The notes beneath the pieces were generated by a model. That model was not told the origin of the DNA and searched no databases. It saw only the letters and a list, made by a program, of their open reading frames with translations. Below, one piece after another: positions 1 to 64,000 of a stretch of DNA of 64,000 bases (positions are counted from its first letter, which is position 1; each line of letters starts with the position of its first letter). This DNA is from Thioalkalivibrio sp. ALJ24 (GTDB taxonomy: Bacteria; Pseudomonadota; Gammaproteobacteria; Ectothiorhodospirales; Ectothiorhodospiraceae). The translations under genes were made by a program, and so were the position numbers. The stretch lies in contig NZ_KB898727.1 of assembly GCF_000377785.1 (NCBI RefSeq), positions 62,001-126,000 on the forward strand, given 5' to 3'.

Positions 1-49
1 GAACGTCTTCCAGCTTGAACGGCTTGATGATCGCCTCGATCTTCTTCAT
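1..49 (-). CDS. glnB: Nitrogen regulatory protein PII, 5' end only
   Basis: Only the first 16 codons lie in the window; the gene continues past position 1. The visible N-terminus MKKIEAIIKPFKLEDV is the near-invariant start of GlnB/GlnK PII proteins, trimeric sensors of 2-oxoglutarate, ATP/ADP and glutamine status. The ATG is preceded by AGGGG at a normal distance. It follows nadE on the same strand after 87 bases containing a GC-rich stem (about 68-79), so it may be read from the sucCD-nadE transcript or from its own promoter. GlnB and GlnK cannot be told apart from this fragment. Confidence 0.88.
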   Translation of the reverse strand, partial: MKKIEAIIKPFKLEDV

Positions 50-136
50 GCAAATCCCCTGGTTGCCCCGCCCGGGCGGGCCCGGTGCGGGCGAGTCATG
101 TCCGGATCAGTGTATCAGACCATCACCGCCGCGCTG

Positions 137-1840
137 TCAGCCGGGACGGTAGCCGGAGGTGATGGGATAGCGTCGGTCACGGCCGAAGGCCCGCGGACTG
201 ACGCGCACGCCCGGAGCCCCCTGACGACGCTTGTACTCGGCCCGCAGCACCATGCGGGCGACCCGTTCCACGACCTCGCGCGGATGCCCCCGGGCCACGA
301 TCTCGGCCACCGAGGCCTCCTCTTCCACGAAGGCCTCCAGCACCGCGTCCAGCACGGGATAGGGCGGCAACGAGTCGGTATCCTCCTGCCCGGGCGCCAG
401 CTCGGCGCTGGGCGGGCGTTCGATCACGCGCGCGGGAATCGCCTCGCCAAGGGTATTGCGCCAGCGCGCCAGGCGCCAGACCCACTGCTTGGACACGTCC
501 TTCAGCGGGGCGAAGCCGCCGTTCATGTCGCCGTACAGCGTGGCATAGCCGACCGCCAGCTCGCTCTTGTTCCCGGTGGCCAGCAGCATGCGACCGGTCC
601 GGTTGGACAGGCCCATCAGGACCACCCCGCGCGAGCGGGACTGCAGGTTCTCCTCGGTCACGTCGCCGGGTGGCGGCGGTACCGATGCCAGCGCACTGTC
701 GAGCCCGCCGAGAAACGCCTGCACCATCGGCTCGATCGCCACCTCGTGGTAATCCAGCCCCAGGGTTTCGGCCTGGGCGCGGGCATCCTCGACCGACATC
801 GAGGCTGTATAGCGATAGGGCATCATCACCGCGGTGACCCGCTCCGGACCCAGGGCATCGGTGGCAAGGGCCGCGGTCAGCCCGGAGTCGATGCCGCCGG
901 ACAGCCCCAGGATCACCCCGGGGAAACCGTTCTTGTCGACATAGTCGCGGATGCCGGTGACCAGCGCGGCGTAGAGATCCGCGACCTCAACATCCGCAGC
1001 GTGCGCGGAGCTGTCGGCCTCGGATACCGCCGCCGGCGCGGGCGGCAGCGGCGACACCCCTTCGGGCGCCACGGCCACGGGCCGGGGACGTCCGGCGTCA
1101 CCGGCCTCCAGCTCGACCAGCGCCAGTCCTTCCTCCCAGGGATCCAGCAGGGCCTGCGGTGCGCCACCGGGGCCGGGATGCAGAAAGCTGCGGCCGTCGA
1201 ACACCAGTTCGTCCTGTCCGCCCACCTGGTTGACGTAGAGCACCGGGCACCCGGTCTCGGCGACCCGCGCGGCCACCACCGCGGCACGCTCGGCCGGCTT
1301 GCCGCGATGAAACGGCGAGGCATTCAGATTGAGCAGCACGTCGGCCCCGGCGATGCGGGCATGCGCCGCCGGGGCCGGCTGCCAGATGTCCTCGCAGACC
1401 GTGACACCCAGGCGCCAGCCACCCAGCTGGACCACGCAGGGCTCGTGCCCGGCATGGAAGTAGCGCACCTCGTCGAACACCGAGTAGTTGGGCAGGATGT
1501 GCTTGGCATAGCAGGCGTGCACCGTACCGTTGCGCAGCCATACCCCGGCATTGGCCAGGTCTTCCTCAGTGCGCCGCGGAGCGCCCACCAGCAGGTCGAT
1601 GCCGATGCTCATATCGGCCAGCCGATCGAGCGCCGCGTCCACCGCATCCAGGAACGCGGGGCGCAGCAGCAGATCCTCGGGCGGATAGCCGGTCAGGGCC
1701 AGCTCGGGGAACACCACCAGATGGGCCCCGGCCGCACGCGCCTGCTGCACGAACTCGCGCATCCGCCGCTCATTGGCCTCCAGTGCCCCCACCACGGGGT
1801 TGAACTGGGCCAGGGCAATGCGTGGCGCTTGGGCAGTCAT
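137..1840 (-). CDS. nadE: Glutamine-dependent NAD+ synthetase
   Basis: 567 aa. It amidates nicotinic acid adenine dinucleotide to NAD+, with ammonia taken from glutamine. The N-terminal nitrilase-type glutaminase domain shows the Glu-Lys-Cys triad contexts: FPELALTGYPPED (Glu near residue 46), KHILPNYSVFDE and VCEDIW. The C-terminal synthetase half (from about residue 280) carries the ATP-pyrophosphatase P-loop LSGGIDS, and the protein ends with the family-typical RRYPITSGYR. The ATG at 1840 is chosen because it begins directly at the nitrilase domain; a longer frame to 2104 would only read through sucD. The gene lies 16 bases after the sucD stop, so it is probably cotranscribed. Confidence 0.96.
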   Translation of the reverse strand: MTAQAPRIALAQFNPVVGALEANERRMREFVQQARAAGAHLVVFPELALTGYPPEDLLLRPAFLDAVDAALDRLADMSIGIDLLVGAPRRTEEDLANAGVWLRNGTVHACYAKHILPNYSVFDEVRYFHAGHEPCVVQLGGWRLGVTVCEDIWQPAPAAHARIAGADVLLNLNASPFHRGKPAERAAVVAARVAETGCPVLYVNQVGGQDELVFDGRSFLHPGPGGAPQALLDPWEEGLALVELEAGDAGRPRPVAVAPEGVSPLPPAPAAVSEADSSAHAADVEVADLYAALVTGIRDYVDKNGFPGVILGLSGGIDSGLTAALATDALGPERVTAVMMPYRYTASMSVEDARAQAETLGLDYHEVAIEPMVQAFLGGLDSALASVPPPPGDVTEENLQSRSRGVVLMGLSNRTGRMLLATGNKSELAVGYATLYGDMNGGFAPLKDVSKQWVWRLARWRNTLGEAIPARVIERPPSAELAPGQEDTDSLPPYPVLDAVLEAFVEEEASVAEIVARGHPREVVERVARMVLRAEYKRRQGAPGVRVSPRAFGRDRRYPITSGYRPG

Positions 1841-1856
1841 GTTCGAAGTGCGGGGA

Positions 1857-2738
1857 TCAGCGACCGGAGACGCCCAGGGCCTGCTGCATGGCCTGGCCCA
1901 GTTCCGCCGGGCTCTCCGCCACCACGGCACCGGCGCCGCGCAGGGCGTCCATCTTCTGCGCGGCGGTCCCCTGCCCGCCGGCGATGATCGCCCCGGCATG
2001 CCCCATGCGCCGCCCCGGCGGGGCCGTGGCCCCGGCGATGTAGGCGGCCACCGGCTTGTCGAATTCCTCACGGATGTAGCGCGCCGCGCGTTCCTCGGCA
2101 TCACCGCCGATCTCGCCGACCATCAGTACGCCGTCGGTCTCGGGGTCGTCGCGGAACATCCGCAGGCAGTCGACGAAATCCAGCCCCTGGATGGGATCGC
2201 CGCCGATGCCCACGCAGGTGCTCTGCCCCAGCCCCAGCGCGGTGGTCTGGTGCACGGCCTCGTAGGTCAGCGTGCCCGAGCGCGAGATGATGCCGATGCG
2301 TCCGCGGCTGTGGATGTAGCCGGGCATGATCCCCACCTTGCAGGCCTCCGGGGTGATGATCCCCGGGCAGTTGGGGCCGATCAGGCGGGTGCCGGTGTCG
2401 GCCAGCATCTGCTTGACCCGCACCATGTCCTGCACCGGGATGCCCTCGGTGATGCACACCGCCAGTTCGATCCCGGCATCGGCCGCCTCGCAGATGGCAT
2501 CGGCGGCGAACGGCGCCGGCACGTAGATCATGCTGACCGTCGCACCGGTAGCCGCCACCGCGTCGGCCACGGTGTCGAACACCGGGCGATCGAGATGGCT
2601 CTGCCCGCCCTTGCCCGGGGTCACCCCGCCCACCAGGCGGGTGCCATAGGCGATGGCCTGCTCGGAGTGGAAGCTGCCCTGCTTGCCGGTGAAGCCCTGG
2701 CAGATCACCCGGGTGTCGCGGTCGACCAGGATACTCAT
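1857..2738 (-). CDS. sucD: Succinate-CoA ligase, alpha subunit
   Basis: 293 aa. It forms the CoA-binding and phospho-histidine subunit of succinyl-CoA synthetase, which interconverts succinyl-CoA and succinate with substrate-level ATP/GTP formation in the citric acid cycle. The N-terminus [18 protein letters not shown] is the family signature, and [14 protein letters not shown] contains the catalytic histidine. The start ATG overlaps the end of sucC by 4 bases, which implies translational coupling. Malate-CoA ligase has a very similar fold and is the main alternative, but nothing nearby (no mcl or serine-cycle genes) favours it. Confidence 0.95.
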
Positions 2739-3895
2739 GCGGCGGCCTCCACCACGGCGCGCGCGGCCGCGTCCAGATCGGCGGCCGGGATCACGTCCAG
2801 GCCGGAATTCGCCAGGGCCTCCCGGCCCTGCTCGGCGTTGGTGCCCTCCAGACGCACCACCACCGGCACGTCCACCTGCACCTCGCGGATCGCGGCGATG
2901 ATCCCCTCGGCGATCAGGTCGCAGCGCACGATGCCGCCGAAGATGTTCACCAGCACCGCCTGCACCGTGTCATCGGACAGGATCAGCTTGAAGGCGGCGG
3001 TCACCCGTTCCACGGTGGTTCCGCCGCCCACGTCGAGGAAGTTGGCCGGCTCGCCGCCGTGGTGCTGGATCAGGTCCATGGTCGCCATCGCCAGACCGGC
3101 GCCGTTGACCATGCAGCCGATGGAGCCGTCCAGCGGGATGTAGTTGAGGTCGTGCTCGCGGGCGCGCTCCTCGGAGGGGTCGCGCTGGTTCGGATCGCGC
3201 AGCTCGACCAGCGCCGCCTGCCGGTAGGCGGCGGAGTCGTCCAGACTCAGCTTGGCATCCAGCGCCAGCAGCTCACCGTCCCCGGTCTGCACCAGCGGGT
3301 TGATCTCCAGCAGCTGGGCATCCGTGCGGGTGAACAGGGCATGCGTATTGGTCGCCAGCTGGGCCACCGCCTTCGCCGCCGCGCCCTCCAGCCCCAGGGC
3401 CGCGGCGATGCGCCGGCCGTGGAACGGCATGATCCCGGTCGCCGGGTGCACCGGCAGGGTCAGGATCGCCTCCGGGCGCTCGGCGGCCAGGGTCTCGATG
3501 TCCATGCCGCCCTCGGCCGATACCACGAAAGTCAGGCATTCGCGAGAACGGTCGACCAGCAGGGCGAAGTAGAACTCGCGTGCGATGTCGGCCGCCGGTT
3601 CCAGCAACACCCGCTCCACCGGCTGTCCCTCGGGCGCATTCTGGGCGGTCACCAGACGCGTGCCGAGCATGCCGGCCGCCGCGTCCCGAGCGGCCTCGCC
3701 GTCCTCCACCAGGGTCACCCCGCCGGCCTTGCCGCGACCGCCGCTGTGCACCTGCGCCTTGACCAGCGCACGCCCCCCGCCCAGCTCGCGCCAGGCGTGC
3801 GCGGCGGCGTCCGCCGTGTCGACGACCCGGCCCTCGGGCACCGGTATCCCGGCGTCACGAAACGCCGCCTTGGCCTGAAATTCGTGCAGATTCAT
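2735..3895 (-). CDS. sucC: Succinate-CoA ligase, beta subunit
   Basis: 386 aa, the usual length. The N-terminal ATP-grasp domain binds nucleotide; the C-terminal domain contacts the alpha subunit. [12 protein letters not shown] at the start, [15 protein letters not shown] (ATP-grasp) and [18 protein letters not shown] are diagnostic. The ATG at 3895 is chosen over an in-frame extension to 3991 because the family begins at MNLHE. It is the first gene of the minus-strand run sucC-sucD-nadE and is divergent from the HAD gene at 4009; the 113-base gap presumably holds both promoters. Confidence 0.95.
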
Positions 3896-4008
3896 GGCGG
3901 CGAGGATAGCGGCGCGCCACCGTGGCGACAACTGCCGCGGCCCCGCAGCGGGCGGGTGGCCGGATCGGGTAGACTGCGCGGCTTCACGCATACCCGCGAC
4001 GATGCCGC

Positions 4009-4701
4009 ATGACCCTGGCCCTGTTCGATCTCGACAATACCCTGCTCGCCGGCGACAGCGATCACGCCTGGAACGAGACCCTGATCGCCCGCGGGGCGGT
4101 GGACCGCGAGTCCTTCGCCGCGGGGAATGATCGGTTCTACGAGCAGTACCTGGCCGGCACGCTGGACATCTTCGAGTTCTGCCGCTTCGCCTTCGCCCCG
4201 CTGGCGGAGCAGCCCCGCGAGCGGCTGGAGGCGTGGCGCGAGGCCTTCATGCAGGAGATCATCGAGCCAATGATCGCACCGGCCGCCCACGCGCTGCTGC
4301 AGCGCCATCGCGAAGCCGGCGACGAGCTGGTGATCATCACCGCAACCAACCAGTTCGTCACCGCCCCGATCGCGCAGCGCCTGGGGGTGCCGAATCTGCT
4401 GGCCACCATCGCCGAGGAACGCGACGGCCGCTTCACCGGCGAGGTCGCCGGTACGCCCTGCTTCCAGCATGGCAAGGTGGATCGTCTGCACGCCTTCCTC
4501 GCCGACCACCACGACGACCCCGACGCGGTGATGGCGCAGGCCTGTTTCTACAGCGATTCGCGCAACGACATCCCGCTGCTGGAACGGGTGGGCCGGCCGG
4601 TGGCCGTGGACCCGGACCCGACCCTGGACGCACACGCCCGGGAACAGGGGTGGGAACGCCTGACCCTGCGGGCCGGGGCGCAGCCGGTCACACTGGACTG
4701 A
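4009..4701 (+). CDS. HAD-superfamily subfamily IB phosphatase
   Basis: 230 aa. The nucleophile motif FDLDNTLL (DxDxT) is at residues 6-13, motif II is IITATN, and motif III/IV is in FYSDSRNDIPLL. The layout matches the SerB/CicA-like HAD-IB group, small cytosolic phosphomonoesterases. The real substrate cannot be read from the sequence: phosphoserine-like and histidinol-phosphate phosphatases share this pattern, but the local genes give no serine or histidine context. A possible -10 (TAGACT, 3969-3974) lies upstream in the gap shared with sucC. The next gene, at 4729-5181, is convergent. Confidence 0.85.
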   Translation: MTLALFDLDNTLLAGDSDHAWNETLIARGAVDRESFAAGNDRFYEQYLAGTLDIFEFCRFAFAPLAEQPRERLEAWREAFMQEIIEPMIAPAAHALLQRHREAGDELVIITATNQFVTAPIAQRLGVPNLLATIAEERDGRFTGEVAGTPCFQHGKVDRLHAFLADHHDDPDAVMAQACFYSDSRNDIPLLERVGRPVAVDPDPTLDAHAREQGWERLTLRAGAQPVTLD

Positions 4702-4728
4702 GGCCAGCCGCCCGCCACGGCAGGACCG

Positions 4729-5181
4729 TCAGGCCGGGTTGAACACGCCGTCCAGCGCGGCCAGACGCTGGCCCGCCGGGGTCAGGGCCCGGCCGGCCTC
4801 GTTCATCGCCGCGCGCCAGCCGGCGATCAGTTCGGGCAGGGCCTCGACCACCTGACGGCGCCGCAGCCGCCCGGTGCCGGACATCGGCCACATCGGCCGG
4901 TAGTCGCAGTTGTCGGCCGCGTCGCAGACCATCACGCCCCATTCGCACCGGGTCACGTCGTGCTCGTGTTCACGCACCACGATGCGGTAGGCCCCTTCGG
5001 CGTTCATGTCCGCCATGCCCACCCCGGGCCCGACGTGTTCCACCTGCAGTTCGGCGGCGATCGCGTTCAGCTCCGCCTCCAGCGCCTGCAGGGCGTTGTC
5101 CGCCGCGGCGGACAGCCCCGCCTCTCCGCGCGCCACCGCCAGCAGCGGCTGCGCCTGTTCCACATCGAACTCCGTGCTCAT
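4729..5181 (-). CDS. Conserved hypothetical protein, 150 aa
   Basis: I do not recognise a family. The protein is soluble and acidic, with an N-terminal helical segment (residues 1-50, Ala/Glu/Leu-rich) and a central part containing several Cys and Trp residues (RCEWGVMVCDAADNC). No signal peptide or membrane segment is visible. The ATG at 5181 is chosen because the in-frame region further upstream is low-complexity reverse sequence of thiD. It lies between, and points away from, thiD. Confidence 0.7.
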   Translation of the reverse strand: MSTEFDVEQAQPLLAVARGEAGLSAAADNALQALEAELNAIAAELQVEHVGPGVGMADMNAEGAYRIVVREHEHDVTRCEWGVMVCDAADNCDYRPMWPMSGTGRLRRRQVVEALPELIAGWRAAMNEAGRALTPAGQRLAALDGVFNPA

Positions 5182-5269
5182 GCTGCGTACACTCCCCTGT
5201 TGAAATGGCGACCGAAATGGCATGCCCCGGTCCGCGGGGCGCGCGAACCATAGCACGGGAGACCGCGAG

Positions 5270-6061
5270 ATGACCCATCCCCCCATCGCCCTGACCATTG
5301 CCGGTTCGGACCCCGGGGGCGGCGCCGGCCTGCAGGCGGACCTCACGACCTTCACCCGGCTGGGGGTGCACGGGGCCACGGCGGTTACCGCCATCACCGT
5401 GCAGGACACCCGCAACGTGATCGACTTCAGCGTGCTGCCGGCCGCCCAGCTGCGCGCGCAGATCGAGGCCACGCTGGCGGACCTGGACGTGGGCGCGATC
5501 AAGATCGGCATGCTTGGCTCGGTGGAGAACGTGGAAACCGCCGCCGCGCTGCTGGGCGCGCACCCGCATATCCCGGCGGTGCTCGACCCGGTGATGGTCG
5601 CCGGCGGCGGGGGCGAACTGGCGACCGAGGCGGTGATCGACGCGACCCGCGAGATCCTGCTCCCGCGCGCCACCCTGATCACCCCCAACGGTCCGGAGGC
5701 GCACGCCCTGGCCGGGCACGACACCCCGGAGCACCAGGGCCCGGCCCTGCGCGAACGCGGCGCGCGCAACGTGCTGATCACCGGTGGCCACGAGGGCGGC
5801 GAGGACGAGCCAATCCGCAACCGGCTGTTCCGCGAGGACGGCCACCAGCGGATGTTCGAACTGCCGCGCCACCCGGCCGGTTTCCACGGTTCCGGCTGCA
5901 CCCTGGCCGCCGCCATCGCCGCCTTCCTCGCCCGCGGGCGCGACCTGGAACCGGCGGTGATCGAGGCACAGAATTTCATGAACCACGCCGTGCAGACCGG
6001 CTACGCCCCCGGACAGGGCCAGCACGTGCCCAACCGCCTGTGCCCGGCCAACCATGACTGA
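5270..6061 (+). CDS. thiD: Hydroxymethylpyrimidine/phosphomethylpyrimidine kinase
   Basis: 263 aa. It performs the two successive phosphorylations of HMP to HMP-PP in thiamine biosynthesis. ALTIAGSDPGGGAGLQAD at the N-terminus and GFHGSGCTLAAAIAA near the C-terminus (anion hole and catalytic Asp/Cys region of ribokinase-fold kinases) are diagnostic. The ATG at 5270 matches the usual N-terminus. The stop overlaps the thiE start by 8 bases, so the two are coupled. I found no convincing TPP riboswitch (thi box) in the 88 bases upstream. Confidence 0.95.
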   Translation: MTHPPIALTIAGSDPGGGAGLQADLTTFTRLGVHGATAVTAITVQDTRNVIDFSVLPAAQLRAQIEATLADLDVGAIKIGMLGSVENVETAAALLGAHPHIPAVLDPVMVAGGGGELATEAVIDATREILLPRATLITPNGPEAHALAGHDTPEHQGPALRERGARNVLITGGHEGGEDEPIRNRLFREDGHQRMFELPRHPAGFHGSGCTLAAAIAAFLARGRDLEPAVIEAQNFMNHAVQTGYAPGQGQHVPNRLCPANHD

Positions 6062-6710
6062 ACCCGTAACCGAGCGCGCGCCCCTGCGCGGGCTGTACTT
6101 CGTCACGCCTGCCCCGCCGCCCGGGGCCGATCCGCTGCCGGCCCACACCGACGCGGCCGCCGCCGCACTGGCCGGCGGGGCCTGCTGCGTCCAGCTGCGC
6201 GACAAATACCTGGAAGGGGAAGCACAGGAGACCGTGGCACGGGCGCTCGCCCGACTCTGCCACGACCACGGGGCGTATTTCATCGTCAACGACGACGTGG
6301 AGCTCGCCGCGCGCATCGGCGCCGACGGGGTGCACCTGGGGCGCGACGACCCCGACCCGGCCGGCGCCCGCGCCCGTCTGGGGGACGCGGCGGTGATCGG
6401 TGTTTCCTGCTACAACGAGCTGGCGCGCGCGCGGGCGGCGCAGACGGCCGGGGCCGATTACGTCGCCTTCGGCTCGATGTTCCCGTCACCGACCAAGCCG
6501 GAGGCGGTGCGGGCCACCCCGGAGCTGATCCGCCAGGCCCGGCGCGAACTCAACGTGGCGATCTGCGCGATCGGCGGCATCACCGCGGACAACGCCGCGC
6601 AGGTGGTGGCCGCCGGCGCCGACATGGTCGCGGTGATTCAGGGCATCAGCGCCGCGCCCGATCCCGAGGCCGCCGCCCGCCGCATCGCCGCACTGTTCCG
6701 CAAGACCTAG
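6054..6710 (+). CDS. thiE: Thiamine-phosphate synthase
   Basis: 218 aa, a TIM-barrel enzyme joining HMP-PP and the thiazole phosphate to thiamine phosphate. Visible motifs are GLYFVTP (strand 1), QLRDK (pyrophosphate binding), [18 protein letters not shown] and the C-terminal AIGGIT phosphate loop. It overlaps thiD by 8 bases and hemL follows after 106 bases; thiD-thiE-hemL is a common gammaproteobacterial order. The length is normal and all main motifs are intact. Confidence 0.95.
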
Positions 6711-6717
6711 CACCTCT

Positions 6718-6780
6718 TTGCACCGCCGCCGCCCCGTCGCTAAGGTTGCGGGGTTGCATGGTCGGGGCTGCGGCCCCGAC
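6718..6780 (+). promoter_or_regulatory. thiE-hemL spacer with a weak promoter candidate and a perfect hairpin
   Basis: A weak promoter-like pair TTGCAC (6718-6723) and TAAGGT (6741-6746) is spaced by 17 bases. Downstream, GTCGGGGC (6761-6768) and GCCCCGAC (6773-6780) form a perfect 8-bp stem with loop TGCG. No T-run follows, so this is not a classic terminator. It would lie in the hemL leader if the promoter is real. Confidence 0.35.
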
Positions 6781-6816
6781 CCCGCTCCCAACTCCCATTG
6801 CAGACAGGACACCGCC

Positions 6817-8100
6817 ATGCAGGAAACGCTTCGCCTCTTTGAAGCCGCCAAAAACCGGATCCCCGGCGGCGTGAACTCCCCGGTACGCGCCTTCAAGGGC
6901 GTCGGCGGGACCCCCATCTTCATGGACCGCGCCAACGGCGCCTACATGTGGGATGCCGACGGCAAGCGCTACATCGACTACATCGGCTCCTGGGGTCCGA
7001 TGGTCGCCGGGCACGCCCACCCCGAGGTGATCGAGGCCGTGCGCGAAGCCTGCAACAACGGCCTGTCCTTCGGCTGCCCGACGCGGCTGGAAAGCGAGAT
7101 GGCCGAGAAGATGTGCGAGCTGGTCCCGTCCATGGACATGGTGCGCATGACCAACTCGGGCTCCGAGGCGACCATGAGCGCGATCCGCCTGGCGCGCGGC
7201 TACACCGGCCGCGACCGCATCGTGAAGTTCGAGGGCAACTACCACGGCCACGGCGATTCCCTGCTGGTGAAGGCCGGCTCCGGCGCCCTGACCCTCGGCC
7301 AGCCGAGCTCGCCCGGCGTGCCGGCCGAACTGGCGGCGCTGACCAGCACGCTCAGCTACAACGACCCCGAGGGCGTGCGCGAGTTCTTCCGCGAGAAGGG
7401 CGAGGAGGTCGCCTGCATCATCGTCGAGCCGATCGCCGGGAACATGAACTGCATCCCGCCGGTACCGGGCTTCCTCGAGACCCTGCGCGAGGTGTGCGAC
7501 GAATACGGCACGGTGCTGATCTTCGACGAGGTGATGACCGGTTTCCGCGTGTCCGCGAACTGCGCCCAGGGCTATCTGGGCGTCACCCCGGACCTGACCA
7601 CGCTGGGCAAGATCATCGGCGGCGGCATGCCGGTGGGCGCCTTCGGCGGTCGCCGCGAGATCATGGAGCAGCTGTCCCCGCTGGGGCCGATCTATCAGGC
7701 CGGCACCCTGTCCGGGAACCCGATCGCGATGACCGCCGGGATCCGCACCCTGGACATCCTCAGCCGCCCGGGCTTCCATCAGGACCTGGAGGAACGCACG
7801 CGCAAGGTCGTCGCGGGCTTCGAGGAGGCCGCGCGCGAGGCCGGCGTGGCCCTGACCACCAACCAGGTCCCGGGCATGTTCGGGCTGTTCTTCAGCGAGG
7901 AGAAGGTCACCGATTTCGCCGGCACCACCGCCAGCGACACCGCGGCCTTCGGACGCTTCTTCCACGCGATGCTGGAAGAAGGGATCTATCTCGCGCCCTC
8001 GGCCTTCGAGGCCGGCTTCATGTCCAGCGCGCACTCCGACGCGGATATCGAGGCCACCATCGAGGCGGCGCGCAAGTGCTTCAAGGCGCTGGACGCCTGA
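6817..8100 (+). CDS. hemL: Glutamate-1-semialdehyde 2,1-aminomutase
   Basis: 427 aa, a PLP-dependent class III aminotransferase that converts glutamate-1-semialdehyde to 5-aminolevulinate (C5 pathway to haem and other tetrapyrroles). Visible are [12 protein letters not shown] (N-terminus), [15 protein letters not shown] (cofactor phosphate), FDEVMTGFR (PLP Asp) and [17 protein letters not shown] with the Schiff-base Lys. The length equals the family norm. The ATG at 6817 follows CAGGAC. Together with hemE at 46.2-47.3 kb this is the second tetrapyrrole gene in the window. Confidence 0.97.
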
Positions 8101-8127
8101 GCGTCACGCCCCGGCGGGTCGGCACCG

Positions 8128-8667
8128 ATGCGCGGACCTGTCGCCCTGAGCGTGGCCGGGCTGGCCCTTCTGGCGCTGGCATGGGTCGCGCTGAGCGGGG
8201 CCTTTCAGGGCCTGGCCGAAGACTTCGAGGGTCCGGGCAGCACCGAGGTGGAGATCCCGCGCGCCGGTGACTATCGCCTGTGGCTGTATACCCGGACCTA
8301 CCTCGACGGGACCTTCCGCGAGTTCCCCGAGCAACTTCCGGACGGAACCCGGGTCGTCGCCCGGACGCCGGACGGGGACGAAGCCATCCGGCTGCAGTCA
8401 TCGCGGGCCACCCTGACGTACACCTCCGGACAGACCGAACGGGTAGCCCTGGGACGCTTCCACTTCCCGGAACCGGGGACGTACACGATCCTCGCCGAAG
8501 GGATGGAAGACGCGCATGCCTTCACCCTCCGCGAGGTGCGCTTCCTCGAGCACGCCCGGCGTGCCGCCCTGTTCGGGATCCCCGGCGTGGTGATGTTCCT
8601 CGCCGGTATCGTCTGGGGCATCGTGGTCGCCACTTCCGGACGCCGCGACGAGGAACCCGGTTCGTGA
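8128..8667 (+). CDS. Membrane-anchored hypothetical protein, 179 aa
   Basis: No family recognised. One hydrophobic segment is at residues 5-25 and a second near residues 145-168 (FGIPGVVMFLAGIVWGIVVA), with a short charged tail. The part between (residues about 30-140) is predicted beta-rich and extracytoplasmic: EVEIPRAGDYRLWLYT and HFPEPGTYTILAEG read like a beta-sandwich or carbohydrate-binding-type fold. It starts 27 bases after hemL and ends 22 bases before the TauE/SafE gene, so it may share their transcript. Confidence 0.7.
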   Translation: MRGPVALSVAGLALLALAWVALSGAFQGLAEDFEGPGSTEVEIPRAGDYRLWLYTRTYLDGTFREFPEQLPDGTRVVARTPDGDEAIRLQSSRATLTYTSGQTERVALGRFHFPEPGTYTILAEGMEDAHAFTLREVRFLEHARRAALFGIPGVVMFLAGIVWGIVVATSGRRDEEPGS

Positions 8668-8689
8668 CGCCCGCTGACGGCCCCCGGGC

Positions 8690-9514
8690 ATGCCCCTGAT
8701 CGACGCGCTGGCGGCCACGCCTGCCGGACTGGCCGTGCTGTTCGTGATCCTGGGCCTGATCACCGGCATCCCGGCCGGGCTGTTCGGGATCGGTGGCGGA
8801 CTGGTGCTGGTACCGGTATTCGTCGCGGTCTTCACCGTACTGGGTTTTCCCGAGGCGGGGGTGGTGCAGCTGGCGGTGGGCTCGTCACTGGGGGCTATCA
8901 TCCCCACCGCGCTGCTGTCGGCGCGGGCCCACCACCGCCGTGGCGGGGTGGACGGCGAGGCCGTGCGCCGGCTGCTGCCGGGGATCATCGGCGGGGCCCT
9001 GCTGGGCGCCGGCCTCGCCACCCAGCTCGACAGCGACCACCTCGGGCGGATCTTCGGCGCCTTCGAGGTCGCGATCGGTCTCTGGATGCTGCTCAACGTT
9101 CAACCGCCCCGCAAACCAGTCCCGCGCCGCGGCGTGTGGCTGGGCGGGGGCGGCATCATTGGTGCGGTATCCGCACTGATCGGGATCGGCGGCGGCACCC
9201 TGACCACCCCCTTTCTGGTCAGCCAGGGGCTGGAACTGCGTCGCGCCATCGGTTCGGCCGCGGCCCTCGGGGTGCCCATCTCCATCGGCGCGACCCTGGT
9301 GTTTGCCCTGCCGCAATGGACCGCCGGCGAGCCGGCCACCCCGGAATGGAGCCTGGGGTATCTCTACCTGCCGGCCATCGCCGGGGTGGTCGCGGGTACC
9401 GCCATCAGCGTACGCGCCGGGGTCTGGCTGGCGCACCATCTGCCGGTCGCGGTGCTGCGCCGCGGCTTCGCCGGGGTGCTGATCCTCGCCGGCCTGCTGA
9501 TGCTCCTGCGCTGA
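8690..9514 (+). CDS. TauE/SafE-family sulfite/anion exporter
   Basis: 274 aa and very hydrophobic, with about eight membrane segments in two repeats. The repeats carry the family's glycine-rich turns: IPAGLFGIGGGLVLVPVF (residues about 25-42) and SALIGIGGGTLTTPF (about 160-174). Members export sulfite, sulfoacetate and other C2/S anions, or are of unknown substrate. An exporter for a sulfur oxyanion would suit a sulfur-oxidising host, but the neighbours do not prove it. It is convergent with copD, the end of the copper operon. Confidence 0.88.
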   Translation: MPLIDALAATPAGLAVLFVILGLITGIPAGLFGIGGGLVLVPVFVAVFTVLGFPEAGVVQLAVGSSLGAIIPTALLSARAHHRRGGVDGEAVRRLLPGIIGGALLGAGLATQLDSDHLGRIFGAFEVAIGLWMLLNVQPPRKPVPRRGVWLGGGGIIGAVSALIGIGGGTLTTPFLVSQGLELRRAIGSAAALGVPISIGATLVFALPQWTAGEPATPEWSLGYLYLPAIAGVVAGTAISVRAGVWLAHHLPVAVLRRGFAGVLILAGLLMLLR

Positions 9515-9535
9515 ATCCAACCTGAGGCCGGGGAC

Positions 9536-10441
9536 TCAGCCGTTCGGCGAGGTGATGCCCGTGAGGATCGCGGTCATTCCCAGTACGGCGGCGACCAGCA
9601 CACCTTCAACCGCGATGCTGCGCCGCAGGCGCCGGGGTGCCGTGGTCTCACCCCGCGAGAATGCCGGCACCAGACGCCACTTGTTCAGCGCGGCCAGCAG
9701 CAGGAGCAGCGCCACCAGCAGCACCTTGGCGAGCAGGAACTGCCCCCAGGCGGTAGTGAACAGGGGTGTCACGCCGCCTGCCAGCAACACGGCCAGGACC
9801 GCACCCGCAAGCACCAGCAGGCCCACCACAAGCAACGCGACACGACCGAAACGCTCGAGGATGCGGGCGGCCGCCGGATCCGCGGCGGGTTGCCCCGCAA
9901 GGCGATAAAGTGGCCACAGCGAGGCGATCCAGAACGCGGCCGCCAGCAGGTGCAGGATCAGCAGGCCGCCCAGCAGCACGCGCGGTTCGCCGGCCGTATG
10001 CCCGACCTGCACGAAGGCAAGCATCACCAGCAGGACGCCACCCAGACTCAGGCCGTAGCCCACCCCCGGCAGCCGCCGGACATCCAGCAGGATCGCCTGC
10101 ACCAGCAGCAGGCCGCTCACGGCCAGCACCAGCCGGGTTCCCTGAGCTCCGTCGAACACCATGCCCAGCATCGCCGGATCAAACGCGGCGGACACATTCC
10201 CGCCCCCGAGATACCCCGCCTGCAGCGGCCACTGGACCAGGACCAGCGCGATCGCGACCCAGGCCGCGATCGCACCCGTACGGCTGGCCGCCCGGCGCGC
10301 CGGATCGGGCAGATCCGGAAACGCCAGACGGAACAGCACTGCCCCGGCCGCCAGCAGGGCGCCGGCATGGAACCCGGCCGCCGCCAGGATCATGGCGACC
10401 ATCCAGGCATCCACACCGGCCAGCGCGGACAGCCAGGCCAC
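9536..10441 (-). CDS. copD: Copper resistance protein CopD, inner membrane
   Basis: 301 aa with about eight predicted transmembrane helices. CopD acts with CopC in moving copper between periplasm and cytoplasm. The family-type helices carry few polar residues, and there is a His within the LLILHLLAAAFWIASLWPLY segment, a conserved CopD feature. The start is a GTG only 3 bases after the copC stop, so translation is probably coupled. It is the last gene of the minus-strand copper operon. Confidence 0.88.
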   Translation of the reverse strand: MAWLSALAGVDAWMVAMILAAAGFHAGALLAAGAVLFRLAFPDLPDPARRAASRTGAIAAWVAIALVLVQWPLQAGYLGGGNVSAAFDPAMLGMVFDGAQGTRLVLAVSGLLLVQAILLDVRRLPGVGYGLSLGGVLLVMLAFVQVGHTAGEPRVLLGGLLILHLLAAAFWIASLWPLYRLAGQPAADPAAARILERFGRVALLVVGLLVLAGAVLAVLLAGGVTPLFTTAWGQFLLAKVLLVALLLLLAALNKWRLVPAFSRGETTAPRRLRRSIAVEGVLVAAVLGMTAILTGITSPNG

Positions 10442-10444
10442 GCC

Positions 10445-10810
10445 TCAGTCCTCCACGGTGAAGCGGAAGCTCCCGGACATCATGTGGCCGTCGCGGGCCA
10501 GACCGCGCCAGCGCACCTCGTAGTCACCGGCTTCCATGGATCCGGCCGGACGCACGTGGTATTCCTCGGTGGGGTCATTGCCCGGCCCGCCTTCCAGCGA
10601 CACCCGGCCCTGCGGGCCGACCACGTCGAACTGGGTGATGCGCATCGCGCCATCGAAGTGGATCCCGATCTCCTCGGGGGTACCCTCGACCGTGGAGCCA
10701 TCATCGGGCACCTGCCCCATCTCGCCCTCGTGGGCCAGCAACGGGGTGGCAAAGGCCAGCAGCAGGGCCGCAAGGCCGGACAGCAGGGTATTGCGCGTGA
10801 TCATCGTCAT
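10445..10810 (-). CDS. copC: Copper resistance protein CopC, periplasmic
   Basis: 121 aa. A signal peptide covers residues 1 to about 26 (LLSGLAALLLAFATPLLA), leaving a mature protein that begins HEGE; an N-terminal His is the classic CopC copper ligand. The remainder is the small CopC beta-barrel (FDGAMRITQFDVVGPQG ... DGHMMSGSFRFTVED), whose DGH supplies further ligands. The ATG at 10810 is chosen because AAGGA lies 9 bases upstream; an in-frame ATG at 10804 is the alternative. Confidence 0.9.
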   Translation of the reverse strand: MTMITRNTLLSGLAALLLAFATPLLAHEGEMGQVPDDGSTVEGTPEEIGIHFDGAMRITQFDVVGPQGRVSLEGGPGNDPTEEYHVRPAGSMEAGDYEVRWRGLARDGHMMSGSFRFTVED

Positions 10811-10874
10811 GATTTCATCCTTTTCGTTGTTCGGGTGCAGTCGTGTCGTGTCAGCATCCGCCGGCCACAGGCCA

Positions 10875-10901
10875 CCGGGGGACGCCTTGCAGCGTCCCCG
10901 G
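10875..10901 (-). promoter_or_regulatory. Strong intercistronic hairpin between copA and copC
   Basis: GGGGACGC (10878-10885) and GCGTCCCC (10892-10899) form an 8-bp stem around loop CTTGCA, extendable with a bulge to CCGG/CCGG ends. It sits in the only sizeable gap (111 bases) inside the copper operon. There is no U-run on the minus strand, so full termination is unlikely; mRNA stabilisation or partial attenuation between CopA and CopC/CopD is more plausible. Confidence 0.5.
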
Positions 10902-10921
10902 CCGCCCGCGCCGGTGGAAAC

Positions 10922-12343
10922 TCAGTGGTTGTGGCCGCCGTGTCCTCCGTGGTCCCCGTGGCCTCCGTGACCGTGATGCCCGTGTGCATCGCGGCTGGGG
11001 GTCGGGAGCCCGTCGGAATCCGCATCCGCGACCTTGCCGCGACGTACCGGGCTGCCGAAGTCGGGGTCGTCGCTTACCTTGTGGGCCACCTCCCCGTCCG
11101 GGTGCCAGTACCAGCCCGGGTCACGGAAGTCCCCGGGCTCGAGGTCGTCGCGGACCTTGATCAGGGTGAACATGCCGCCCATGCCAATGTTGCCGAACGG
11201 CCCGTGGCCCATGCCCATCGCCAGGGTGTTTTCCGGGCCCGGCATGTGGCCACCGTCGGTGTGGTCCTGGTGATCCGCCATGCCGTGCTCGCCCATGGCC
11301 ATGTAGCCCGGCAGGATGCTGCGGATCTCTTCCTCGATACCGGACTGATCGACCCCCAGCGGGTTGGCGATGCCGTGCCCCATCGGGTTCATGGTGTGGT
11401 GGGTCATGTGGCAGTGGAACGCCCAGTCGCCCGGCGGTGCCGTGAACTCGATATCGCGGGTCTGGCCGACCGCAACGATCTCGGTGGTCTCCTTGCGCCA
11501 CTGCTCGCGCGGCCAGCGCCCGCCATCGGAACCGGTCACCTCAAACGACACCCCGTGCACATGCATCGGGTGGTTCCACATCGACAGGTTGCCCATGCGG
11601 ATTCGCACCCGCTCGCCGGTCTTCGCCACCAGCGAGTCGATGGCCGGGAACACCTTAGAATTCATCGACCACAGGTCGAAATCGACCATGATCGACGGGT
11701 CCGGCGTGCGCGTGCCCGGGTGCAGGCCCCAGTTGTGCAGCAGGATCGCGTAGTCGCGGTCCACCGGCTCGATCTCGCCGTCCTTCGGGTGGATGATGAA
11801 CATCCCCATCATCCCCATCGCCATCTGCACCATCTCGTCGGCATGCGGGTGGTACATGTGCGTGCCGTGCTGGTTCAGCTCGAACTCGTAGACGAAGGTC
11901 TCGCCCGGATGGATCGGCGGCTGGGTCACGCCCTTTACGCCGTCCATGCCCGAGGGCAGGTGGATGCCGTGCCAGTGCACCGAGGTGTATTCCGGCAGGC
12001 GGTTGGTCACGTAGATGCGAACCCGGTCGCCCTCCACCGCCTCGATGGTCGGCCCCGGGGTGGTGCCGTTGTAGCCCCAGCACTTGGCCACCGAGCCGGG
12101 CGCGAACTCGTGCTCGATCTCCTCGGCGACCAGGTGGAACTCCTTCACGCCGTTGTTCATTTCGTAGGGCAGGGTCCAGCCGTTCGGCGTATGCACCGGC
12201 ATGTAGCCCTGTTCGGTGCGTTCGCCGGGCGTGGCATCGCCCTCGTTGTGGTGCTCGTGACCCGTTTCGGCCATCACCCGGGTCAGGGTGGTTGCCGGCA
12301 GCATTGCCGCGCCGGCGGCCAGCAGGAAGTTACGCCGTTTCAT
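10922..12343 (-). CDS. copA: Multicopper oxidase, CopA type, with His-rich tail
   Basis: 473 aa. It begins [13 protein letters not shown], a Tat-type leader. All four copper-site motifs are visible: [24 protein letters not shown] and [12 protein letters not shown], the last matching HCHxxxHxxxxM so the type-1 site keeps its axial Met. Met- and His-rich stretches lie around residues 360-400, and the C-terminus from about residue 450 is almost pure His/Gly/Asp. Expected role: periplasmic Cu(I) oxidation and copper tolerance. The start overlaps the stop of the TolC-like gene by one base, with GGAGGG 8 bases upstream. Confidence 0.93.
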
Positions 12344-13983
12344 CAGTGATGCCCTCCGTGACCGTTGTCGCCGTGGTCACCGTGATCGCCATGGTCGTGA
12401 TCCTCGTGATCCTCGTGATCCTCGTGATCTCCGTGATCTCCGTGATCTCCGTGATCTCCGTGATCTCCGTGATCTCCGTGATCCCCGTGATCCCCGTGAT
12501 CTCCGTGATCCCCGTGATCCCCGTGATCCCCGTGATCCCCGTGATCTCCGTGGTCCCCGTGGTCCCCGTGGTCCCCGTGGTCCCCGTGGTCATGATGGTC
12601 GTGGTCCATCGCGGACGGGTCATGCTCCAGCGCGTCGGTTTCGAGATAGCCCTCGTCACCCGGCGCCCCGCCCGGCAGTTCGCCGGCCACGGTAAAGGTC
12701 AGATCCACCCGGGCCCGCCAGTAGTCCCCCAGCGCGGCCACCGCGCGCTGCCAGTCGGCGAGCTCTTCCTGCTTGGTCACCAGCAGATCGAAGACATCGT
12801 CGAACATGAAGTTCACGCGCTCCTGCATGCGCTCCACCTCGATCTCGCGGGCCGGGACCAGCTCGTAACGCTTGGTGCTGAACTTGTCCCGTTGATGGGC
12901 CAGCCGCACGAAGTGCTGGTGGACGTCGGCGGTCACGGCCTGTTCCAGCTCGGCCTTCCGGGCCTCGCCGTCCTCCAGCCGCGCCTCGGCACGGGCGATG
13001 CCGGCCTGGTTCTGGTTGAAGATCGGCAGGGTGAAGGAGATACCACCGCCCCACAGGCGGGTGCCATCGGTCTCGCGCTCGAACTCGATACCGGGCTCGA
13101 TGTCGCCCAGCCAGCGATAGCGCCGTACCAGGGCCACGCCCTCGGTGAGCCCTTCCAGGGCATGATCCAGGGCCCGCAGATCCAGACGCTGCTCCAGGGC
13201 CTGCTCGACCAGGGCCTCGCGATCCTCCACGCCGGCCAGCGGCAATGGCAGCTTGCCGGGGACCTCCCAGTCATCGACGTGACCGGGCAGCCCCATCAGG
13301 TGCGCCAGACGCAGACGGGTCTCGCGCTCGCGCTGACGCGCGTCCTCGAGCTTCAGCCGCGCTTCGGCGGCACGGATATTCAGCCGGGCACGTTTCAGGT
13401 CGGTGATGTTGCCGGCGTCATAGAAGCGTTCGCCCAGCAGCGAACCGAGATCCGCGGCACGGGTCTCCAGCGCCTGCACCTGCGCCCGCTGGCGCGCGGC
13501 GACCGCGTCATACCAGGCACGTTCGGTGTCCGAGGCCAGGGCCACCATGCCTTCGGCCAGCTGCAGACGGGTGGACTCCCAGTGGGCCTCGGCGATGTCC
13601 TGACGCGCACTGCGCATCAGCAGGCCGGAGATCCCCCAGGCCAGACCGCCCCCGGTCTCGTTGCCGCCACCGCCCTCGGGGCGCATCACCGACAGCGACA
13701 GGGTGGGATTGGAGAACTGGGCGGCCTCGACCACGTCGGCGGCCGTCAGATCCAGTTCGGCGTAGGCCTGCTGCATGCGCGGATTGCGCCACAGGGCCTG
13801 ATGAATGGCCTCCTCGAGCGTCAGCTCGCCGGAGGGTCGGGGCATCTCCGACTCGGGCAGGTCGATCCCCTGCACCGAGACATCCTCCGCCAGGTCGGAG
13901 CGGTCCGGCTCGGGTGCGGTGACCGCGCAGCCGGCGAGGAACAGCACCGACACGACGGGGAGCAGCAATCGGGTTGCTCGCAT
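12343..13983 (-). CDS. TolC-family outer-membrane lipoprotein with Asp-His-Gly repeat tail
   Basis: 546 aa. The N-terminus [19 protein letters not shown] is a lipoprotein signal with lipobox LAGC, followed by the outer-membrane efflux protein fold: two repeats of long amphipathic helices, for example [23 protein letters not shown]. Residues from about 460 to the end are roughly 80 residues of DHG/DHE/HGD triplets, a probable divalent-metal (Cu, Zn, Ni) ligand tail. The ATG at 13983 is chosen because AAGGAG stands 8 bases upstream. In this operon it takes the place where CopB is often found. No adaptor or RND pump gene is next to it, so whether it works in efflux or as a periplasm-facing metal sink is open. 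Confidence 0.88.
12372..12593 (-). repeat. 9-bp tandem repeat coding for Asp-His-Gly units
   Basis: About 24 copies of a 9-bp unit (plus-strand GTGATCTCC/GTGATCCCC, later GTGGTCCCC) lie head to tail inside the 3' end of the TolC-like gene. Each unit encodes Asp-His-Gly or, in three copies, Asp-His-Glu. Units differ mainly at synonymous sites and blocks of identical variants sit together, the mark of slippage or unequal exchange. The unit length keeps the reading frame whatever the copy number. Confidence 0.95.
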
Positions 13984-14114
13984 CGTGAAAATCTCCTTGA
14001 TCGGACTTCGATTCCGCATCCCGCGCGAACGCGCGACACGGCGTTGCCGCCCGCCGGCACCGGGTGGAACCCGGACGTGCGGACAGCTCCGGCGCTCGGG
14101 CCGGTGCAGTCAGA

Positions 14115-14585
14115 TCAGGAGAGGGTCGGGGGTCGGTACAACGCGGCCGCGGGCGGGCCGTTCTGGAAGGAATACAGACTCATGGCCTGCTTCACCGGGG
14201 CCGAAAAATCGGTTCCGGACGAAGTCGGCATGCCCTGGCAGTGACCGCAGGCGGAACAGCTGGCCAGACAGGTGGGGTCCACGCAGTCGGCGTGCCCGAG
14301 CGGGTCACCAACGTGGGAAGAGTCGGAAGTCACGGGGGCATGGTGATCGTGATGCGACTCATCGGCATGCCCGGCGTGCGGATCATGTCCATGGTGGTGC
14401 GATTCGGCACCATGGGCATGGCCGCGCTCGTGACCGGGGTGCGGATCATCGGCGGACGGGGTTGCGTGCATCGCTGCATGACCGGCGTGACCGTCTTCCA
14501 TGCCCACTGCCGCAGCCACCGCCGGCAGGCCGGCAATCGCCGCCACCAGCATCCAGCAAAGCAGTTGTTGGAAGACCCGTTTCAC
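14115..14585 (-). CDS. His-rich secreted protein with Cys cluster, first gene of copper operon
   Basis: About 156 aa from a GTG at 14585 (start uncertain). The N-terminus VKRVFQQLLCWMLVAAIAGL is a signal or membrane segment. It is followed by some 70 residues very rich in His (GHERGHAHGAESHHHGHD) and then a Cys motif CVDPTCLASCSACGHCQG. Small His/Cys proteins of this general look (DUF2946-like) accompany copper operons; I cannot assign a defined family. Proposed role is periplasmic metal binding or delivery. It precedes the TolC-like gene by 131 bases on the same strand. Confidence 0.65.
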   Translation of the reverse strand: MKRVFQQLLCWMLVAAIAGLPAVAAAVGMEDGHAGHAAMHATPSADDPHPGHERGHAHGAESHHHGHDPHAGHADESHHDHHAPVTSDSSHVGDPLGHADCVDPTCLASCSACGHCQGMPTSSGTDFSAPVKQAMSLYSFQNGPPAAALYRPPTLS

Positions 14586-14658
14586 GTCAGTCGAAACCTC
14601 GTCTGGTGAGGCGGTGCCAGTCGGCAACTACGCCGGAAAATACCACAACCCGCGGCTC

Positions 14659-14687
14659 CCTGTAGACGCGACCCCGGCATTCTGCAA
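14659..14687 (-). promoter_or_regulatory. Possible promoter of the copper operon
   Basis: On the minus strand TTGCAG (14687-14682) and TACAGG (14664-14659) are separated by 17 bases, upstream of the His-rich gene. The -10 is poor. I saw no CueR-type or CopR/CusR-type palindrome here, so copper control is not visible in the sequence. Confidence 0.3.
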
Positions 14688-14690
14688 TCC

Positions 14691-14816
14691 AGCGCCGGGG
14701 CACCCGCGGAGCTCGCCACGGCGCTGCGCGCCTCGCGATGACGGGAACCCCTCCAGCCCCCGTCGTTGCGAGGAGCCAAAGGCGACGCGGCAACCTCCGC
14801 GCAAGACCCCGGCGCG
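14691..14816. repeat. Long imperfect palindrome between pepN and the copper operon
   Basis: Two arms of about 53-56 bases (14691-14743 inverted, and 14761-14816) face each other over a 17-base centre. Shared blocks, read outward from the centre, are CGTC(A/G)T(C/T)GCGAGG, then CTCCGCG, then CCCCGGCGC. The block GTCRTYGCGAGG followed by GCGACGCGGCAA resembles small dispersed palindromic repeats I recall from other bacterial genomes. Transcripts leaving pepN would fold it into a long hairpin, which could insulate the copper operon downstream. Confidence 0.75.
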
Positions 14817-14823
14817 GGCCGAT

Positions 14824-17463
14824 TCAGGCGTCGGCCAGCGCGCGCTCGATCACGTCGCGCAGGTCGCGCGAGATTTCGAGGGCGGCGAGGCGCTCGAGTT
14901 CCGCACGCATCTGCTCGCCGCGCGCCGGATCCACCTTGCGCCAGCGGGTCAGCGGCTGCACCAGACGCGCGGCCGTCTGCGGGTTCATCCTGTCCAGCTT
15001 CTCCACGAAGCCGGCAATGCGGTGATAGCCCTCGCCGTCGGCCTGGTGGAAATGGCGTTCGTTGCGGGCCATGAACGGGCCCAGCACCGCGCGCACGCGG
15101 TTGGGGTTGGACCAGCGGAACCCGGGATGCTGCAGCAGGTACTCCAGGCGGTCGAAGCCGCCCGGCACCTGGCTGGCCGCCTGCAGGCCGAAGTACTTGT
15201 CCAGCACCAGCGGATCGTCGTGGTAGCGCCGCTCGAAGTCGGCCAGCAGCAGGCCCCGGGCCTCATGGTTCAGGTCGTTGATGGCATTCAACGCCCCCAT
15301 GCGCATGGTCTGGCTGCGGGCCTTGCGATACTGCTCCAGCACCTCGGGCACCGCGGATTCGTCACCGACCGCCACCCGCAGTGCGAGCAGGCGGTTGCGC
15401 AGGCGCCGCTGCCCCATGGCATCGGCGGTGAACGCGCCGTTGTCGATGTCGTCCAGCTTCGGCTGGCGGTCACGCAGCCGGTCCGCCAGCGGGGCGTACA
15501 GCCGTGCCTCCAGGGCATCACGTTCGGCCCGCAGGCGCACCGGGTCCACGCAGTCGAACAGCTCCGCCAGCTCGCGCGGCGGCGGCAGCTGGAGGATCGT
15601 GGCCAGCAGCACGGGCTCGATCGCCGGATCCTCCAGCAGGGCCGCCAGGGCATGCTGGATTTCCGCCTCCAGCACCGGGTCGGCGGCGTCATCCTCGATG
15701 CGCGCCCGGATCGCACGCCGCATGAGGGTCTGCGCCGCTTCCCAGCGGCTGAAGGCATCGTCGTCATGGGCCAGCAGGTGGGCGAGGGTCGTCGCGCTCT
15801 GGTTGGCCTCCAGGATCACCGGCGCGGAGAAACCGCGCAGCCAGGACACGGCCTGCGGGGTCGCCGAGAGCTCGTCGAAATGGAAACTGCGCTCCGAGCG
15901 GTCGAGCTCCAGCACCCATTCATCCTGTTCCGGGCCGCCCTCCAGGCGCCCGCGGATGCGCCGCCCGTCGGCATCCAGCATCGCCACCCGCACCGGGATG
16001 ACCACCGGCTCCTTGTGTTCCTGACCCGGCGTCGGCGGCGTGTATTGCCCCAGGCTGATGCGGAACTCGCCGGTGGAACCATCCTGCGCGGTGGCGGCGG
16101 TCACGTGCGGGGTTCCCGCCTGGGTATACCAGCGCTTGAACGCCGTGAGGTCGCGCCCGCTGACCTCGGCCATCACGGCCACGAAGTCGTCGGTGGTGAC
16201 CGCCTGACCGTCGAAGCGCTCGAAATAGACATCCAGCCCGCGGCGGAAGGTCTCGCGCCCGATCAGGGTGCGCAGCATGCGGATCAGCTCCGCGCCCTTC
16301 TCGTACACCGTCAGGGTGTAGAAGTTGTTGATCTCGGCGTAGTGATCCGGTCGCACCGGGTGCGCCAGCGGCCCGGCGTCCTCGGGGAACTGATGGGCGC
16401 GCAGCAGCGAGACGTCGTCGATGCGCTTGACCCCGTACAGCGTGCAGTCGGTGGTGAACTCCTGGTCGCGGAAGACCGTGAGCCCTTCCTTCAGCGACAG
16501 CTGGAACCAGTCGCGGCAGGTCACGCGATTGCCGGACCAGTTGTGGAAGTACTCGTGGGCGATCACCGACTCGATGGCGACAAAGTCGTCGTCGGTGGCG
16601 GTGTCGGGGCTGGCCAGCACGTACTTGGCGTTGAACAGGTTCAGCCCCTTGTTCTCCATCGCCCCCATGTTGAAGTCGTCCACCGCGACGATCATGTACA
16701 CGTCCAGATCGTATTCGCGGCCGAAGGCCTCCTCGTCATAGCGCATCGCGCGCTTCAGCGAGGCCAGTGCGTGATCGCAGCGATCGGCGTTGTGCGCCTC
16801 CACATACAGCTCCAGCGCCACCTCGCGCCCGGACATGGTGGTGAAGGTATCGCGCTGACAGGCCAGATCCCCGGCGACCAGCGCGAACAGGTACGACGGC
16901 TTGGGGAACGGATCTTCCCACACCGCGTAGTGGCGCCCGCCGTCCAGCTCGCCGGCCTCCACGCGGTTGCCGTTGGCCAGCAGCACCGGGTACTGCGCCC
17001 GGTCCGCCTCCAGGCGCACGCGGTAAGTGGTCAGCACATCCGGGCGATCGGGAAAGAACGTGATGCGGCGAAAGCCCTCCGGCTCGCACTGGGTGCACAG
17101 GTTGCCGCTGGAAGCGTACAGGCCTTCCAGCGCGGTGTTCTGCTCCGGGTGGCAGCGGCTGACGATCTCCAGCCGCGCCGACTCCGCCAGGCCGTACAGC
17201 AGCAGGCCCTCACCATCCTGCTCCAGCATACCTTCGCCCGGCTCGGCGCCATCCACCGTCAGCGACACCAGCTCCACGCCGTCGCCGTACAACCGCAGCG
17301 GCGCCCCCGGCTCCGCCGCCTGCGGGTTGCGGCGCACTGCCATGCGCGTCGTCACCTCGGTGATCGCCGCCGCCAGATCGAAATCCAGCTCCAGGTTCTC
17401 CACCTCGAACGCCGGCGGCTGATACTCGCTCAGATAGACCGGCTGGGGGTTCGCATCACGCAT
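14824..17463 (-). CDS. pepN: Aminopeptidase N, M1 family
   Basis: 879 aa, the normal length of the gammaproteobacterial cytosolic PepN. It removes N-terminal amino acids from peptides. FNMGAMENKGLNLFN is the substrate-binding GAMEN motif. The zinc site is HEYFHNWSGNRVTCRDW (HExxH; here H-E-Y-F-H) with the third ligand Glu in LSLKEGLTVFRDQEF. C-terminal helical repeats (from about residue 550) are intact. The start ATG at 17463 has an ordinary leader. The gene appears monocistronic. Confidence 0.96.
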   Translation of the reverse strand: MRDANPQPVYLSEYQPPAFEVENLELDFDLAAAITEVTTRMAVRRNPQAAEPGAPLRLYGDGVELVSLTVDGAEPGEGMLEQDGEGLLLYGLAESARLEIVSRCHPEQNTALEGLYASSGNLCTQCEPEGFRRITFFPDRPDVLTTYRVRLEADRAQYPVLLANGNRVEAGELDGGRHYAVWEDPFPKPSYLFALVAGDLACQRDTFTTMSGREVALELYVEAHNADRCDHALASLKRAMRYDEEAFGREYDLDVYMIVAVDDFNMGAMENKGLNLFNAKYVLASPDTATDDDFVAIESVIAHEYFHNWSGNRVTCRDWFQLSLKEGLTVFRDQEFTTDCTLYGVKRIDDVSLLRAHQFPEDAGPLAHPVRPDHYAEINNFYTLTVYEKGAELIRMLRTLIGRETFRRGLDVYFERFDGQAVTTDDFVAVMAEVSGRDLTAFKRWYTQAGTPHVTAATAQDGSTGEFRISLGQYTPPTPGQEHKEPVVIPVRVAMLDADGRRIRGRLEGGPEQDEWVLELDRSERSFHFDELSATPQAVSWLRGFSAPVILEANQSATTLAHLLAHDDDAFSRWEAAQTLMRRAIRARIEDDAADPVLEAEIQHALAALLEDPAIEPVLLATILQLPPPRELAELFDCVDPVRLRAERDALEARLYAPLADRLRDRQPKLDDIDNGAFTADAMGQRRLRNRLLALRVAVGDESAVPEVLEQYRKARSQTMRMGALNAINDLNHEARGLLLADFERRYHDDPLVLDKYFGLQAASQVPGGFDRLEYLLQHPGFRWSNPNRVRAVLGPFMARNERHFHQADGEGYHRIAGFVEKLDRMNPQTAARLVQPLTRWRKVDPARGEQMRAELERLAALEISRDLRDVIERALADA

Positions 17464-17620
17464 TCCAGACTCCAGATCAGAAACATTGCCAAAGGTTTAA
17501 CACGCCGCCGCTGCCCCGGCCCATACCCGGACGCCGGCGCCGTCATTGCAACCGCCGGGTTTCCGCGATGGCGGAGCCGGGGATCTGGCGCTGCGCGCCC
17601 AATCCGTTAGCATACCGCGC

Positions 17621-18434
17621 ATGGAATGGATCGATATCTGCTTCAACCTCACCCACGAATCCTTCAACAAGGAACGCGACGAGGTCCTCGAGCGCGCGCG
17701 CGAGGCCGGCGTGTCCTGGATGCTGATCACCGGCGCCGACGCCCACCAGAGCGAGAAGTGCCTGAAGATCGCCGACCAGTACCCGGACTGCTGCCGCGCC
17801 ACCCTGGGCGTGCACCCGCACCTGGCCAGACAGTGGACCGACGCGACCGCCGCGCGGTTCAGTGACCTCGCCCGCGCGGACGCCAACGTGGTCGCCATGG
17901 GCGAGATGGGGCTGGACTACAACCGTGACCACTCGCCGCGCCCGCAGCAGCGCATCGCCTTCGAGGCCCAGCTGGAGCTGTCCGCGGACCTCGGCCTGCC
18001 GGTGTTTCTGCACGAACGCGACGCCCACCACGACTTCGCGCAGATCCTGCGCCGCTGGCGTGACAAGGTGCCGGCCGCCGTGGTGCACTGCTTTACCGGC
18101 GAGGCCGACGCCCTGGCCGAATACCTCGACCTCGACTGCCACATCGGCATCACCGGCTGGGTCTGCGACGAGCGCCGCGGCAAACACCTGCACACGCTGG
18201 TCCCGACCATCCCGCGCGGCCGCCTGATGATCGAGACCGACGCCCCGTACCTGCTGCCGCGCACCCTGCCGAAGGGCACCGGCAAGAAGATCGGCAACGG
18301 CCGGCGCAACGAGCCCGCCTTCCTCCCCCACATCGGCGAATACGTGGCCCAGCTGCGCGACGAGACCCCGGAAGACCTCGCCGACCACACCACCGCCACA
18401 GCCCGCGCCTTCTACCACCTGCCCGAAACCGCCG

Positions 18435-18442
<8 letters not shown>
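17621..18442 (+). CDS. TatD-family metal-dependent DNase/hydrolase
   Basis: 273 aa. Motifs of the TatD TIM-barrel are DICFNLTHESF (a variant of the DxHxH start), TLGVHPHLA, MGEMGLDY, PVFLHERDAH, VVHCFTGE and IETDAPYLLPR. In most TatD proteins the first motif is xxDSHCHL or DIGANLT; the NLT form here matches the E. coli TatD (rather than YcfH/YjjV) type, 3'-5' DNA/RNA exonucleases linked to DNA repair. The start ATG at 17621 overlaps no other gene; the stop overlaps the SDR gene by 8 bases. Confidence 0.92.
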
Positions 18443-19202
<760 letters not shown>

Positions 19203-19228
19203 ATCGTTGCGGCGACGGAACGGATCCG

Positions 19229-21880
19229 TCACCCCGTACTCGTTACAGTCGAACCGGGCCCGAAGCTGAGCAGGCGTTGCCGCACCACATCGGCGACCAC
19301 CCGCAGGTCGGCGTCGCGGGTGTCGTGCACCTGCACGGTTGCGCGTACCGCGGGGTCGAGGGGCTCGCCGAGGGCGGCCTCGAGGTCGACCTCGGGCGTG
19401 TGCGCGGGGCACCCGTCGAGCCAGGCGGGGTGGTACTCGCAGCCCGGTTCGGCGGGGAACAGCGCGGCGTAGGCAATCCGCGCCTCGACCAGGTCCTGGA
19501 AAAAGTGGCTGCCGAACGAGAGGTCGGGGACGATGCCGGCGTCGGGGTCGGCCACCTCCACCAGCATGCGCACGCGGTCGATGTCGGCGAAGCGCACGGG
19601 CACGCCCAGTTCGGGGGTGCCCGTGCCCCAGCGGCCGGGGCCGATCAGGAGCGTGGCGCATTCTTCGGGACGGGCGTACTGGCGGTTGAGGACGCCGACC
19701 AGGCGGGCCACGGCGTATTTCTGCGGGCGGGAGAGCCCGGCGTAGCGGGCACCCTCCACGCGGATGACGCGGTCGATGGCGAGATCCATGTTGCCACCCA
19801 TGAAGCGACCGTCACTGGCGAAAAACAGGCGCTGCGGGTCAACCCCGTCCGGCAGTTCCACCGGCCGGTCGCTGCCCAGGGTGGCGAGCGGCCGGCACTG
19901 CACCAGGTTCACGCCGGCGTTGCCATCGGCGTCGAGGTGCACGGTGAACTCGACGTCCACCGGGTGGGCATAGGCGGCCTCCAGGGTCTTGAGCAGGTCG
20001 CGCATCAGCGGGGCGAAGCCGGTGCGCTGCAGCAGCGGGGTGAAGGTCACCCGCCACAGGCGCTCCTCGCGCCCCTGCTCGCGGGCGCGACGGCCGGCCT
20101 CGCGGTCGATCTCGCCGAGCAGGTTCAGCGGCAGGTCCGGTGCGGCCCCGGCCAGTTGCTGGACGGGCACGGCGGCCTCACGGTTGGCCTCGATGTCGAG
20201 CACGTCGGCGGCGTGCTGCGAGTAGCGGTAGGCCTCGTCCCGGCTGTGGAACGGTTGCCGCTCGGGCCGGTCCAGCGCCACGACGCAGGCATGGTCGCGC
20301 GCAACCCGGTCCACCGCGCGGGTACCCAGCCCCAGCACCAGGCGCAGCATCCCGGCGGACGGATCCAGCGCGCCGTCCCAGACGAAGGTGTTCCACGAGA
20401 CCCCGACGCCGGCGGCGTCCGGCAGGTAGCGGGAGCCGTGGTAGCGCCCGTTGACCCGCTGCAGCAGCAGCGCCATGGGTTCCTCCTGATCCATCAGGCC
20501 GCGCTGCCGGCGGTAGCTCAGCGCGTCGTCGCTCATGGTCGACGCATAGACCCGGCGGATGGCGTCCTCCAGCCGCGCCAGGCGCTCGGCGGGGTTGCCC
20601 TGATTCACGCAGAACACGCTCTCGTACTTGCCGGCAAAGGCATTGCCGAAGCCGTCTTCCAGCAGGCTGCTGGAACGCACCAGGATCGGGTACTGGCCGT
20701 AGTGGTCGAGCACCCGCTCCAGTTCGCGGCGCACCTCCGGCGGGATCTCGCCGTGCAGCATGTCGTGGCGCAGGCTGCGCGCCTCGTCGAAATAGCCTTC
20801 CGGGGTGCGCTGGCGCATCAGCCGCGGCCACCAGCCGTTGTACACCAGATAGGCGTAGTACACGTCCGCGCCGATGAAGTGCGAGTCGTGCGGTTCCAGC
20901 ACCCGCCCCCAGCGCTGCGGGTCCTGCGCGAGCAGGATGCGCCGCGCCAGCAACATGCCCGCGGCCTTGCCGCCAATGTAGCCGCTGCCGACCATGCGGC
21001 TGCGGATCGCCAGCAGCTCCTCCAGCCCGAGGTGGCGCCGCGCCAGTTCCAGCATGCGCTCGTCGCGGCCGATCAGCACCCGCAGGATCTCGTCCTGCAC
21101 CCGGGCGCGGTCGGCCGCCGGCGTGCCCTCCGCCAGCGCGTCGGAGGCCGCGAGGAACAGGCGGTCCCAGTAATCCAGCAGTTGCCGCCCGTGCGGCTGC
21201 CCGGGGCGCTGTTCCTCCAGCAGCGCCTGCAGCCGCGTGGCCTCGCTGCTGTCCACCACCGGCTCGAACTGCGTGCCGCGCTGGCGGTGCGGCAGGAACA
21301 TGGTCGGCGAGCTGCGCTGCCACACCTTGACCGGCTGCACATGCACCGCCTCGCCGGCGCGGCGCACGTCGATCAGCACCTGGGTGGTCTCGCGGATGCG
21401 CGACAGCGTGGTGTGCGAATGGCTGTGCGGATGCAGCGCGAACCAGGCCACCGTATCCATCTGGTACAGATACGGGCAGATGGCGCGGAAGAAGTTGCCC
21501 ACCATGTGATCGGTGGCCCAGGCATCCAGCAGATCCGACAGGCAGTCGCACAGATAGAACGCGCCGCGACCGTATTCGGTGATCAGGCGGAAGACGTGGC
21601 GGGTGAACGGCTCGAAACCGCGCAGGGCGTCGATGGGCACCACCTCGACCCCCGGCCCGGCCTCCACCAGCGGCGCATGGCTGCCGAAGCGCAGGTAGAT
21701 GATGGTACGCCCCCGGGCGCGGGCCGCGGCCACGAACGGCTCGACGAAGCGGCGGTAGTCCTCGATGTCGTCGACCCGCCAGACCACGTTGTCACCGACC
21801 CGCAGGCCGTCAAGCACATGATCCAGGCCCTGCAGACCGGTGGAGACGACTGCCTGCTGCACCTGCGGATCTTTGGTCAT
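19229..21880 (-). CDS. PEP synthase-like protein with degenerate KaiC-like N-terminal domain
   Basis: 883 aa. The central and C-terminal part (about residues 300-800) is a pyruvate-phosphate dikinase/PEP synthase ATP-grasp domain: GYIGGKAAGMLLARR, ILVRSSSLLEDGFGNAFAGKYESV and VEFTVHLDADGNAGVNLVQCRPL. No phosphohistidine swivelling domain or PEP/pyruvate TIM barrel follows, so it is not a complete PEP synthase. Residues 1 to about 220 (GLQGLDHVLDGLRVGDNVVW ... TIIYLRFGSH) resemble the start of a KaiC/RecA-like domain but lack the Walker A lysine loop. The ATG at 21880 is chosen; a TTG at 21913 is possible. Function is unknown. Confidence 0.82.
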   Translation of the reverse strand: MTKDPQVQQAVVSTGLQGLDHVLDGLRVGDNVVWRVDDIEDYRRFVEPFVAAARARGRTIIYLRFGSHAPLVEAGPGVEVVPIDALRGFEPFTRHVFRLITEYGRGAFYLCDCLSDLLDAWATDHMVGNFFRAICPYLYQMDTVAWFALHPHSHSHTTLSRIRETTQVLIDVRRAGEAVHVQPVKVWQRSSPTMFLPHRQRGTQFEPVVDSSEATRLQALLEEQRPGQPHGRQLLDYWDRLFLAASDALAEGTPAADRARVQDEILRVLIGRDERMLELARRHLGLEELLAIRSRMVGSGYIGGKAAGMLLARRILLAQDPQRWGRVLEPHDSHFIGADVYYAYLVYNGWWPRLMRQRTPEGYFDEARSLRHDMLHGEIPPEVRRELERVLDHYGQYPILVRSSSLLEDGFGNAFAGKYESVFCVNQGNPAERLARLEDAIRRVYASTMSDDALSYRRQRGLMDQEEPMALLLQRVNGRYHGSRYLPDAAGVGVSWNTFVWDGALDPSAGMLRLVLGLGTRAVDRVARDHACVVALDRPERQPFHSRDEAYRYSQHAADVLDIEANREAAVPVQQLAGAAPDLPLNLLGEIDREAGRRAREQGREERLWRVTFTPLLQRTGFAPLMRDLLKTLEAAYAHPVDVEFTVHLDADGNAGVNLVQCRPLATLGSDRPVELPDGVDPQRLFFASDGRFMGGNMDLAIDRVIRVEGARYAGLSRPQKYAVARLVGVLNRQYARPEECATLLIGPGRWGTGTPELGVPVRFADIDRVRMLVEVADPDAGIVPDLSFGSHFFQDLVEARIAYAALFPAEPGCEYHPAWLDGCPAHTPEVDLEAALGEPLDPAVRATVQVHDTRDADLRVVADVVRQRLLSFGPGSTVTSTG

Positions 21881-22010
21881 GGCGTGCCCGTACGGCCAGG
21901 AAAACCGGCTCAATGTACATGTTCACGCTGCCCCGGCACCACGATACCGCCGGGGTCCTTCTTCCCGTACGATGGTGGACCGCGCGCCGCCAGGACACAG
22001 GAGATTGACC

Positions 22011-22556
22011 ATGAAGACTTCGGTAATTCTGACGCTGATCGGACCGGACCGTCCGGGACTGGTCAGCAAGGTGGCCACCCGGGCGCATGACGCCGGCGGC
22101 AACTGGCTGGAGAGCCGCATGGCGCAGCTGGCCGGCCAGTTTGCGGGAATCGTGCTGCTGGAGGCCGATGCCACGACGGTCGAGGGCCTGGAGGCGGCGC
22201 TGCGGGAGCTGGAAAGCGAGGGCCTGCAGATCCACATCCAGCGTGGTCACGACGACACCACCGCGCCTGCACGCCACCCGGTCATCCTGGATGTCATCGG
22301 CCACGACCGGCCGGGCATCGTGCAGGACCTCACCGCGGTACTGTCGCGTCGCGACGTGGGCGTGGAGAACCTGGACACCGCCGTCGAGCCGGCATCGATG
22401 ACCGGCGAGCCGATGTTCCGTGCCCGCGCCCGGCTCGGGGTGCCCGAAGGCGTGGACCTGCACTCCCTGCAGGACGACCTGGAGGCGCTGGCCAACGAGC
22501 TGATGGTCGACCTCGAGCTCCGCGATCCGCAGGCCGAGGCACCGGAAACCCCCTGA
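22011..22556 (+). CDS. Two-ACT-domain protein, GcvR-like
   Basis: 181 aa with two ACT repeats, each opening with the same signature: VILTLIGPDRPGLVSKVA (residues about 5-22) and VILDVIGHDRPGIVQDLT (about 89-106). This is the layout of GcvR, the glycine cleavage accessory repressor, and of related amino-acid sensors; no gcv genes are nearby. The start ATG at 22011 follows AGGAG at good spacing. A truncated second copy of its 3' end lies 1.1 kb downstream at 23547-23725. Confidence 0.88.
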   Translation: MKTSVILTLIGPDRPGLVSKVATRAHDAGGNWLESRMAQLAGQFAGIVLLEADATTVEGLEAALRELESEGLQIHIQRGHDDTTAPARHPVILDVIGHDRPGIVQDLTAVLSRRDVGVENLDTAVEPASMTGEPMFRARARLGVPEGVDLHSLQDDLEALANELMVDLELRDPQAEAPETP

Positions 22557-22575
22557 CGGGCCACACCTGGCCGGC

Positions 22576-23427
22576 TCAGACCACCAACCAGTAGCCGGTG
22601 TAGACCAGCACCAGCAGGTACACACCGCGCGGCAGCCATTCGGCCACGATCTCGCGGCGCAGGGCGAGATGCCCGTCCAGCTCGCGGGCCCGATACTGCA
22701 GCACCGCGGGCAGGCGGCCGGCCGCCTCGCCCGAGGACAACAGTCCGGGTTCGCGTTCGGGCTCCAGCATGGCCTCGCGCCGCAGCGCCTCGACCACCGG
22801 CAGTCCCTCCGCACAGGCCTTGGCCGCCGTATTCAGCCGCCGCCGAAACTCGCCGGACTCCGCCGCGGCCAGCCCCTCCAGCGCCTGATCCGCTGGCACA
22901 CCGGCCCCCAGCACCGCACCCAGGTCCCGTAACAGCGCCTGCCGCCGTCCGGCCCCGGGCAGACGCCCCGGCCGCAGGCGCCAGCGCCGCCACGCCCGCA
23001 GCAGCGGGCGCCAGAAGCGAAACGCCGCCCAGACCAGCAACCCGGTCACCACCAGCGGCTGAAGCACGGCGAACAGATAACCCGATCCGTCCAGCTCGCC
23101 TCGGAACAGCGCCGGCAGTGGCGCGGCCACCAGCGCCACCACCCACAGCAGCGCCGGCAGCAGCAAGCCGGCGCGGATCCGCCGCTCGGTGTTCTCCTCG
23201 CGATGCAGCCGGTCGGCCAGCAGCCGCAGCGCGCGGTCCAGCCGCCCGGCGGTCTTCAGCGACTCCAGCAGCGGCCGTTCTTCGGGGCGGATCCATCCGG
23301 CCGCCTCCAGCGCGCGCAGGGGTTCGGCACGGCCCGGGGGCAGGCCCGCTGCCCCGCTGGCCCGTTGCCAGTCCACACCCGCCTCCAGCAGGGTCGCCAG
23401 CTCGTCCAGGTGCTGCACGCGCCTCAT
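22576..23427 (-). CDS. Orphan type II secretion F (GspF/PilC-like) membrane protein
   Basis: 283 aa. It shows the two-repeat layout of T2SF domains: a cytoplasmic helical bundle (LDELATLLEAGVDWQRAS ... LLESLKTAGRLDRAL), paired membrane helices around residues 100-150 and a second bundle (LLRDLGAVLGAGVPADQALEGL ... GEAAGRLPAVL), ending in a final membrane helix. It is shorter than full PilC (about 400 aa), and no GspE/PilB ATPase or pilin is adjacent. The ATG at 23427 is chosen, without a clear Shine-Dalgarno. It could be a partner for pilus genes elsewhere or an unrelated membrane scaffold. Confidence 0.72.
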   Translation of the reverse strand: MRRVQHLDELATLLEAGVDWQRASGAAGLPPGRAEPLRALEAAGWIRPEERPLLESLKTAGRLDRALRLLADRLHREENTERRIRAGLLLPALLWVVALVAAPLPALFRGELDGSGYLFAVLQPLVVTGLLVWAAFRFWRPLLRAWRRWRLRPGRLPGAGRRQALLRDLGAVLGAGVPADQALEGLAAAESGEFRRRLNTAAKACAEGLPVVEALRREAMLEPEREPGLLSSGEAAGRLPAVLQYRARELDGHLALRREIVAEWLPRGVYLLVLVYTGYWLVV

Positions 23428-23546
23428 GTCAGCGGCGATGCACAACCGACGGGACGCAACCCGATTTCGCGCCACGCATCACTGGCATCATCAACGGCTC
23501 CCGGCATCCGAAACAAGCCTTTCAGTATAACCCTCCCCGGGGAAGC

Positions 23547-23725
23547 GGCATCAGTGTCGGCACCCCGGAAACCGCCTGCGAGCCCGGTTCGATGACCGCC
23601 CGGGCATGACCGAGGGTCCGGATCTGCACGCCCTGCAGGACGACCTGGAGGCCCTGGCCAACGAGTTGATGGTCGATCGCGAACGGCACGCCCCGGTACA
23701 GGAGCCATCCAGCTCTGCGGGCTGA
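23547..23725 (+). pseudogene. Decayed copy of the 3' end of the ACT/GcvR-like gene
   Basis: Positions 23631-23676 match 22465-22510 of the intact gene at 44 of 46 bases, both differences synonymous. Upstream similarity continues (ACEPGSMT against AVEPASMT), but a net 28-base deletion just after the shared GATGACC shifts the frame and removes FRARARLGV. The surviving part would read as a 39-aa frame from an ATG at 23606 (MTEGPDLHALQDDLEALANE). The rest of the 327-base gap between the GspF-like and EAL genes shows no other gene. Confidence 0.8.
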
Positions 23726-23754
23726 GTGCCCGTGCCGGACGGGCAAGCCGGTTC

Positions 23755-25032
23755 TTACCCCGGGGCCGAGCCGGTTTCCTTGAGCACCCGTGCCTTGAAA
23801 TCGGCCAGGGAGACAGGGCGACCAAGACCGGGGTGAAAGCCCTGCAAGAGATCGCAACCCAGCGCACGCAGGTGCTCGAGGGTCCCGTCGTCCTCAACCC
23901 CTTCGGCCACCAGCATCAGATCCAGATTGTGGCCAAGCATGACCATGGACTCCACGATGCGCTGATGTGAGGGGCTGGAAACCAGCTCGCGAATGAAGGT
24001 CCTGTCGATCTTGAGTTCGTCCAGCGGCATACGGAGCAACCGCTCCATGGAAGAGTAACCGGTACCGAAGTCGTCCATGGCAACCCGCAGCCCGAGATCC
24101 TTCATCCGGCGCAGAGCCTTGCGTGCCTCGGTGTCACTCTCCATGACCGCGGTCTCCGTCAGCTCGACCGTGACCCGATCCGGAGGCACCCCCCACACAT
24201 CCAGCGACTGGCCGACCAGTTCCACCAGCTCGTCTTCCTTCAGGTCGCCCGCGGAGAAATTCACCGACACGCCCAGATCCGCCCCGACCTGGCGGTACTC
24301 AGCGCACTGGCGCAGGGCGGTGTTGAACACCCAGTGCGTCAACCGGGGCATCAGGTCGGTCCCCTCCGCCACACCCACCATGGTGTCCGGCCGGACCGGT
24401 CCATACCGGGGGTGGTTCCAGCGCAGCAGGGCCTCGGCCGACACCACACGTCCGGTGGACATTCCGACCTGCGGTTGATACTCCAGATAGAGCTGGCCGT
24501 CCTCGATCGCCTCGCTCAGCCGGGACCACAGATCGACCCCCTCCAGCATCTCGGTGGACGCATCGGTGGTGTATCGACGCAGGCTCGCGCGTGCGCGGCG
24601 CGCCTCTCGCACCGCCGCAAACGCCCGGGACAGCAACTGATCGGGCGGCATGGATTCAGCAGCCAGCCCCAACCCCACGCGCGGCCACAGCAAGATCTGC
24701 CGGCCTTCACAGGCAAACGGCTCGCTCAGCACACGCAGCACCTTGTGCGCCGCCAGTTCGGCAAACCCGCTTCCTCCCGCCTCGGGCAGGAAGCAGGCCA
24801 GCTGATGCCGGCCGGTAACCCCGGTCAGACCATCCGGAATTCGGGCATTCAGTGCCTTGCCGGCCCGCCGGAGCAGGGCATCCGCAACCGTGTAGCCAAA
24901 GGCGACATCCACGTCCGCCAGCCCCTCCAGCTCAACGACCACCATGGCCATGCGAGCCCCCGTTTCCCGGGCTCGCGCGGGGAACTCCCCGAGGGACCGG
25001 ACAAAGTCGTGGTATTCCAGTAAGTCTGGCAT
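23755..25032 (-). CDS. EAL-domain c-di-GMP phosphodiesterase with degenerate GGDEF
   Basis: 425 aa. The N-terminal half (about 1-165) has a GGDEF-like fold with GRHQL where the GGDEF motif should be, so it cannot be an active cyclase. The EAL half (about 170-420) keeps the catalytic and metal-binding set: EALLRW, VNFSA, VELTETAV, MDDFGTGYSS, LKIDR, AEGVED and LLQGFHPG. It is therefore probably an active phosphodiesterase that turns c-di-GMP into pGpG. No transmembrane or sensor domain is present. The start is ATG at 25032, and the HD-GYP gene lies 81 bases upstream on the same strand, so they may share a transcript. Confidence 0.92.
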   Translation of the reverse strand: MPDLLEYHDFVRSLGEFPARARETGARMAMVVVELEGLADVDVAFGYTVADALLRRAGKALNARIPDGLTGVTGRHQLACFLPEAGGSGFAELAAHKVLRVLSEPFACEGRQILLWPRVGLGLAAESMPPDQLLSRAFAAVREARRARASLRRYTTDASTEMLEGVDLWSRLSEAIEDGQLYLEYQPQVGMSTGRVVSAEALLRWNHPRYGPVRPDTMVGVAEGTDLMPRLTHWVFNTALRQCAEYRQVGADLGVSVNFSAGDLKEDELVELVGQSLDVWGVPPDRVTVELTETAVMESDTEARKALRRMKDLGLRVAMDDFGTGYSSMERLLRMPLDELKIDRTFIRELVSSPSHQRIVESMVMLGHNLDLMLVAEGVEDDGTLEHLRALGCDLLQGFHPGLGRPVSLADFKARVLKETGSAPG

Positions 25033-25113
25033 GGGCCGGGTCCCGCTCGCTGTCTTGTGAGCGCCTGAGCGCCGGCACCGCCGGCTGGAGGCGAGTCAGT
25101 CAGGATGACGCTT

Positions 25114-26361
25114 TCAGAGATAGTAGCGTGCCGGGTCGATTCCGTAAGCGCCGGCCGGCAGACCACAGCGGATCTGCCGGCGGGCGCCCTCCGATTCCGG
25201 ATCGCGGTCGGCCAGATCCAGTTCCAGCGGATCGGGATAGGGCGTGTGTGACGGATCCAGGATGCGCATGACGCGGGGCATGAACCGCTGTGCGCGCCGG
25301 TGGCTCAGTACGATCGCCACTTCGCCGTTGTCGAGTTCCACCAGACTGCCGACCGGGAACAGCCCGACGCAGTGAGTGAACTGATCCACCAGCGCCGAAT
25401 TCAGGCCCCAGCGAGCGCCTTCGCGCAACTCCATCAAAGCCTCGTGCGGCGTCATGACCGGACCACCCCCGGCCAGCATCTCCTCGTAGGAGTCGGCAAT
25501 GGCCGCCATGCGCGCGAAGGCATTGATCTGGTTGGCCACAAGCCCCCGCGGATAGCCGCGTCCATCCTCGCGTTCGTGATGCTGCGCGACGATCTCGTAC
25601 ACCCCCTCCGGAATCCCGTGGGATTGCTGCAGGATCGCCTCACCGTATTCGACATGCCGCCGAAGTTCGCGGCGCTGATCGGGCGAGAGACGCCCGCCGC
25701 GCCCGAGCAGTTCGTCCGGAAGGCGCATCTTGCCGATATCCATCAGCAGCCCCCCCAGACCGAGTATCGACAACTCGGCGCGACTCAGCCCCAGATGCCG
25801 CCCCAGCGCCAGAAGATGAACGGACACTTTCAGCGAATGGTCGTACAGCACATCACCCGAGTCGCGCAGACGGGCCAGCAACATCAGGGCATCGGGGTTG
25901 CGCTCGATACTTTCACGCAGCGCCTCGGAGGCCTCGCGCGCCAGCTCGATCCGCACGCCGGGGCTGCGCTCCAGACCGTCCCGGATCTGTTCCAGCACGC
26001 GCCCCGCAACCGTGCCGGCCTCGCGCGCCGCCGGCAATTCCTGTTCGACCGGATGCCGGTCGCGGTAGACCGTCACACCCCGGAACCGGGCCGCTTCCGT
26101 CCGCGACGTCGCCGGATCGGTCCGGACGGTGCTGCCAGGCCGGACGGGAGTCCGTGCAAGGGCTTCCGGTACACTTTTCTCCCGATCGATCCAGACCCGG
26201 CTGCAGTACCGCGCGAGCTCGTCAATATCGGCCTGGGAGCGCACCAGAAGGCCTTCGACCAGATAGGGTGTCTCCAGCCAGGGACGGTCCAGCTGACTCA
26301 CATACATCCCGACTTGCAGTTCGGAGACCGCAATCTCTTCCTGAGTCAGCCCGTAGCTCAT
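25114..26361 (-). CDS. HD-GYP domain protein, DUF3391 type, with altered HD motif
   Basis: 415 aa. The N-terminus (about 1-130, VSELQVGMYVSQLDRPWLETPYLVEG) is a DUF3391-type leader, followed by an HD-GYP domain: LYDHSLKVSVHLLALG, then LLMDIGKMRLPDELL and the GYP loop HHEREDGRGYP. Canonical proteins have HDIGK; here the His is replaced by Met, so one metal ligand appears lost while the GYP loop is intact. Activity on c-di-GMP may be reduced or absent. The ATG at 26361 is divergent from the DUF1631 gene; the 213-base gap presumably carries both promoters. Confidence 0.9.
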   Translation of the reverse strand: MSYGLTQEEIAVSELQVGMYVSQLDRPWLETPYLVEGLLVRSQADIDELARYCSRVWIDREKSVPEALARTPVRPGSTVRTDPATSRTEAARFRGVTVYRDRHPVEQELPAAREAGTVAGRVLEQIRDGLERSPGVRIELAREASEALRESIERNPDALMLLARLRDSGDVLYDHSLKVSVHLLALGRHLGLSRAELSILGLGGLLMDIGKMRLPDELLGRGGRLSPDQRRELRRHVEYGEAILQQSHGIPEGVYEIVAQHHEREDGRGYPRGLVANQINAFARMAAIADSYEEMLAGGGPVMTPHEALMELREGARWGLNSALVDQFTHCVGLFPVGSLVELDNGEVAIVLSHRRAQRFMPRVMRILDPSHTPYPDPLELDLADRDPESEGARRQIRCGLPAGAYGIDPARYYL

Positions 26362-26574
26362 ACCATTGAACCCAGCCGTCGAACCCGGCGGCTTTGCGTG
26401 TGATCCTGCTCAAATCCTAACCTTATCGTTGATCGGCCACGCCGACCACCCTGAAACCCCCTTCCTGTGCACCCATGGCCTCAGCACCCCCCGCCCGGTG
26501 CAAATTGAGACCTCCTGGGTGACAATAAGCGCAATATCACGCCCATAGCCCTCGCGGAACACCGGAGCTGATTT

Positions 26575-28689
26575 ATGTCCCTCGACCGGGAACCCACTCT
26601 CGGAACTTCCAGTCATGGCCTCTCCCCCTCCGGCAAATGGACCGGCATGGGCGGGCTCTCGATCGTGCAACGCGAACAGCTGGCCGAGATGATCGTTCCG
26701 CGGGTGCGGGAGCATCTGAGCCGCTGCCTGGAAACCACCCGAACCGAGTGGGAGGCGGGGCGATCCTGGGGAAACTCCAGCCAGAACCCCCTGATGTGGG
26801 CCAACGACTTCCGCCTTTTCGAGCAGCGGGTTCAGGACGACTTTGGCGAAAACCTCATGGAGGATTTCCGGACAAGCGATTACCCCCCGCAATACGAATT
26901 CTCCGGCGTCACGTTCGCCGACGACGATGACGGTCTCGCCATCCTGGACGATTACCAGTCCACCCGACGGTCCCTGCGTCACCGACTCGAGGGGGCGGTA
27001 CGCCAGAACCACCGCTATTCGTTCTTTGTTTTCTCGCAGGCCGCACAGGAAAAAAACCGCTTCGAATATCCCAACTGGGCCCCATGGTCCCCTCTGCACT
27101 GGTACGAACGCCTGATCGAGGTCGGCGAACTCTACTTCGGCCAGTCCGAGATGACGCTGGATCTGATGCGCTCCTATCTGGACTGCATCCAGAAAATCGG
27201 GGCACCCACGCTGGCCTTCGTGGTGGAGGCCATCGAGCAGTGCGGGCTGGTCACCACGCCGCAGGCCGACCCGGAGTCCACGGCCAATCTGCGCCGCAAT
27301 TCCTCGTGGAAGCGCCTGGCCGGCGCCCGCGAATCACGGACGGAAAAGGACACCGAAAACCAGCCCGAACCCGACGCGGTCTGGCGCCCTTCGACCCGCA
27401 ACGCCGACGATGCGGAAACCGTGCGCATGCCCGACACCGAGGCCGACCCGGCGCAGTGGGCCGCCTGGGCGTTGAACATGCGGCAGTCGCCCGTATTCCG
27501 GCAGGCCGGGGCAAATACGGAGGCGACGTCAAGCGGCACCCCGGTGACGGCGTTCGTGGCACCGGAGGACCGACCGGATGCGCGCGCCGATCTGGCACCC
27601 TTCATCCTCGACCTGTTGCAAGGGCTATTCGACCACATCTTTCGCGAGGTGGGCTTCAACCCTGCCGTGCGCGCCGTGATCAGCGAAATGCAGTACCCGC
27701 TGGCCACCACGGTGATCCATGATCTCGGCTTCTTCCGTGACCGTTCGCATCCCCTGCGCCTGTGGATCGGCAGCCTGATCAACGTGGCCATGCGCATCAA
27801 CCCGGAATCCGGTGCCGAGAGCGAAGATGTCGAGCGCTATCTGGCACACATCCGCAAGTCCGTTGAACAGCTGCGCAATCAGGCCGACCGCCTGGACCGT
27901 GACGGTGCCGAGGTGCTGCTGAACCAGTTTCTCGACCGCGTGGAAGCCGAGGATGCGCTCTGGCATGAGCGCCAGGTCATGCAGGTCGATCTGCCCAATG
28001 CCGAGGAGTGGGCCGAACAGGCGCGCCGCAACCTGGCCCTCGCCGCACTGGAGACCGGGGCAGATCTGCCGGAATCCGCGGCAGAGGAGATCTTCCAGTC
28101 GTGGGAGACCGTACTGGCCACGGAACACGACGCCGGCGAAGCGGGCGAGGCCCTGCACCGCGTACTGCGTCAGGTCGTGCGTCACATCTGCAAGATGGCC
28201 AGCGCCGCCGAGGTGAACCCGCTCGTGGCTGAAACGAAACAGCACGCAAGTGCGGCCGGACTGGCCGAAGATCGCATCCGCGATCTGGTACAGCACCTGG
28301 GCAAGGCCCATCTTTATTGCCTGCGCGCCGGCGAGGACACCCCGCGTTTTGATCCGCGCGCCCGCCTGCGGATACGAGAATCCGTACGCTACGAGGACGA
28401 CGATCCGGCCCTGGAGCAGGATCTCGACGATGACTATGTGTTCGCCGCGATCGGGCTCGACGTGGGGGACTGGTTCGAGTTCACCGATGACGAGGGCCAG
28501 AATCCCGTACGCCTGGCCCTGATCTGGCGCGGTGACGCCACGCGGCGATTCTTCTTCCTGTCGCTGGACGGCGTACACGCCCGCCGCCACAGCCTGCAGG
28601 GGGTGGCTCACGAACTTCGCGAGGGTCGCATGCACGCATTGCCGGAAGACAACCCGCTGGATGCCGTCATCGAGACACCCACCGACTGA
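26575..28689 (+). CDS. DUF1631-family cytoplasmic protein
   Basis: 704 aa, acidic, with no signal peptide or membrane segment. The overall pattern (QREQLAEMIVPRVREHL N-terminal region, DLLQGLFDHIFREVGFNPAVRAVISEMQ core, HPLRLWIGSLINVAMR) matches the uncharacterised DUF1631 family of proteobacteria. A low-complexity acidic linker spans about residues 245-330. The C-terminus (from about 610: DWFEFTDDEGQNPVRLALIWRG) looks like a small beta-barrel of PilZ-like appearance, which would fit the two c-di-GMP genes next door. That last point is inference from pattern only. Confidence 0.8.
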   Translation: MSLDREPTLGTSSHGLSPSGKWTGMGGLSIVQREQLAEMIVPRVREHLSRCLETTRTEWEAGRSWGNSSQNPLMWANDFRLFEQRVQDDFGENLMEDFRTSDYPPQYEFSGVTFADDDDGLAILDDYQSTRRSLRHRLEGAVRQNHRYSFFVFSQAAQEKNRFEYPNWAPWSPLHWYERLIEVGELYFGQSEMTLDLMRSYLDCIQKIGAPTLAFVVEAIEQCGLVTTPQADPESTANLRRNSSWKRLAGARESRTEKDTENQPEPDAVWRPSTRNADDAETVRMPDTEADPAQWAAWALNMRQSPVFRQAGANTEATSSGTPVTAFVAPEDRPDARADLAPFILDLLQGLFDHIFREVGFNPAVRAVISEMQYPLATTVIHDLGFFRDRSHPLRLWIGSLINVAMRINPESGAESEDVERYLAHIRKSVEQLRNQADRLDRDGAEVLLNQFLDRVEAEDALWHERQVMQVDLPNAEEWAEQARRNLALAALETGADLPESAAEEIFQSWETVLATEHDAGEAGEALHRVLRQVVRHICKMASAAEVNPLVAETKQHASAAGLAEDRIRDLVQHLGKAHLYCLRAGEDTPRFDPRARLRIRESVRYEDDDPALEQDLDDDYVFAAIGLDVGDWFEFTDDEGQNPVRLALIWRGDATRRFFFLSLDGVHARRHSLQGVAHELREGRMHALPEDNPLDAVIETPTD

Positions 28690-28849
28690 CCCCGTTCCGA
28701 AACCCGCGGGCCGCACTGCCAGAGCGAAATCGGCCGCCGGCTCGTCCACTGCAGAACGCAGCCATGCCGCCCGCGAAGGATCTGGACATGCGGGAGCGAC
28801 ACGTCAGACTGAGCAGGATATTCCGTCAATTGAAGCACTGGAGTCACCG

Positions 28850-29173
28850 ATGAGCATGCAGGAGACCATTACCCGGAAGCTGGAGGAGAGCTTTACGCCC
28901 GAGCATCTGGAGGTGGTGAACGAGAGCCACATGCACAACGTGCCCCCGGGCTCGGAGTCGCATTTCAAGGTCACCATCGTCTCCGAAGACTTCCGCGACC
29001 AGAAACTCGTCGCACGCCATCGCATGGTGAACCGCACCCTCGCCGACGAACTCGCCGGCGGGGTCCACGCCCTGGCATTGCATACCCTGGACCCCGATCA
29101 GTGGTTCGAGCGCGCCGGCAAGGTAGCCGACTCCCCCCCGTGCGAGGGCGGTGACGGCGGCGCAAAGGCCTGA
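28850..29173 (+). CDS. bolA: BolA-family protein
   Basis: 107 aa, a KH-like small protein. LNESHMHNVP-type motif (here VVNESHMHNVPPGSESHFKV) and RHRMVNRTLADEL are the family hallmarks, the latter carrying the conserved region around the invariant His used for Fe-S binding with monothiol glutaredoxins. BolA proteins affect iron homeostasis and cell morphology. The ATG at 28850 is used; an in-frame MQE start two codons later is possible. The C-terminal tail beyond residue 92 is Gly/Pro-rich. The stop overlaps the next start as TGATG. Confidence 0.9.
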   Translation: MSMQETITRKLEESFTPEHLEVVNESHMHNVPPGSESHFKVTIVSEDFRDQKLVARHRMVNRTLADELAGGVHALALHTLDPDQWFERAGKVADSPPCEGGDGGAKA

Positions 29174-30360
29174 TGTCCATCACCGAGGTCCTGCGCGCCC
29201 GCCACGACGGGCCGGGGCTGATGGACCTGCTGGGGCGCATCGAGGCGGCCCTCAATCCGGACGCGCCGGAACCTGCCGGCGCCCTGGCGGGGCTCGACCC
29301 GGCCCTGGGCCCGGATACCCACGTGGTGCTGTGGCTGATCGACGGCTTCGCCGACGACTACCGGCGGCACACCCCCCTGATGCAGGCCGACCACCACGCC
29401 ACGCTGGAGACGGTGTTCCCCAGCACCACGGCCACCGCGATCACCAGCATCCTCACCGGCCGGCACCCGGCGCACCACGGGCTGCTCGGCTGGCACACCC
29501 GACTGGCCGAAACCGCGCGCACCCTGACCGTGCTGATGGCGGAGGAACGCGGCGCCGATGATCAGGCCACGCGCCTGGACCATCGCGAACTCGCCGCCCG
29601 GGTGCGACCGGACCGGCTGATCGACCGCCTTGGCTGTGCCAGCACCTTCATCGGCCCGAAGTGGATCGGCCACTCCCCCTACAACCGAATGATGAGCGAG
29701 GGTGCGGGGTTTGTCGGCTTCGACGGCATCAGCGACCTGCCGGCGCGCGTGGCCGCCCATGTACGCGCGCATCCGGGGCCGCATTTCACCTACGTCTACT
29801 GGTCGGAGCTGGATCACCTCGGCCACGAATACGGTCCCGACAGTCCCGAGGTGGAACACCACCTGAAACAGCTGGATCTCGCCTACACCGCCACCTGCGC
29901 CCAGCTCGCCGGGACCGACGCGGTGATGCTGACCACCGCCGACCACGGCATGCGCCCGGTGGAGCGCCGTCTCGATCTGCGCGAGGCCCCGGCGGTGCAG
30001 GACTGCCTGCGGCACCGCCTGACCGGCGAACCGCGCGCCGCGCTGGCCCACGTGCGCGAAGGCCGCGAAGCCGCGTTCGAGGCCGCCGTCGCGCAGAGCT
30101 TCGGCGACGATATCGCCCTGCTGCCGCGCGAGGCCTGGATGGCCGGCGACACCTTGGCCCCCACCCTCGGCCCCGGACCGGAACACCCGGAGCTGCGGGC
30201 CCGCGCCGGCGACTACCTCCTCCTGCCCGCGGCCGACGCCTACCTGGTGGACCCGCCGGCCGACGACGAAGGCCCGTTCTTCCGTGGCGCACACGGCGGG
30301 CTCTCGCCCGAGGAACGCCGCATCCCGCTGTTCCTTCGGTCGCTGGCCAATTCCCGGTAA
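29173..30360 (+). CDS. Nucleotide pyrophosphatase/phosphodiesterase (alkaline phosphatase fold)
   Basis: 395 aa. It has the metal-site pattern of type I phosphodiesterases: LWLIDGF (first Asp), VFPSTTATAITSILTG with the nucleophilic Thr, WSELDHLGHEYGP (Asp/His), TADHGM and GAHGGLSPEE. Family members hydrolyse nucleotide pyrophosphates, phosphodiesters or phosphonates; the substrate here is not evident. There is no signal peptide, so a cytosolic place is likely. It is translationally coupled to bolA (TGATG). Confidence 0.85.
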   Translation: MSITEVLRARHDGPGLMDLLGRIEAALNPDAPEPAGALAGLDPALGPDTHVVLWLIDGFADDYRRHTPLMQADHHATLETVFPSTTATAITSILTGRHPAHHGLLGWHTRLAETARTLTVLMAEERGADDQATRLDHRELAARVRPDRLIDRLGCASTFIGPKWIGHSPYNRMMSEGAGFVGFDGISDLPARVAAHVRAHPGPHFTYVYWSELDHLGHEYGPDSPEVEHHLKQLDLAYTATCAQLAGTDAVMLTTADHGMRPVERRLDLREAPAVQDCLRHRLTGEPRAALAHVREGREAAFEAAVAQSFGDDIALLPREAWMAGDTLAPTLGPGPEHPELRARAGDYLLLPAADAYLVDPPADDEGPFFRGAHGGLSPEERRIPLFLRSLANSR

Positions 30361-30424
30361 ACTGGCGCGCGGACCCGCGGAGATGACCTCCCGGGTCCCC
30401 AACGCCAACGCGAGCCGATACAAG

Positions 30425-30733
30425 ATGAACGAGAACGACAGCCCCGAAGAGAGCTACAACAACGCCGCGCGCCGCCTGATCGACCTGGCCAACCGCCTTG
30501 CCGAGGACGGTGACGCGGTGGACACCGGCGATGTCGCCGACGGCCTGCTGGCCGGCGCGGTGCACTTCTGGCTGTACAGCCGCCAGCCCTGCGGCGACGT
30601 GCGCTGCGAGGAATGCTCGCCGTTCTCCGATGCCGAGAGCCGCCTGGCCATGCTGCACGAGCTGGTCGACGAACTGGCCCGCGACAGCGAGTACTTCCAT
30701 GCCAGCACCGACACCACCGTCGGCCACGCCTAG
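30425..30733 (+). CDS. Small hypothetical protein with CxxxxCxxC motif
   Basis: 102 aa, unrecognised. Mostly helical and acidic, with CGDVRCEEC in the middle (residues about 59-67), which could be a metal or redox site, and HFWLYSRQP just before it. The ATG at 30425 starts 64 bases after the phosphodiesterase stop; the gene ends 14 bases before lhr, so it is probably cotranscribed with the helicase. Confidence 0.65.
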   Translation: MNENDSPEESYNNAARRLIDLANRLAEDGDAVDTGDVADGLLAGAVHFWLYSRQPCGDVRCEECSPFSDAESRLAMLHELVDELARDSEYFHASTDTTVGHA

Positions 30734-30747
30734 GGAAACACTGCTCG

Positions 30748-33700
30748 ATGAGCACGCCCTTCGGGCCGGCGACCGATGCCTGGTTCCGGGAGGCCCTGGG
30801 CACCCCCACCGCGATCCAGAGCGCCGGCTGGCCGGTCATCCGCGAAGGCCGGCACGCCCTGCTGATCGCCCCCACCGGCAGCGGCAAGACCCTGGCCGCG
30901 TTCCTCGACGCACTCGACCGGCGGATGCAGGAACAGCCCCCGGAATGGGTCCCGGATCCGGAGCACACCGCAGCAGAAATCACGCCCGGCTACCGCGTGC
31001 TGTATGTCTCGCCGCTGAAGGCGCTCGCGGCCGACGTGGAACGCAACCTGCGCGCGCCGCTGACCGGCATCACCCATACCGCCGCACGCCAGGGCCGGCC
31101 CGTCGTCACCCCGCGCGTGGACATCCGCACCGGCGACACGCCGCAGGCGGAGCGGCGGCGTCAGGCGCACGAGCCGGGCGACATCCTGGTCACCACCCCG
31201 GAATCGCTTTACCTGCTGCTGGGCTCGCGCGCCGGCGCGACCCTGGAAACGGTGGATACGGTGATCGTCGACGAAGTGCATGCCCTGGCCGGCAGCAAGC
31301 GCGGCGCCCATCTGGCGCTGTCGCTGGAACGCCTGAGCGAACGCTGCGCGCGGGATCCGCAGCGTATCGGCCTGTCCGCCACGGTGCACCCGGTCGAGGT
31401 CGCACAACAGTTCCTCGGCGGCGACCGCGAGGTGCAGGTCGTGGATGCCGCCGAAGCGCCGCGGCTGGATCTGGAGATCGTCACTCCGGAGGAGACGGCG
31501 TCCGCGTCCGACCCCGGGACTCCGGCCTCGGACCCGAACGAAACCGACGATAAGACCCGCTCCGAAGCCCCGCCGATCGCGGGCGGCTCGCTGCTCGGCC
31601 AGGCCTGGCAGCAGGGCGCGGGCCGGCAGGCAACGAGCAGCCCGCCCGGCCCGGCGGTGACGGGGCCGCAGGGCGGGCGCGCCGCCAGTCTGGAACCGCG
31701 CCTGCTGGAGGCCATCCTCGCGCATCGTTCGACCATCGTGTTCGTCAACAGCCGAGGCCTGTGCGAACGCCTGGTGCAGCGCATCAACGAGGCATGGCGG
31801 GAACGCTGCGACGAAGACAACCCGGAGGACCTGGTCGCCGCCCACCACGGCAGCGTATCGCATGGCCGGCGGGCCGAGATCGAGGGTCGGCTGAAGACCG
31901 GCCACCTGCGCGGGATCATCGCCACCAGCTCGCTGGAGCTGGGCATCGACATGGGGGCCGTGGACCTGGTGGTCATGGTCGAGTCGCCGGGTGCGGTGTC
32001 GCGCGGGCTGCAGCGGGCCGGGCGCGCCGGCCACGGGGTCGGCCAGGTGTCGCGCTCGCTGATGCTGCCGCGCTATCGCGGCGATCTGCTGGAATGCGCG
32101 GTGATCGGCCAGCGCATGCACGCCGGGGCGCTGGAACCCCTGCAGATGCCCCGTCGCCCGCTGGACGTACTGGCCCAGCAGCTGGTGGCCATGGTCTGCG
32201 AGCAGCCGCGCACGGTGGACGAGCTGCACGCCGTGGTCACCCGGGCCGCACCATGGCGCGATCTCGGCCGCGGCCTGCTGGAGGCCACCCTGGACATGCT
32301 CGCCGGCAACCTGCCCGGGACCGAACTGGCGGATCTGCGCCCGTGGCTGGCCTGGGACCGCGCGCGCGACGAGCTGACCCCGCGGCGCGGCGCGGCCATG
32401 GCTGCCCGCCTGAACGCCGGAACCATCCCCGATCGCGGGCTGTACGCGGTGCATGCCGGCGAAGGCGGCCCGCGCATCGGCGAACTGGACGAGGAGATGG
32501 TCTTCGAGCTGAAGACCGGCGAGAACCTGACCCTGGGCGCGAGCACCTGGCACGTGGAGGCGATCACCCGCGATCGCGTGCTGGTCTCGCCCGCCCCCGG
32601 CGAGGCCGGCAAGCTGCCGTTCTGGCACGGCGACGGCCCCGGCCGTCCGGTGGAACTGGGGCGCGCCATCGGCGCCGCCGCGGAGACCCTGGCGCGGCTG
32701 GAGCCGGCCGCGCGCAGCGACTGGCTCTGCCGCAACGCGCCGCTGTCGCCGGCCGCCGCCGACGAGCTCGCGGAGTACATCGGCGAGCAGATGGAGGCCG
32801 CCGGCGCGGTACCCTCCGACCGGCGCATCGTGGTGGAACGCTTCCGCGACGAACTGGGCGACTGGCGGGTGTGCATCCTGTCACCGTTCGGCGCGCGGGT
32901 GCACGCCCCGTGGGCCATGGCCCTGCAGGCGGAGCTGAGCGTCAGCGCCGAGGGCGAGGCCCAGGTGATGTACACCGACGACGGCATCGTGCTGCGGCTG
33001 GCGGATCGCGAGGATCTGCCGGATCCGGCGACGCTGTTCCCCGACCCGGACACGGTGGAGGAGCTCGTCACCCGCGAGGCGGCCGGCTCCAGCCGCTTCG
33101 CCGCGCTGTTCCGCGAGAACGCCGCCCGCGCCCTGCTGCTGGTGCGCAACCGGCCCGGACAGCGCACCCCGCTGTGGGCCCAGCGCCTGAAGGCCCAGCA
33201 GCTGCTGGCCACGGTGCAGCAGCATGCGCAGTTCCCGGTGGTGCTGGAGACCTACCGCCAGCTGCTGGCGGACGTGTTCGACATGGAGGCCCTGCGCGAC
33301 CTGCTGGAGCGGGTGCAGCAGCGCGAGATCCGGGTGCACGAGGTGGAGACGCCGCGCGCCTCGCCATTCGCCCGCAGCCTGGTCTCGGCATGGGTGGCGG
33401 CGTGGATCTACGAGCAGGATGCCCCGGTGGCCGAACGCAAGGCCCAGGCGCTGACCCTGGACCGCGGGATGCTGGCGGAACTGCTGGGCCAGGCGGAACT
33501 GCGCGAGCTGATCGACCCCGGGGCCCTGGCGGCGCTGGAGGCGGAACTGGCCCGTACCGCGCCGGGCACCCGCGCCACCGACCCGGACGAACTGCACGAC
33601 CTGCTGCGCCGCCTCGGCGACCGCAGCGAGGCGGAGCTGGCCGCGGCCTGCGAGGCGCCTCCCGGGCCGTGGCTGCAGCAGCTGCAGGACGGGCTGCGTG

Positions 33701-35454
33701 CGGTGCGCGTAAACATCGGCGGCGAGCCGCGCTGGATCGCAGCGGAGGACGCCGCACTGTACCGCGATGCCGCGGGCGTGGTGCCGCCGCCGGGTCTGCC
33801 GGGCAGCTTTCTGCAAGCGCCGGCACGGCCGCTGGAACAGCTGCTGATCCGCTACGCCCGCAATCGCGGCCCGTTCCGCGCGGAACAGCCCGCCGCCCGC
33901 TACGGTCTGCCGGAGGCCGCCGTGCGCCCGGTACTGGAGGTGCTGGAAGCGGCCGGGCGCCTGCTGCGCGGGGCGATCCGGCCCGGCAGCCACGGCGAGG
34001 AATGGTGCGATACCGACGTGCTGCGCCGGCTCAAGCGCCGCACCCTGGCGCAGCTGCGCGAGGAGGCCGCCGCGGTGGACGCCGGCACCCTGGGGCGTTT
34101 CCTGCCGCAGTGGCAGGGGATTACCCGACCGGGGCGCGGGACCGAGGCCCTGCACGAGGTGCTGGCGCAGCTGGAGGGCATCGCCCTGCCCTGGTCGGCC
34201 TGGACCGGACAGGTGCTGCCGATGCGGCTGCAGGGCTTCTCGCTGGAACAGCTGGACCTGGCCACGGCCACCGGGGCCTTTGTCTGGGTCGGCTGCGGGG
34301 CACTGGGCCAGCGCGACGGGCGGGTGATGTTCCTGCGGCGGGAACACGCCGGAGCGCTGCTGGAACCAGCGGCCGCAGCGCCCGACGCGGACGCGTGCCC
34401 GGACGCATCGACCGAGGACGGCGATTCCGGGATCGACGGCGACAGCGAGGCCCGCCTGAGGCGCGCGATCCTCGACGCCCTCGACCGGCGCGGGGCCTGC
34501 TTCTACATGGAGCTCGAGCGCGCGGCGCGCGAGGCCGTACCCGAGGCCCCGGCGGCCGCCATCGAGGCGGCGCTGTGGGACTGCGTATGGTCCGGCCTGA
34601 TCACCAACGACACGGTGGCCCCGCTGCGTGGCCTCGGCCAGCGCGGGCGATCCACCGCGACGCGCGGCCGCCGGGGGCCCGGACGTGGCGCCGGACGGGG
34701 TGCCGGCAGGGGGCCGGATCGGGGGCAGGCAGGCATCGCGGGCGGACGCTGGTCGCGGGTGAGCGATCTGGTGGACCCGACCATCGAGATCACCGAACGC
34801 GCCCGCGACCGCACCGAGGTGCTGCTCGCGCGCTACGGCGTGGTCAGTCGCGAGATGGCGCGGGCGGAGGAGTCGCCGGGCGGGTTCGGTCGCATCTATC
34901 CCGTGTGCCGCGCGATGGAGGACGCCGGCAAGCTGCGACGCGGGCATTTCGTCGAGGGGCTGACGGGGGCCCAGTTCGCGCGCGCCGGCGTGGTCGACCG
35001 ACTGCGTTCGCTGGAGAGCTCCGGGTCCGGCGCCAGTGAAGCCGACGAGGCGTGCTGGCTGGCGGCCGTGGATCCGGCCCAGCCCTGGGGCTCGCTGCTG
35101 GCCTGGCCCGAGCCGCCCCCGGGTGCGCAGCGGCGGCTGCGTCGCGTCGCCGGCGCGCTGGTCGCGCTGGTGGACGGGCGTCCCGCGATCTACCTCACGG
35201 CCTCCGGGCGACAGCTGTTCATCTGGCCGGCCGATGTCACGCGCATCGAGCCGGCCGACTGGGAACACCGCATCGTCGGCGCTTTGCGCGGGCTGATGGC
35301 CGGGCCCTGGCTGCCACGCCGCCGGGGCACCACCGTGGAACAAATCAACGGCCAGCCCGCCCGCCAGTCGCCATGGGCCGAATCCCTGCAGACCGCCGGG
35401 GCCCGCGGCGAGGTCCGCGGGCTTCGGCTGGAGCCGACCCGGCCGGTGCGATGA
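30748..35454 (+). CDS. lhr: Lhr-family large helicase
   Basis: 1568 aa, close to E. coli Lhr. RecA1 motifs: APTGSGKT (Walker A), VIVDEVHALAGSKRG (DEVH), GLSATVHP; RecA2 motifs: VAAHHGSVSHGRR, SSLELGIDMG, RAGRAGHGVG. A non-conserved linker (residues about 250-305) separates the two RecA domains. Winged-helix and Lhr-core C-terminal domains follow, and an Arg/Gly-rich stretch (about residues 1303-1331, GRRGPGRGAGRGAGRG) interrupts the C-terminal part. Lhr is a 3'-5' ssDNA translocase linked to DNA repair. The ATG at 30748 lies 14 bases after the previous stop. Confidence 0.94.
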   Translation: MSTPFGPATDAWFREALGTPTAIQSAGWPVIREGRHALLIAPTGSGKTLAAFLDALDRRMQEQPPEWVPDPEHTAAEITPGYRVLYVSPLKALAADVERNLRAPLTGITHTAARQGRPVVTPRVDIRTGDTPQAERRRQAHEPGDILVTTPESLYLLLGSRAGATLETVDTVIVDEVHALAGSKRGAHLALSLERLSERCARDPQRIGLSATVHPVEVAQQFLGGDREVQVVDAAEAPRLDLEIVTPEETASASDPGTPASDPNETDDKTRSEAPPIAGGSLLGQAWQQGAGRQATSSPPGPAVTGPQGGRAASLEPRLLEAILAHRSTIVFVNSRGLCERLVQRINEAWRERCDEDNPEDLVAAHHGSVSHGRRAEIEGRLKTGHLRGIIATSSLELGIDMGAVDLVVMVESPGAVSRGLQRAGRAGHGVGQVSRSLMLPRYRGDLLECAVIGQRMHAGALEPLQMPRRPLDVLAQQLVAMVCEQPRTVDELHAVVTRAAPWRDLGRGLLEATLDMLAGNLPGTELADLRPWLAWDRARDELTPRRGAAMAARLNAGTIPDRGLYAVHAGEGGPRIGELDEEMVFELKTGENLTLGASTWHVEAITRDRVLVSPAPGEAGKLPFWHGDGPGRPVELGRAIGAAAETLARLEPAARSDWLCRNAPLSPAAADELAEYIGEQMEAAGAVPSDRRIVVERFRDELGDWRVCILSPFGARVHAPWAMALQAELSVSAEGEAQVMYTDDGIVLRLADREDLPDPATLFPDPDTVEELVTREAAGSSRFAALFRENAARALLLVRNRPGQRTPLWAQRLKAQQLLATVQQHAQFPVVLETYRQLLADVFDMEALRDLLERVQQREIRVHEVETPRASPFARSLVSAWVAAWIYEQDAPVAERKAQALTLDRGMLAELLGQAELRELIDPGALAALEAELARTAPGTRATDPDELHDLLRRLGDRSEAELAAACEAPPGPWLQQLQDGLRAVRVNIGGEPRWIAAEDAALYRDAAGVVPPPGLPGSFLQAPARPLEQLLIRYARNRGPFRAEQPAARYGLPEAAVRPVLEVLEAAGRLLRGAIRPGSHGEEWCDTDVLRRLKRRTLAQLREEAAAVDAGTLGRFLPQWQGITRPGRGTEALHEVLAQLEGIALPWSAWTGQVLPMRLQGFSLEQLDLATATGAFVWVGCGALGQRDGRVMFLRREHAGALLEPAAAAPDADACPDASTEDGDSGIDGDSEARLRRAILDALDRRGACFYMELERAAREAVPEAPAAAIEAALWDCVWSGLITNDTVAPLRGLGQRGRSTATRGRRGPGRGAGRGAGRGPDRGQAGIAGGRWSRVSDLVDPTIEITERARDRTEVLLARYGVVSREMARAEESPGGFGRIYPVCRAMEDAGKLRRGHFVEGLTGAQFARAGVVDRLRSLESSGSGASEADEACWLAAVDPAQPWGSLLAWPEPPPGAQRRLRRVAGALVALVDGRPAIYLTASGRQLFIWPADVTRIEPADWEHRIVGALRGLMAGPWLPRRRGTTVEQINGQPARQSPWAESLQTAGARGEVRGLRLEPTRPVR

Positions 35455-35513
35455 TCCCGCAGGACCGGGGAGGCCGCGGCTCGCCCCGGATCGGGTCCGA
35501 ACCAGCCCCGGCG

Positions 35514-36407
35514 TCAGGCCCGGGCCAGCCCTTCGAGGCCGTCCTGCGCCAGCTTGCGTTCGGCCAGACGCACGGCGGCGACCAGGGCACGCTCCGGCGG
35601 CTCCCCGGAGGCGATGGCGTCGATCAGCCCGGCGTTGAAGGCGTCCCCGGCGCCCACACTGTCGATCACCGTGAGCCCCGGCGTCGGCGCGCAGTGCTCC
35701 ACGCGGCCGCGGAACCCGATCCAGGCACCGGCGGGGCCGCCGGTGACGGTGATGATGGCCTCCGGGTGTTCCTCCATCAGGGCCCGCAGGGCCGCCTCGC
35801 AGCCCGCCGCCGGCTCGTCGCCGACCCCGAGGCCCTCAGCTCGCGCCTGCGCCCAGTCGCGCGAGACCATCAGGATGTCGGCGAACGGGATGCAGGCCTC
35901 CAGCCCGTCGCGGGGCTTCTCCAGCTCCAGCGAGACCGGGGCGTCGTACACGCAGTCGCGCACCGTGGCCAGTACCCGGGCCAGGACCTCCGGGTTGCGT
36001 CCCTCGAAATGCAGCCAGTCGTATTCCTCCCAGGCGACGCCGCGCAGGTCCTCCGCCGCCAGTTCGGGCAGATCACGATGATGCACGATGGTGCGCGAAC
36101 CCGTGTCGCGGGCGCGCAGGATATGCGAGGTCGGCGTCGCCCCCGGCCGGCGGACCAGATGGCCATCCGGGATGCCCCGCTCGCGCAGACGCCGGATCAG
36201 GTCGTCACCGGCGGCCCCGTCCGCCACCACCGCGGCCAGTTCCGGCCGGTGCCCGAACTGCGCCAGCAGAACGGCGGTGTTCGCCGCGTTGCCACCGGGC
36301 CGGGTGCGACTCGCGACCGCGCGCACCTCGGCGTCCTCGGCGGGATAGGTAGCGACATCCAGTACGTGATCAAGGGTGACGATGCCGGTGGTCAGGATGC
36401 GGGCCAT
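35514..36407 (-). CDS. PfkB-family sugar kinase, ketohexokinase-like
   Basis: 297 aa with ribokinase fold. RTRPGGNAANTAVLLAQFG is PfkB signature 1 (sugar-binding Gly-Gly) and IDSVGAGDAFNAGLIDA is signature 2 with the catalytic Asp. The general shape (SRTIVHHRDLPEL lid strands, LHFEGRNP) is nearer to ketohexokinase-type kinases than to phosphofructokinase. The substrate is not established by the context. It is convergent with lhr and divergent from the SnoaL-like pair. Confidence 0.85.
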   Translation of the reverse strand: MARILTTGIVTLDHVLDVATYPAEDAEVRAVASRTRPGGNAANTAVLLAQFGHRPELAAVVADGAAGDDLIRRLRERGIPDGHLVRRPGATPTSHILRARDTGSRTIVHHRDLPELAAEDLRGVAWEEYDWLHFEGRNPEVLARVLATVRDCVYDAPVSLELEKPRDGLEACIPFADILMVSRDWAQARAEGLGVGDEPAAGCEAALRALMEEHPEAIITVTGGPAGAWIGFRGRVEHCAPTPGLTVIDSVGAGDAFNAGLIDAIASGEPPERALVAAVRLAERKLAQDGLEGLARA

Positions 36408-36600
36408 GGGCAGGGCTCCGTTCGCGTTGGGCGGGGTCGCATGGACGCGTCATTGTGACGGTCACCGCCGCAGGCGACCAGCACCGCCGGGGTTCGCCGT
36501 ATCCTCAACGGTGCGGTTACTGGCAGAATTCGCCGCGAGCGCCCGGCACTGCAAGAATTCCGATCCAGGATCGCCCCGGGCGGGCGCAACAAAGGACAGG

Positions 36601-37017
36601 ATGGCCATGGCGAAGTTTTCCTCCCCCGAAGCCGCCGAAGAAGCTTTTTACGGCGCGTTCGAAGCCGGTGACCCGGAGGCCATGCGCGCGGTCTGGATGG
36701 ACGGGCCTGATTGCGTGTGCATCCATCCCGGCGGTGAGCGCCTGCAGGGGATCGAACTGGTGATGGACAGTTGGGACGATATCCTCGTGAACATGGAAGA
36801 CACCGTGATCCGGCGCTCCGGTCGCAGCGTCTTCGCCGGCGAAGGGCTGGTCACTCACGCCCTGCACGAGCACCTGTACATGGGCGGCGAGCTGCGCGGT
36901 GTCGTGCTCGCGACCAATGCCTACCGCTTCGACGGCCGGAGCTGGCGCATGGTGCTACACCACGCCAGTCCCGACCCGGCCACCCGGGCGCGCCGCAACC
37001 GCCGGAGTGTCCACTGA
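36601..37017 (+). CDS. SnoaL/NTF2-like protein 1
   Basis: 138 aa. It has the NTF2/SnoaL alpha+beta cone pattern: an AFYGAFEAGDPEAMRAVW helical start, then DCVCIHPGGERLQGIELVMDSW and a closing strand RSWRMVLHHAS. Such proteins are small-molecule isomerases/hydrolases or binding proteins of unknown substrate. The ATG at 36601 (or 36607, two codons later) follows AAGGA. Its stop overlaps the next gene's start as TGATG; the two are paralogues sharing CIHPG and the FHHAS/LHHAS end. Confidence 0.82.
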   Translation: MAMAKFSSPEAAEEAFYGAFEAGDPEAMRAVWMDGPDCVCIHPGGERLQGIELVMDSWDDILVNMEDTVIRRSGRSVFAGEGLVTHALHEHLYMGGELRGVVLATNAYRFDGRSWRMVLHHASPDPATRARRNRRSVH

Positions 37018-37469
37018 TGGCGGGGGATGCCGTTGAGGCCTGCATGGCTGCCTACTACCGGGCGTTCCGCGAGGCGGACATCGAACGCATGATGGATCTG
37101 TGGGCCGACCGGCCGGACATCATCTGCATTCATCCCGGCAGCCCCCGGGCGCACCGCGGCACCACCGAAGTCATGGAAAGCTGGCTGCTGGTGTTTTCGC
37201 GCGAGCTGAACATCGGCATCGAGCCCCGGGTCGTGGGACGATGCGAGGGTGCCGACAGTCTCGGGCTGGTGATCGAAGAGGCCATCACCCGCCCGGGCGA
37301 TGTCGCCCCGACCGGTACCCTGCTGCTCAGCCAGACCTGGCGCCGGACGGCCGATCAGGGACCCGGAGAGTGGCGGCTGATGTTTCATCACGCCTCCCAC
37401 GGGCGACGGGCCAACCCGGATCCGCAGGGCGTCTTCATGCCGGACGGAGGCGGCCAGACCCGCCACTGA
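37017..37469 (+). CDS. SnoaL/NTF2-like protein 2
   Basis: 150 aa. It is a paralogue of the preceding gene: AYYRAFREADIERMMDLWADRPDIICIHPGS and GEWRLMFHHASHGRRANPDPQG line up with its CIHPG and closing strand. Shared order and a TGATG junction suggest equimolar expression, perhaps a heterodimer, since SnoaL-type folds commonly dimerise. It is convergent with aroK, whose stop codon lies 6 bases downstream. No substrate is evident. Confidence 0.82.
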   Translation: MAGDAVEACMAAYYRAFREADIERMMDLWADRPDIICIHPGSPRAHRGTTEVMESWLLVFSRELNIGIEPRVVGRCEGADSLGLVIEEAITRPGDVAPTGTLLLSQTWRRTADQGPGEWRLMFHHASHGRRANPDPQGVFMPDGGGQTRH

Positions 37470-37475
37470 TGCCGA

Positions 37476-38021
37476 CTATTCCGTCCCTGTGCGCGGCTCG
37501 CACAGATCCGGGCGCTTCATCCGCAGGGCCGAACATACGCCGTTGACCGCATCGCGCACCCGGCGCCCGTGGCCCTCGAGGACCATGTCCGCCACCTCCT
37601 GGTAAAGCGGATCACGCCGCTCGAACAGCGCCTGCAGCCGCGCCCGGGGGTCCTCCGCCTGAGTGAGCAGCGGCCGGTTCCGGGTCCGGCGCGTACGGCG
37701 GAACTGCTCCTCCACCGGCACCCGCAGGTAGATCACGAACGCATCCCGCAGGCGTTCACGGTTCTCCGGGCGTTCCACGATCCCGCCCCCGGTGGCCAGC
37801 ACAATGCCCTCGCTCTCCAGCAACGAGTCCAGAACCGCACTCTCGCGCCGGCGGAAACCCTCCTCGCCCTCGAACTCGAAGATCGTCGGGATATCGACCC
37901 CGGTACGCCTGCGGATCTCGTCATCGGTGTCGTGGAACGGACGGCGCAGCAGGCCTGCCAGTCCACGCCCGATCGTGCTCTTGCCGGCCCCCATGGGCCC
38001 CACCAGGACTATGTTTTGCAT
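37476..38021 (-). CDS. aroK: Shikimate kinase
   Basis: 181 aa. GPMGAGKSTIGRGLA is the P-loop, DTDDEIRRRTG and GEEGFRRRE bind shikimate, and LATGGGIV completes the site. It phosphorylates shikimate in aromatic amino-acid synthesis. It lies downstream of pilQ, as in many gammaproteobacteria, but its usual partner aroB is 11.7 kb away. A rho-independent terminator (38049-38080) separates it from pilQ, so it needs its own promoter or read-through. Confidence 0.95.
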   Translation of the reverse strand: MQNIVLVGPMGAGKSTIGRGLAGLLRRPFHDTDDEIRRRTGVDIPTIFEFEGEEGFRRRESAVLDSLLESEGIVLATGGGIVERPENRERLRDAFVIYLRVPVEEQFRRTRRTRNRPLLTQAEDPRARLQALFERRDPLYQEVADMVLEGHGRRVRDAVNGVCSALRMKRPDLCEPRTGTE

Positions 38022-38048
38022 GCAGGCAGGCTACCGGGAGTCCGGGCC

Positions 38049-38080
38049 AAAAAAAACCCGGGATCCGTGGACCCCGGGTT
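38049..38080 (-). terminator. Rho-independent terminator of the pil operon
   Basis: On the minus strand, AACCCGGG (38080-38073) pairs with CCCGGGTT (38062-38055) around a 10-base loop, directly followed by a run of T (the A-run at 38049-38056 on the plus strand). It sits between the pilQ stop and the aroK start, so it ends or attenuates pilMNOPQ transcripts before aroK. Confidence 0.88.
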
Positions 38081-38116
38081 CGCTGGCACCCCGGCGCAGG
38101 GCCGGGAGCTGGCGCA

Positions 38117-40237
38117 TCAATCGAGGATGCGCGGCGTCACGAAGACCAGCAACTCCGCCTTCTGCTCGGAACTGGAGCGGTTGCGGAAGAAGTTCCCCAG
38201 GAACGGGATGTCCGCCAGGAACGGAACCTCCTGCACCTGCTCCGAGCTGTCGATCTCGTACACCCCGCCGAGGACCACGGTTTCGCCGTCACCCACGAAG
38301 ACCTGGGTCTCCACCGCGCGGCGGTTGATGGTCACGTCATCGAAGACCACGTCACCCGGCTCATCCTTGGTCACGCGGATATCCATGATCACGTTGCCAT
38401 TGGGCGTGATCTGCGGAGTCACCTCGGTCGCCAGATAGGCCTCGACCAGCTCGGTATTCGGGTTCCCGGCCTCGTCCTGAACGATGATCGGGATATCCTG
38501 ACCCTGCTCGATCAGCGCTGGTTGACCGTTGGTGGTCACCACACGCGGCGAGGAGATGATCTCGCCACGACCCTCGGCCTGCAGAGCGGACAGCTCCAGG
38601 TCCAGCAGGAGACCGCGCCGCAGGATACTGAAGCCGAACTCCCCGCGGTTGGCGGCATCCGCCGGCAGGGACGAACCCAGGCGGTCGGCAAGAGCCGCAT
38701 CCGCGGGCGACCCGCCGCGGGCGGCATCGGCGCCATCAATAGACCCGGTGCCGGCAGCCTCGGTCTGCCCCCGGGTGCGCGTTCCCGTCACTCCGAAACG
38801 TGCCCCCAGGTCACGGTTAAAGCTGTCCTCGGCGATCACGATCCGCGTCTCGACCAGAACCTGCTGCACCGGCACATCCAGGCTGCGCACCAGTTCGCGG
38901 ACATCCTCGATGCGGTTCTGCGTATCCTGCACCAGCAGGGTGTTGGTCCGGCTGTCGATCGTCATGCTGCCGCGCTCGGACAGGAAGCGGTCTTCTTCGC
39001 CCCGGATCAGTTCGGCGATCTGATTCGCCTGCGCGAAATTGATCTGGATGAACTCCGTGCGGAGGGTCTCCAGTTCCTCACGGTCACGCTCCGCCTCCAT
39101 GCGCTGACGTTCGCGCGCCGCGATCTGCTCCGCCGGGCCGACGAACAGCACGTTGCCTTCCATCCGCTTGTCCAGGCCACGGGACTGCATGATGATGTCC
39201 AGGGCCTGATCCCACGGCACGTTGTTCAGCCGCAGGGTGATATTGCCGCCCACGTCATCGCTGACCACGATGTTCAGGTCGGTGAAGTCGGCCAGCAGCT
39301 GGAGCACCGAACGCACTTCGATGTCCTGGAAGTTCAGCGACAGGCGCTCACCCGTGAATTCCCGTTCCTCTTCCTCACGCGCCTGGCGTTCGGCCTCGGT
39401 CAGCGGGGCGACCTCGAGCACGTATTTCCGGTCGCTCTGGTAGGAGACCACCTCATACTCGCCCTCGGTAGCGACCTCCAGCCGCACCCGATCTCGTTCG
39501 GCCACGGTGTCGATGGTCCTCACCGGAGTGGCGAAGTCGACGACGTTGAGGCGGCGTTCCAGTTCCTCGTCGATCTGCGCCCGGTCGAACTGAAGCTCGA
39601 TCCGACCCGCCTGTTCGCGCACATCCACCGAGGCGCCACTGCGCGAAAGATCGATCTCCACACGGCCTTCACCCTGATCACCGCGGCGGAAATCGATGTC
39701 GGTCAACTCCAGCGGCCGGGCCGAACGGGTGGTGCGAGGCTCAGTCTCCCCGACGCGCTCGGCGACGGCCTCATCCTCGGCATCGGCCTCGGTGACGCCG
39801 CGCCCGAGGGTGACGATCAGGTTGTTACCGTCCACCCGGGTCTGGTATTCGGAGGGCTGGGTCAGTCCCAGCACCACGCGGGTACGCTCCCCCGATTCCA
39901 CGGCCGTGGCCTCCAGCAGGGGCCCGACATTGAACTCCTTCTGCCGGTCTCGCAGCGCACTGCCAACTTCGGGCAGATCGAAGGCGATCCGCGGCGGCGA
40001 GTCGATCGCGAAGGCGCGGATATCCTCCGGCGGCGTATCCGAGAACTGCAGGTTCACCTGAATGCGGTCCCCGCTGATACTCGCGGCCCGAATGTCTTCA
40101 AGCTCCTGGGCGGAAACGCCCTGGGACGCCATGAACAGCAGTCCCGCCATGACGGAGCCTGCCAGTACGCGCATGGAAGATCCCATGTTCAGTCCCCTGT
40201 TGCTGTTGCCGGTTTTGAGCCGCGCTTTGATGTCCAT
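38117..40237 (-). CDS. pilQ: Type IV pilus secretin PilQ
   Basis: 706 aa. A signal peptide lies around residues 22-44 (LAGSVMAGLLFMASQGVSA), then AMIN-type domains that bind peptidoglycan (about 50-270), STN/N0-N1 domains (RLSLNFQDIEVRSVLQLLAD) and the C-terminal secretin barrel with EIISSPRVVTTNGQPALI and VPFLADIPFLGNFF. It forms the outer-membrane ring through which the pilus passes. The ATG at 40237 is used; an internal ATG nearer the signal peptide is possible. It is the fifth gene of pilMNOPQ. Confidence 0.96.
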   Translation of the reverse strand: MDIKARLKTGNSNRGLNMGSSMRVLAGSVMAGLLFMASQGVSAQELEDIRAASISGDRIQVNLQFSDTPPEDIRAFAIDSPPRIAFDLPEVGSALRDRQKEFNVGPLLEATAVESGERTRVVLGLTQPSEYQTRVDGNNLIVTLGRGVTEADAEDEAVAERVGETEPRTTRSARPLELTDIDFRRGDQGEGRVEIDLSRSGASVDVREQAGRIELQFDRAQIDEELERRLNVVDFATPVRTIDTVAERDRVRLEVATEGEYEVVSYQSDRKYVLEVAPLTEAERQAREEEEREFTGERLSLNFQDIEVRSVLQLLADFTDLNIVVSDDVGGNITLRLNNVPWDQALDIIMQSRGLDKRMEGNVLFVGPAEQIAARERQRMEAERDREELETLRTEFIQINFAQANQIAELIRGEEDRFLSERGSMTIDSRTNTLLVQDTQNRIEDVRELVRSLDVPVQQVLVETRIVIAEDSFNRDLGARFGVTGTRTRGQTEAAGTGSIDGADAARGGSPADAALADRLGSSLPADAANRGEFGFSILRRGLLLDLELSALQAEGRGEIISSPRVVTTNGQPALIEQGQDIPIIVQDEAGNPNTELVEAYLATEVTPQITPNGNVIMDIRVTKDEPGDVVFDDVTINRRAVETQVFVGDGETVVLGGVYEIDSSEQVQEVPFLADIPFLGNFFRNRSSSEQKAELLVFVTPRILD

Positions 40238-40255
40238 AATGGTTCTCCCGGGATC

Positions 40256-40822
40256 CTAGCGATCATCGCCCCGTCGCAGGGCAATCGAATTCTCGCGTTC
40301 CTCGTGTCCGCCGAAGGCGTCCGGCACGACCTCCACGAGTTCGATGCGCGTGGGCGTGATCTCGACGACCTGCCCGTGGTTCTCCCCCATCCAGTTGCCC
40401 ACCGCGACCTGATGGACCGAACGGTCCGGAGTCCGCACCAGGGCGAGCTGCATGTCGTCCCGTTCCAGGGTGCCTACCATGGTGAGCGAATCGAGGGGGT
40501 AGCTTTCGAGGTACTCGCGCGGGCGATCAGGATCGATTTCCGCATCGCCCGGCTCGCCTTCCTCCTCAGCGACCCGGGGCTGTTCGATCACGCTGGAATC
40601 GAAGGGAGAGCGGGTATGACCGGGATAGATGTAGGGTTCGTGGGGCTCGAGGGTCGGGATCGGTTCGATACCCGCACCGGGTCGCTCGTGCACCTCCGCG
40701 ATGTAACTGTGCAGGTCACTCTTCTCCTGCGCGCAGCCTCCGAGAAAGCCGGCGCCAAGGATCGCGATGGCGAGCACTCGTACCCGCGTCCGCACCCGGG
40801 GGCTGACAGAGATCCGACTCAT
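40256..40822 (-). CDS. pilP: Type IV pilus assembly lipoprotein PilP
   Basis: 188 aa. The N-terminal lipoprotein signal has lipobox LGGC (residues about 27-30), followed by a Pro-rich linker and the PilP beta-sandwich (SLTMVGTLERDDMQLALVRTPD, VAVGNWMGENHGQVVEIT). It links the inner-membrane PilM/N/O platform to PilQ. The start overlaps the pilO stop by one base, and pilQ follows 18 bases after its stop. Confidence 0.93.
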   Translation of the reverse strand: MSRISVSPRVRTRVRVLAIAILGAGFLGGCAQEKSDLHSYIAEVHERPGAGIEPIPTLEPHEPYIYPGHTRSPFDSSVIEQPRVAEEEGEPGDAEIDPDRPREYLESYPLDSLTMVGTLERDDMQLALVRTPDRSVHQVAVGNWMGENHGQVVEITPTRIELVEVVPDAFGGHEERENSIALRRGDDR

Positions 40823-41406
40823 CAGTTGTCCTCCAGATAGCGGTAGGTCCGTGCCTCGGCGTTCATCGTCAGGTCAAAGTCCGAGTCGCCGGCGCGCTGG
40901 ATACGCATGTCATGCATGGTGACGACGCGCGGCATTGAGGAAACACCGCTGACGAATTCGGCCAGTTCCTCGTAGTCACCGCGCAGCCGCAGCCGGATCG
41001 GCACCTCGGCGTAGAAATCCTGGTCGCGATGCGAACGCGGCTCGAACAGCTCGATCTCAAGCCCGGTCTGCAGCGCGGTCTGGGACACATCGACCAGCAG
41101 GCTGGGGATCTCCGCGCTGGTCGGCAGCAGTTCGAGCAGCTCGACGAACATGTCTTCCATTTCCGCAAGCTGCTCGCGGTAGTCGTCGAGATTGGCCGCG
41201 CGCTGCTGCTTGTCCTCGAATTCGTCGCGCAGCATCTGTTCCTCGGCCTCGGCCCGCTCCAGCGCATCAAGCTGGTCATCGATCACCAGATAGTAGGCGA
41301 GGCCCAGGATGACCGCGATGATGACGAGCAGCAGGAAGCCCTTGACGACCCAGGGGGCCTCGCCGATGTTGTTGAGATCGATTTCTTTGAGATTGTTCAG
41401 ATCCAT
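40822..41406 (-). CDS. pilO: Type IV pilus assembly protein PilO
   Basis: 194 aa. A short cytoplasmic tail (NNLKEIDLNNIGEAP), one membrane helix (KGFLLLVIIAVILGLAYYLV), a coiled coil (about residues 50-85) and a periplasmic ferredoxin-like domain (FYAEVPIRLRLRGDYEELAEFV). It heterodimerises with PilN in the alignment complex. It lies 12 bases after pilN. Confidence 0.94.
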   Translation of the reverse strand: MDLNNLKEIDLNNIGEAPWVVKGFLLLVIIAVILGLAYYLVIDDQLDALERAEAEEQMLRDEFEDKQQRAANLDDYREQLAEMEDMFVELLELLPTSAEIPSLLVDVSQTALQTGLEIELFEPRSHRDQDFYAEVPIRLRLRGDYEELAEFVSGVSSMPRVVTMHDMRIQRAGDSDFDLTMNAEARTYRYLEDN

Positions 41407-41418
41407 GGGGCCATCTCC

Positions 41419-41985
41419 CTAGTCGCCGTTGTCCGAGCCGTTGTCCGGTCGGGTCTGCTCGGCATCAAGGCGGAAGTCACGCACCCGGACCTGGCCCTCG
41501 TCCCGGGTTTCGATAATCTGCAGATCGGAGTTCCCAAGCCACGGCGATTCATCGAGATTGCGCATCAGGGCGGAGATCCGGGTATTGGATTCCGACAACC
41601 CGCGGATGCGGACGCGCGAGCCCTCCTGACTGATCTCGTTGACATAGGTGCCATCCGGCAGGGTCTCGACCATCTGGTCGAACAGGTGGACGGCCTCGGG
41701 GCGCTGTGCCTGCAGGGTCTGAATGACCTCCATACGCGCGATCAGGTCCTCACGCTTTTGCTCCAGGTCCTCGATCTCGGCGATCTTGCGATCAAGCTCC
41801 CGAATCTCTTCCTCCAGGATCTGATTGCGATCTTCCTGATGCTCGATCTGTGAGTCCACGAACATGTACGCACCAAAGGCCATCGCGGCGCCGATCACGG
41901 CCGCCACGCCCGCGGAGACGAAGAACTGCTTGCGCCGCTGCTCGCGGGCGCGTTCACGCCAGGGAAGCAGGTTAATGTTAATCAT
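41419..41985 (-). CDS. pilN: Type IV pilus assembly protein PilN
   Basis: 188 aa. It begins with the invariant ININLLPWRE motif that docks into PilM, then one membrane helix (about residues 22-45), a long coiled coil and a periplasmic domain. The ATG overlaps the pilM stop by 4 bases. Gene order M-N-O-P-Q is the standard cluster. Confidence 0.95.
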   Translation of the reverse strand: MININLLPWRERAREQRRKQFFVSAGVAAVIGAAMAFGAYMFVDSQIEHQEDRNQILEEEIRELDRKIAEIEDLEQKREDLIARMEVIQTLQAQRPEAVHLFDQMVETLPDGTYVNEISQEGSRVRIRGLSESNTRISALMRNLDESPWLGNSDLQIIETRDEGQVRVRDFRLDAEQTRPDNGSDNGD

Positions 41986-43049
41986 GAGGTATGCCCCCGC
42001 AGTGCCAGACCACAGGCCGTCAACAGGGCCGGCGCATCATTGGTGAAGCGCTGCTGATTGATTCGCCGTGCCAGAGCCATCCCGCGGAAGGGGTTGGCCA
42101 CCGAGACCGGGGTGGAGGTCACCTCCTCGAGCATCTCGTCCACGCCGGGGATGGCCGCGCATCCACCGCCCAGAAGCACGTGATCGATGGTGTCCTGCGG
42201 GCGCGTGACATAGAAGTACTGAAGCAGACGCTGGATCTGGTCCATCATCGTCTGCTTGAACGGCTCCAGGACCTCGCCGACATAGTCGGCGGGCAGGTCG
42301 CCGCTCATCTTGGCGGAACCGGCCTCCTGGTAGCTCATGTTGTAGCGGCGCATGATCTCCTCGGTGAGCATGCGACCGCCGAAGTTCTGCTCGCGGGTGT
42401 AGACGACGCCCTCGGTCTGGGACACGACATAAACCGCGGTAACCGACGAACCGACATCGACGATCGCGATCATCGGTTTGCTCTCGCGGTCGGGGATCTG
42501 CTCCCTCAGCCGTTCGGCTGCGTGCTCTATGGCGTAGGCCTCGACGTCGACGAGCTCCACCGACAGCCTGGCGGCCTCGGCGATGGCGATGCGCGATTCG
42601 ACGTTCTCGCGCCGCGACGCGACGACGAGGACGTCCCTCATCTGCGGGTTCTTCTCGTTGGGCCCCAGGACCTGGAAGTCGAGATTGACCTCGTCGAGGG
42701 TGTAAGGGATGTACTGATCGGCCTCGACGAACACCTGCCCTTCCAGCTCGGCGTCACTGAGCGAAGCGGAGAGCTGGATGGTCTTGGTGATCACGGCCGA
42801 GGAAGGCACGGCCATCGCGCATTGCTTGAGCCGGGAACCCGAGCGCTTCACCGCGCGTCCAAGTGCTGCACCGACCGCCTCGGTGTCCTGGCAGACCTTG
42901 TCGACCATGACACCGTCCGGGAGCGGTTCGACGGCAAACGCCTCGACCCGATATCCCTTTCCATGTCGACCGAGCTCGAGCACCTTGACGGCCGCCGAAC
43001 TGACATCAACGCCCAGCAGGGCGGGCCTGGATTTTCCGAGAGTCAGCAC
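41982..43049 (-). CDS. pilM: Type IV pilus assembly ATPase-like protein PilM
   Basis: 355 aa, an actin-like/FtsA-type cytoplasmic protein. LLGVDVSSAAVKVLEL and IAIVDVGSSVTAVYVV are its nucleotide-site phosphate loops; HVLLGGGCAAIPGVDEM is the adenosine motif. It binds the PilN N-terminal tail. The start is a GTG (43049) with AGGGGG five bases upstream. Confidence 0.95.
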   Translation of the reverse strand: MLTLGKSRPALLGVDVSSAAVKVLELGRHGKGYRVEAFAVEPLPDGVMVDKVCQDTEAVGAALGRAVKRSGSRLKQCAMAVPSSAVITKTIQLSASLSDAELEGQVFVEADQYIPYTLDEVNLDFQVLGPNEKNPQMRDVLVVASRRENVESRIAIAEAARLSVELVDVEAYAIEHAAERLREQIPDRESKPMIAIVDVGSSVTAVYVVSQTEGVVYTREQNFGGRMLTEEIMRRYNMSYQEAGSAKMSGDLPADYVGEVLEPFKQTMMDQIQRLLQYFYVTRPQDTIDHVLLGGGCAAIPGVDEMLEEVTSTPVSVANPFRGMALARRINQQRFTNDAPALLTACGLALRGHTS

Positions 43050-43117
43050 ACATCCCCCTGTATACCCCGATGATTGCAGCTGGTAGCGTTACAATCTCGA
43101 AATGCTAGACATTGTTT

Positions 43118-43145
43118 AATATACATTACGTTTTCAGGGTTGCAA
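43118..43145 (-). promoter_or_regulatory. Predicted promoter of pilMNOPQ
   Basis: On the minus strand TTGCAA (43145-43140) and TATATT (43123-43118) are spaced by 16 bases in an AT-rich island between pilM and ponA. This is the only clearly AT-rich stretch in the neighbourhood. The divergent ponA promoter must lie in the same 144-base gap but I could not pin it down. Confidence 0.6.
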
Positions 43146-43193
43146 ATTGCTTTGAAGGCAATCCTTCACCTTCGCCCCACAAAATTTAGAGTC

Positions 43194-45569
43194 ATGCACC
43201 GTATTGTGAAGCTTGTCACCGCTCTGGCGGCGGTAACCCTGACCCTGGTGATCGCCGGCTCGGCGGCGCTGCTGGGCCTGTACGCGTATTACGCCCCGAC
43301 CTTACCGGAAGCCGAGGCGGTGCGCGAGGTCCGCCTGCAGACGCCGCTCCAGATCCGTGCGGCGGACGGCAGCCTGATGGGCGAATTCGCCGACGAACGC
43401 CGCATTCCGCTGGAGATCGACGAAATTCCCGAGCCGGTGATCCAGGCATTCCTGGCCGCTGAAGACGAGCGTTTCTTCCAGCACCCCGGGATCGACGTAT
43501 TCGGACTTGCGCGGGCTGCCGTCAATCTCGTCAGTACCGGCGAGAAAACCCAGGGCGGCAGCACCATCACCATGCAACTGGCCCGCAACATCTTTCTGAC
43601 GCGCGACCGCACCTACGAACGCAAGCTGCGCGAGATTTTCCTCGCGGTGCGGCTGGAGCAGGAGCTCGACAAGGAAGAGATCCTGGAACTCTATCTGAAC
43701 AAGATCTACCTCGGTCAGCGGGCCTACGGGGTCGAAGCCGCGTCTCGGGTGTACTTTGGCCGCTCGCTGGACGAGCTGGAGATCGACGAGATCGCGATCC
43801 TCGCTGCCCTGCCCAAGGCGCCCTCCACCACCAACCCGGTCACCAGCCCGGAGCGCGCCCGCATCCGCCGCGACTATGTCCTCGGACGCATGCTGGACAC
43901 CGGCGCCATCTCCACCGAAGAGTACGAACGCGCGATCGAACGCCCGGTCGCCTCGGAACGCCACACGGCGCAGACCGAGGTCGACGCGCACTGGGTGGCG
44001 GAGGACGCACGTCGGATCGTGGTCAACCTGTGGGGTGACGAGGCCTACCGGCGGGGGCTGCAGGTCCATACCACCATCGACCCCGGGCATCAGGAGGCCG
44101 CCAACCAGGCATTGCGCGAGGGCTTGCTGGAATATGACGAGCGTCACGGTTATCGCGGCCCGGAAACTCGCCTGAGCGAAGAACAGATGGCCTCAGCGGA
44201 CTCGCGTGAACGCGCGCTGCGGGCGATCGGTGTGCACGGGCGCCTGCTCTACCCCGTAGTGGTCATGGAAACCGGTGAAGACGGCCACGTCCGCGTCGAC
44301 GGCGGTCGTATTGGCGAACTGGAGCTGGAACCGGAGAGTCTGGAGTGGGCGGACACTCCGGTCTTCGAACGCGGCGACGTCATCCGCATCCGCCCGCACG
44401 ACACCGCTCCCTGGCGCCTGGCACAGAAACCGGAGGTCACCGGTTCGCTGATCGCACAGGCGCCACAGGACGGTGCGATCCTGGCCCTCGCCGGGGGCTT
44501 CGACTTCTTCGAGAACCACTACAACCGTGCGGTTCAGGCACGTCGCCAGCCGGGCTCGGCCTTCAAGCCGCTGGTCTACGCCCTGGCCTTGCGCGAGGGG
44601 TACCGTCCCGGCAGCACCCTGGTGGACGCTCCGATGGTCTTCGACGACCCGGCACTGGGTGCCGAATGGCGACCGCAGAACTACTCGCGCCAGTTTCAGG
44701 GCGACACCCCGATGCGCAGCGCCCTCGCGCATTCGCGCAACCTGGCCTCCATCCGCCTGCTGGACAATATCGGGGTGGAAAGCACCCATGATCAGCTGAC
44801 CCGCTTCGGCCTGGACCCGGAGCGCCAGCCGCGTAACCTTTCAATGGTGCTGGGCACCGGTGAGGTGACCCCCCTGCAGCTCAACAACGCCTATGGCGTA
44901 TTCGCCAGCGGCGGCCGGCTGAACAGCCCGTGGATCATCTCGCGCATCGAAACCGTCGACGGCGAGCTGCTGTACCAGGCTCCGGCCGAACGCAGCTGCG
45001 AAACGCCCTGCGAGAACCCGCCGGGACAGGATCTGACCCTTTCGACCGGCGAAGCCGTGCTGCAGCACCGTGACCCGGCCCCGGTGATGGAACCCGGGGT
45101 CGCCTGGCAGATGGGCCAGATGCTGCGCCACGTGATCGAGGCCGGAACCGGTCGCCGCGCGCAGGCACTCGGCCGCTCCGATCTGGCAGGCAAGACCGGG
45201 ACGACCAACAGCTATCGCGACGCATGGTTCGCCGGCTTCAACGACGATCTGGTGGCGACTTCCTGGATCGGTTTCGACGACAACCGGGAACTCGGCCGAC
45301 GCGAAAGTGGCGGTCGCGCTGCACTGCCCATCTGGACCCGCTTCATGAGCAACGTGCTCGCCGACGCCGAGGAAAGCCCGCTCGAACGGCCGGACGATCT
45401 GGTGCGGGTCGGCATCCTGCCGGACGGCGGCCGCGCCTCCGACCCCAATGACGGGCGAGCCACGACCGAGTGGCTCTTGCCGCAGCAGATGCCCGAGCGC
45501 GGGCGTGACACCGGCGGGGGTGACGGTGACCGCAACGGTTCAGCCCAGCAACCCGAATCGGTGTTCTGA
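43194..45569 (+). CDS. ponA: Penicillin-binding protein 1A, bifunctional
   Basis: 791 aa. After a membrane anchor (about residues 5-28) comes the glycosyltransferase family 51 domain with catalytic EDERFFQHPGID and GGSTITMQLARN, an OB-like insert, then the transpeptidase with SAFK (active Ser in QPGSAFKPL), SRN (ALAHSRNLAS) and KTGT (AGKTGTTNSYRD). It polymerises and crosslinks peptidoglycan. The ATG at 43194 is the typical PBP1A start; longer in-frame sequence upstream is promoter region. Divergence from pilM is the usual gammaproteobacterial arrangement. Confidence 0.96.
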   Translation: MHRIVKLVTALAAVTLTLVIAGSAALLGLYAYYAPTLPEAEAVREVRLQTPLQIRAADGSLMGEFADERRIPLEIDEIPEPVIQAFLAAEDERFFQHPGIDVFGLARAAVNLVSTGEKTQGGSTITMQLARNIFLTRDRTYERKLREIFLAVRLEQELDKEEILELYLNKIYLGQRAYGVEAASRVYFGRSLDELEIDEIAILAALPKAPSTTNPVTSPERARIRRDYVLGRMLDTGAISTEEYERAIERPVASERHTAQTEVDAHWVAEDARRIVVNLWGDEAYRRGLQVHTTIDPGHQEAANQALREGLLEYDERHGYRGPETRLSEEQMASADSRERALRAIGVHGRLLYPVVVMETGEDGHVRVDGGRIGELELEPESLEWADTPVFERGDVIRIRPHDTAPWRLAQKPEVTGSLIAQAPQDGAILALAGGFDFFENHYNRAVQARRQPGSAFKPLVYALALREGYRPGSTLVDAPMVFDDPALGAEWRPQNYSRQFQGDTPMRSALAHSRNLASIRLLDNIGVESTHDQLTRFGLDPERQPRNLSMVLGTGEVTPLQLNNAYGVFASGGRLNSPWIISRIETVDGELLYQAPAERSCETPCENPPGQDLTLSTGEAVLQHRDPAPVMEPGVAWQMGQMLRHVIEAGTGRRAQALGRSDLAGKTGTTNSYRDAWFAGFNDDLVATSWIGFDDNRELGRRESGGRAALPIWTRFMSNVLADAEESPLERPDDLVRVGILPDGGRASDPNDGRATTEWLLPQQMPERGRDTGGGDGDRNGSAQQPESVF

Positions 45570-45570
45570 G

Positions 45571-46191
45571 ATGGGGAACCCCTCCCGCCTGCGTCACGAA
45601 CTCGCTCAGGAAGCCGGTCGCATCCTGCTCGACGAGGGGATCCGTGATTTCGGCCTGGCCAAGCGCAAGGCGGCGGAGCACCTGGGCGTGGACGCGCGCC
45701 ACGACATGCCCGCCAACATCGAGATCCAGGATGCCGCGCTGGAACGCAGTCGGCTGTTCGCCTCCGAGGAAAGCCGCGCGGCCTATCGCGACCGCCTGCG
45801 GGCCGCTGTTGTGGTGATGGAACAGCTGGCGCACCTCGAGCCGCGCCTGGTGGGCCCGCTGCTGACCGGCATGATCGAACGCTTTCCGGTGATCAATCTG
45901 CACGGTTTCGCCGAGACGGTGGAGGAGGTGCTGATCGAGCTCGCCGACCGCGGCATCCACTGCGAGACCGGCGAACGCCGCTACCGCAGCCGCCAGGGGC
46001 GCGAGCAGCGCGTGCCGTTCATCGCCTTTCGCGGCCCGGATGACACCGAGGTGGAGATGACGATCTTCCCGCTGGACGGCATCCGGCAGGCACCGCCATC
46101 TCCCGTGGATGGCCGACCGATGCCCCGCGCGGGGGTGGCGGAGGTCGAGCGCCTGCTGGCCGAAGGAAACGAGGCGGAACCGCTGTCCTGA
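45571..46191 (+). CDS. Conserved hypothetical protein, 206 aa
   Basis: The start RLRHELAQEAGRILLDEGIRDFGLAKRKAAEHLG is a recurring N-terminus I recognise from uncharacterised gammaproteobacterial proteins, but I know no function. Residues 75-180 are mixed alpha/beta with a possible nucleotidyltransferase-like part (LVGPLLTGMIERFPVINLHGFA, a DDTEVEMTIFP acidic pair). The ATG lies one base after the ponA stop, so it is probably cotranslated with ponA. It is convergent with hemE. Confidence 0.72.
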   Translation: MGNPSRLRHELAQEAGRILLDEGIRDFGLAKRKAAEHLGVDARHDMPANIEIQDAALERSRLFASEESRAAYRDRLRAAVVVMEQLAHLEPRLVGPLLTGMIERFPVINLHGFAETVEEVLIELADRGIHCETGERRYRSRQGREQRVPFIAFRGPDDTEVEMTIFPLDGIRQAPPSPVDGRPMPRAGVAEVERLLAEGNEAEPLS

Positions 46192-46226
46192 TCCCCGGAT
46201 GAGGGAGCCCGGCGCCCAGCGGCGCT

Positions 46227-47288
46227 TCAGGCTGGCCGGCGGTAGTTGACCACCGTATCGACCATCGCGGCGACGCGCTCCGGGTCGATCCCCGGATGCA
46301 CCCCGTGGCCGAGATTGAACACGTGTCCGGTGTCCCGGCCGAAGCCATCGAGCACCCGGCGGGTCTCTTCGCGCACCACGGACTCGGGGGCGTAGAGCAC
46401 CGAGGGATCGAGATTTCCCTGCAGGGCGACCCGGTCACCGACACGCCCCGCCGCCTCGCCGATCTCGATGGTCCAGTCCAGCCCCAGGGCATCCGCCCCG
46501 GTATCGGCCTGCGCCTCCAGCCACGCGCCGCCACCCTTCGTGAACAGGGTCACAGGGACCCGCCGTCCATCATTCTCGCGGATCAGTCCGTCGACGATGC
46601 GCTGCATGTACGCCAGCGAGAACTCGCGGTAAGTGCGCGGCGTGAGCGAACCTCCCCAGGTATCGAAGATCATGACCGCCTGGGCGCCCGCACGGATCTG
46701 CGCGTTGAGGTATTCGGTCACCGAATCGGCCACCTTCTGCAGCAGCGCGTGCATCGCCTGCGGGTCGCCGTACAGCAGCCGCTTGGTCTCGGCAAAGTCG
46801 CGCGAGCTGCCGCCCTCGACCATGTAGGTGGCCAGGGTCCAGGGGCTGCCGGCAAACCCGATCAGCGGGACCTGACCGTTCAGCTCGCGCCGGATCATGC
46901 GAACCGCATCCGTCACGTAAGCCAGGGAGTCCTCTGGATCGGGAACCGGCAACCGCTCGATCGCCTCGGCGCTGCGCACCGGGTCGCGGAATTTCGGGCC
47001 CTCACCGGTCTCGAAGTACAGCCCCAGCCCCATCGCATCCGGGATGGTCAGGATGTCGGAGAACAGGATGGCGGCATCCAGCGGGAACCGCCGCAGGGGC
47101 TGCATGGTGACCTCGCAGGCCAGTTCCGGGTTCTGGCACAGGCTCATGAAGCTGCCGGCCTGTGCCCGGGTCTCGCGGTATTCCGGCAGATAGCGGCCGG
47201 CCTGGCGCATGATCCAGATCGGCGGGCGATCCACCGGTTCGCGGGCCAGCGCCCGCAGCAGGCGGTCGTTCTGCAGTTCCTGAGCCAT
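46227..47288 (-). CDS. hemE: Uroporphyrinogen decarboxylase
   Basis: 353 aa. It decarboxylates uroporphyrinogen III to coproporphyrinogen III in haem synthesis. The signatures [16 protein letters not shown] (N-terminal, with the catalytic region) and [16 protein letters not shown] are intact. The start ATG at 47288 is 7 bases after the gltD stop, on the same strand; gltB-gltD-hemE is a common order, but gltB is not adjacent here. Confidence 0.96.
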
Positions 47289-47295
47289 GCAGCCC

Positions 47296-48708
<1,413 letters not shown>

Positions 48709-48816
48709 TCACTCGCTCCAACGAAACGGGGTGGGGCCACATCGGCCGGACGGGATCGGAGATCGGCGCGGCCGATCGCACCGTCGGTTCAGATTAAGCC
48801 GGAAGCCGGCTCCGGG

Positions 48817-49266
48817 TCAGGATTTCCCCAATGCCGTGCGGACCTTGCTGCTGACGGCCCCCATGTCGGCCCGGCCGAAGACCCGCGGCTTGAGCACGCC
48901 CATCACGCGTCCCATGTCGCCGGGACCTTCGGCCCCGGTCTCCGCAATGACCTCCGCGATCACCGCATCCAGCGCGGCGTCGTCCAGCGGCTCGGGCATG
49001 TAGGTCTCCACCACCGCGATCTCGGAGGCCTCGCGGTCGGCCAGGTCGTCGCGCCCGCCCTTGCGGTACTGTTCGATCGAATCGCGGCGCTGCTTGAGCA
49101 TCCGATTGAGGATGGCCAGGACCGCATCGTCATCGGCTTCGCGACGCTCATCCACCTCGAACTGGGAGATCTCGGCCTGGATCTGACGCAGGATCGCAAG
49201 GCGCTCCCGTTCCCGGGCGCGCATGGCCTGTTTTACGTCGTCCTGTAACCGGGCCTTCAGCGACAT
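48817..49266 (-). CDS. yqeY: GatB/YqeY-domain protein
   Basis: 149 aa. The pattern MSLKARLQDDVKQAMRARE ... LAILRQIQAEI ... EIAVVETYMPEPLDD ... ADMGAVSSKVRTALG is the full-length YqeY family, which resembles the tRNA-binding tail of GatB; its role is unsettled. It follows rpsU on the same strand after 66 bases. rpsU-yqeY-dnaG-rpoD is a common cluster, but dnaG is elsewhere here. Confidence 0.93.
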   Translation of the reverse strand: MSLKARLQDDVKQAMRARERERLAILRQIQAEISQFEVDERREADDDAVLAILNRMLKQRRDSIEQYRKGGRDDLADREASEIAVVETYMPEPLDDAALDAVIAEVIAETGAEGPGDMGRVMGVLKPRVFGRADMGAVSSKVRTALGKS

Positions 49267-49332
49267 TCGGCATCACTCCTCGCCAGTGATCATCCACGGG
49301 CCGGGGGCCCGGTGGGGCCGGGGCCGCCGGGC

Positions 49333-49548
49333 TCAGTACAGCCGCGGCCGACGGGTCATGTCGCGCGAATTCTTCTTCAGCTGCCGCTTGACCGCGGCGG
49401 CCGCCTTGCGCTTGCGCTCGGCCGTGGGCTTTTCATAGAACTCGCGGCGGCGGACTTCGGCCACCACGCCGGCCTTTTCACAGGTGCGCTTGAAGCGACG
49501 CAGGGCAACCTCGAAGGGTTCGTTTTCGCGGACTCGAACGTGCGGCAT
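49333..49548 (-). CDS. rpsU: Ribosomal protein S21
   Basis: 71 aa, very basic. [21 protein letters not shown] and [14 protein letters not shown] are the family sequence. It is involved in translation initiation on the 30S subunit. The ATG at 49548 begins at the normal N-terminus. It is divergent from aroB across a 208-base gap and heads rpsU-yqeY. Confidence 0.96.
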
Positions 49549-49633
49549 ACATTCTCCGATTACGGCATTTTGTTTCGACGAAACGGTAACGATCGCCATG
49601 CCCGGAGCAGCGCCCGGACATGCAGAACGGCGT

Positions 49634-49661
49634 ATCATAATCCAAGCCAGCGCTTTTGCAA
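49634..49661 (-). promoter_or_regulatory. Predicted promoter of rpsU-yqeY
   Basis: On the minus strand TTGCAA (49661-49656) and TATGAT (49639-49634) are spaced by 16 bases, about 85 bases upstream of the rpsU ATG. It is the best match in the rpsU/aroB gap. Confidence 0.6.
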
Positions 49662-49721
49662 AAGCCCGTGATGCGGGCCACATCCTTGGTCGCCGACCAC
49701 CAAAGGCCCGTCCATCCCGAC

Positions 49722-49750
49722 TTACGGGCACCCGCCACGCACGCTATGAT
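49722..49750 (+). promoter_or_regulatory. Predicted promoter of aroB, possibly giving a leaderless transcript
   Basis: TTACGG (49722-49727) and TATGAT (49745-49750) are spaced by 17 bases. The expected transcription start, about 7 bases after the -10, falls on the aroB ATG at 49757. No Shine-Dalgarno is visible between. Confidence 0.45.
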
Positions 49751-49756
49751 GACGGC

Positions 49757-50854
49757 ATGGAAACGCTGAACGTCGAACTGGGCGATCGCCGCTACCCGAT
49801 CCACATCGGGCCGGGCGAGGCCGCACACCCCGAACGCCTCGCCCCGGAACTCTCCGGACGCCGTGTCGCGGTCGTCACCAACCGCACCGTGGCGCCGCTG
49901 CACGGCGAGGCCCTGCGCGCGAGCCTGGCCGGCGCCGGCATCCGCGGCGAACCCCTGTGGATCGAACTGCCCGACGGCGAATCGCACAAGACCCTGGCGA
50001 CCGTCGAGCAGATCCTGACCCGCCTGCTGGAGGCCCGGCTGGACCGGGGCAGCCGCATCGTGGCGCTGGGCGGGGGCGTGGTCGGCGACATCGCCGGTTT
50101 TGCCGCGGCGATCTACCAGCGAGGCATCGATTTCGTCCAGGTCCCCACCACCCTGCTGGCCCAGGTCGATTCCTCGGTCGGCGGCAAGACCGGGGTCAAC
50201 CACCCGCTGGGCAAGAACATGATCGGCGCCTTCCACCAGCCCCGCGCGGTGGTCATCGACACCAACAGCCTGAACACCCTGCCGACGCGCGAACTGCGCG
50301 CGGGGCTGGCCGAGGTCATCAAGTACGGCCTGATGAAGGATGCCGAATTCTTTGCCTGGCTGGAAGAAAACATCGACCGCCTGCTGGCCCTGGAACCCGA
50401 GGCCCTGATCCATGCGATCCGCCGCTCGTGTGCCTGCAAGGCCGAGGTGGTGGCCGCGGACGAGCGCGAATCCGGCCGCCGCGCCCTGCTCAACCTCGGC
50501 CACACCTTCGGCCATGCCATCGAAACCGGCATGGGCTACGGCGCCTGGCTGCATGGCGAGGCGGTGGGCACCGGCATGGCGATGGCCGCGCGCATGTCCG
50601 CCCGCATGGGCTGGCTCGCACCCGCCGATGCCGAACGCGCCGAGGCCCTGATCCGGCGCGCCGGGCTCGAGACCCGCGCGCCGGCGGAACTGGACGCCGC
50701 ACGCTTCCGTGAACTGATGGGCATCGACAAGAAGGTCAGCGACGGCCGCCTGCGGCTCGTGCTGCTGCGCGGGCTGGGCAACGCCGAGCTGACCGCCGAT
50801 TTTGACGACGACGCCCTGCAACACACCCTCGACGAGACCGCCCGTGCCGCCTGA
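49757..50854 (+). CDS. aroB: 3-dehydroquinate synthase
   Basis: 365 aa. It makes 3-dehydroquinate from DAHP in the shikimate pathway. The NAD and metal site motifs are [39 protein letters not shown] and [12 protein letters not shown]. It heads the plus-strand run aroB-dgt-damX-gltB. In many gammaproteobacteria aroB directly follows aroK; here they lie 11.7 kb apart and face outward on opposite strands. Confidence 0.96.
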
Positions 50855-52031
50855 GACCGCATCGATCGCCCGCACTCCGAACGGCATCGGCCTCGCCCCG
50901 TGGGCGGCCGACCCGGCGCAGACGCGCGGCCGCCAGTACGCGGAAGACGCACCACGTCATCGCAGCGAGTTTCAGCGCGACCGCGACCGCATCGTGCACT
51001 CCAGCGCCTTCCGCCGTCTGGAGTACAAGACCCAGGTCTTCATCAGTCACGAGGGCGACCTGTTCCGCAACCGCCTGACCCACTCGCTCGAGGTCGCGCA
51101 GATCGGCCGGTCGGTCGCGCGTGCGCTGGGGCTCAACGAGGACCTGACCGAGGCCATCGCGCTGGCCCATGACCTGGGCCACACGCCGTTCGGCCACACC
51201 GGCCAGCACGCCCTGAACGACTGCATGCGCGAGCACGGGGGCTTCGAGCACAACCTGCAGTCGCTGCGCATTGTCGACCACCTCGAGGCGCATTACGCCG
51301 AATTCGACGGTCTCAACCTGACCTTCGAGACCCGCGAGGGCATCCTGAAGCACTGTTCGCCGGAAGACGCCCGCATCCTCGGCGAGGTCGGCGTGCGCTT
51401 TCTGCAGCGCGGCCAGCCGTCGCTGGAGGCCCAGCTCGCCAACGTCGCCGACGAGATCGCCTACAACAATCACGACGTCGACGACGGCCTGCGCGCCGGC
51501 CTGCTGCAGCTGGATCAGCTGGTGGAAGTCCCGCTGTTCCGCGACTGCCTCGACGCAGTCCGCACGAACTACCCGAAGCTGGAGGCCCGCCGTGTGCAGC
51601 ACGAAACCGTGCGGCGCATGATCGACACCCTGGTTCAGGATTTGGTCACAACCAGCCGACAGGCCATCGACACGCGCGCGCCGGAATCCATCGATGCCGT
51701 GCGCGCCGAGACCGGCCCGCTGATCCGCTTCAGCCCCGAGATGGCCGAACGCAACCGCACCCTCAAGACCTTCCTGCGCGAGAACCTCTACCGCCACCAT
51801 CAGGTCCACGGGGTCATGCACAAGGCCCGCCAGATCATCCTCGACCTGTTCGCCGCGTTCGATCGCGACCCGCGCCTGATGCCGGAGCACTACCAGCACC
51901 ACGCCCGCGCCCTGAGCGAAAACGACCCGCACGGGCAGCAGCGCGCCATCGCCGACTACATCGCCGGCATGACCGACCGCCATGCCATCCGCGAACACCA
52001 CCGCCTGTTCGACCTCGGCACCCTGACCTGA
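50844..52031 (+). CDS. dgt: dGTPase-like HD phosphohydrolase
   Basis: 395 aa from a GTG at 50844 that overlaps the aroB end by 11 bases. HD-domain motifs are complete: [40 protein letters not shown] and [14 protein letters not shown]. The family (deoxyguanosinetriphosphate triphosphohydrolase-like) removes triphosphate from dNTPs. An alternative TTG start at 50802 is less likely. damX follows after 5 bases. Confidence 0.92.
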
Positions 52032-52036
52032 CCGCC

Positions 52037-53827
<1,791 letters not shown>

Positions 53828-53885
53828 AGGCGACCCGACGCAGATCTGTCCTTTCGCCGCGCGCGTGTAATTGCGCTCCTGCGGT

Positions 53886-53914
53886 TTGCCGGAACACGAT
53901 CGTTCCGGTATATT
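53886..53914 (+). promoter_or_regulatory. Predicted gltB promoter
   Basis: TTGCCG (53886-53891) and TATATT (53909-53914) are spaced by exactly 17 bases, about 55 bases upstream of the gltB ATG. It is a strong sigma-70 type match in this GC-rich genome and indicates that gltB has its own promoter apart from aroB-dgt-damX. Confidence 0.75.
53889..53908 (+). promoter_or_regulatory. Palindromic operator candidate in the gltB promoter spacer
   Basis: CCGGAAC (53889-53895) and GTTCCGG (53902-53908) are perfect inverted 7-base arms around ACGATC. The palindrome fills the space between -35 and -10, so a bound protein would block RNA polymerase. The regulator is unknown. Confidence 0.55.
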
Positions 53915-53968
53915 CCTGCGCCCCTTTTTCCAGCCTGGTGCGCAAGCGCCACGACCGGAGGCCTATCG

Positions 53969-58429
<4,461 letters not shown>

Positions 58430-58459
58430 CCGGGCCTGCACCCCGGAGCCAGACCCGTC

Positions 58460-58488
58460 ACGGGCCCCGCAAGGGGCCCGTTCTGTTT
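58460..58488 (+). terminator. Rho-independent terminator after gltB
   Basis: ACGGGCCCC (58460-58468) and GGGGCCCGT (58473-58481) form a perfect 9-bp stem with loop GCAA, followed by a T-rich run (TTCTGTTT). It closes the gltB transcript before the Uma2 gene. Confidence 0.88.
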
Positions 58489-58601
58489 GCGGGCGGCTCC
58501 TTCACGCCCGGATGGCATCGTATTCCACTGGACGCAGCCTACCCGCAGCGCAATACTGGAAGGCCGTCGCGGCATTCGTGGTACGGAGGCAGCCGACGGG
58601 A

Positions 58602-59192
58602 ATGGCCAACGCCCGGACGTTCACGCCGGTGGACGAATACCTGCAGGGAGAGCGTGAGACCGAGATCCGGCACGAATACGTCAACGGCACCGTCCATCCC
58701 ATGGGCGGGGCCAGCCGCAATCACAACCTGATTGCCGGAAACTTGTTCGCTGCCCTGCACGCCGCCCTGCGCGGCGGCCCGTGCCAGACCTTCATGGCCG
58801 ACATGAAGGTGCATCTGCGCCTGGGTGACGACGAGCTTTTCTACTATCCCGACGTCATGGTCGGCTGCGACCCGAACGACCGCCACCGCCACTATCTCGA
58901 GCGCCCGCGGGTGATTGCCGAGGTGGCCTCGCCGGCCACCGAGCGCGTCGACCGCCGGGAGAAGCTGCTGGCCTACACCCGGCTCGACAGCCTCGCCACC
59001 TACCTGATCGTCGAGCAGCAGTGCCCGGCGGTCCCGGTGTATCGGCGAAACGCCGGCTGGGCCGCGGAATACCTCGGCACCGAGGACCGCCTGGAGCTCC
59101 CCGAGCTGGAATGGAGCCTGCCCGTGGAGGAGCTCTACACCGGCGTCGACCCCGACGCGGTCACCGAGGAGCCCGCCCCGCCCTGCCGCTGA
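58602..59192 (+). CDS. Uma2-family nuclease-fold protein
   Basis: 196 aa. It has the Uma2 (DUF820) restriction-endonuclease-like pattern: EIRHEYVNGTVHPMGGAS, then YYPDVMVGCDPNDR and VIAEVASPATERVDRREKLLAYTRL, i.e. the PD...ExK-like core (DVM ... EVASPAT...K). Function is unknown; it is abundant in some phyla and patchy elsewhere. The ATG at 58602 is preferred, with GGAGG about 12 bases upstream; an in-frame ATG at 58512 is possible. It sits exactly at the gltB/dnaG junction. Confidence 0.85.
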   Translation: MANARTFTPVDEYLQGERETEIRHEYVNGTVHPMGGASRNHNLIAGNLFAALHAALRGGPCQTFMADMKVHLRLGDDELFYYPDVMVGCDPNDRHRHYLERPRVIAEVASPATERVDRREKLLAYTRLDSLATYLIVEQQCPAVPVYRRNAGWAAEYLGTEDRLELPELEWSLPVEELYTGVDPDAVTEEPAPPCR

Positions 59193-59304
59193 CCCGCGCC
59201 TGACCGGCCGGAGGGCCGGCCGATGGTCGCTGCGGGTGAGGGCGCGGTATCATGCTCGGCCACGCCCCGTCCGGGGCGGAACCTCCCGTCCGGCGACGAG
59301 GACC

Positions 59305-61122
59305 ATGGCAGGCCGCATCCCCCAGGCATTCATCGACGAGCTGCTCGAGCGCACCGACATCGTGGAAGTGGTCCGCCGGCGCGTCAGCCTGAAGAAGGCC
59401 GGCAGCGAATATGCCGCCTGCTGCCCGTTCCACGGCGAAAAGACCCCGTCGTTCTACGTCTCGCCCCAGAAGCAGTTCTATCACTGCTTCGGCTGCGGGG
59501 TACACGGCACCGCCATCGGCTTCCTGATGGATTACGAGAACCTCAGTTTTCCCGAGGCGGTGGAACAGCTCGCCGAGCAGGCCGGCCTGGAGGTCCCGCG
59601 CGAACACGACGACAGCCCGCGCCAGGATGCCACCGCGCCGCTGTACGCCGCGCTGGAGGCGGCGGCGGACTACTTCGTGCGCCAGCTGCGCGAGACCCCG
59701 CGCGCGGTCGATTACCTGAAGAACCGCGGCATCGACGGCGCCACGGCGCGCGATTTCCGCCTCGGATGGGCCCCGGCATCGGGGCTGCTGCAGGCCCTGT
59801 CGGACCGCTTCTCGCCACAGCAGCTGGTGGACGCCGGCCTGGCCGCGCGCCGCGACAATGGCGACCTGCGCGAACGCTTCCGCTCCCGCATCATGTTCCC
59901 CATCCGCGACCGGCGCGGGCGCATCACCGGCTTTGGCGGGCGCCTGATCGATGACGGCGAACCCAAGTACCTCAACAGCCCCGAGAGCACGATCTTCCAC
60001 AAGGGCCAGACCGTCTACGGCCTGCACGAGGCCCGCCGTGCGCAGACCCGGCTGGATCACCTGGTGGTGGTCGAGGGATACATGGACGTGGTCGCGCTGG
60101 CGCGCAGCGGCTACCACCGGGCCGTCGCCTGCATGGGCACCGCACTGGGGCGCAGCCACTTCGACGTGCTGTTCCGCCAGGTCGGCCGGCTGACCCTGTG
60201 TTTCGACGGCGATGCCGCCGGACGCCGTGCTGCCTCGCGCGCGCTGGAACAGGCCCTGCCGGTCATCCAGGGCATGCGCGAAGTCCGTTTCCTGTTCCTG
60301 CCCGAAGGCGACGATCCCGACAGCCTGGTGCGCCGCGAAGGCCTCGCAGCGTGGGAACGTCTGCTGGACCAGGCCCTGCCGCTGTCCGAGGCCCTGATAC
60401 GCCTGCTGCGCGAGGAACACGCCACCGAAACCGCCGAAGGGCGCACCCATTTCGCCCACGCCGCGGTGCGCCTTATCGCTACCGCGCGCGACCCGCTGTT
60501 CCGTGAACTGCTGTGTGAACGCGTCGCCGAGGAGAGCCACCTCCCGCGCGAGCGCCTGGAGGAACAGCTGCAAGCCGCCGCCTCGGCCGATGCCGGTTCC
60601 GCGCGCAATGCCACGCCCGCGTCGCGCGACAACGCTCCGCCATCCCGGGGCCCGGACATGGCCACCCGGCCACCGGCCTCCGCCCCATCAGGAAGCGAGC
60701 CGGCCGGCGCCGGCGGCCGCCGCAGCTCGTCGCTGTGGGCCGCACTGCTCGCGCGCATCCTGCAGCACCCGGAACTGGACTGGGACACCCCGGCCCTGCG
60801 CGAGCTGGCGGCCGCCAGCGGCGAGGCTTCCGGCACCCTTGGCCGCCTGCTGGAGGCCCTGGACGAGCAACCACGCCCGGATACCGCGCGGCTGCTGGAG
60901 CGCTTCCGCGACCATCCGCGCTTCGAACGCCTGCTTTCACTGGCCGGCGCCGACCTGCAGGACGGCAAAGACGAGATGACCCGTCAGGTCGCACTGGACG
61001 CCGCGAACCAGCTGCTGCGCCGGCACTGCCGTGAACGCATCCGCGAGCTGACCGCCTCCGGGGCTCTGGATGCGGAACAACGCAGCGAGCTCGCGCGTCT
61101 CACTTCCATCCTGCAAGGCTGA
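59305..61122 (+). CDS. dnaG: DNA primase
   Basis: 605 aa. The N-terminal zinc ribbon ([12 protein letters not shown] with [10 protein letters not shown]) is at about residues 39-66, then the RNA-polymerase core with TOPRIM motifs [12 protein letters not shown] and LCFDGDAAG, a variable linker (about 430-470, Ala/Pro/Ser-rich) and the helical DnaB-interacting tail. It synthesises replication primers. The ATG at 59305 is the family start. It is 178 bases from rpoD and not preceded by rpsU. Confidence 0.96.
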
Positions 61123-61243
61123 GGGCGGGACCGCACACCGACTGCGCCCCCTTGAAAGTCTCCGTTCGTGCCCGCATCTCCCTGACTGCACGGCAGCATT
61201 TCGACTCGCACCCTGCGGCGCGGGCAATATTAGAAACTTCTGC

Positions 61244-61249
61244 TATAAT
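61244..61249 (+). promoter_or_regulatory. rpoD promoter, extended -10
   Basis: TGCTATAAT (61241-61249) is a perfect consensus extended -10, in the AT-rich gap before rpoD; no good -35 lies 17 bases upstream. The ATG of rpoD is 52 bases downstream. It gives rpoD transcription independent of dnaG. Confidence 0.8.
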
Positions 61250-61300
61250 GCAGGGTTCACTTTTCGAAGCAGAACGACGAACCTCGGAGATCAGATCGCG

Positions 61301-63178
<1,878 letters not shown>

Positions 63179-63189
63179 CCGGCGTCCCC

Positions 63190-63208
63190 GCCCGTCCCGC
63201 GGACGGGC
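63190..63208 (+). terminator. Hairpin after rpoD, weak terminator candidate
   Basis: GCCCGTCC (63190-63197) and GGACGGGC (63201-63208) form an 8-bp stem around CGC, just downstream of the rpoD stop. No T-run follows, so termination is uncertain; the tRNA gene begins about 90 bases later, after a TAGAAT box (63245-63250) that could be its own -10. Confidence 0.45.
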
Positions 63209-63299
63209 CAGCCCTCCACGATGCGGCGCCCTGCCCCCTCGGGGTAGAATGGCGCCGCTGTCGTTTGCGGCCCCGCACCGCAGACCCACCCGAGCACCC

Positions 63300-63376
63300 G
63301 GGCCTGTAGCTCAGTTGGTTAGAGCAGAGGACTCATAATCCTTTGGTCGTCGGTTCGAGTCCGACCGGGCCCACCA
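63300..63376 (+). tRNA. tRNA with CAT anticodon, probably tRNA-Ile2 (lysidine type), CCA encoded
   Basis: 77 bases including CCA. Acceptor GGGCCTG pairs with CGGGCCC (one G-T), the D arm is GCTC/GAGC, the anticodon loop is CTCATAA (anticodon CAT) on stem GAGGA/TCCTT, the variable loop is TGGTC-like, and the T arm is GTCGG/CCGAC around TTCGAGT. A CAT anticodon fits elongator Met or Ile2, whose C34 becomes lysidine. The variable stretch TTGGTCG resembles E. coli Ile2 rather than Met. Position downstream of rpoD is common for this tRNA. The 3' end is repeated at 63493-63514. Confidence 0.9.
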
Positions 63377-63514
63377 CTCGCTTGCACTCGCGCCGGGCAC
63401 GTCGGACTATCCCTGTCGTGCGCCTGTCGGCGCACGCCGTTCCGGCCTCGCGAAGCCATGCTTCGCGTCGCTACGCGACCGGCCTCCACCCAACCGGGCC
63501 CACCACTCGCTTGC
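63364..63514 (+). repeat. Direct repeat of the tRNA 3' end, 129 bp apart
   Basis: The 22 bases at 63364-63385 (end of the T arm, acceptor, CCA and 9 bases beyond) recur exactly at 63493-63514. The 107 bases between hold two stems: CGTGCGCC/GGCGCACG (63417-63424, 63429-63436) and CGCGAAG/CTTCGCG (63449-63455, 63461-63467). This resembles a small att-flanked or tandemly duplicated tRNA-end element. No integrase is nearby. Confidence 0.85.
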
Positions 63515-63542
63515 GCGCCTGCCGCCCATTGAGGATCTCCCG

Positions 63543-64000
63543 ATGCCCAACACTGCCGCCCAGCCGCTCAGAAGTTACCGTCACACCCTCACGACGCTTG
63601 CCCTTTTCGCCACGACCGTCTGGGCTGTCCCGGCCCTGGCCGGGGACGATCCGGTCGCCTTCTTCGAGGAATACTGGGGGACGGAGGTCGACTTCAGCGA
63701 CCGGGACGCGCTCGAGCGCTTCTACAGCGCCGAGGCCCTGAGCGAACTGGAGGGGTTCACCGATGGCGAAAAGGCGATGCTCAAGGAGCTGGGCGCCCAG
63801 CTGGACCTGTTCAAGACCTCCACCGAGATCGCCGAGATCGATGTCGTCGATGCCGATGACGAGCAGGCGCGGATCGAGGCCGACCTTCGCGTCACCGACG
63901 AGGACGCCCGCCGGGAGATGGCCTCCGGACTCGATGCCGATATCCGGCTGAGCCGTCAGGACGGGGAGTGGCGCATCAACGAAGAGCACTTCCACATGCG
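63543..64000 (+). CDS. Secreted hypothetical protein, truncated by window end
   Basis: At least 152 codons, open to the end of the window. A signal peptide spans about residues 10-34 (YRHTLTTLALFATTVWA then VPALAG). The mature part is acidic and helical (FFEEYWGTEVDFSDRDALERF, KAMLKELGAQLDLFK), ending in a beta-rich part (EIDVVDADDEQARIEADLRV). The family is not recognised. The ATG at 63543 has GAGGATC upstream. Confidence 0.65.
   Translation, partial: MPNTAAQPLRSYRHTLTTLALFATTVWAVPALAGDDPVAFFEEYWGTEVDFSDRDALERFYSAEALSELEGFTDGEKAMLKELGAQLDLFKTSTEIAEIDVVDADDEQARIEADLRVTDEDARREMASGLDADIRLSRQDGEWRINEEHFHM

Follow-up and report, generated by a model that had tools for sequence, protein, structure and literature searches.

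The window, a stretch of 64,000 nucleotides, comes from a Thioalkalivibrio genome of 2.81 Mb. The gene order in the region of interest is: PPDK-N-domain gene (-), ACT gene (+), GspF-like gene (-), ACT gene remnant (+), EAL gene (-), HD-GYP-like gene (-), DUF1631 gene (+), bolA (+), and phosphodiesterase gene (+). Individual features are as follows.

22011 to 22556, + strand: intact double-ACT-domain gene, 181 amino acids (ACT_6, 8.6e-24; ACT_4, 2.6e-8)
22576 to 23427, - strand: GspF-like (T2SSF) gene (T2SSF, 8.5e-20), at the same place in T. halophilus
23428 to 23545, no strand: native spacer on the upstream side of the GspF-like gene (81% where 23475-23552 is aligned with T. halophilus)
23546 to 23725, + strand: remnant, from the 3' end of a different type of ACT gene, with a net loss of 28 bases at ~23596
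23606 to 23725, + strand: open frame of 39 amino acids within the remnant (from the ORF list), probably not a gene
23755 to 25032, - strand: EAL protein, proposed import cargo (EAL, 2.9e-65)
25114 to 26361, - strand: DUF3391 and HD protein, proposed cargo (HD_5, 6.5e-26; DUF3391, 9.1e-22)
26575 to 28689, + strand: DUF1631 protein, proposed cargo (DUF1631, 6.9e-28)
28758 to 28917, + strand: upstream region and first codons of bolA, of ALE/ALJ type, where the proposed import would end on the right
28850 to 29173, + strand: bolA, a mosaic (BolA, 5.7e-30), with an ALE/ALJ-type 5' part and a T. halophilus-type 3' part
29173 to 30360, + strand: Type I phosphodiesterase-like gene in the right flank, of the T. 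halophilus type

The DUF3391 and HD protein is presumably of HD-GYP type. In the EAL protein, a GGDEF match is weak (22 bits, under the cut-off of 23.8). From their domains, the products of the three-gene module look like enzymes of cyclic-di-GMP signalling.

The intact ACT gene is probably the native copy. Its closest records are from Thioalkalivibrio, with T. halophilus HL17 at 80% identity, and the ACT tree described below places it as sister to the T. halophilus gene (100/99). The first-pass annotation, made from the letters of the window alone, had called the gene GcvR-like. This label is loose: the double-ACT architecture holds, but the GcvR model (PRK11589) scores 42.5 bits against a cut-off of 267. 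The resemblance to the GcvR-related double-ACT proteins consists of two ACT-type stretches, similar length, and a weak match over residues 5-165. The difference lies in the score, since another gene of the same genome does better at 79.7 bits. That gene, also double-ACT (L002:1513-2079, - strand), is still under the cut-off. By eye, the ORFs adjoining it resemble what we take to be bcp and dapA; presumably, gcvR of E. coli also sits beside bcp and dapA.

The remnant is a frame-shifted and decayed 3' piece of a second ACT gene, as the first-pass annotation had recognised. Two pairs of direct repeats, reported by a repeat finder, connect it to the intact gene. The first pair, 22430-22529 and 23596-23695, is 78% identical with a spacing of 1166. 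The second, 22351-22404 and 23545-23598, is 70% identical with a spacing of 1194. The difference in spacing bears out a net deletion of 28 bases that breaks the frame. Also correct was the description of the intact gene and the remnant as lying on either side of the GspF-like gene, and of 44 identical bases out of 46 at 23631-23676, with both changes synonymous (GCG/GCC for Ala and CTG/TTG for Leu). The similarity is beyond chance. A protein query with the intact gene recovers the remnant from the same genome (E 1.5e-8), and at the DNA level 23428-23754 hits ACT genes in other genomes with E values as low as 8.6e-29. The pseudogene fragment is real, and it is ordinary in kind.

What had been read into the 46-base block was a recent duplication. 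However, the block encodes LQDDLEALANELMVD, which is nearly fixed within the group. In all 12 ACT genes compared from other haloalkaliphilic Thioalkalivibrio, 42-45 of the 46 bases agree with the window gene, and 41-45 with the remnant. Five more distant ACT genes match at 35-39 and 34-39 bases, respectively. Since the block is equally alike between species, a score of 44/46 is no evidence of recent duplication. The remnant is in fact closer here to ALE31 and ALE14 (45/46) than to the adjacent intact gene (44/46). Hence, gene conversion of the block from the intact copy, which we also considered, is not needed.

We then asked to which ACT genes the remnant is related. Over aligned columns, it has 36/174 differences to both ALE31 and ALE14, 37 to ALJT, 54/171 to the window ACT gene, and 58/171 to T. 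halophilus. The nearest sampled relative is thus 21% away. Our ACT tree has 24 rows, 23 of them different (ALJT and G042 are identical in sequence, and probably one strain). Here, the remnant groups with ALE/ALJ/ALJT/ARh2-type genes, in a clade of 11 rows including itself, at 93/95, just below the values that the tool stars. Its nearest row is ALJT (83/43). A pairing of the remnant with the window ACT gene is rejected, with AU p 1.5e-4 across 561 columns and 1.6e-6 for the 174 remnant columns. We conclude that the remnant and the adjacent gene are not the sister pair that a recent tandem duplication would produce. The AU test does not reject a clade uniting the remnant with the window and T. 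halophilus genes (p 0.060 and 0.071), and, with the 174 remnant columns alone, the remnant has no resolved place among the 17 ingroup rows. Note that the Cys in TACEP, and some other residues common to the remnant and the ALE/ALJ genes, also occur in outgroup genes. Such residues are therefore old states rather than marks of the ALE/ALJ group. No second ACT copy of this type was found in the other genomes searched, either by protein (40 relatives) or with DNA of the remnant region. Three short extra DNA matches (G005, G020, and G041) have no significant ACT match at the protein level, so they look like chance. Taking the tree and distances together, we infer that the remnant is foreign rather than an old paralogue.

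The arrangement without a remnant exists in the sister species. In T. halophilus, the ACT gene is followed by the GspF-like gene; the match to the window continues to ~23552, and ~104 bp of non-matching DNA then lead to bolA. A genome search with the remnant region found only the ACT gene and the spacer in T. halophilus. Neither is there a match to DUF1631 in that genome at E 1e-40, and the EAL matches are only 35-36% identical. The GspF-like gene of the window has 89% protein identity to the T. halophilus copy at the same place. It carries two stretches of T2SSF (PF00482, 8.5e-20), and scores 43.9 bits with the GspF equivalog, below the cut-off of 424. The gene is rare in the genus: across 30 genomes, three have relatives at 44-45%, and a fourth has a match of 54 residues at 54%. 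Two of the three relatives at 44-45% lie near unrelated genes, one being beside msrA-, lon-, and encapsulin-like genes. Since T. halophilus has ACT, GspF-like gene, and bolA in this order, with a single ACT of the type and no remnant, there is no sign that the GspF-like gene entered a tandem pair, as had been proposed. At the left junction, inspected by eye, the spacer of the GspF-like gene gives way at ~23537-23552 to codons of the other ACT type, with no shared gene. This is a non-homologous junction, of the sort found at one end in homology-facilitated illegitimate recombination.

The 39-amino-acid frame had been suggested as a retained fragment. An expressed small protein here is highly improbable, and of the alternatives we considered it is the least credible. 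The remnant breaks 8 of the 31 residues that are invariant among the 16 functional ingroup ACT rows (15 different). When the functional rows are left out in turn, each breaks between 0 and 2. Visual inspection shows no ribosome-binding sequence in front of the ATG at 23606. The frame corresponds to a C-terminal tail, and has no match in Pfam or NCBIfam at E 1. In its favour, the 46-base block is better kept than the remainder: compared with ALE31, the remnant has 1/46 differences in the block and 35/128 elsewhere (p 8.8e-5). However, the functional window gene shows the same contrast with ALE31 (3/46 and 33/125), so retention of the block needs no selection on the fragment. The better-kept block was probably inherited from the donor gene, and the remnant is most likely a non-functional scar.

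The right side of the region was examined using bolA, which was found in 27 genomes, 26 of them used for the tree (G008, which is truncated, was left out). From 28945 on, the window gene pairs with that of T. halophilus as its sister (100/99), with 26/226 differences. In the 5' part, which takes in the upstream region and the first codons, this pairing is rejected (AU p 5e-4); the window has 2/92 differences to ALE31, ALJ21, and ARh2, and 21/92 to T. halophilus. We then counted sites that distinguish T. halophilus from at least 80% of a set of 12 group genomes, leaving out ALMg11, which has the opposite pattern. The ratio of group-type to halophilus-type sites is 19:0 before the switch and 10:20 after it (Fisher p 2.0e-6), and 0 of 2000 permutations were as strong. 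A comparison that is independent of T. halophilus agrees: window and ALE31 have 2/92 differences in the first part of bolA and 48/208 in the second (Fisher p 1.1e-6). The same contrast has p <0.005 for 11 of 12 group members, the other being ALJ7 (p 0.13). Hence, bolA is a mosaic, and its type switches between 28917 and 28976. A switch of type within a shared gene is the signature of a homologous crossover, to be read with two caveats. The first is that, among the group members themselves, the 5' part also diverges less than the 3' part (means of 0.032 and 0.068), which weakens the contrast; between group and outgroup, this is not so (0.247 for 5' and 0.221 for 3'). The second concerns ALMg11, a group member by the species tree, with a T. 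halophilus-like bolA start (7/92 differences). Because ALMg11 and T. halophilus share this start, the bolA end has been exchanged more than once. The close relative of ALMg11, versutus, has the other type of bolA start. In the spacer upstream of bolA (28740-28839), ALJT, ALE31, and ALJ21 match the window at 33-34/50 and 39-40/50 positions, a difference of about a fifth to a third.

Between remnant and bolA lies the three-gene module. Relatives of the EAL protein, at 65-71%, occur in 7 of 30 genus genomes, always on another contig than the ACT gene of that genome. Four other genomes also have the EAL, HD-GYP-like, and DUF1631 genes together, and two more have the EAL and HD-GYP-like genes. For EAL and HD-GYP DNA, the window is 71-76% identical to these six, which are 73-95% identical to one another. 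In a search for the usual place of the module in the window and T. halophilus genomes, ~1.2 kb of one flank is present in both (83%), but of the other only ~350-400 bp, too little for a firm conclusion. In a module tree without an outgroup, the window pairs with ALJ16. We did not use this phylogeny as proof of import since, lacking an outgroup, it fits descent as well. ACT gene, module, and bolA were not seen in one contiguous piece in 30 genus genomes or 40 relatives; the donor may be unsampled. The gap between ACT gene and bolA varies in length, being ~0.2 kb in ALJT, 3.7-4.3 kb in ALE31, ALJ3, ALE14, ALJ16, and versutus, and ~6 kb in ALJ21 and G040. It corresponds to 22557-28850 in the window, with matching gaps in L034, L036-L043, and L214-L216. 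In ALE31, the one genome whose gap content was examined, it holds a RimK-like ATP-grasp gene, a GNAT/DUF3335 gene, and a HAD hydrolase.

We built a species tree from gyrB and rpoB (6441 columns, 20 of 30 genus genomes). Window and T. halophilus are sisters (100/100), outside 13 others of the group (100/99). The sister relationship of the ACT genes fits descent, but, with the base of the ACT tree left open, vertical descent of the intact gene is compatible with the data rather than proven. Inside the group, the ACT and species trees disagree, which indicates that the ACT gene has moved before. We also compared dS, drawing on up to 12 named loci (g30730 and g32881 were left out because dN exceeds dS, probably reflecting the wrong strand). 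Between window and T. halophilus, dS is 0.12 for TatD (0.12-0.30 to others), 0.25 for SDR (0.16-0.41), and 0.20 for PPDK-N (0.21-0.22). Thus, left of the ACT gene (17546-21874), other species lie about as near to the window as T. halophilus does, despite the gyrB/rpoB sisterhood. This flank may also be a mosaic and has perhaps seen further exchange. On the right, the phosphodiesterase gene has dS 0.31 and dN 0.039 to T. halophilus, versus dS 0.62-0.79 and dN 0.205-0.235 to 9 others. The window and T. halophilus copies are therefore far from those of other species, above the level of TatD, SDR, and PPDK-N (dN 0.02-0.10). Possibly, 29173-30360 is another replaced gene. Overall, the region looks like a patchwork that has recombined repeatedly, in which the import proposed below would be one layer. 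A survey of the genus raises recombination as a possible origin of Thioalkalivibrio diversity (PMC5345834).

Our preferred explanation, to which we give a probability of about two in three, is a single import of ~5.4 kb. The ancestor would have had the order PPDK-N gene, ACT gene, GspF-like gene, bolA, and phosphodiesterase gene, as T. halophilus has at present. A fragment from another Thioalkalivibrio of the ALE/ALJ kind would then have been taken up, carrying approximately the last third of the donor ACT gene, the EAL/HD-GYP/DUF1631 module, and the beginning of bolA. On the right, the fragment would have entered by homologous crossover within bolA, at 28917-28976. On the left, where no homology is evident, it would have been joined at ~23537-23552, in the spacer upstream of the GspF-like gene. 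The headless donor ACT gene would subsequently have decayed, acquiring the 28-base deletion and losing conserved residues. We infer that both ends stem from one event, that the three-gene module came along with them, and that uptake followed this route. Most likely, then, the remnant is a scar marking the border of DNA that came from a related species.

How do other explanations compare? A recent tandem duplication of the ACT gene, with insertion of the GspF-like gene between the copies and later decay, was suggested by the first-pass annotation. Two ACT copies either side of the GspF-like gene, and one block at 44/46, do look like this. Yet the block is as well conserved in all 12 related species' genes compared, sisterhood of the two copies is rejected by both AU tests, and T. 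halophilus has the GspF-like gene with a single ACT of the type. We consider this origin very improbable. An older duplication, in the ancestor of window and T. halophilus or of the whole group, with the copy decaying here and being lost in T. halophilus and elsewhere, fares somewhat better. It is in line with the unrejected clade of remnant, window, and T. halophilus, and some of the residues that the remnant shares with ALE/ALJ genes may be old states. Conversely, no second copy of the type is present in the other genomes searched, and the mosaic in the adjacent bolA is left unexplained. We regard an old duplication as unlikely.

Only slightly less unlikely is that the two edges have separate histories, one event having left the ACT fragment and module, and another having replaced the 5' end of bolA, here or in T. 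halophilus. The bolA start shared by ALMg11 and T. halophilus points to more than one recombination at this end. Moreover, the 5' part of bolA differs by ~2% from its nearest group members, and the remnant by 21%. Against this, divergence in the spacer upstream of bolA shows that neutral DNA differs to a similar order at both ends. In the ALE31 comparison, moreover, the 5' part of the window bolA is nearer to the group than the 3' part, regardless of T. halophilus. We favour the single import.

An import of this kind would resemble homology-facilitated illegitimate recombination, in which one end is homologous and the other an illegitimate junction (PMC3240628). Here, bolA would hold the homologous end, and the illegitimate junction would lie next to the GspF-like gene. 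In the system described there, DNA enters cells in the laboratory; here, the transfer would be between species, as judged from sequence. A second parallel is found in the type VI secretion clusters of Vibrio cholerae and their orphan immunity genes, for which a homology anchor on one side and a stranded 3' gene end have likewise been proposed (PMC5361080). In that case, it is the end of the resident gene that is shifted and the cargo is an effector-immunity pair, whereas here the fragment would be the donor's.

More tentatively, the gap between ACT gene and bolA may be a preferred site of exchange in the genus. Differing cargo would be swapped from species to species using the conserved bolA codons as a homologous anchor, with truncated ACT tails marking the ends that lack an anchor, and in this case the cargo would be a cyclic-di-GMP signalling module. 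We think this possible but doubtful. More generally, a short block of high identity can mean conservation instead of recent copying. The mechanism that we propose is already known, and its relevance is mainly to the evolution of the genus. If our reading is correct, what appeared to be a local duplication would instead mark an exchange of genes between species of soda-lake sulfur bacteria, both edges of which can be seen.
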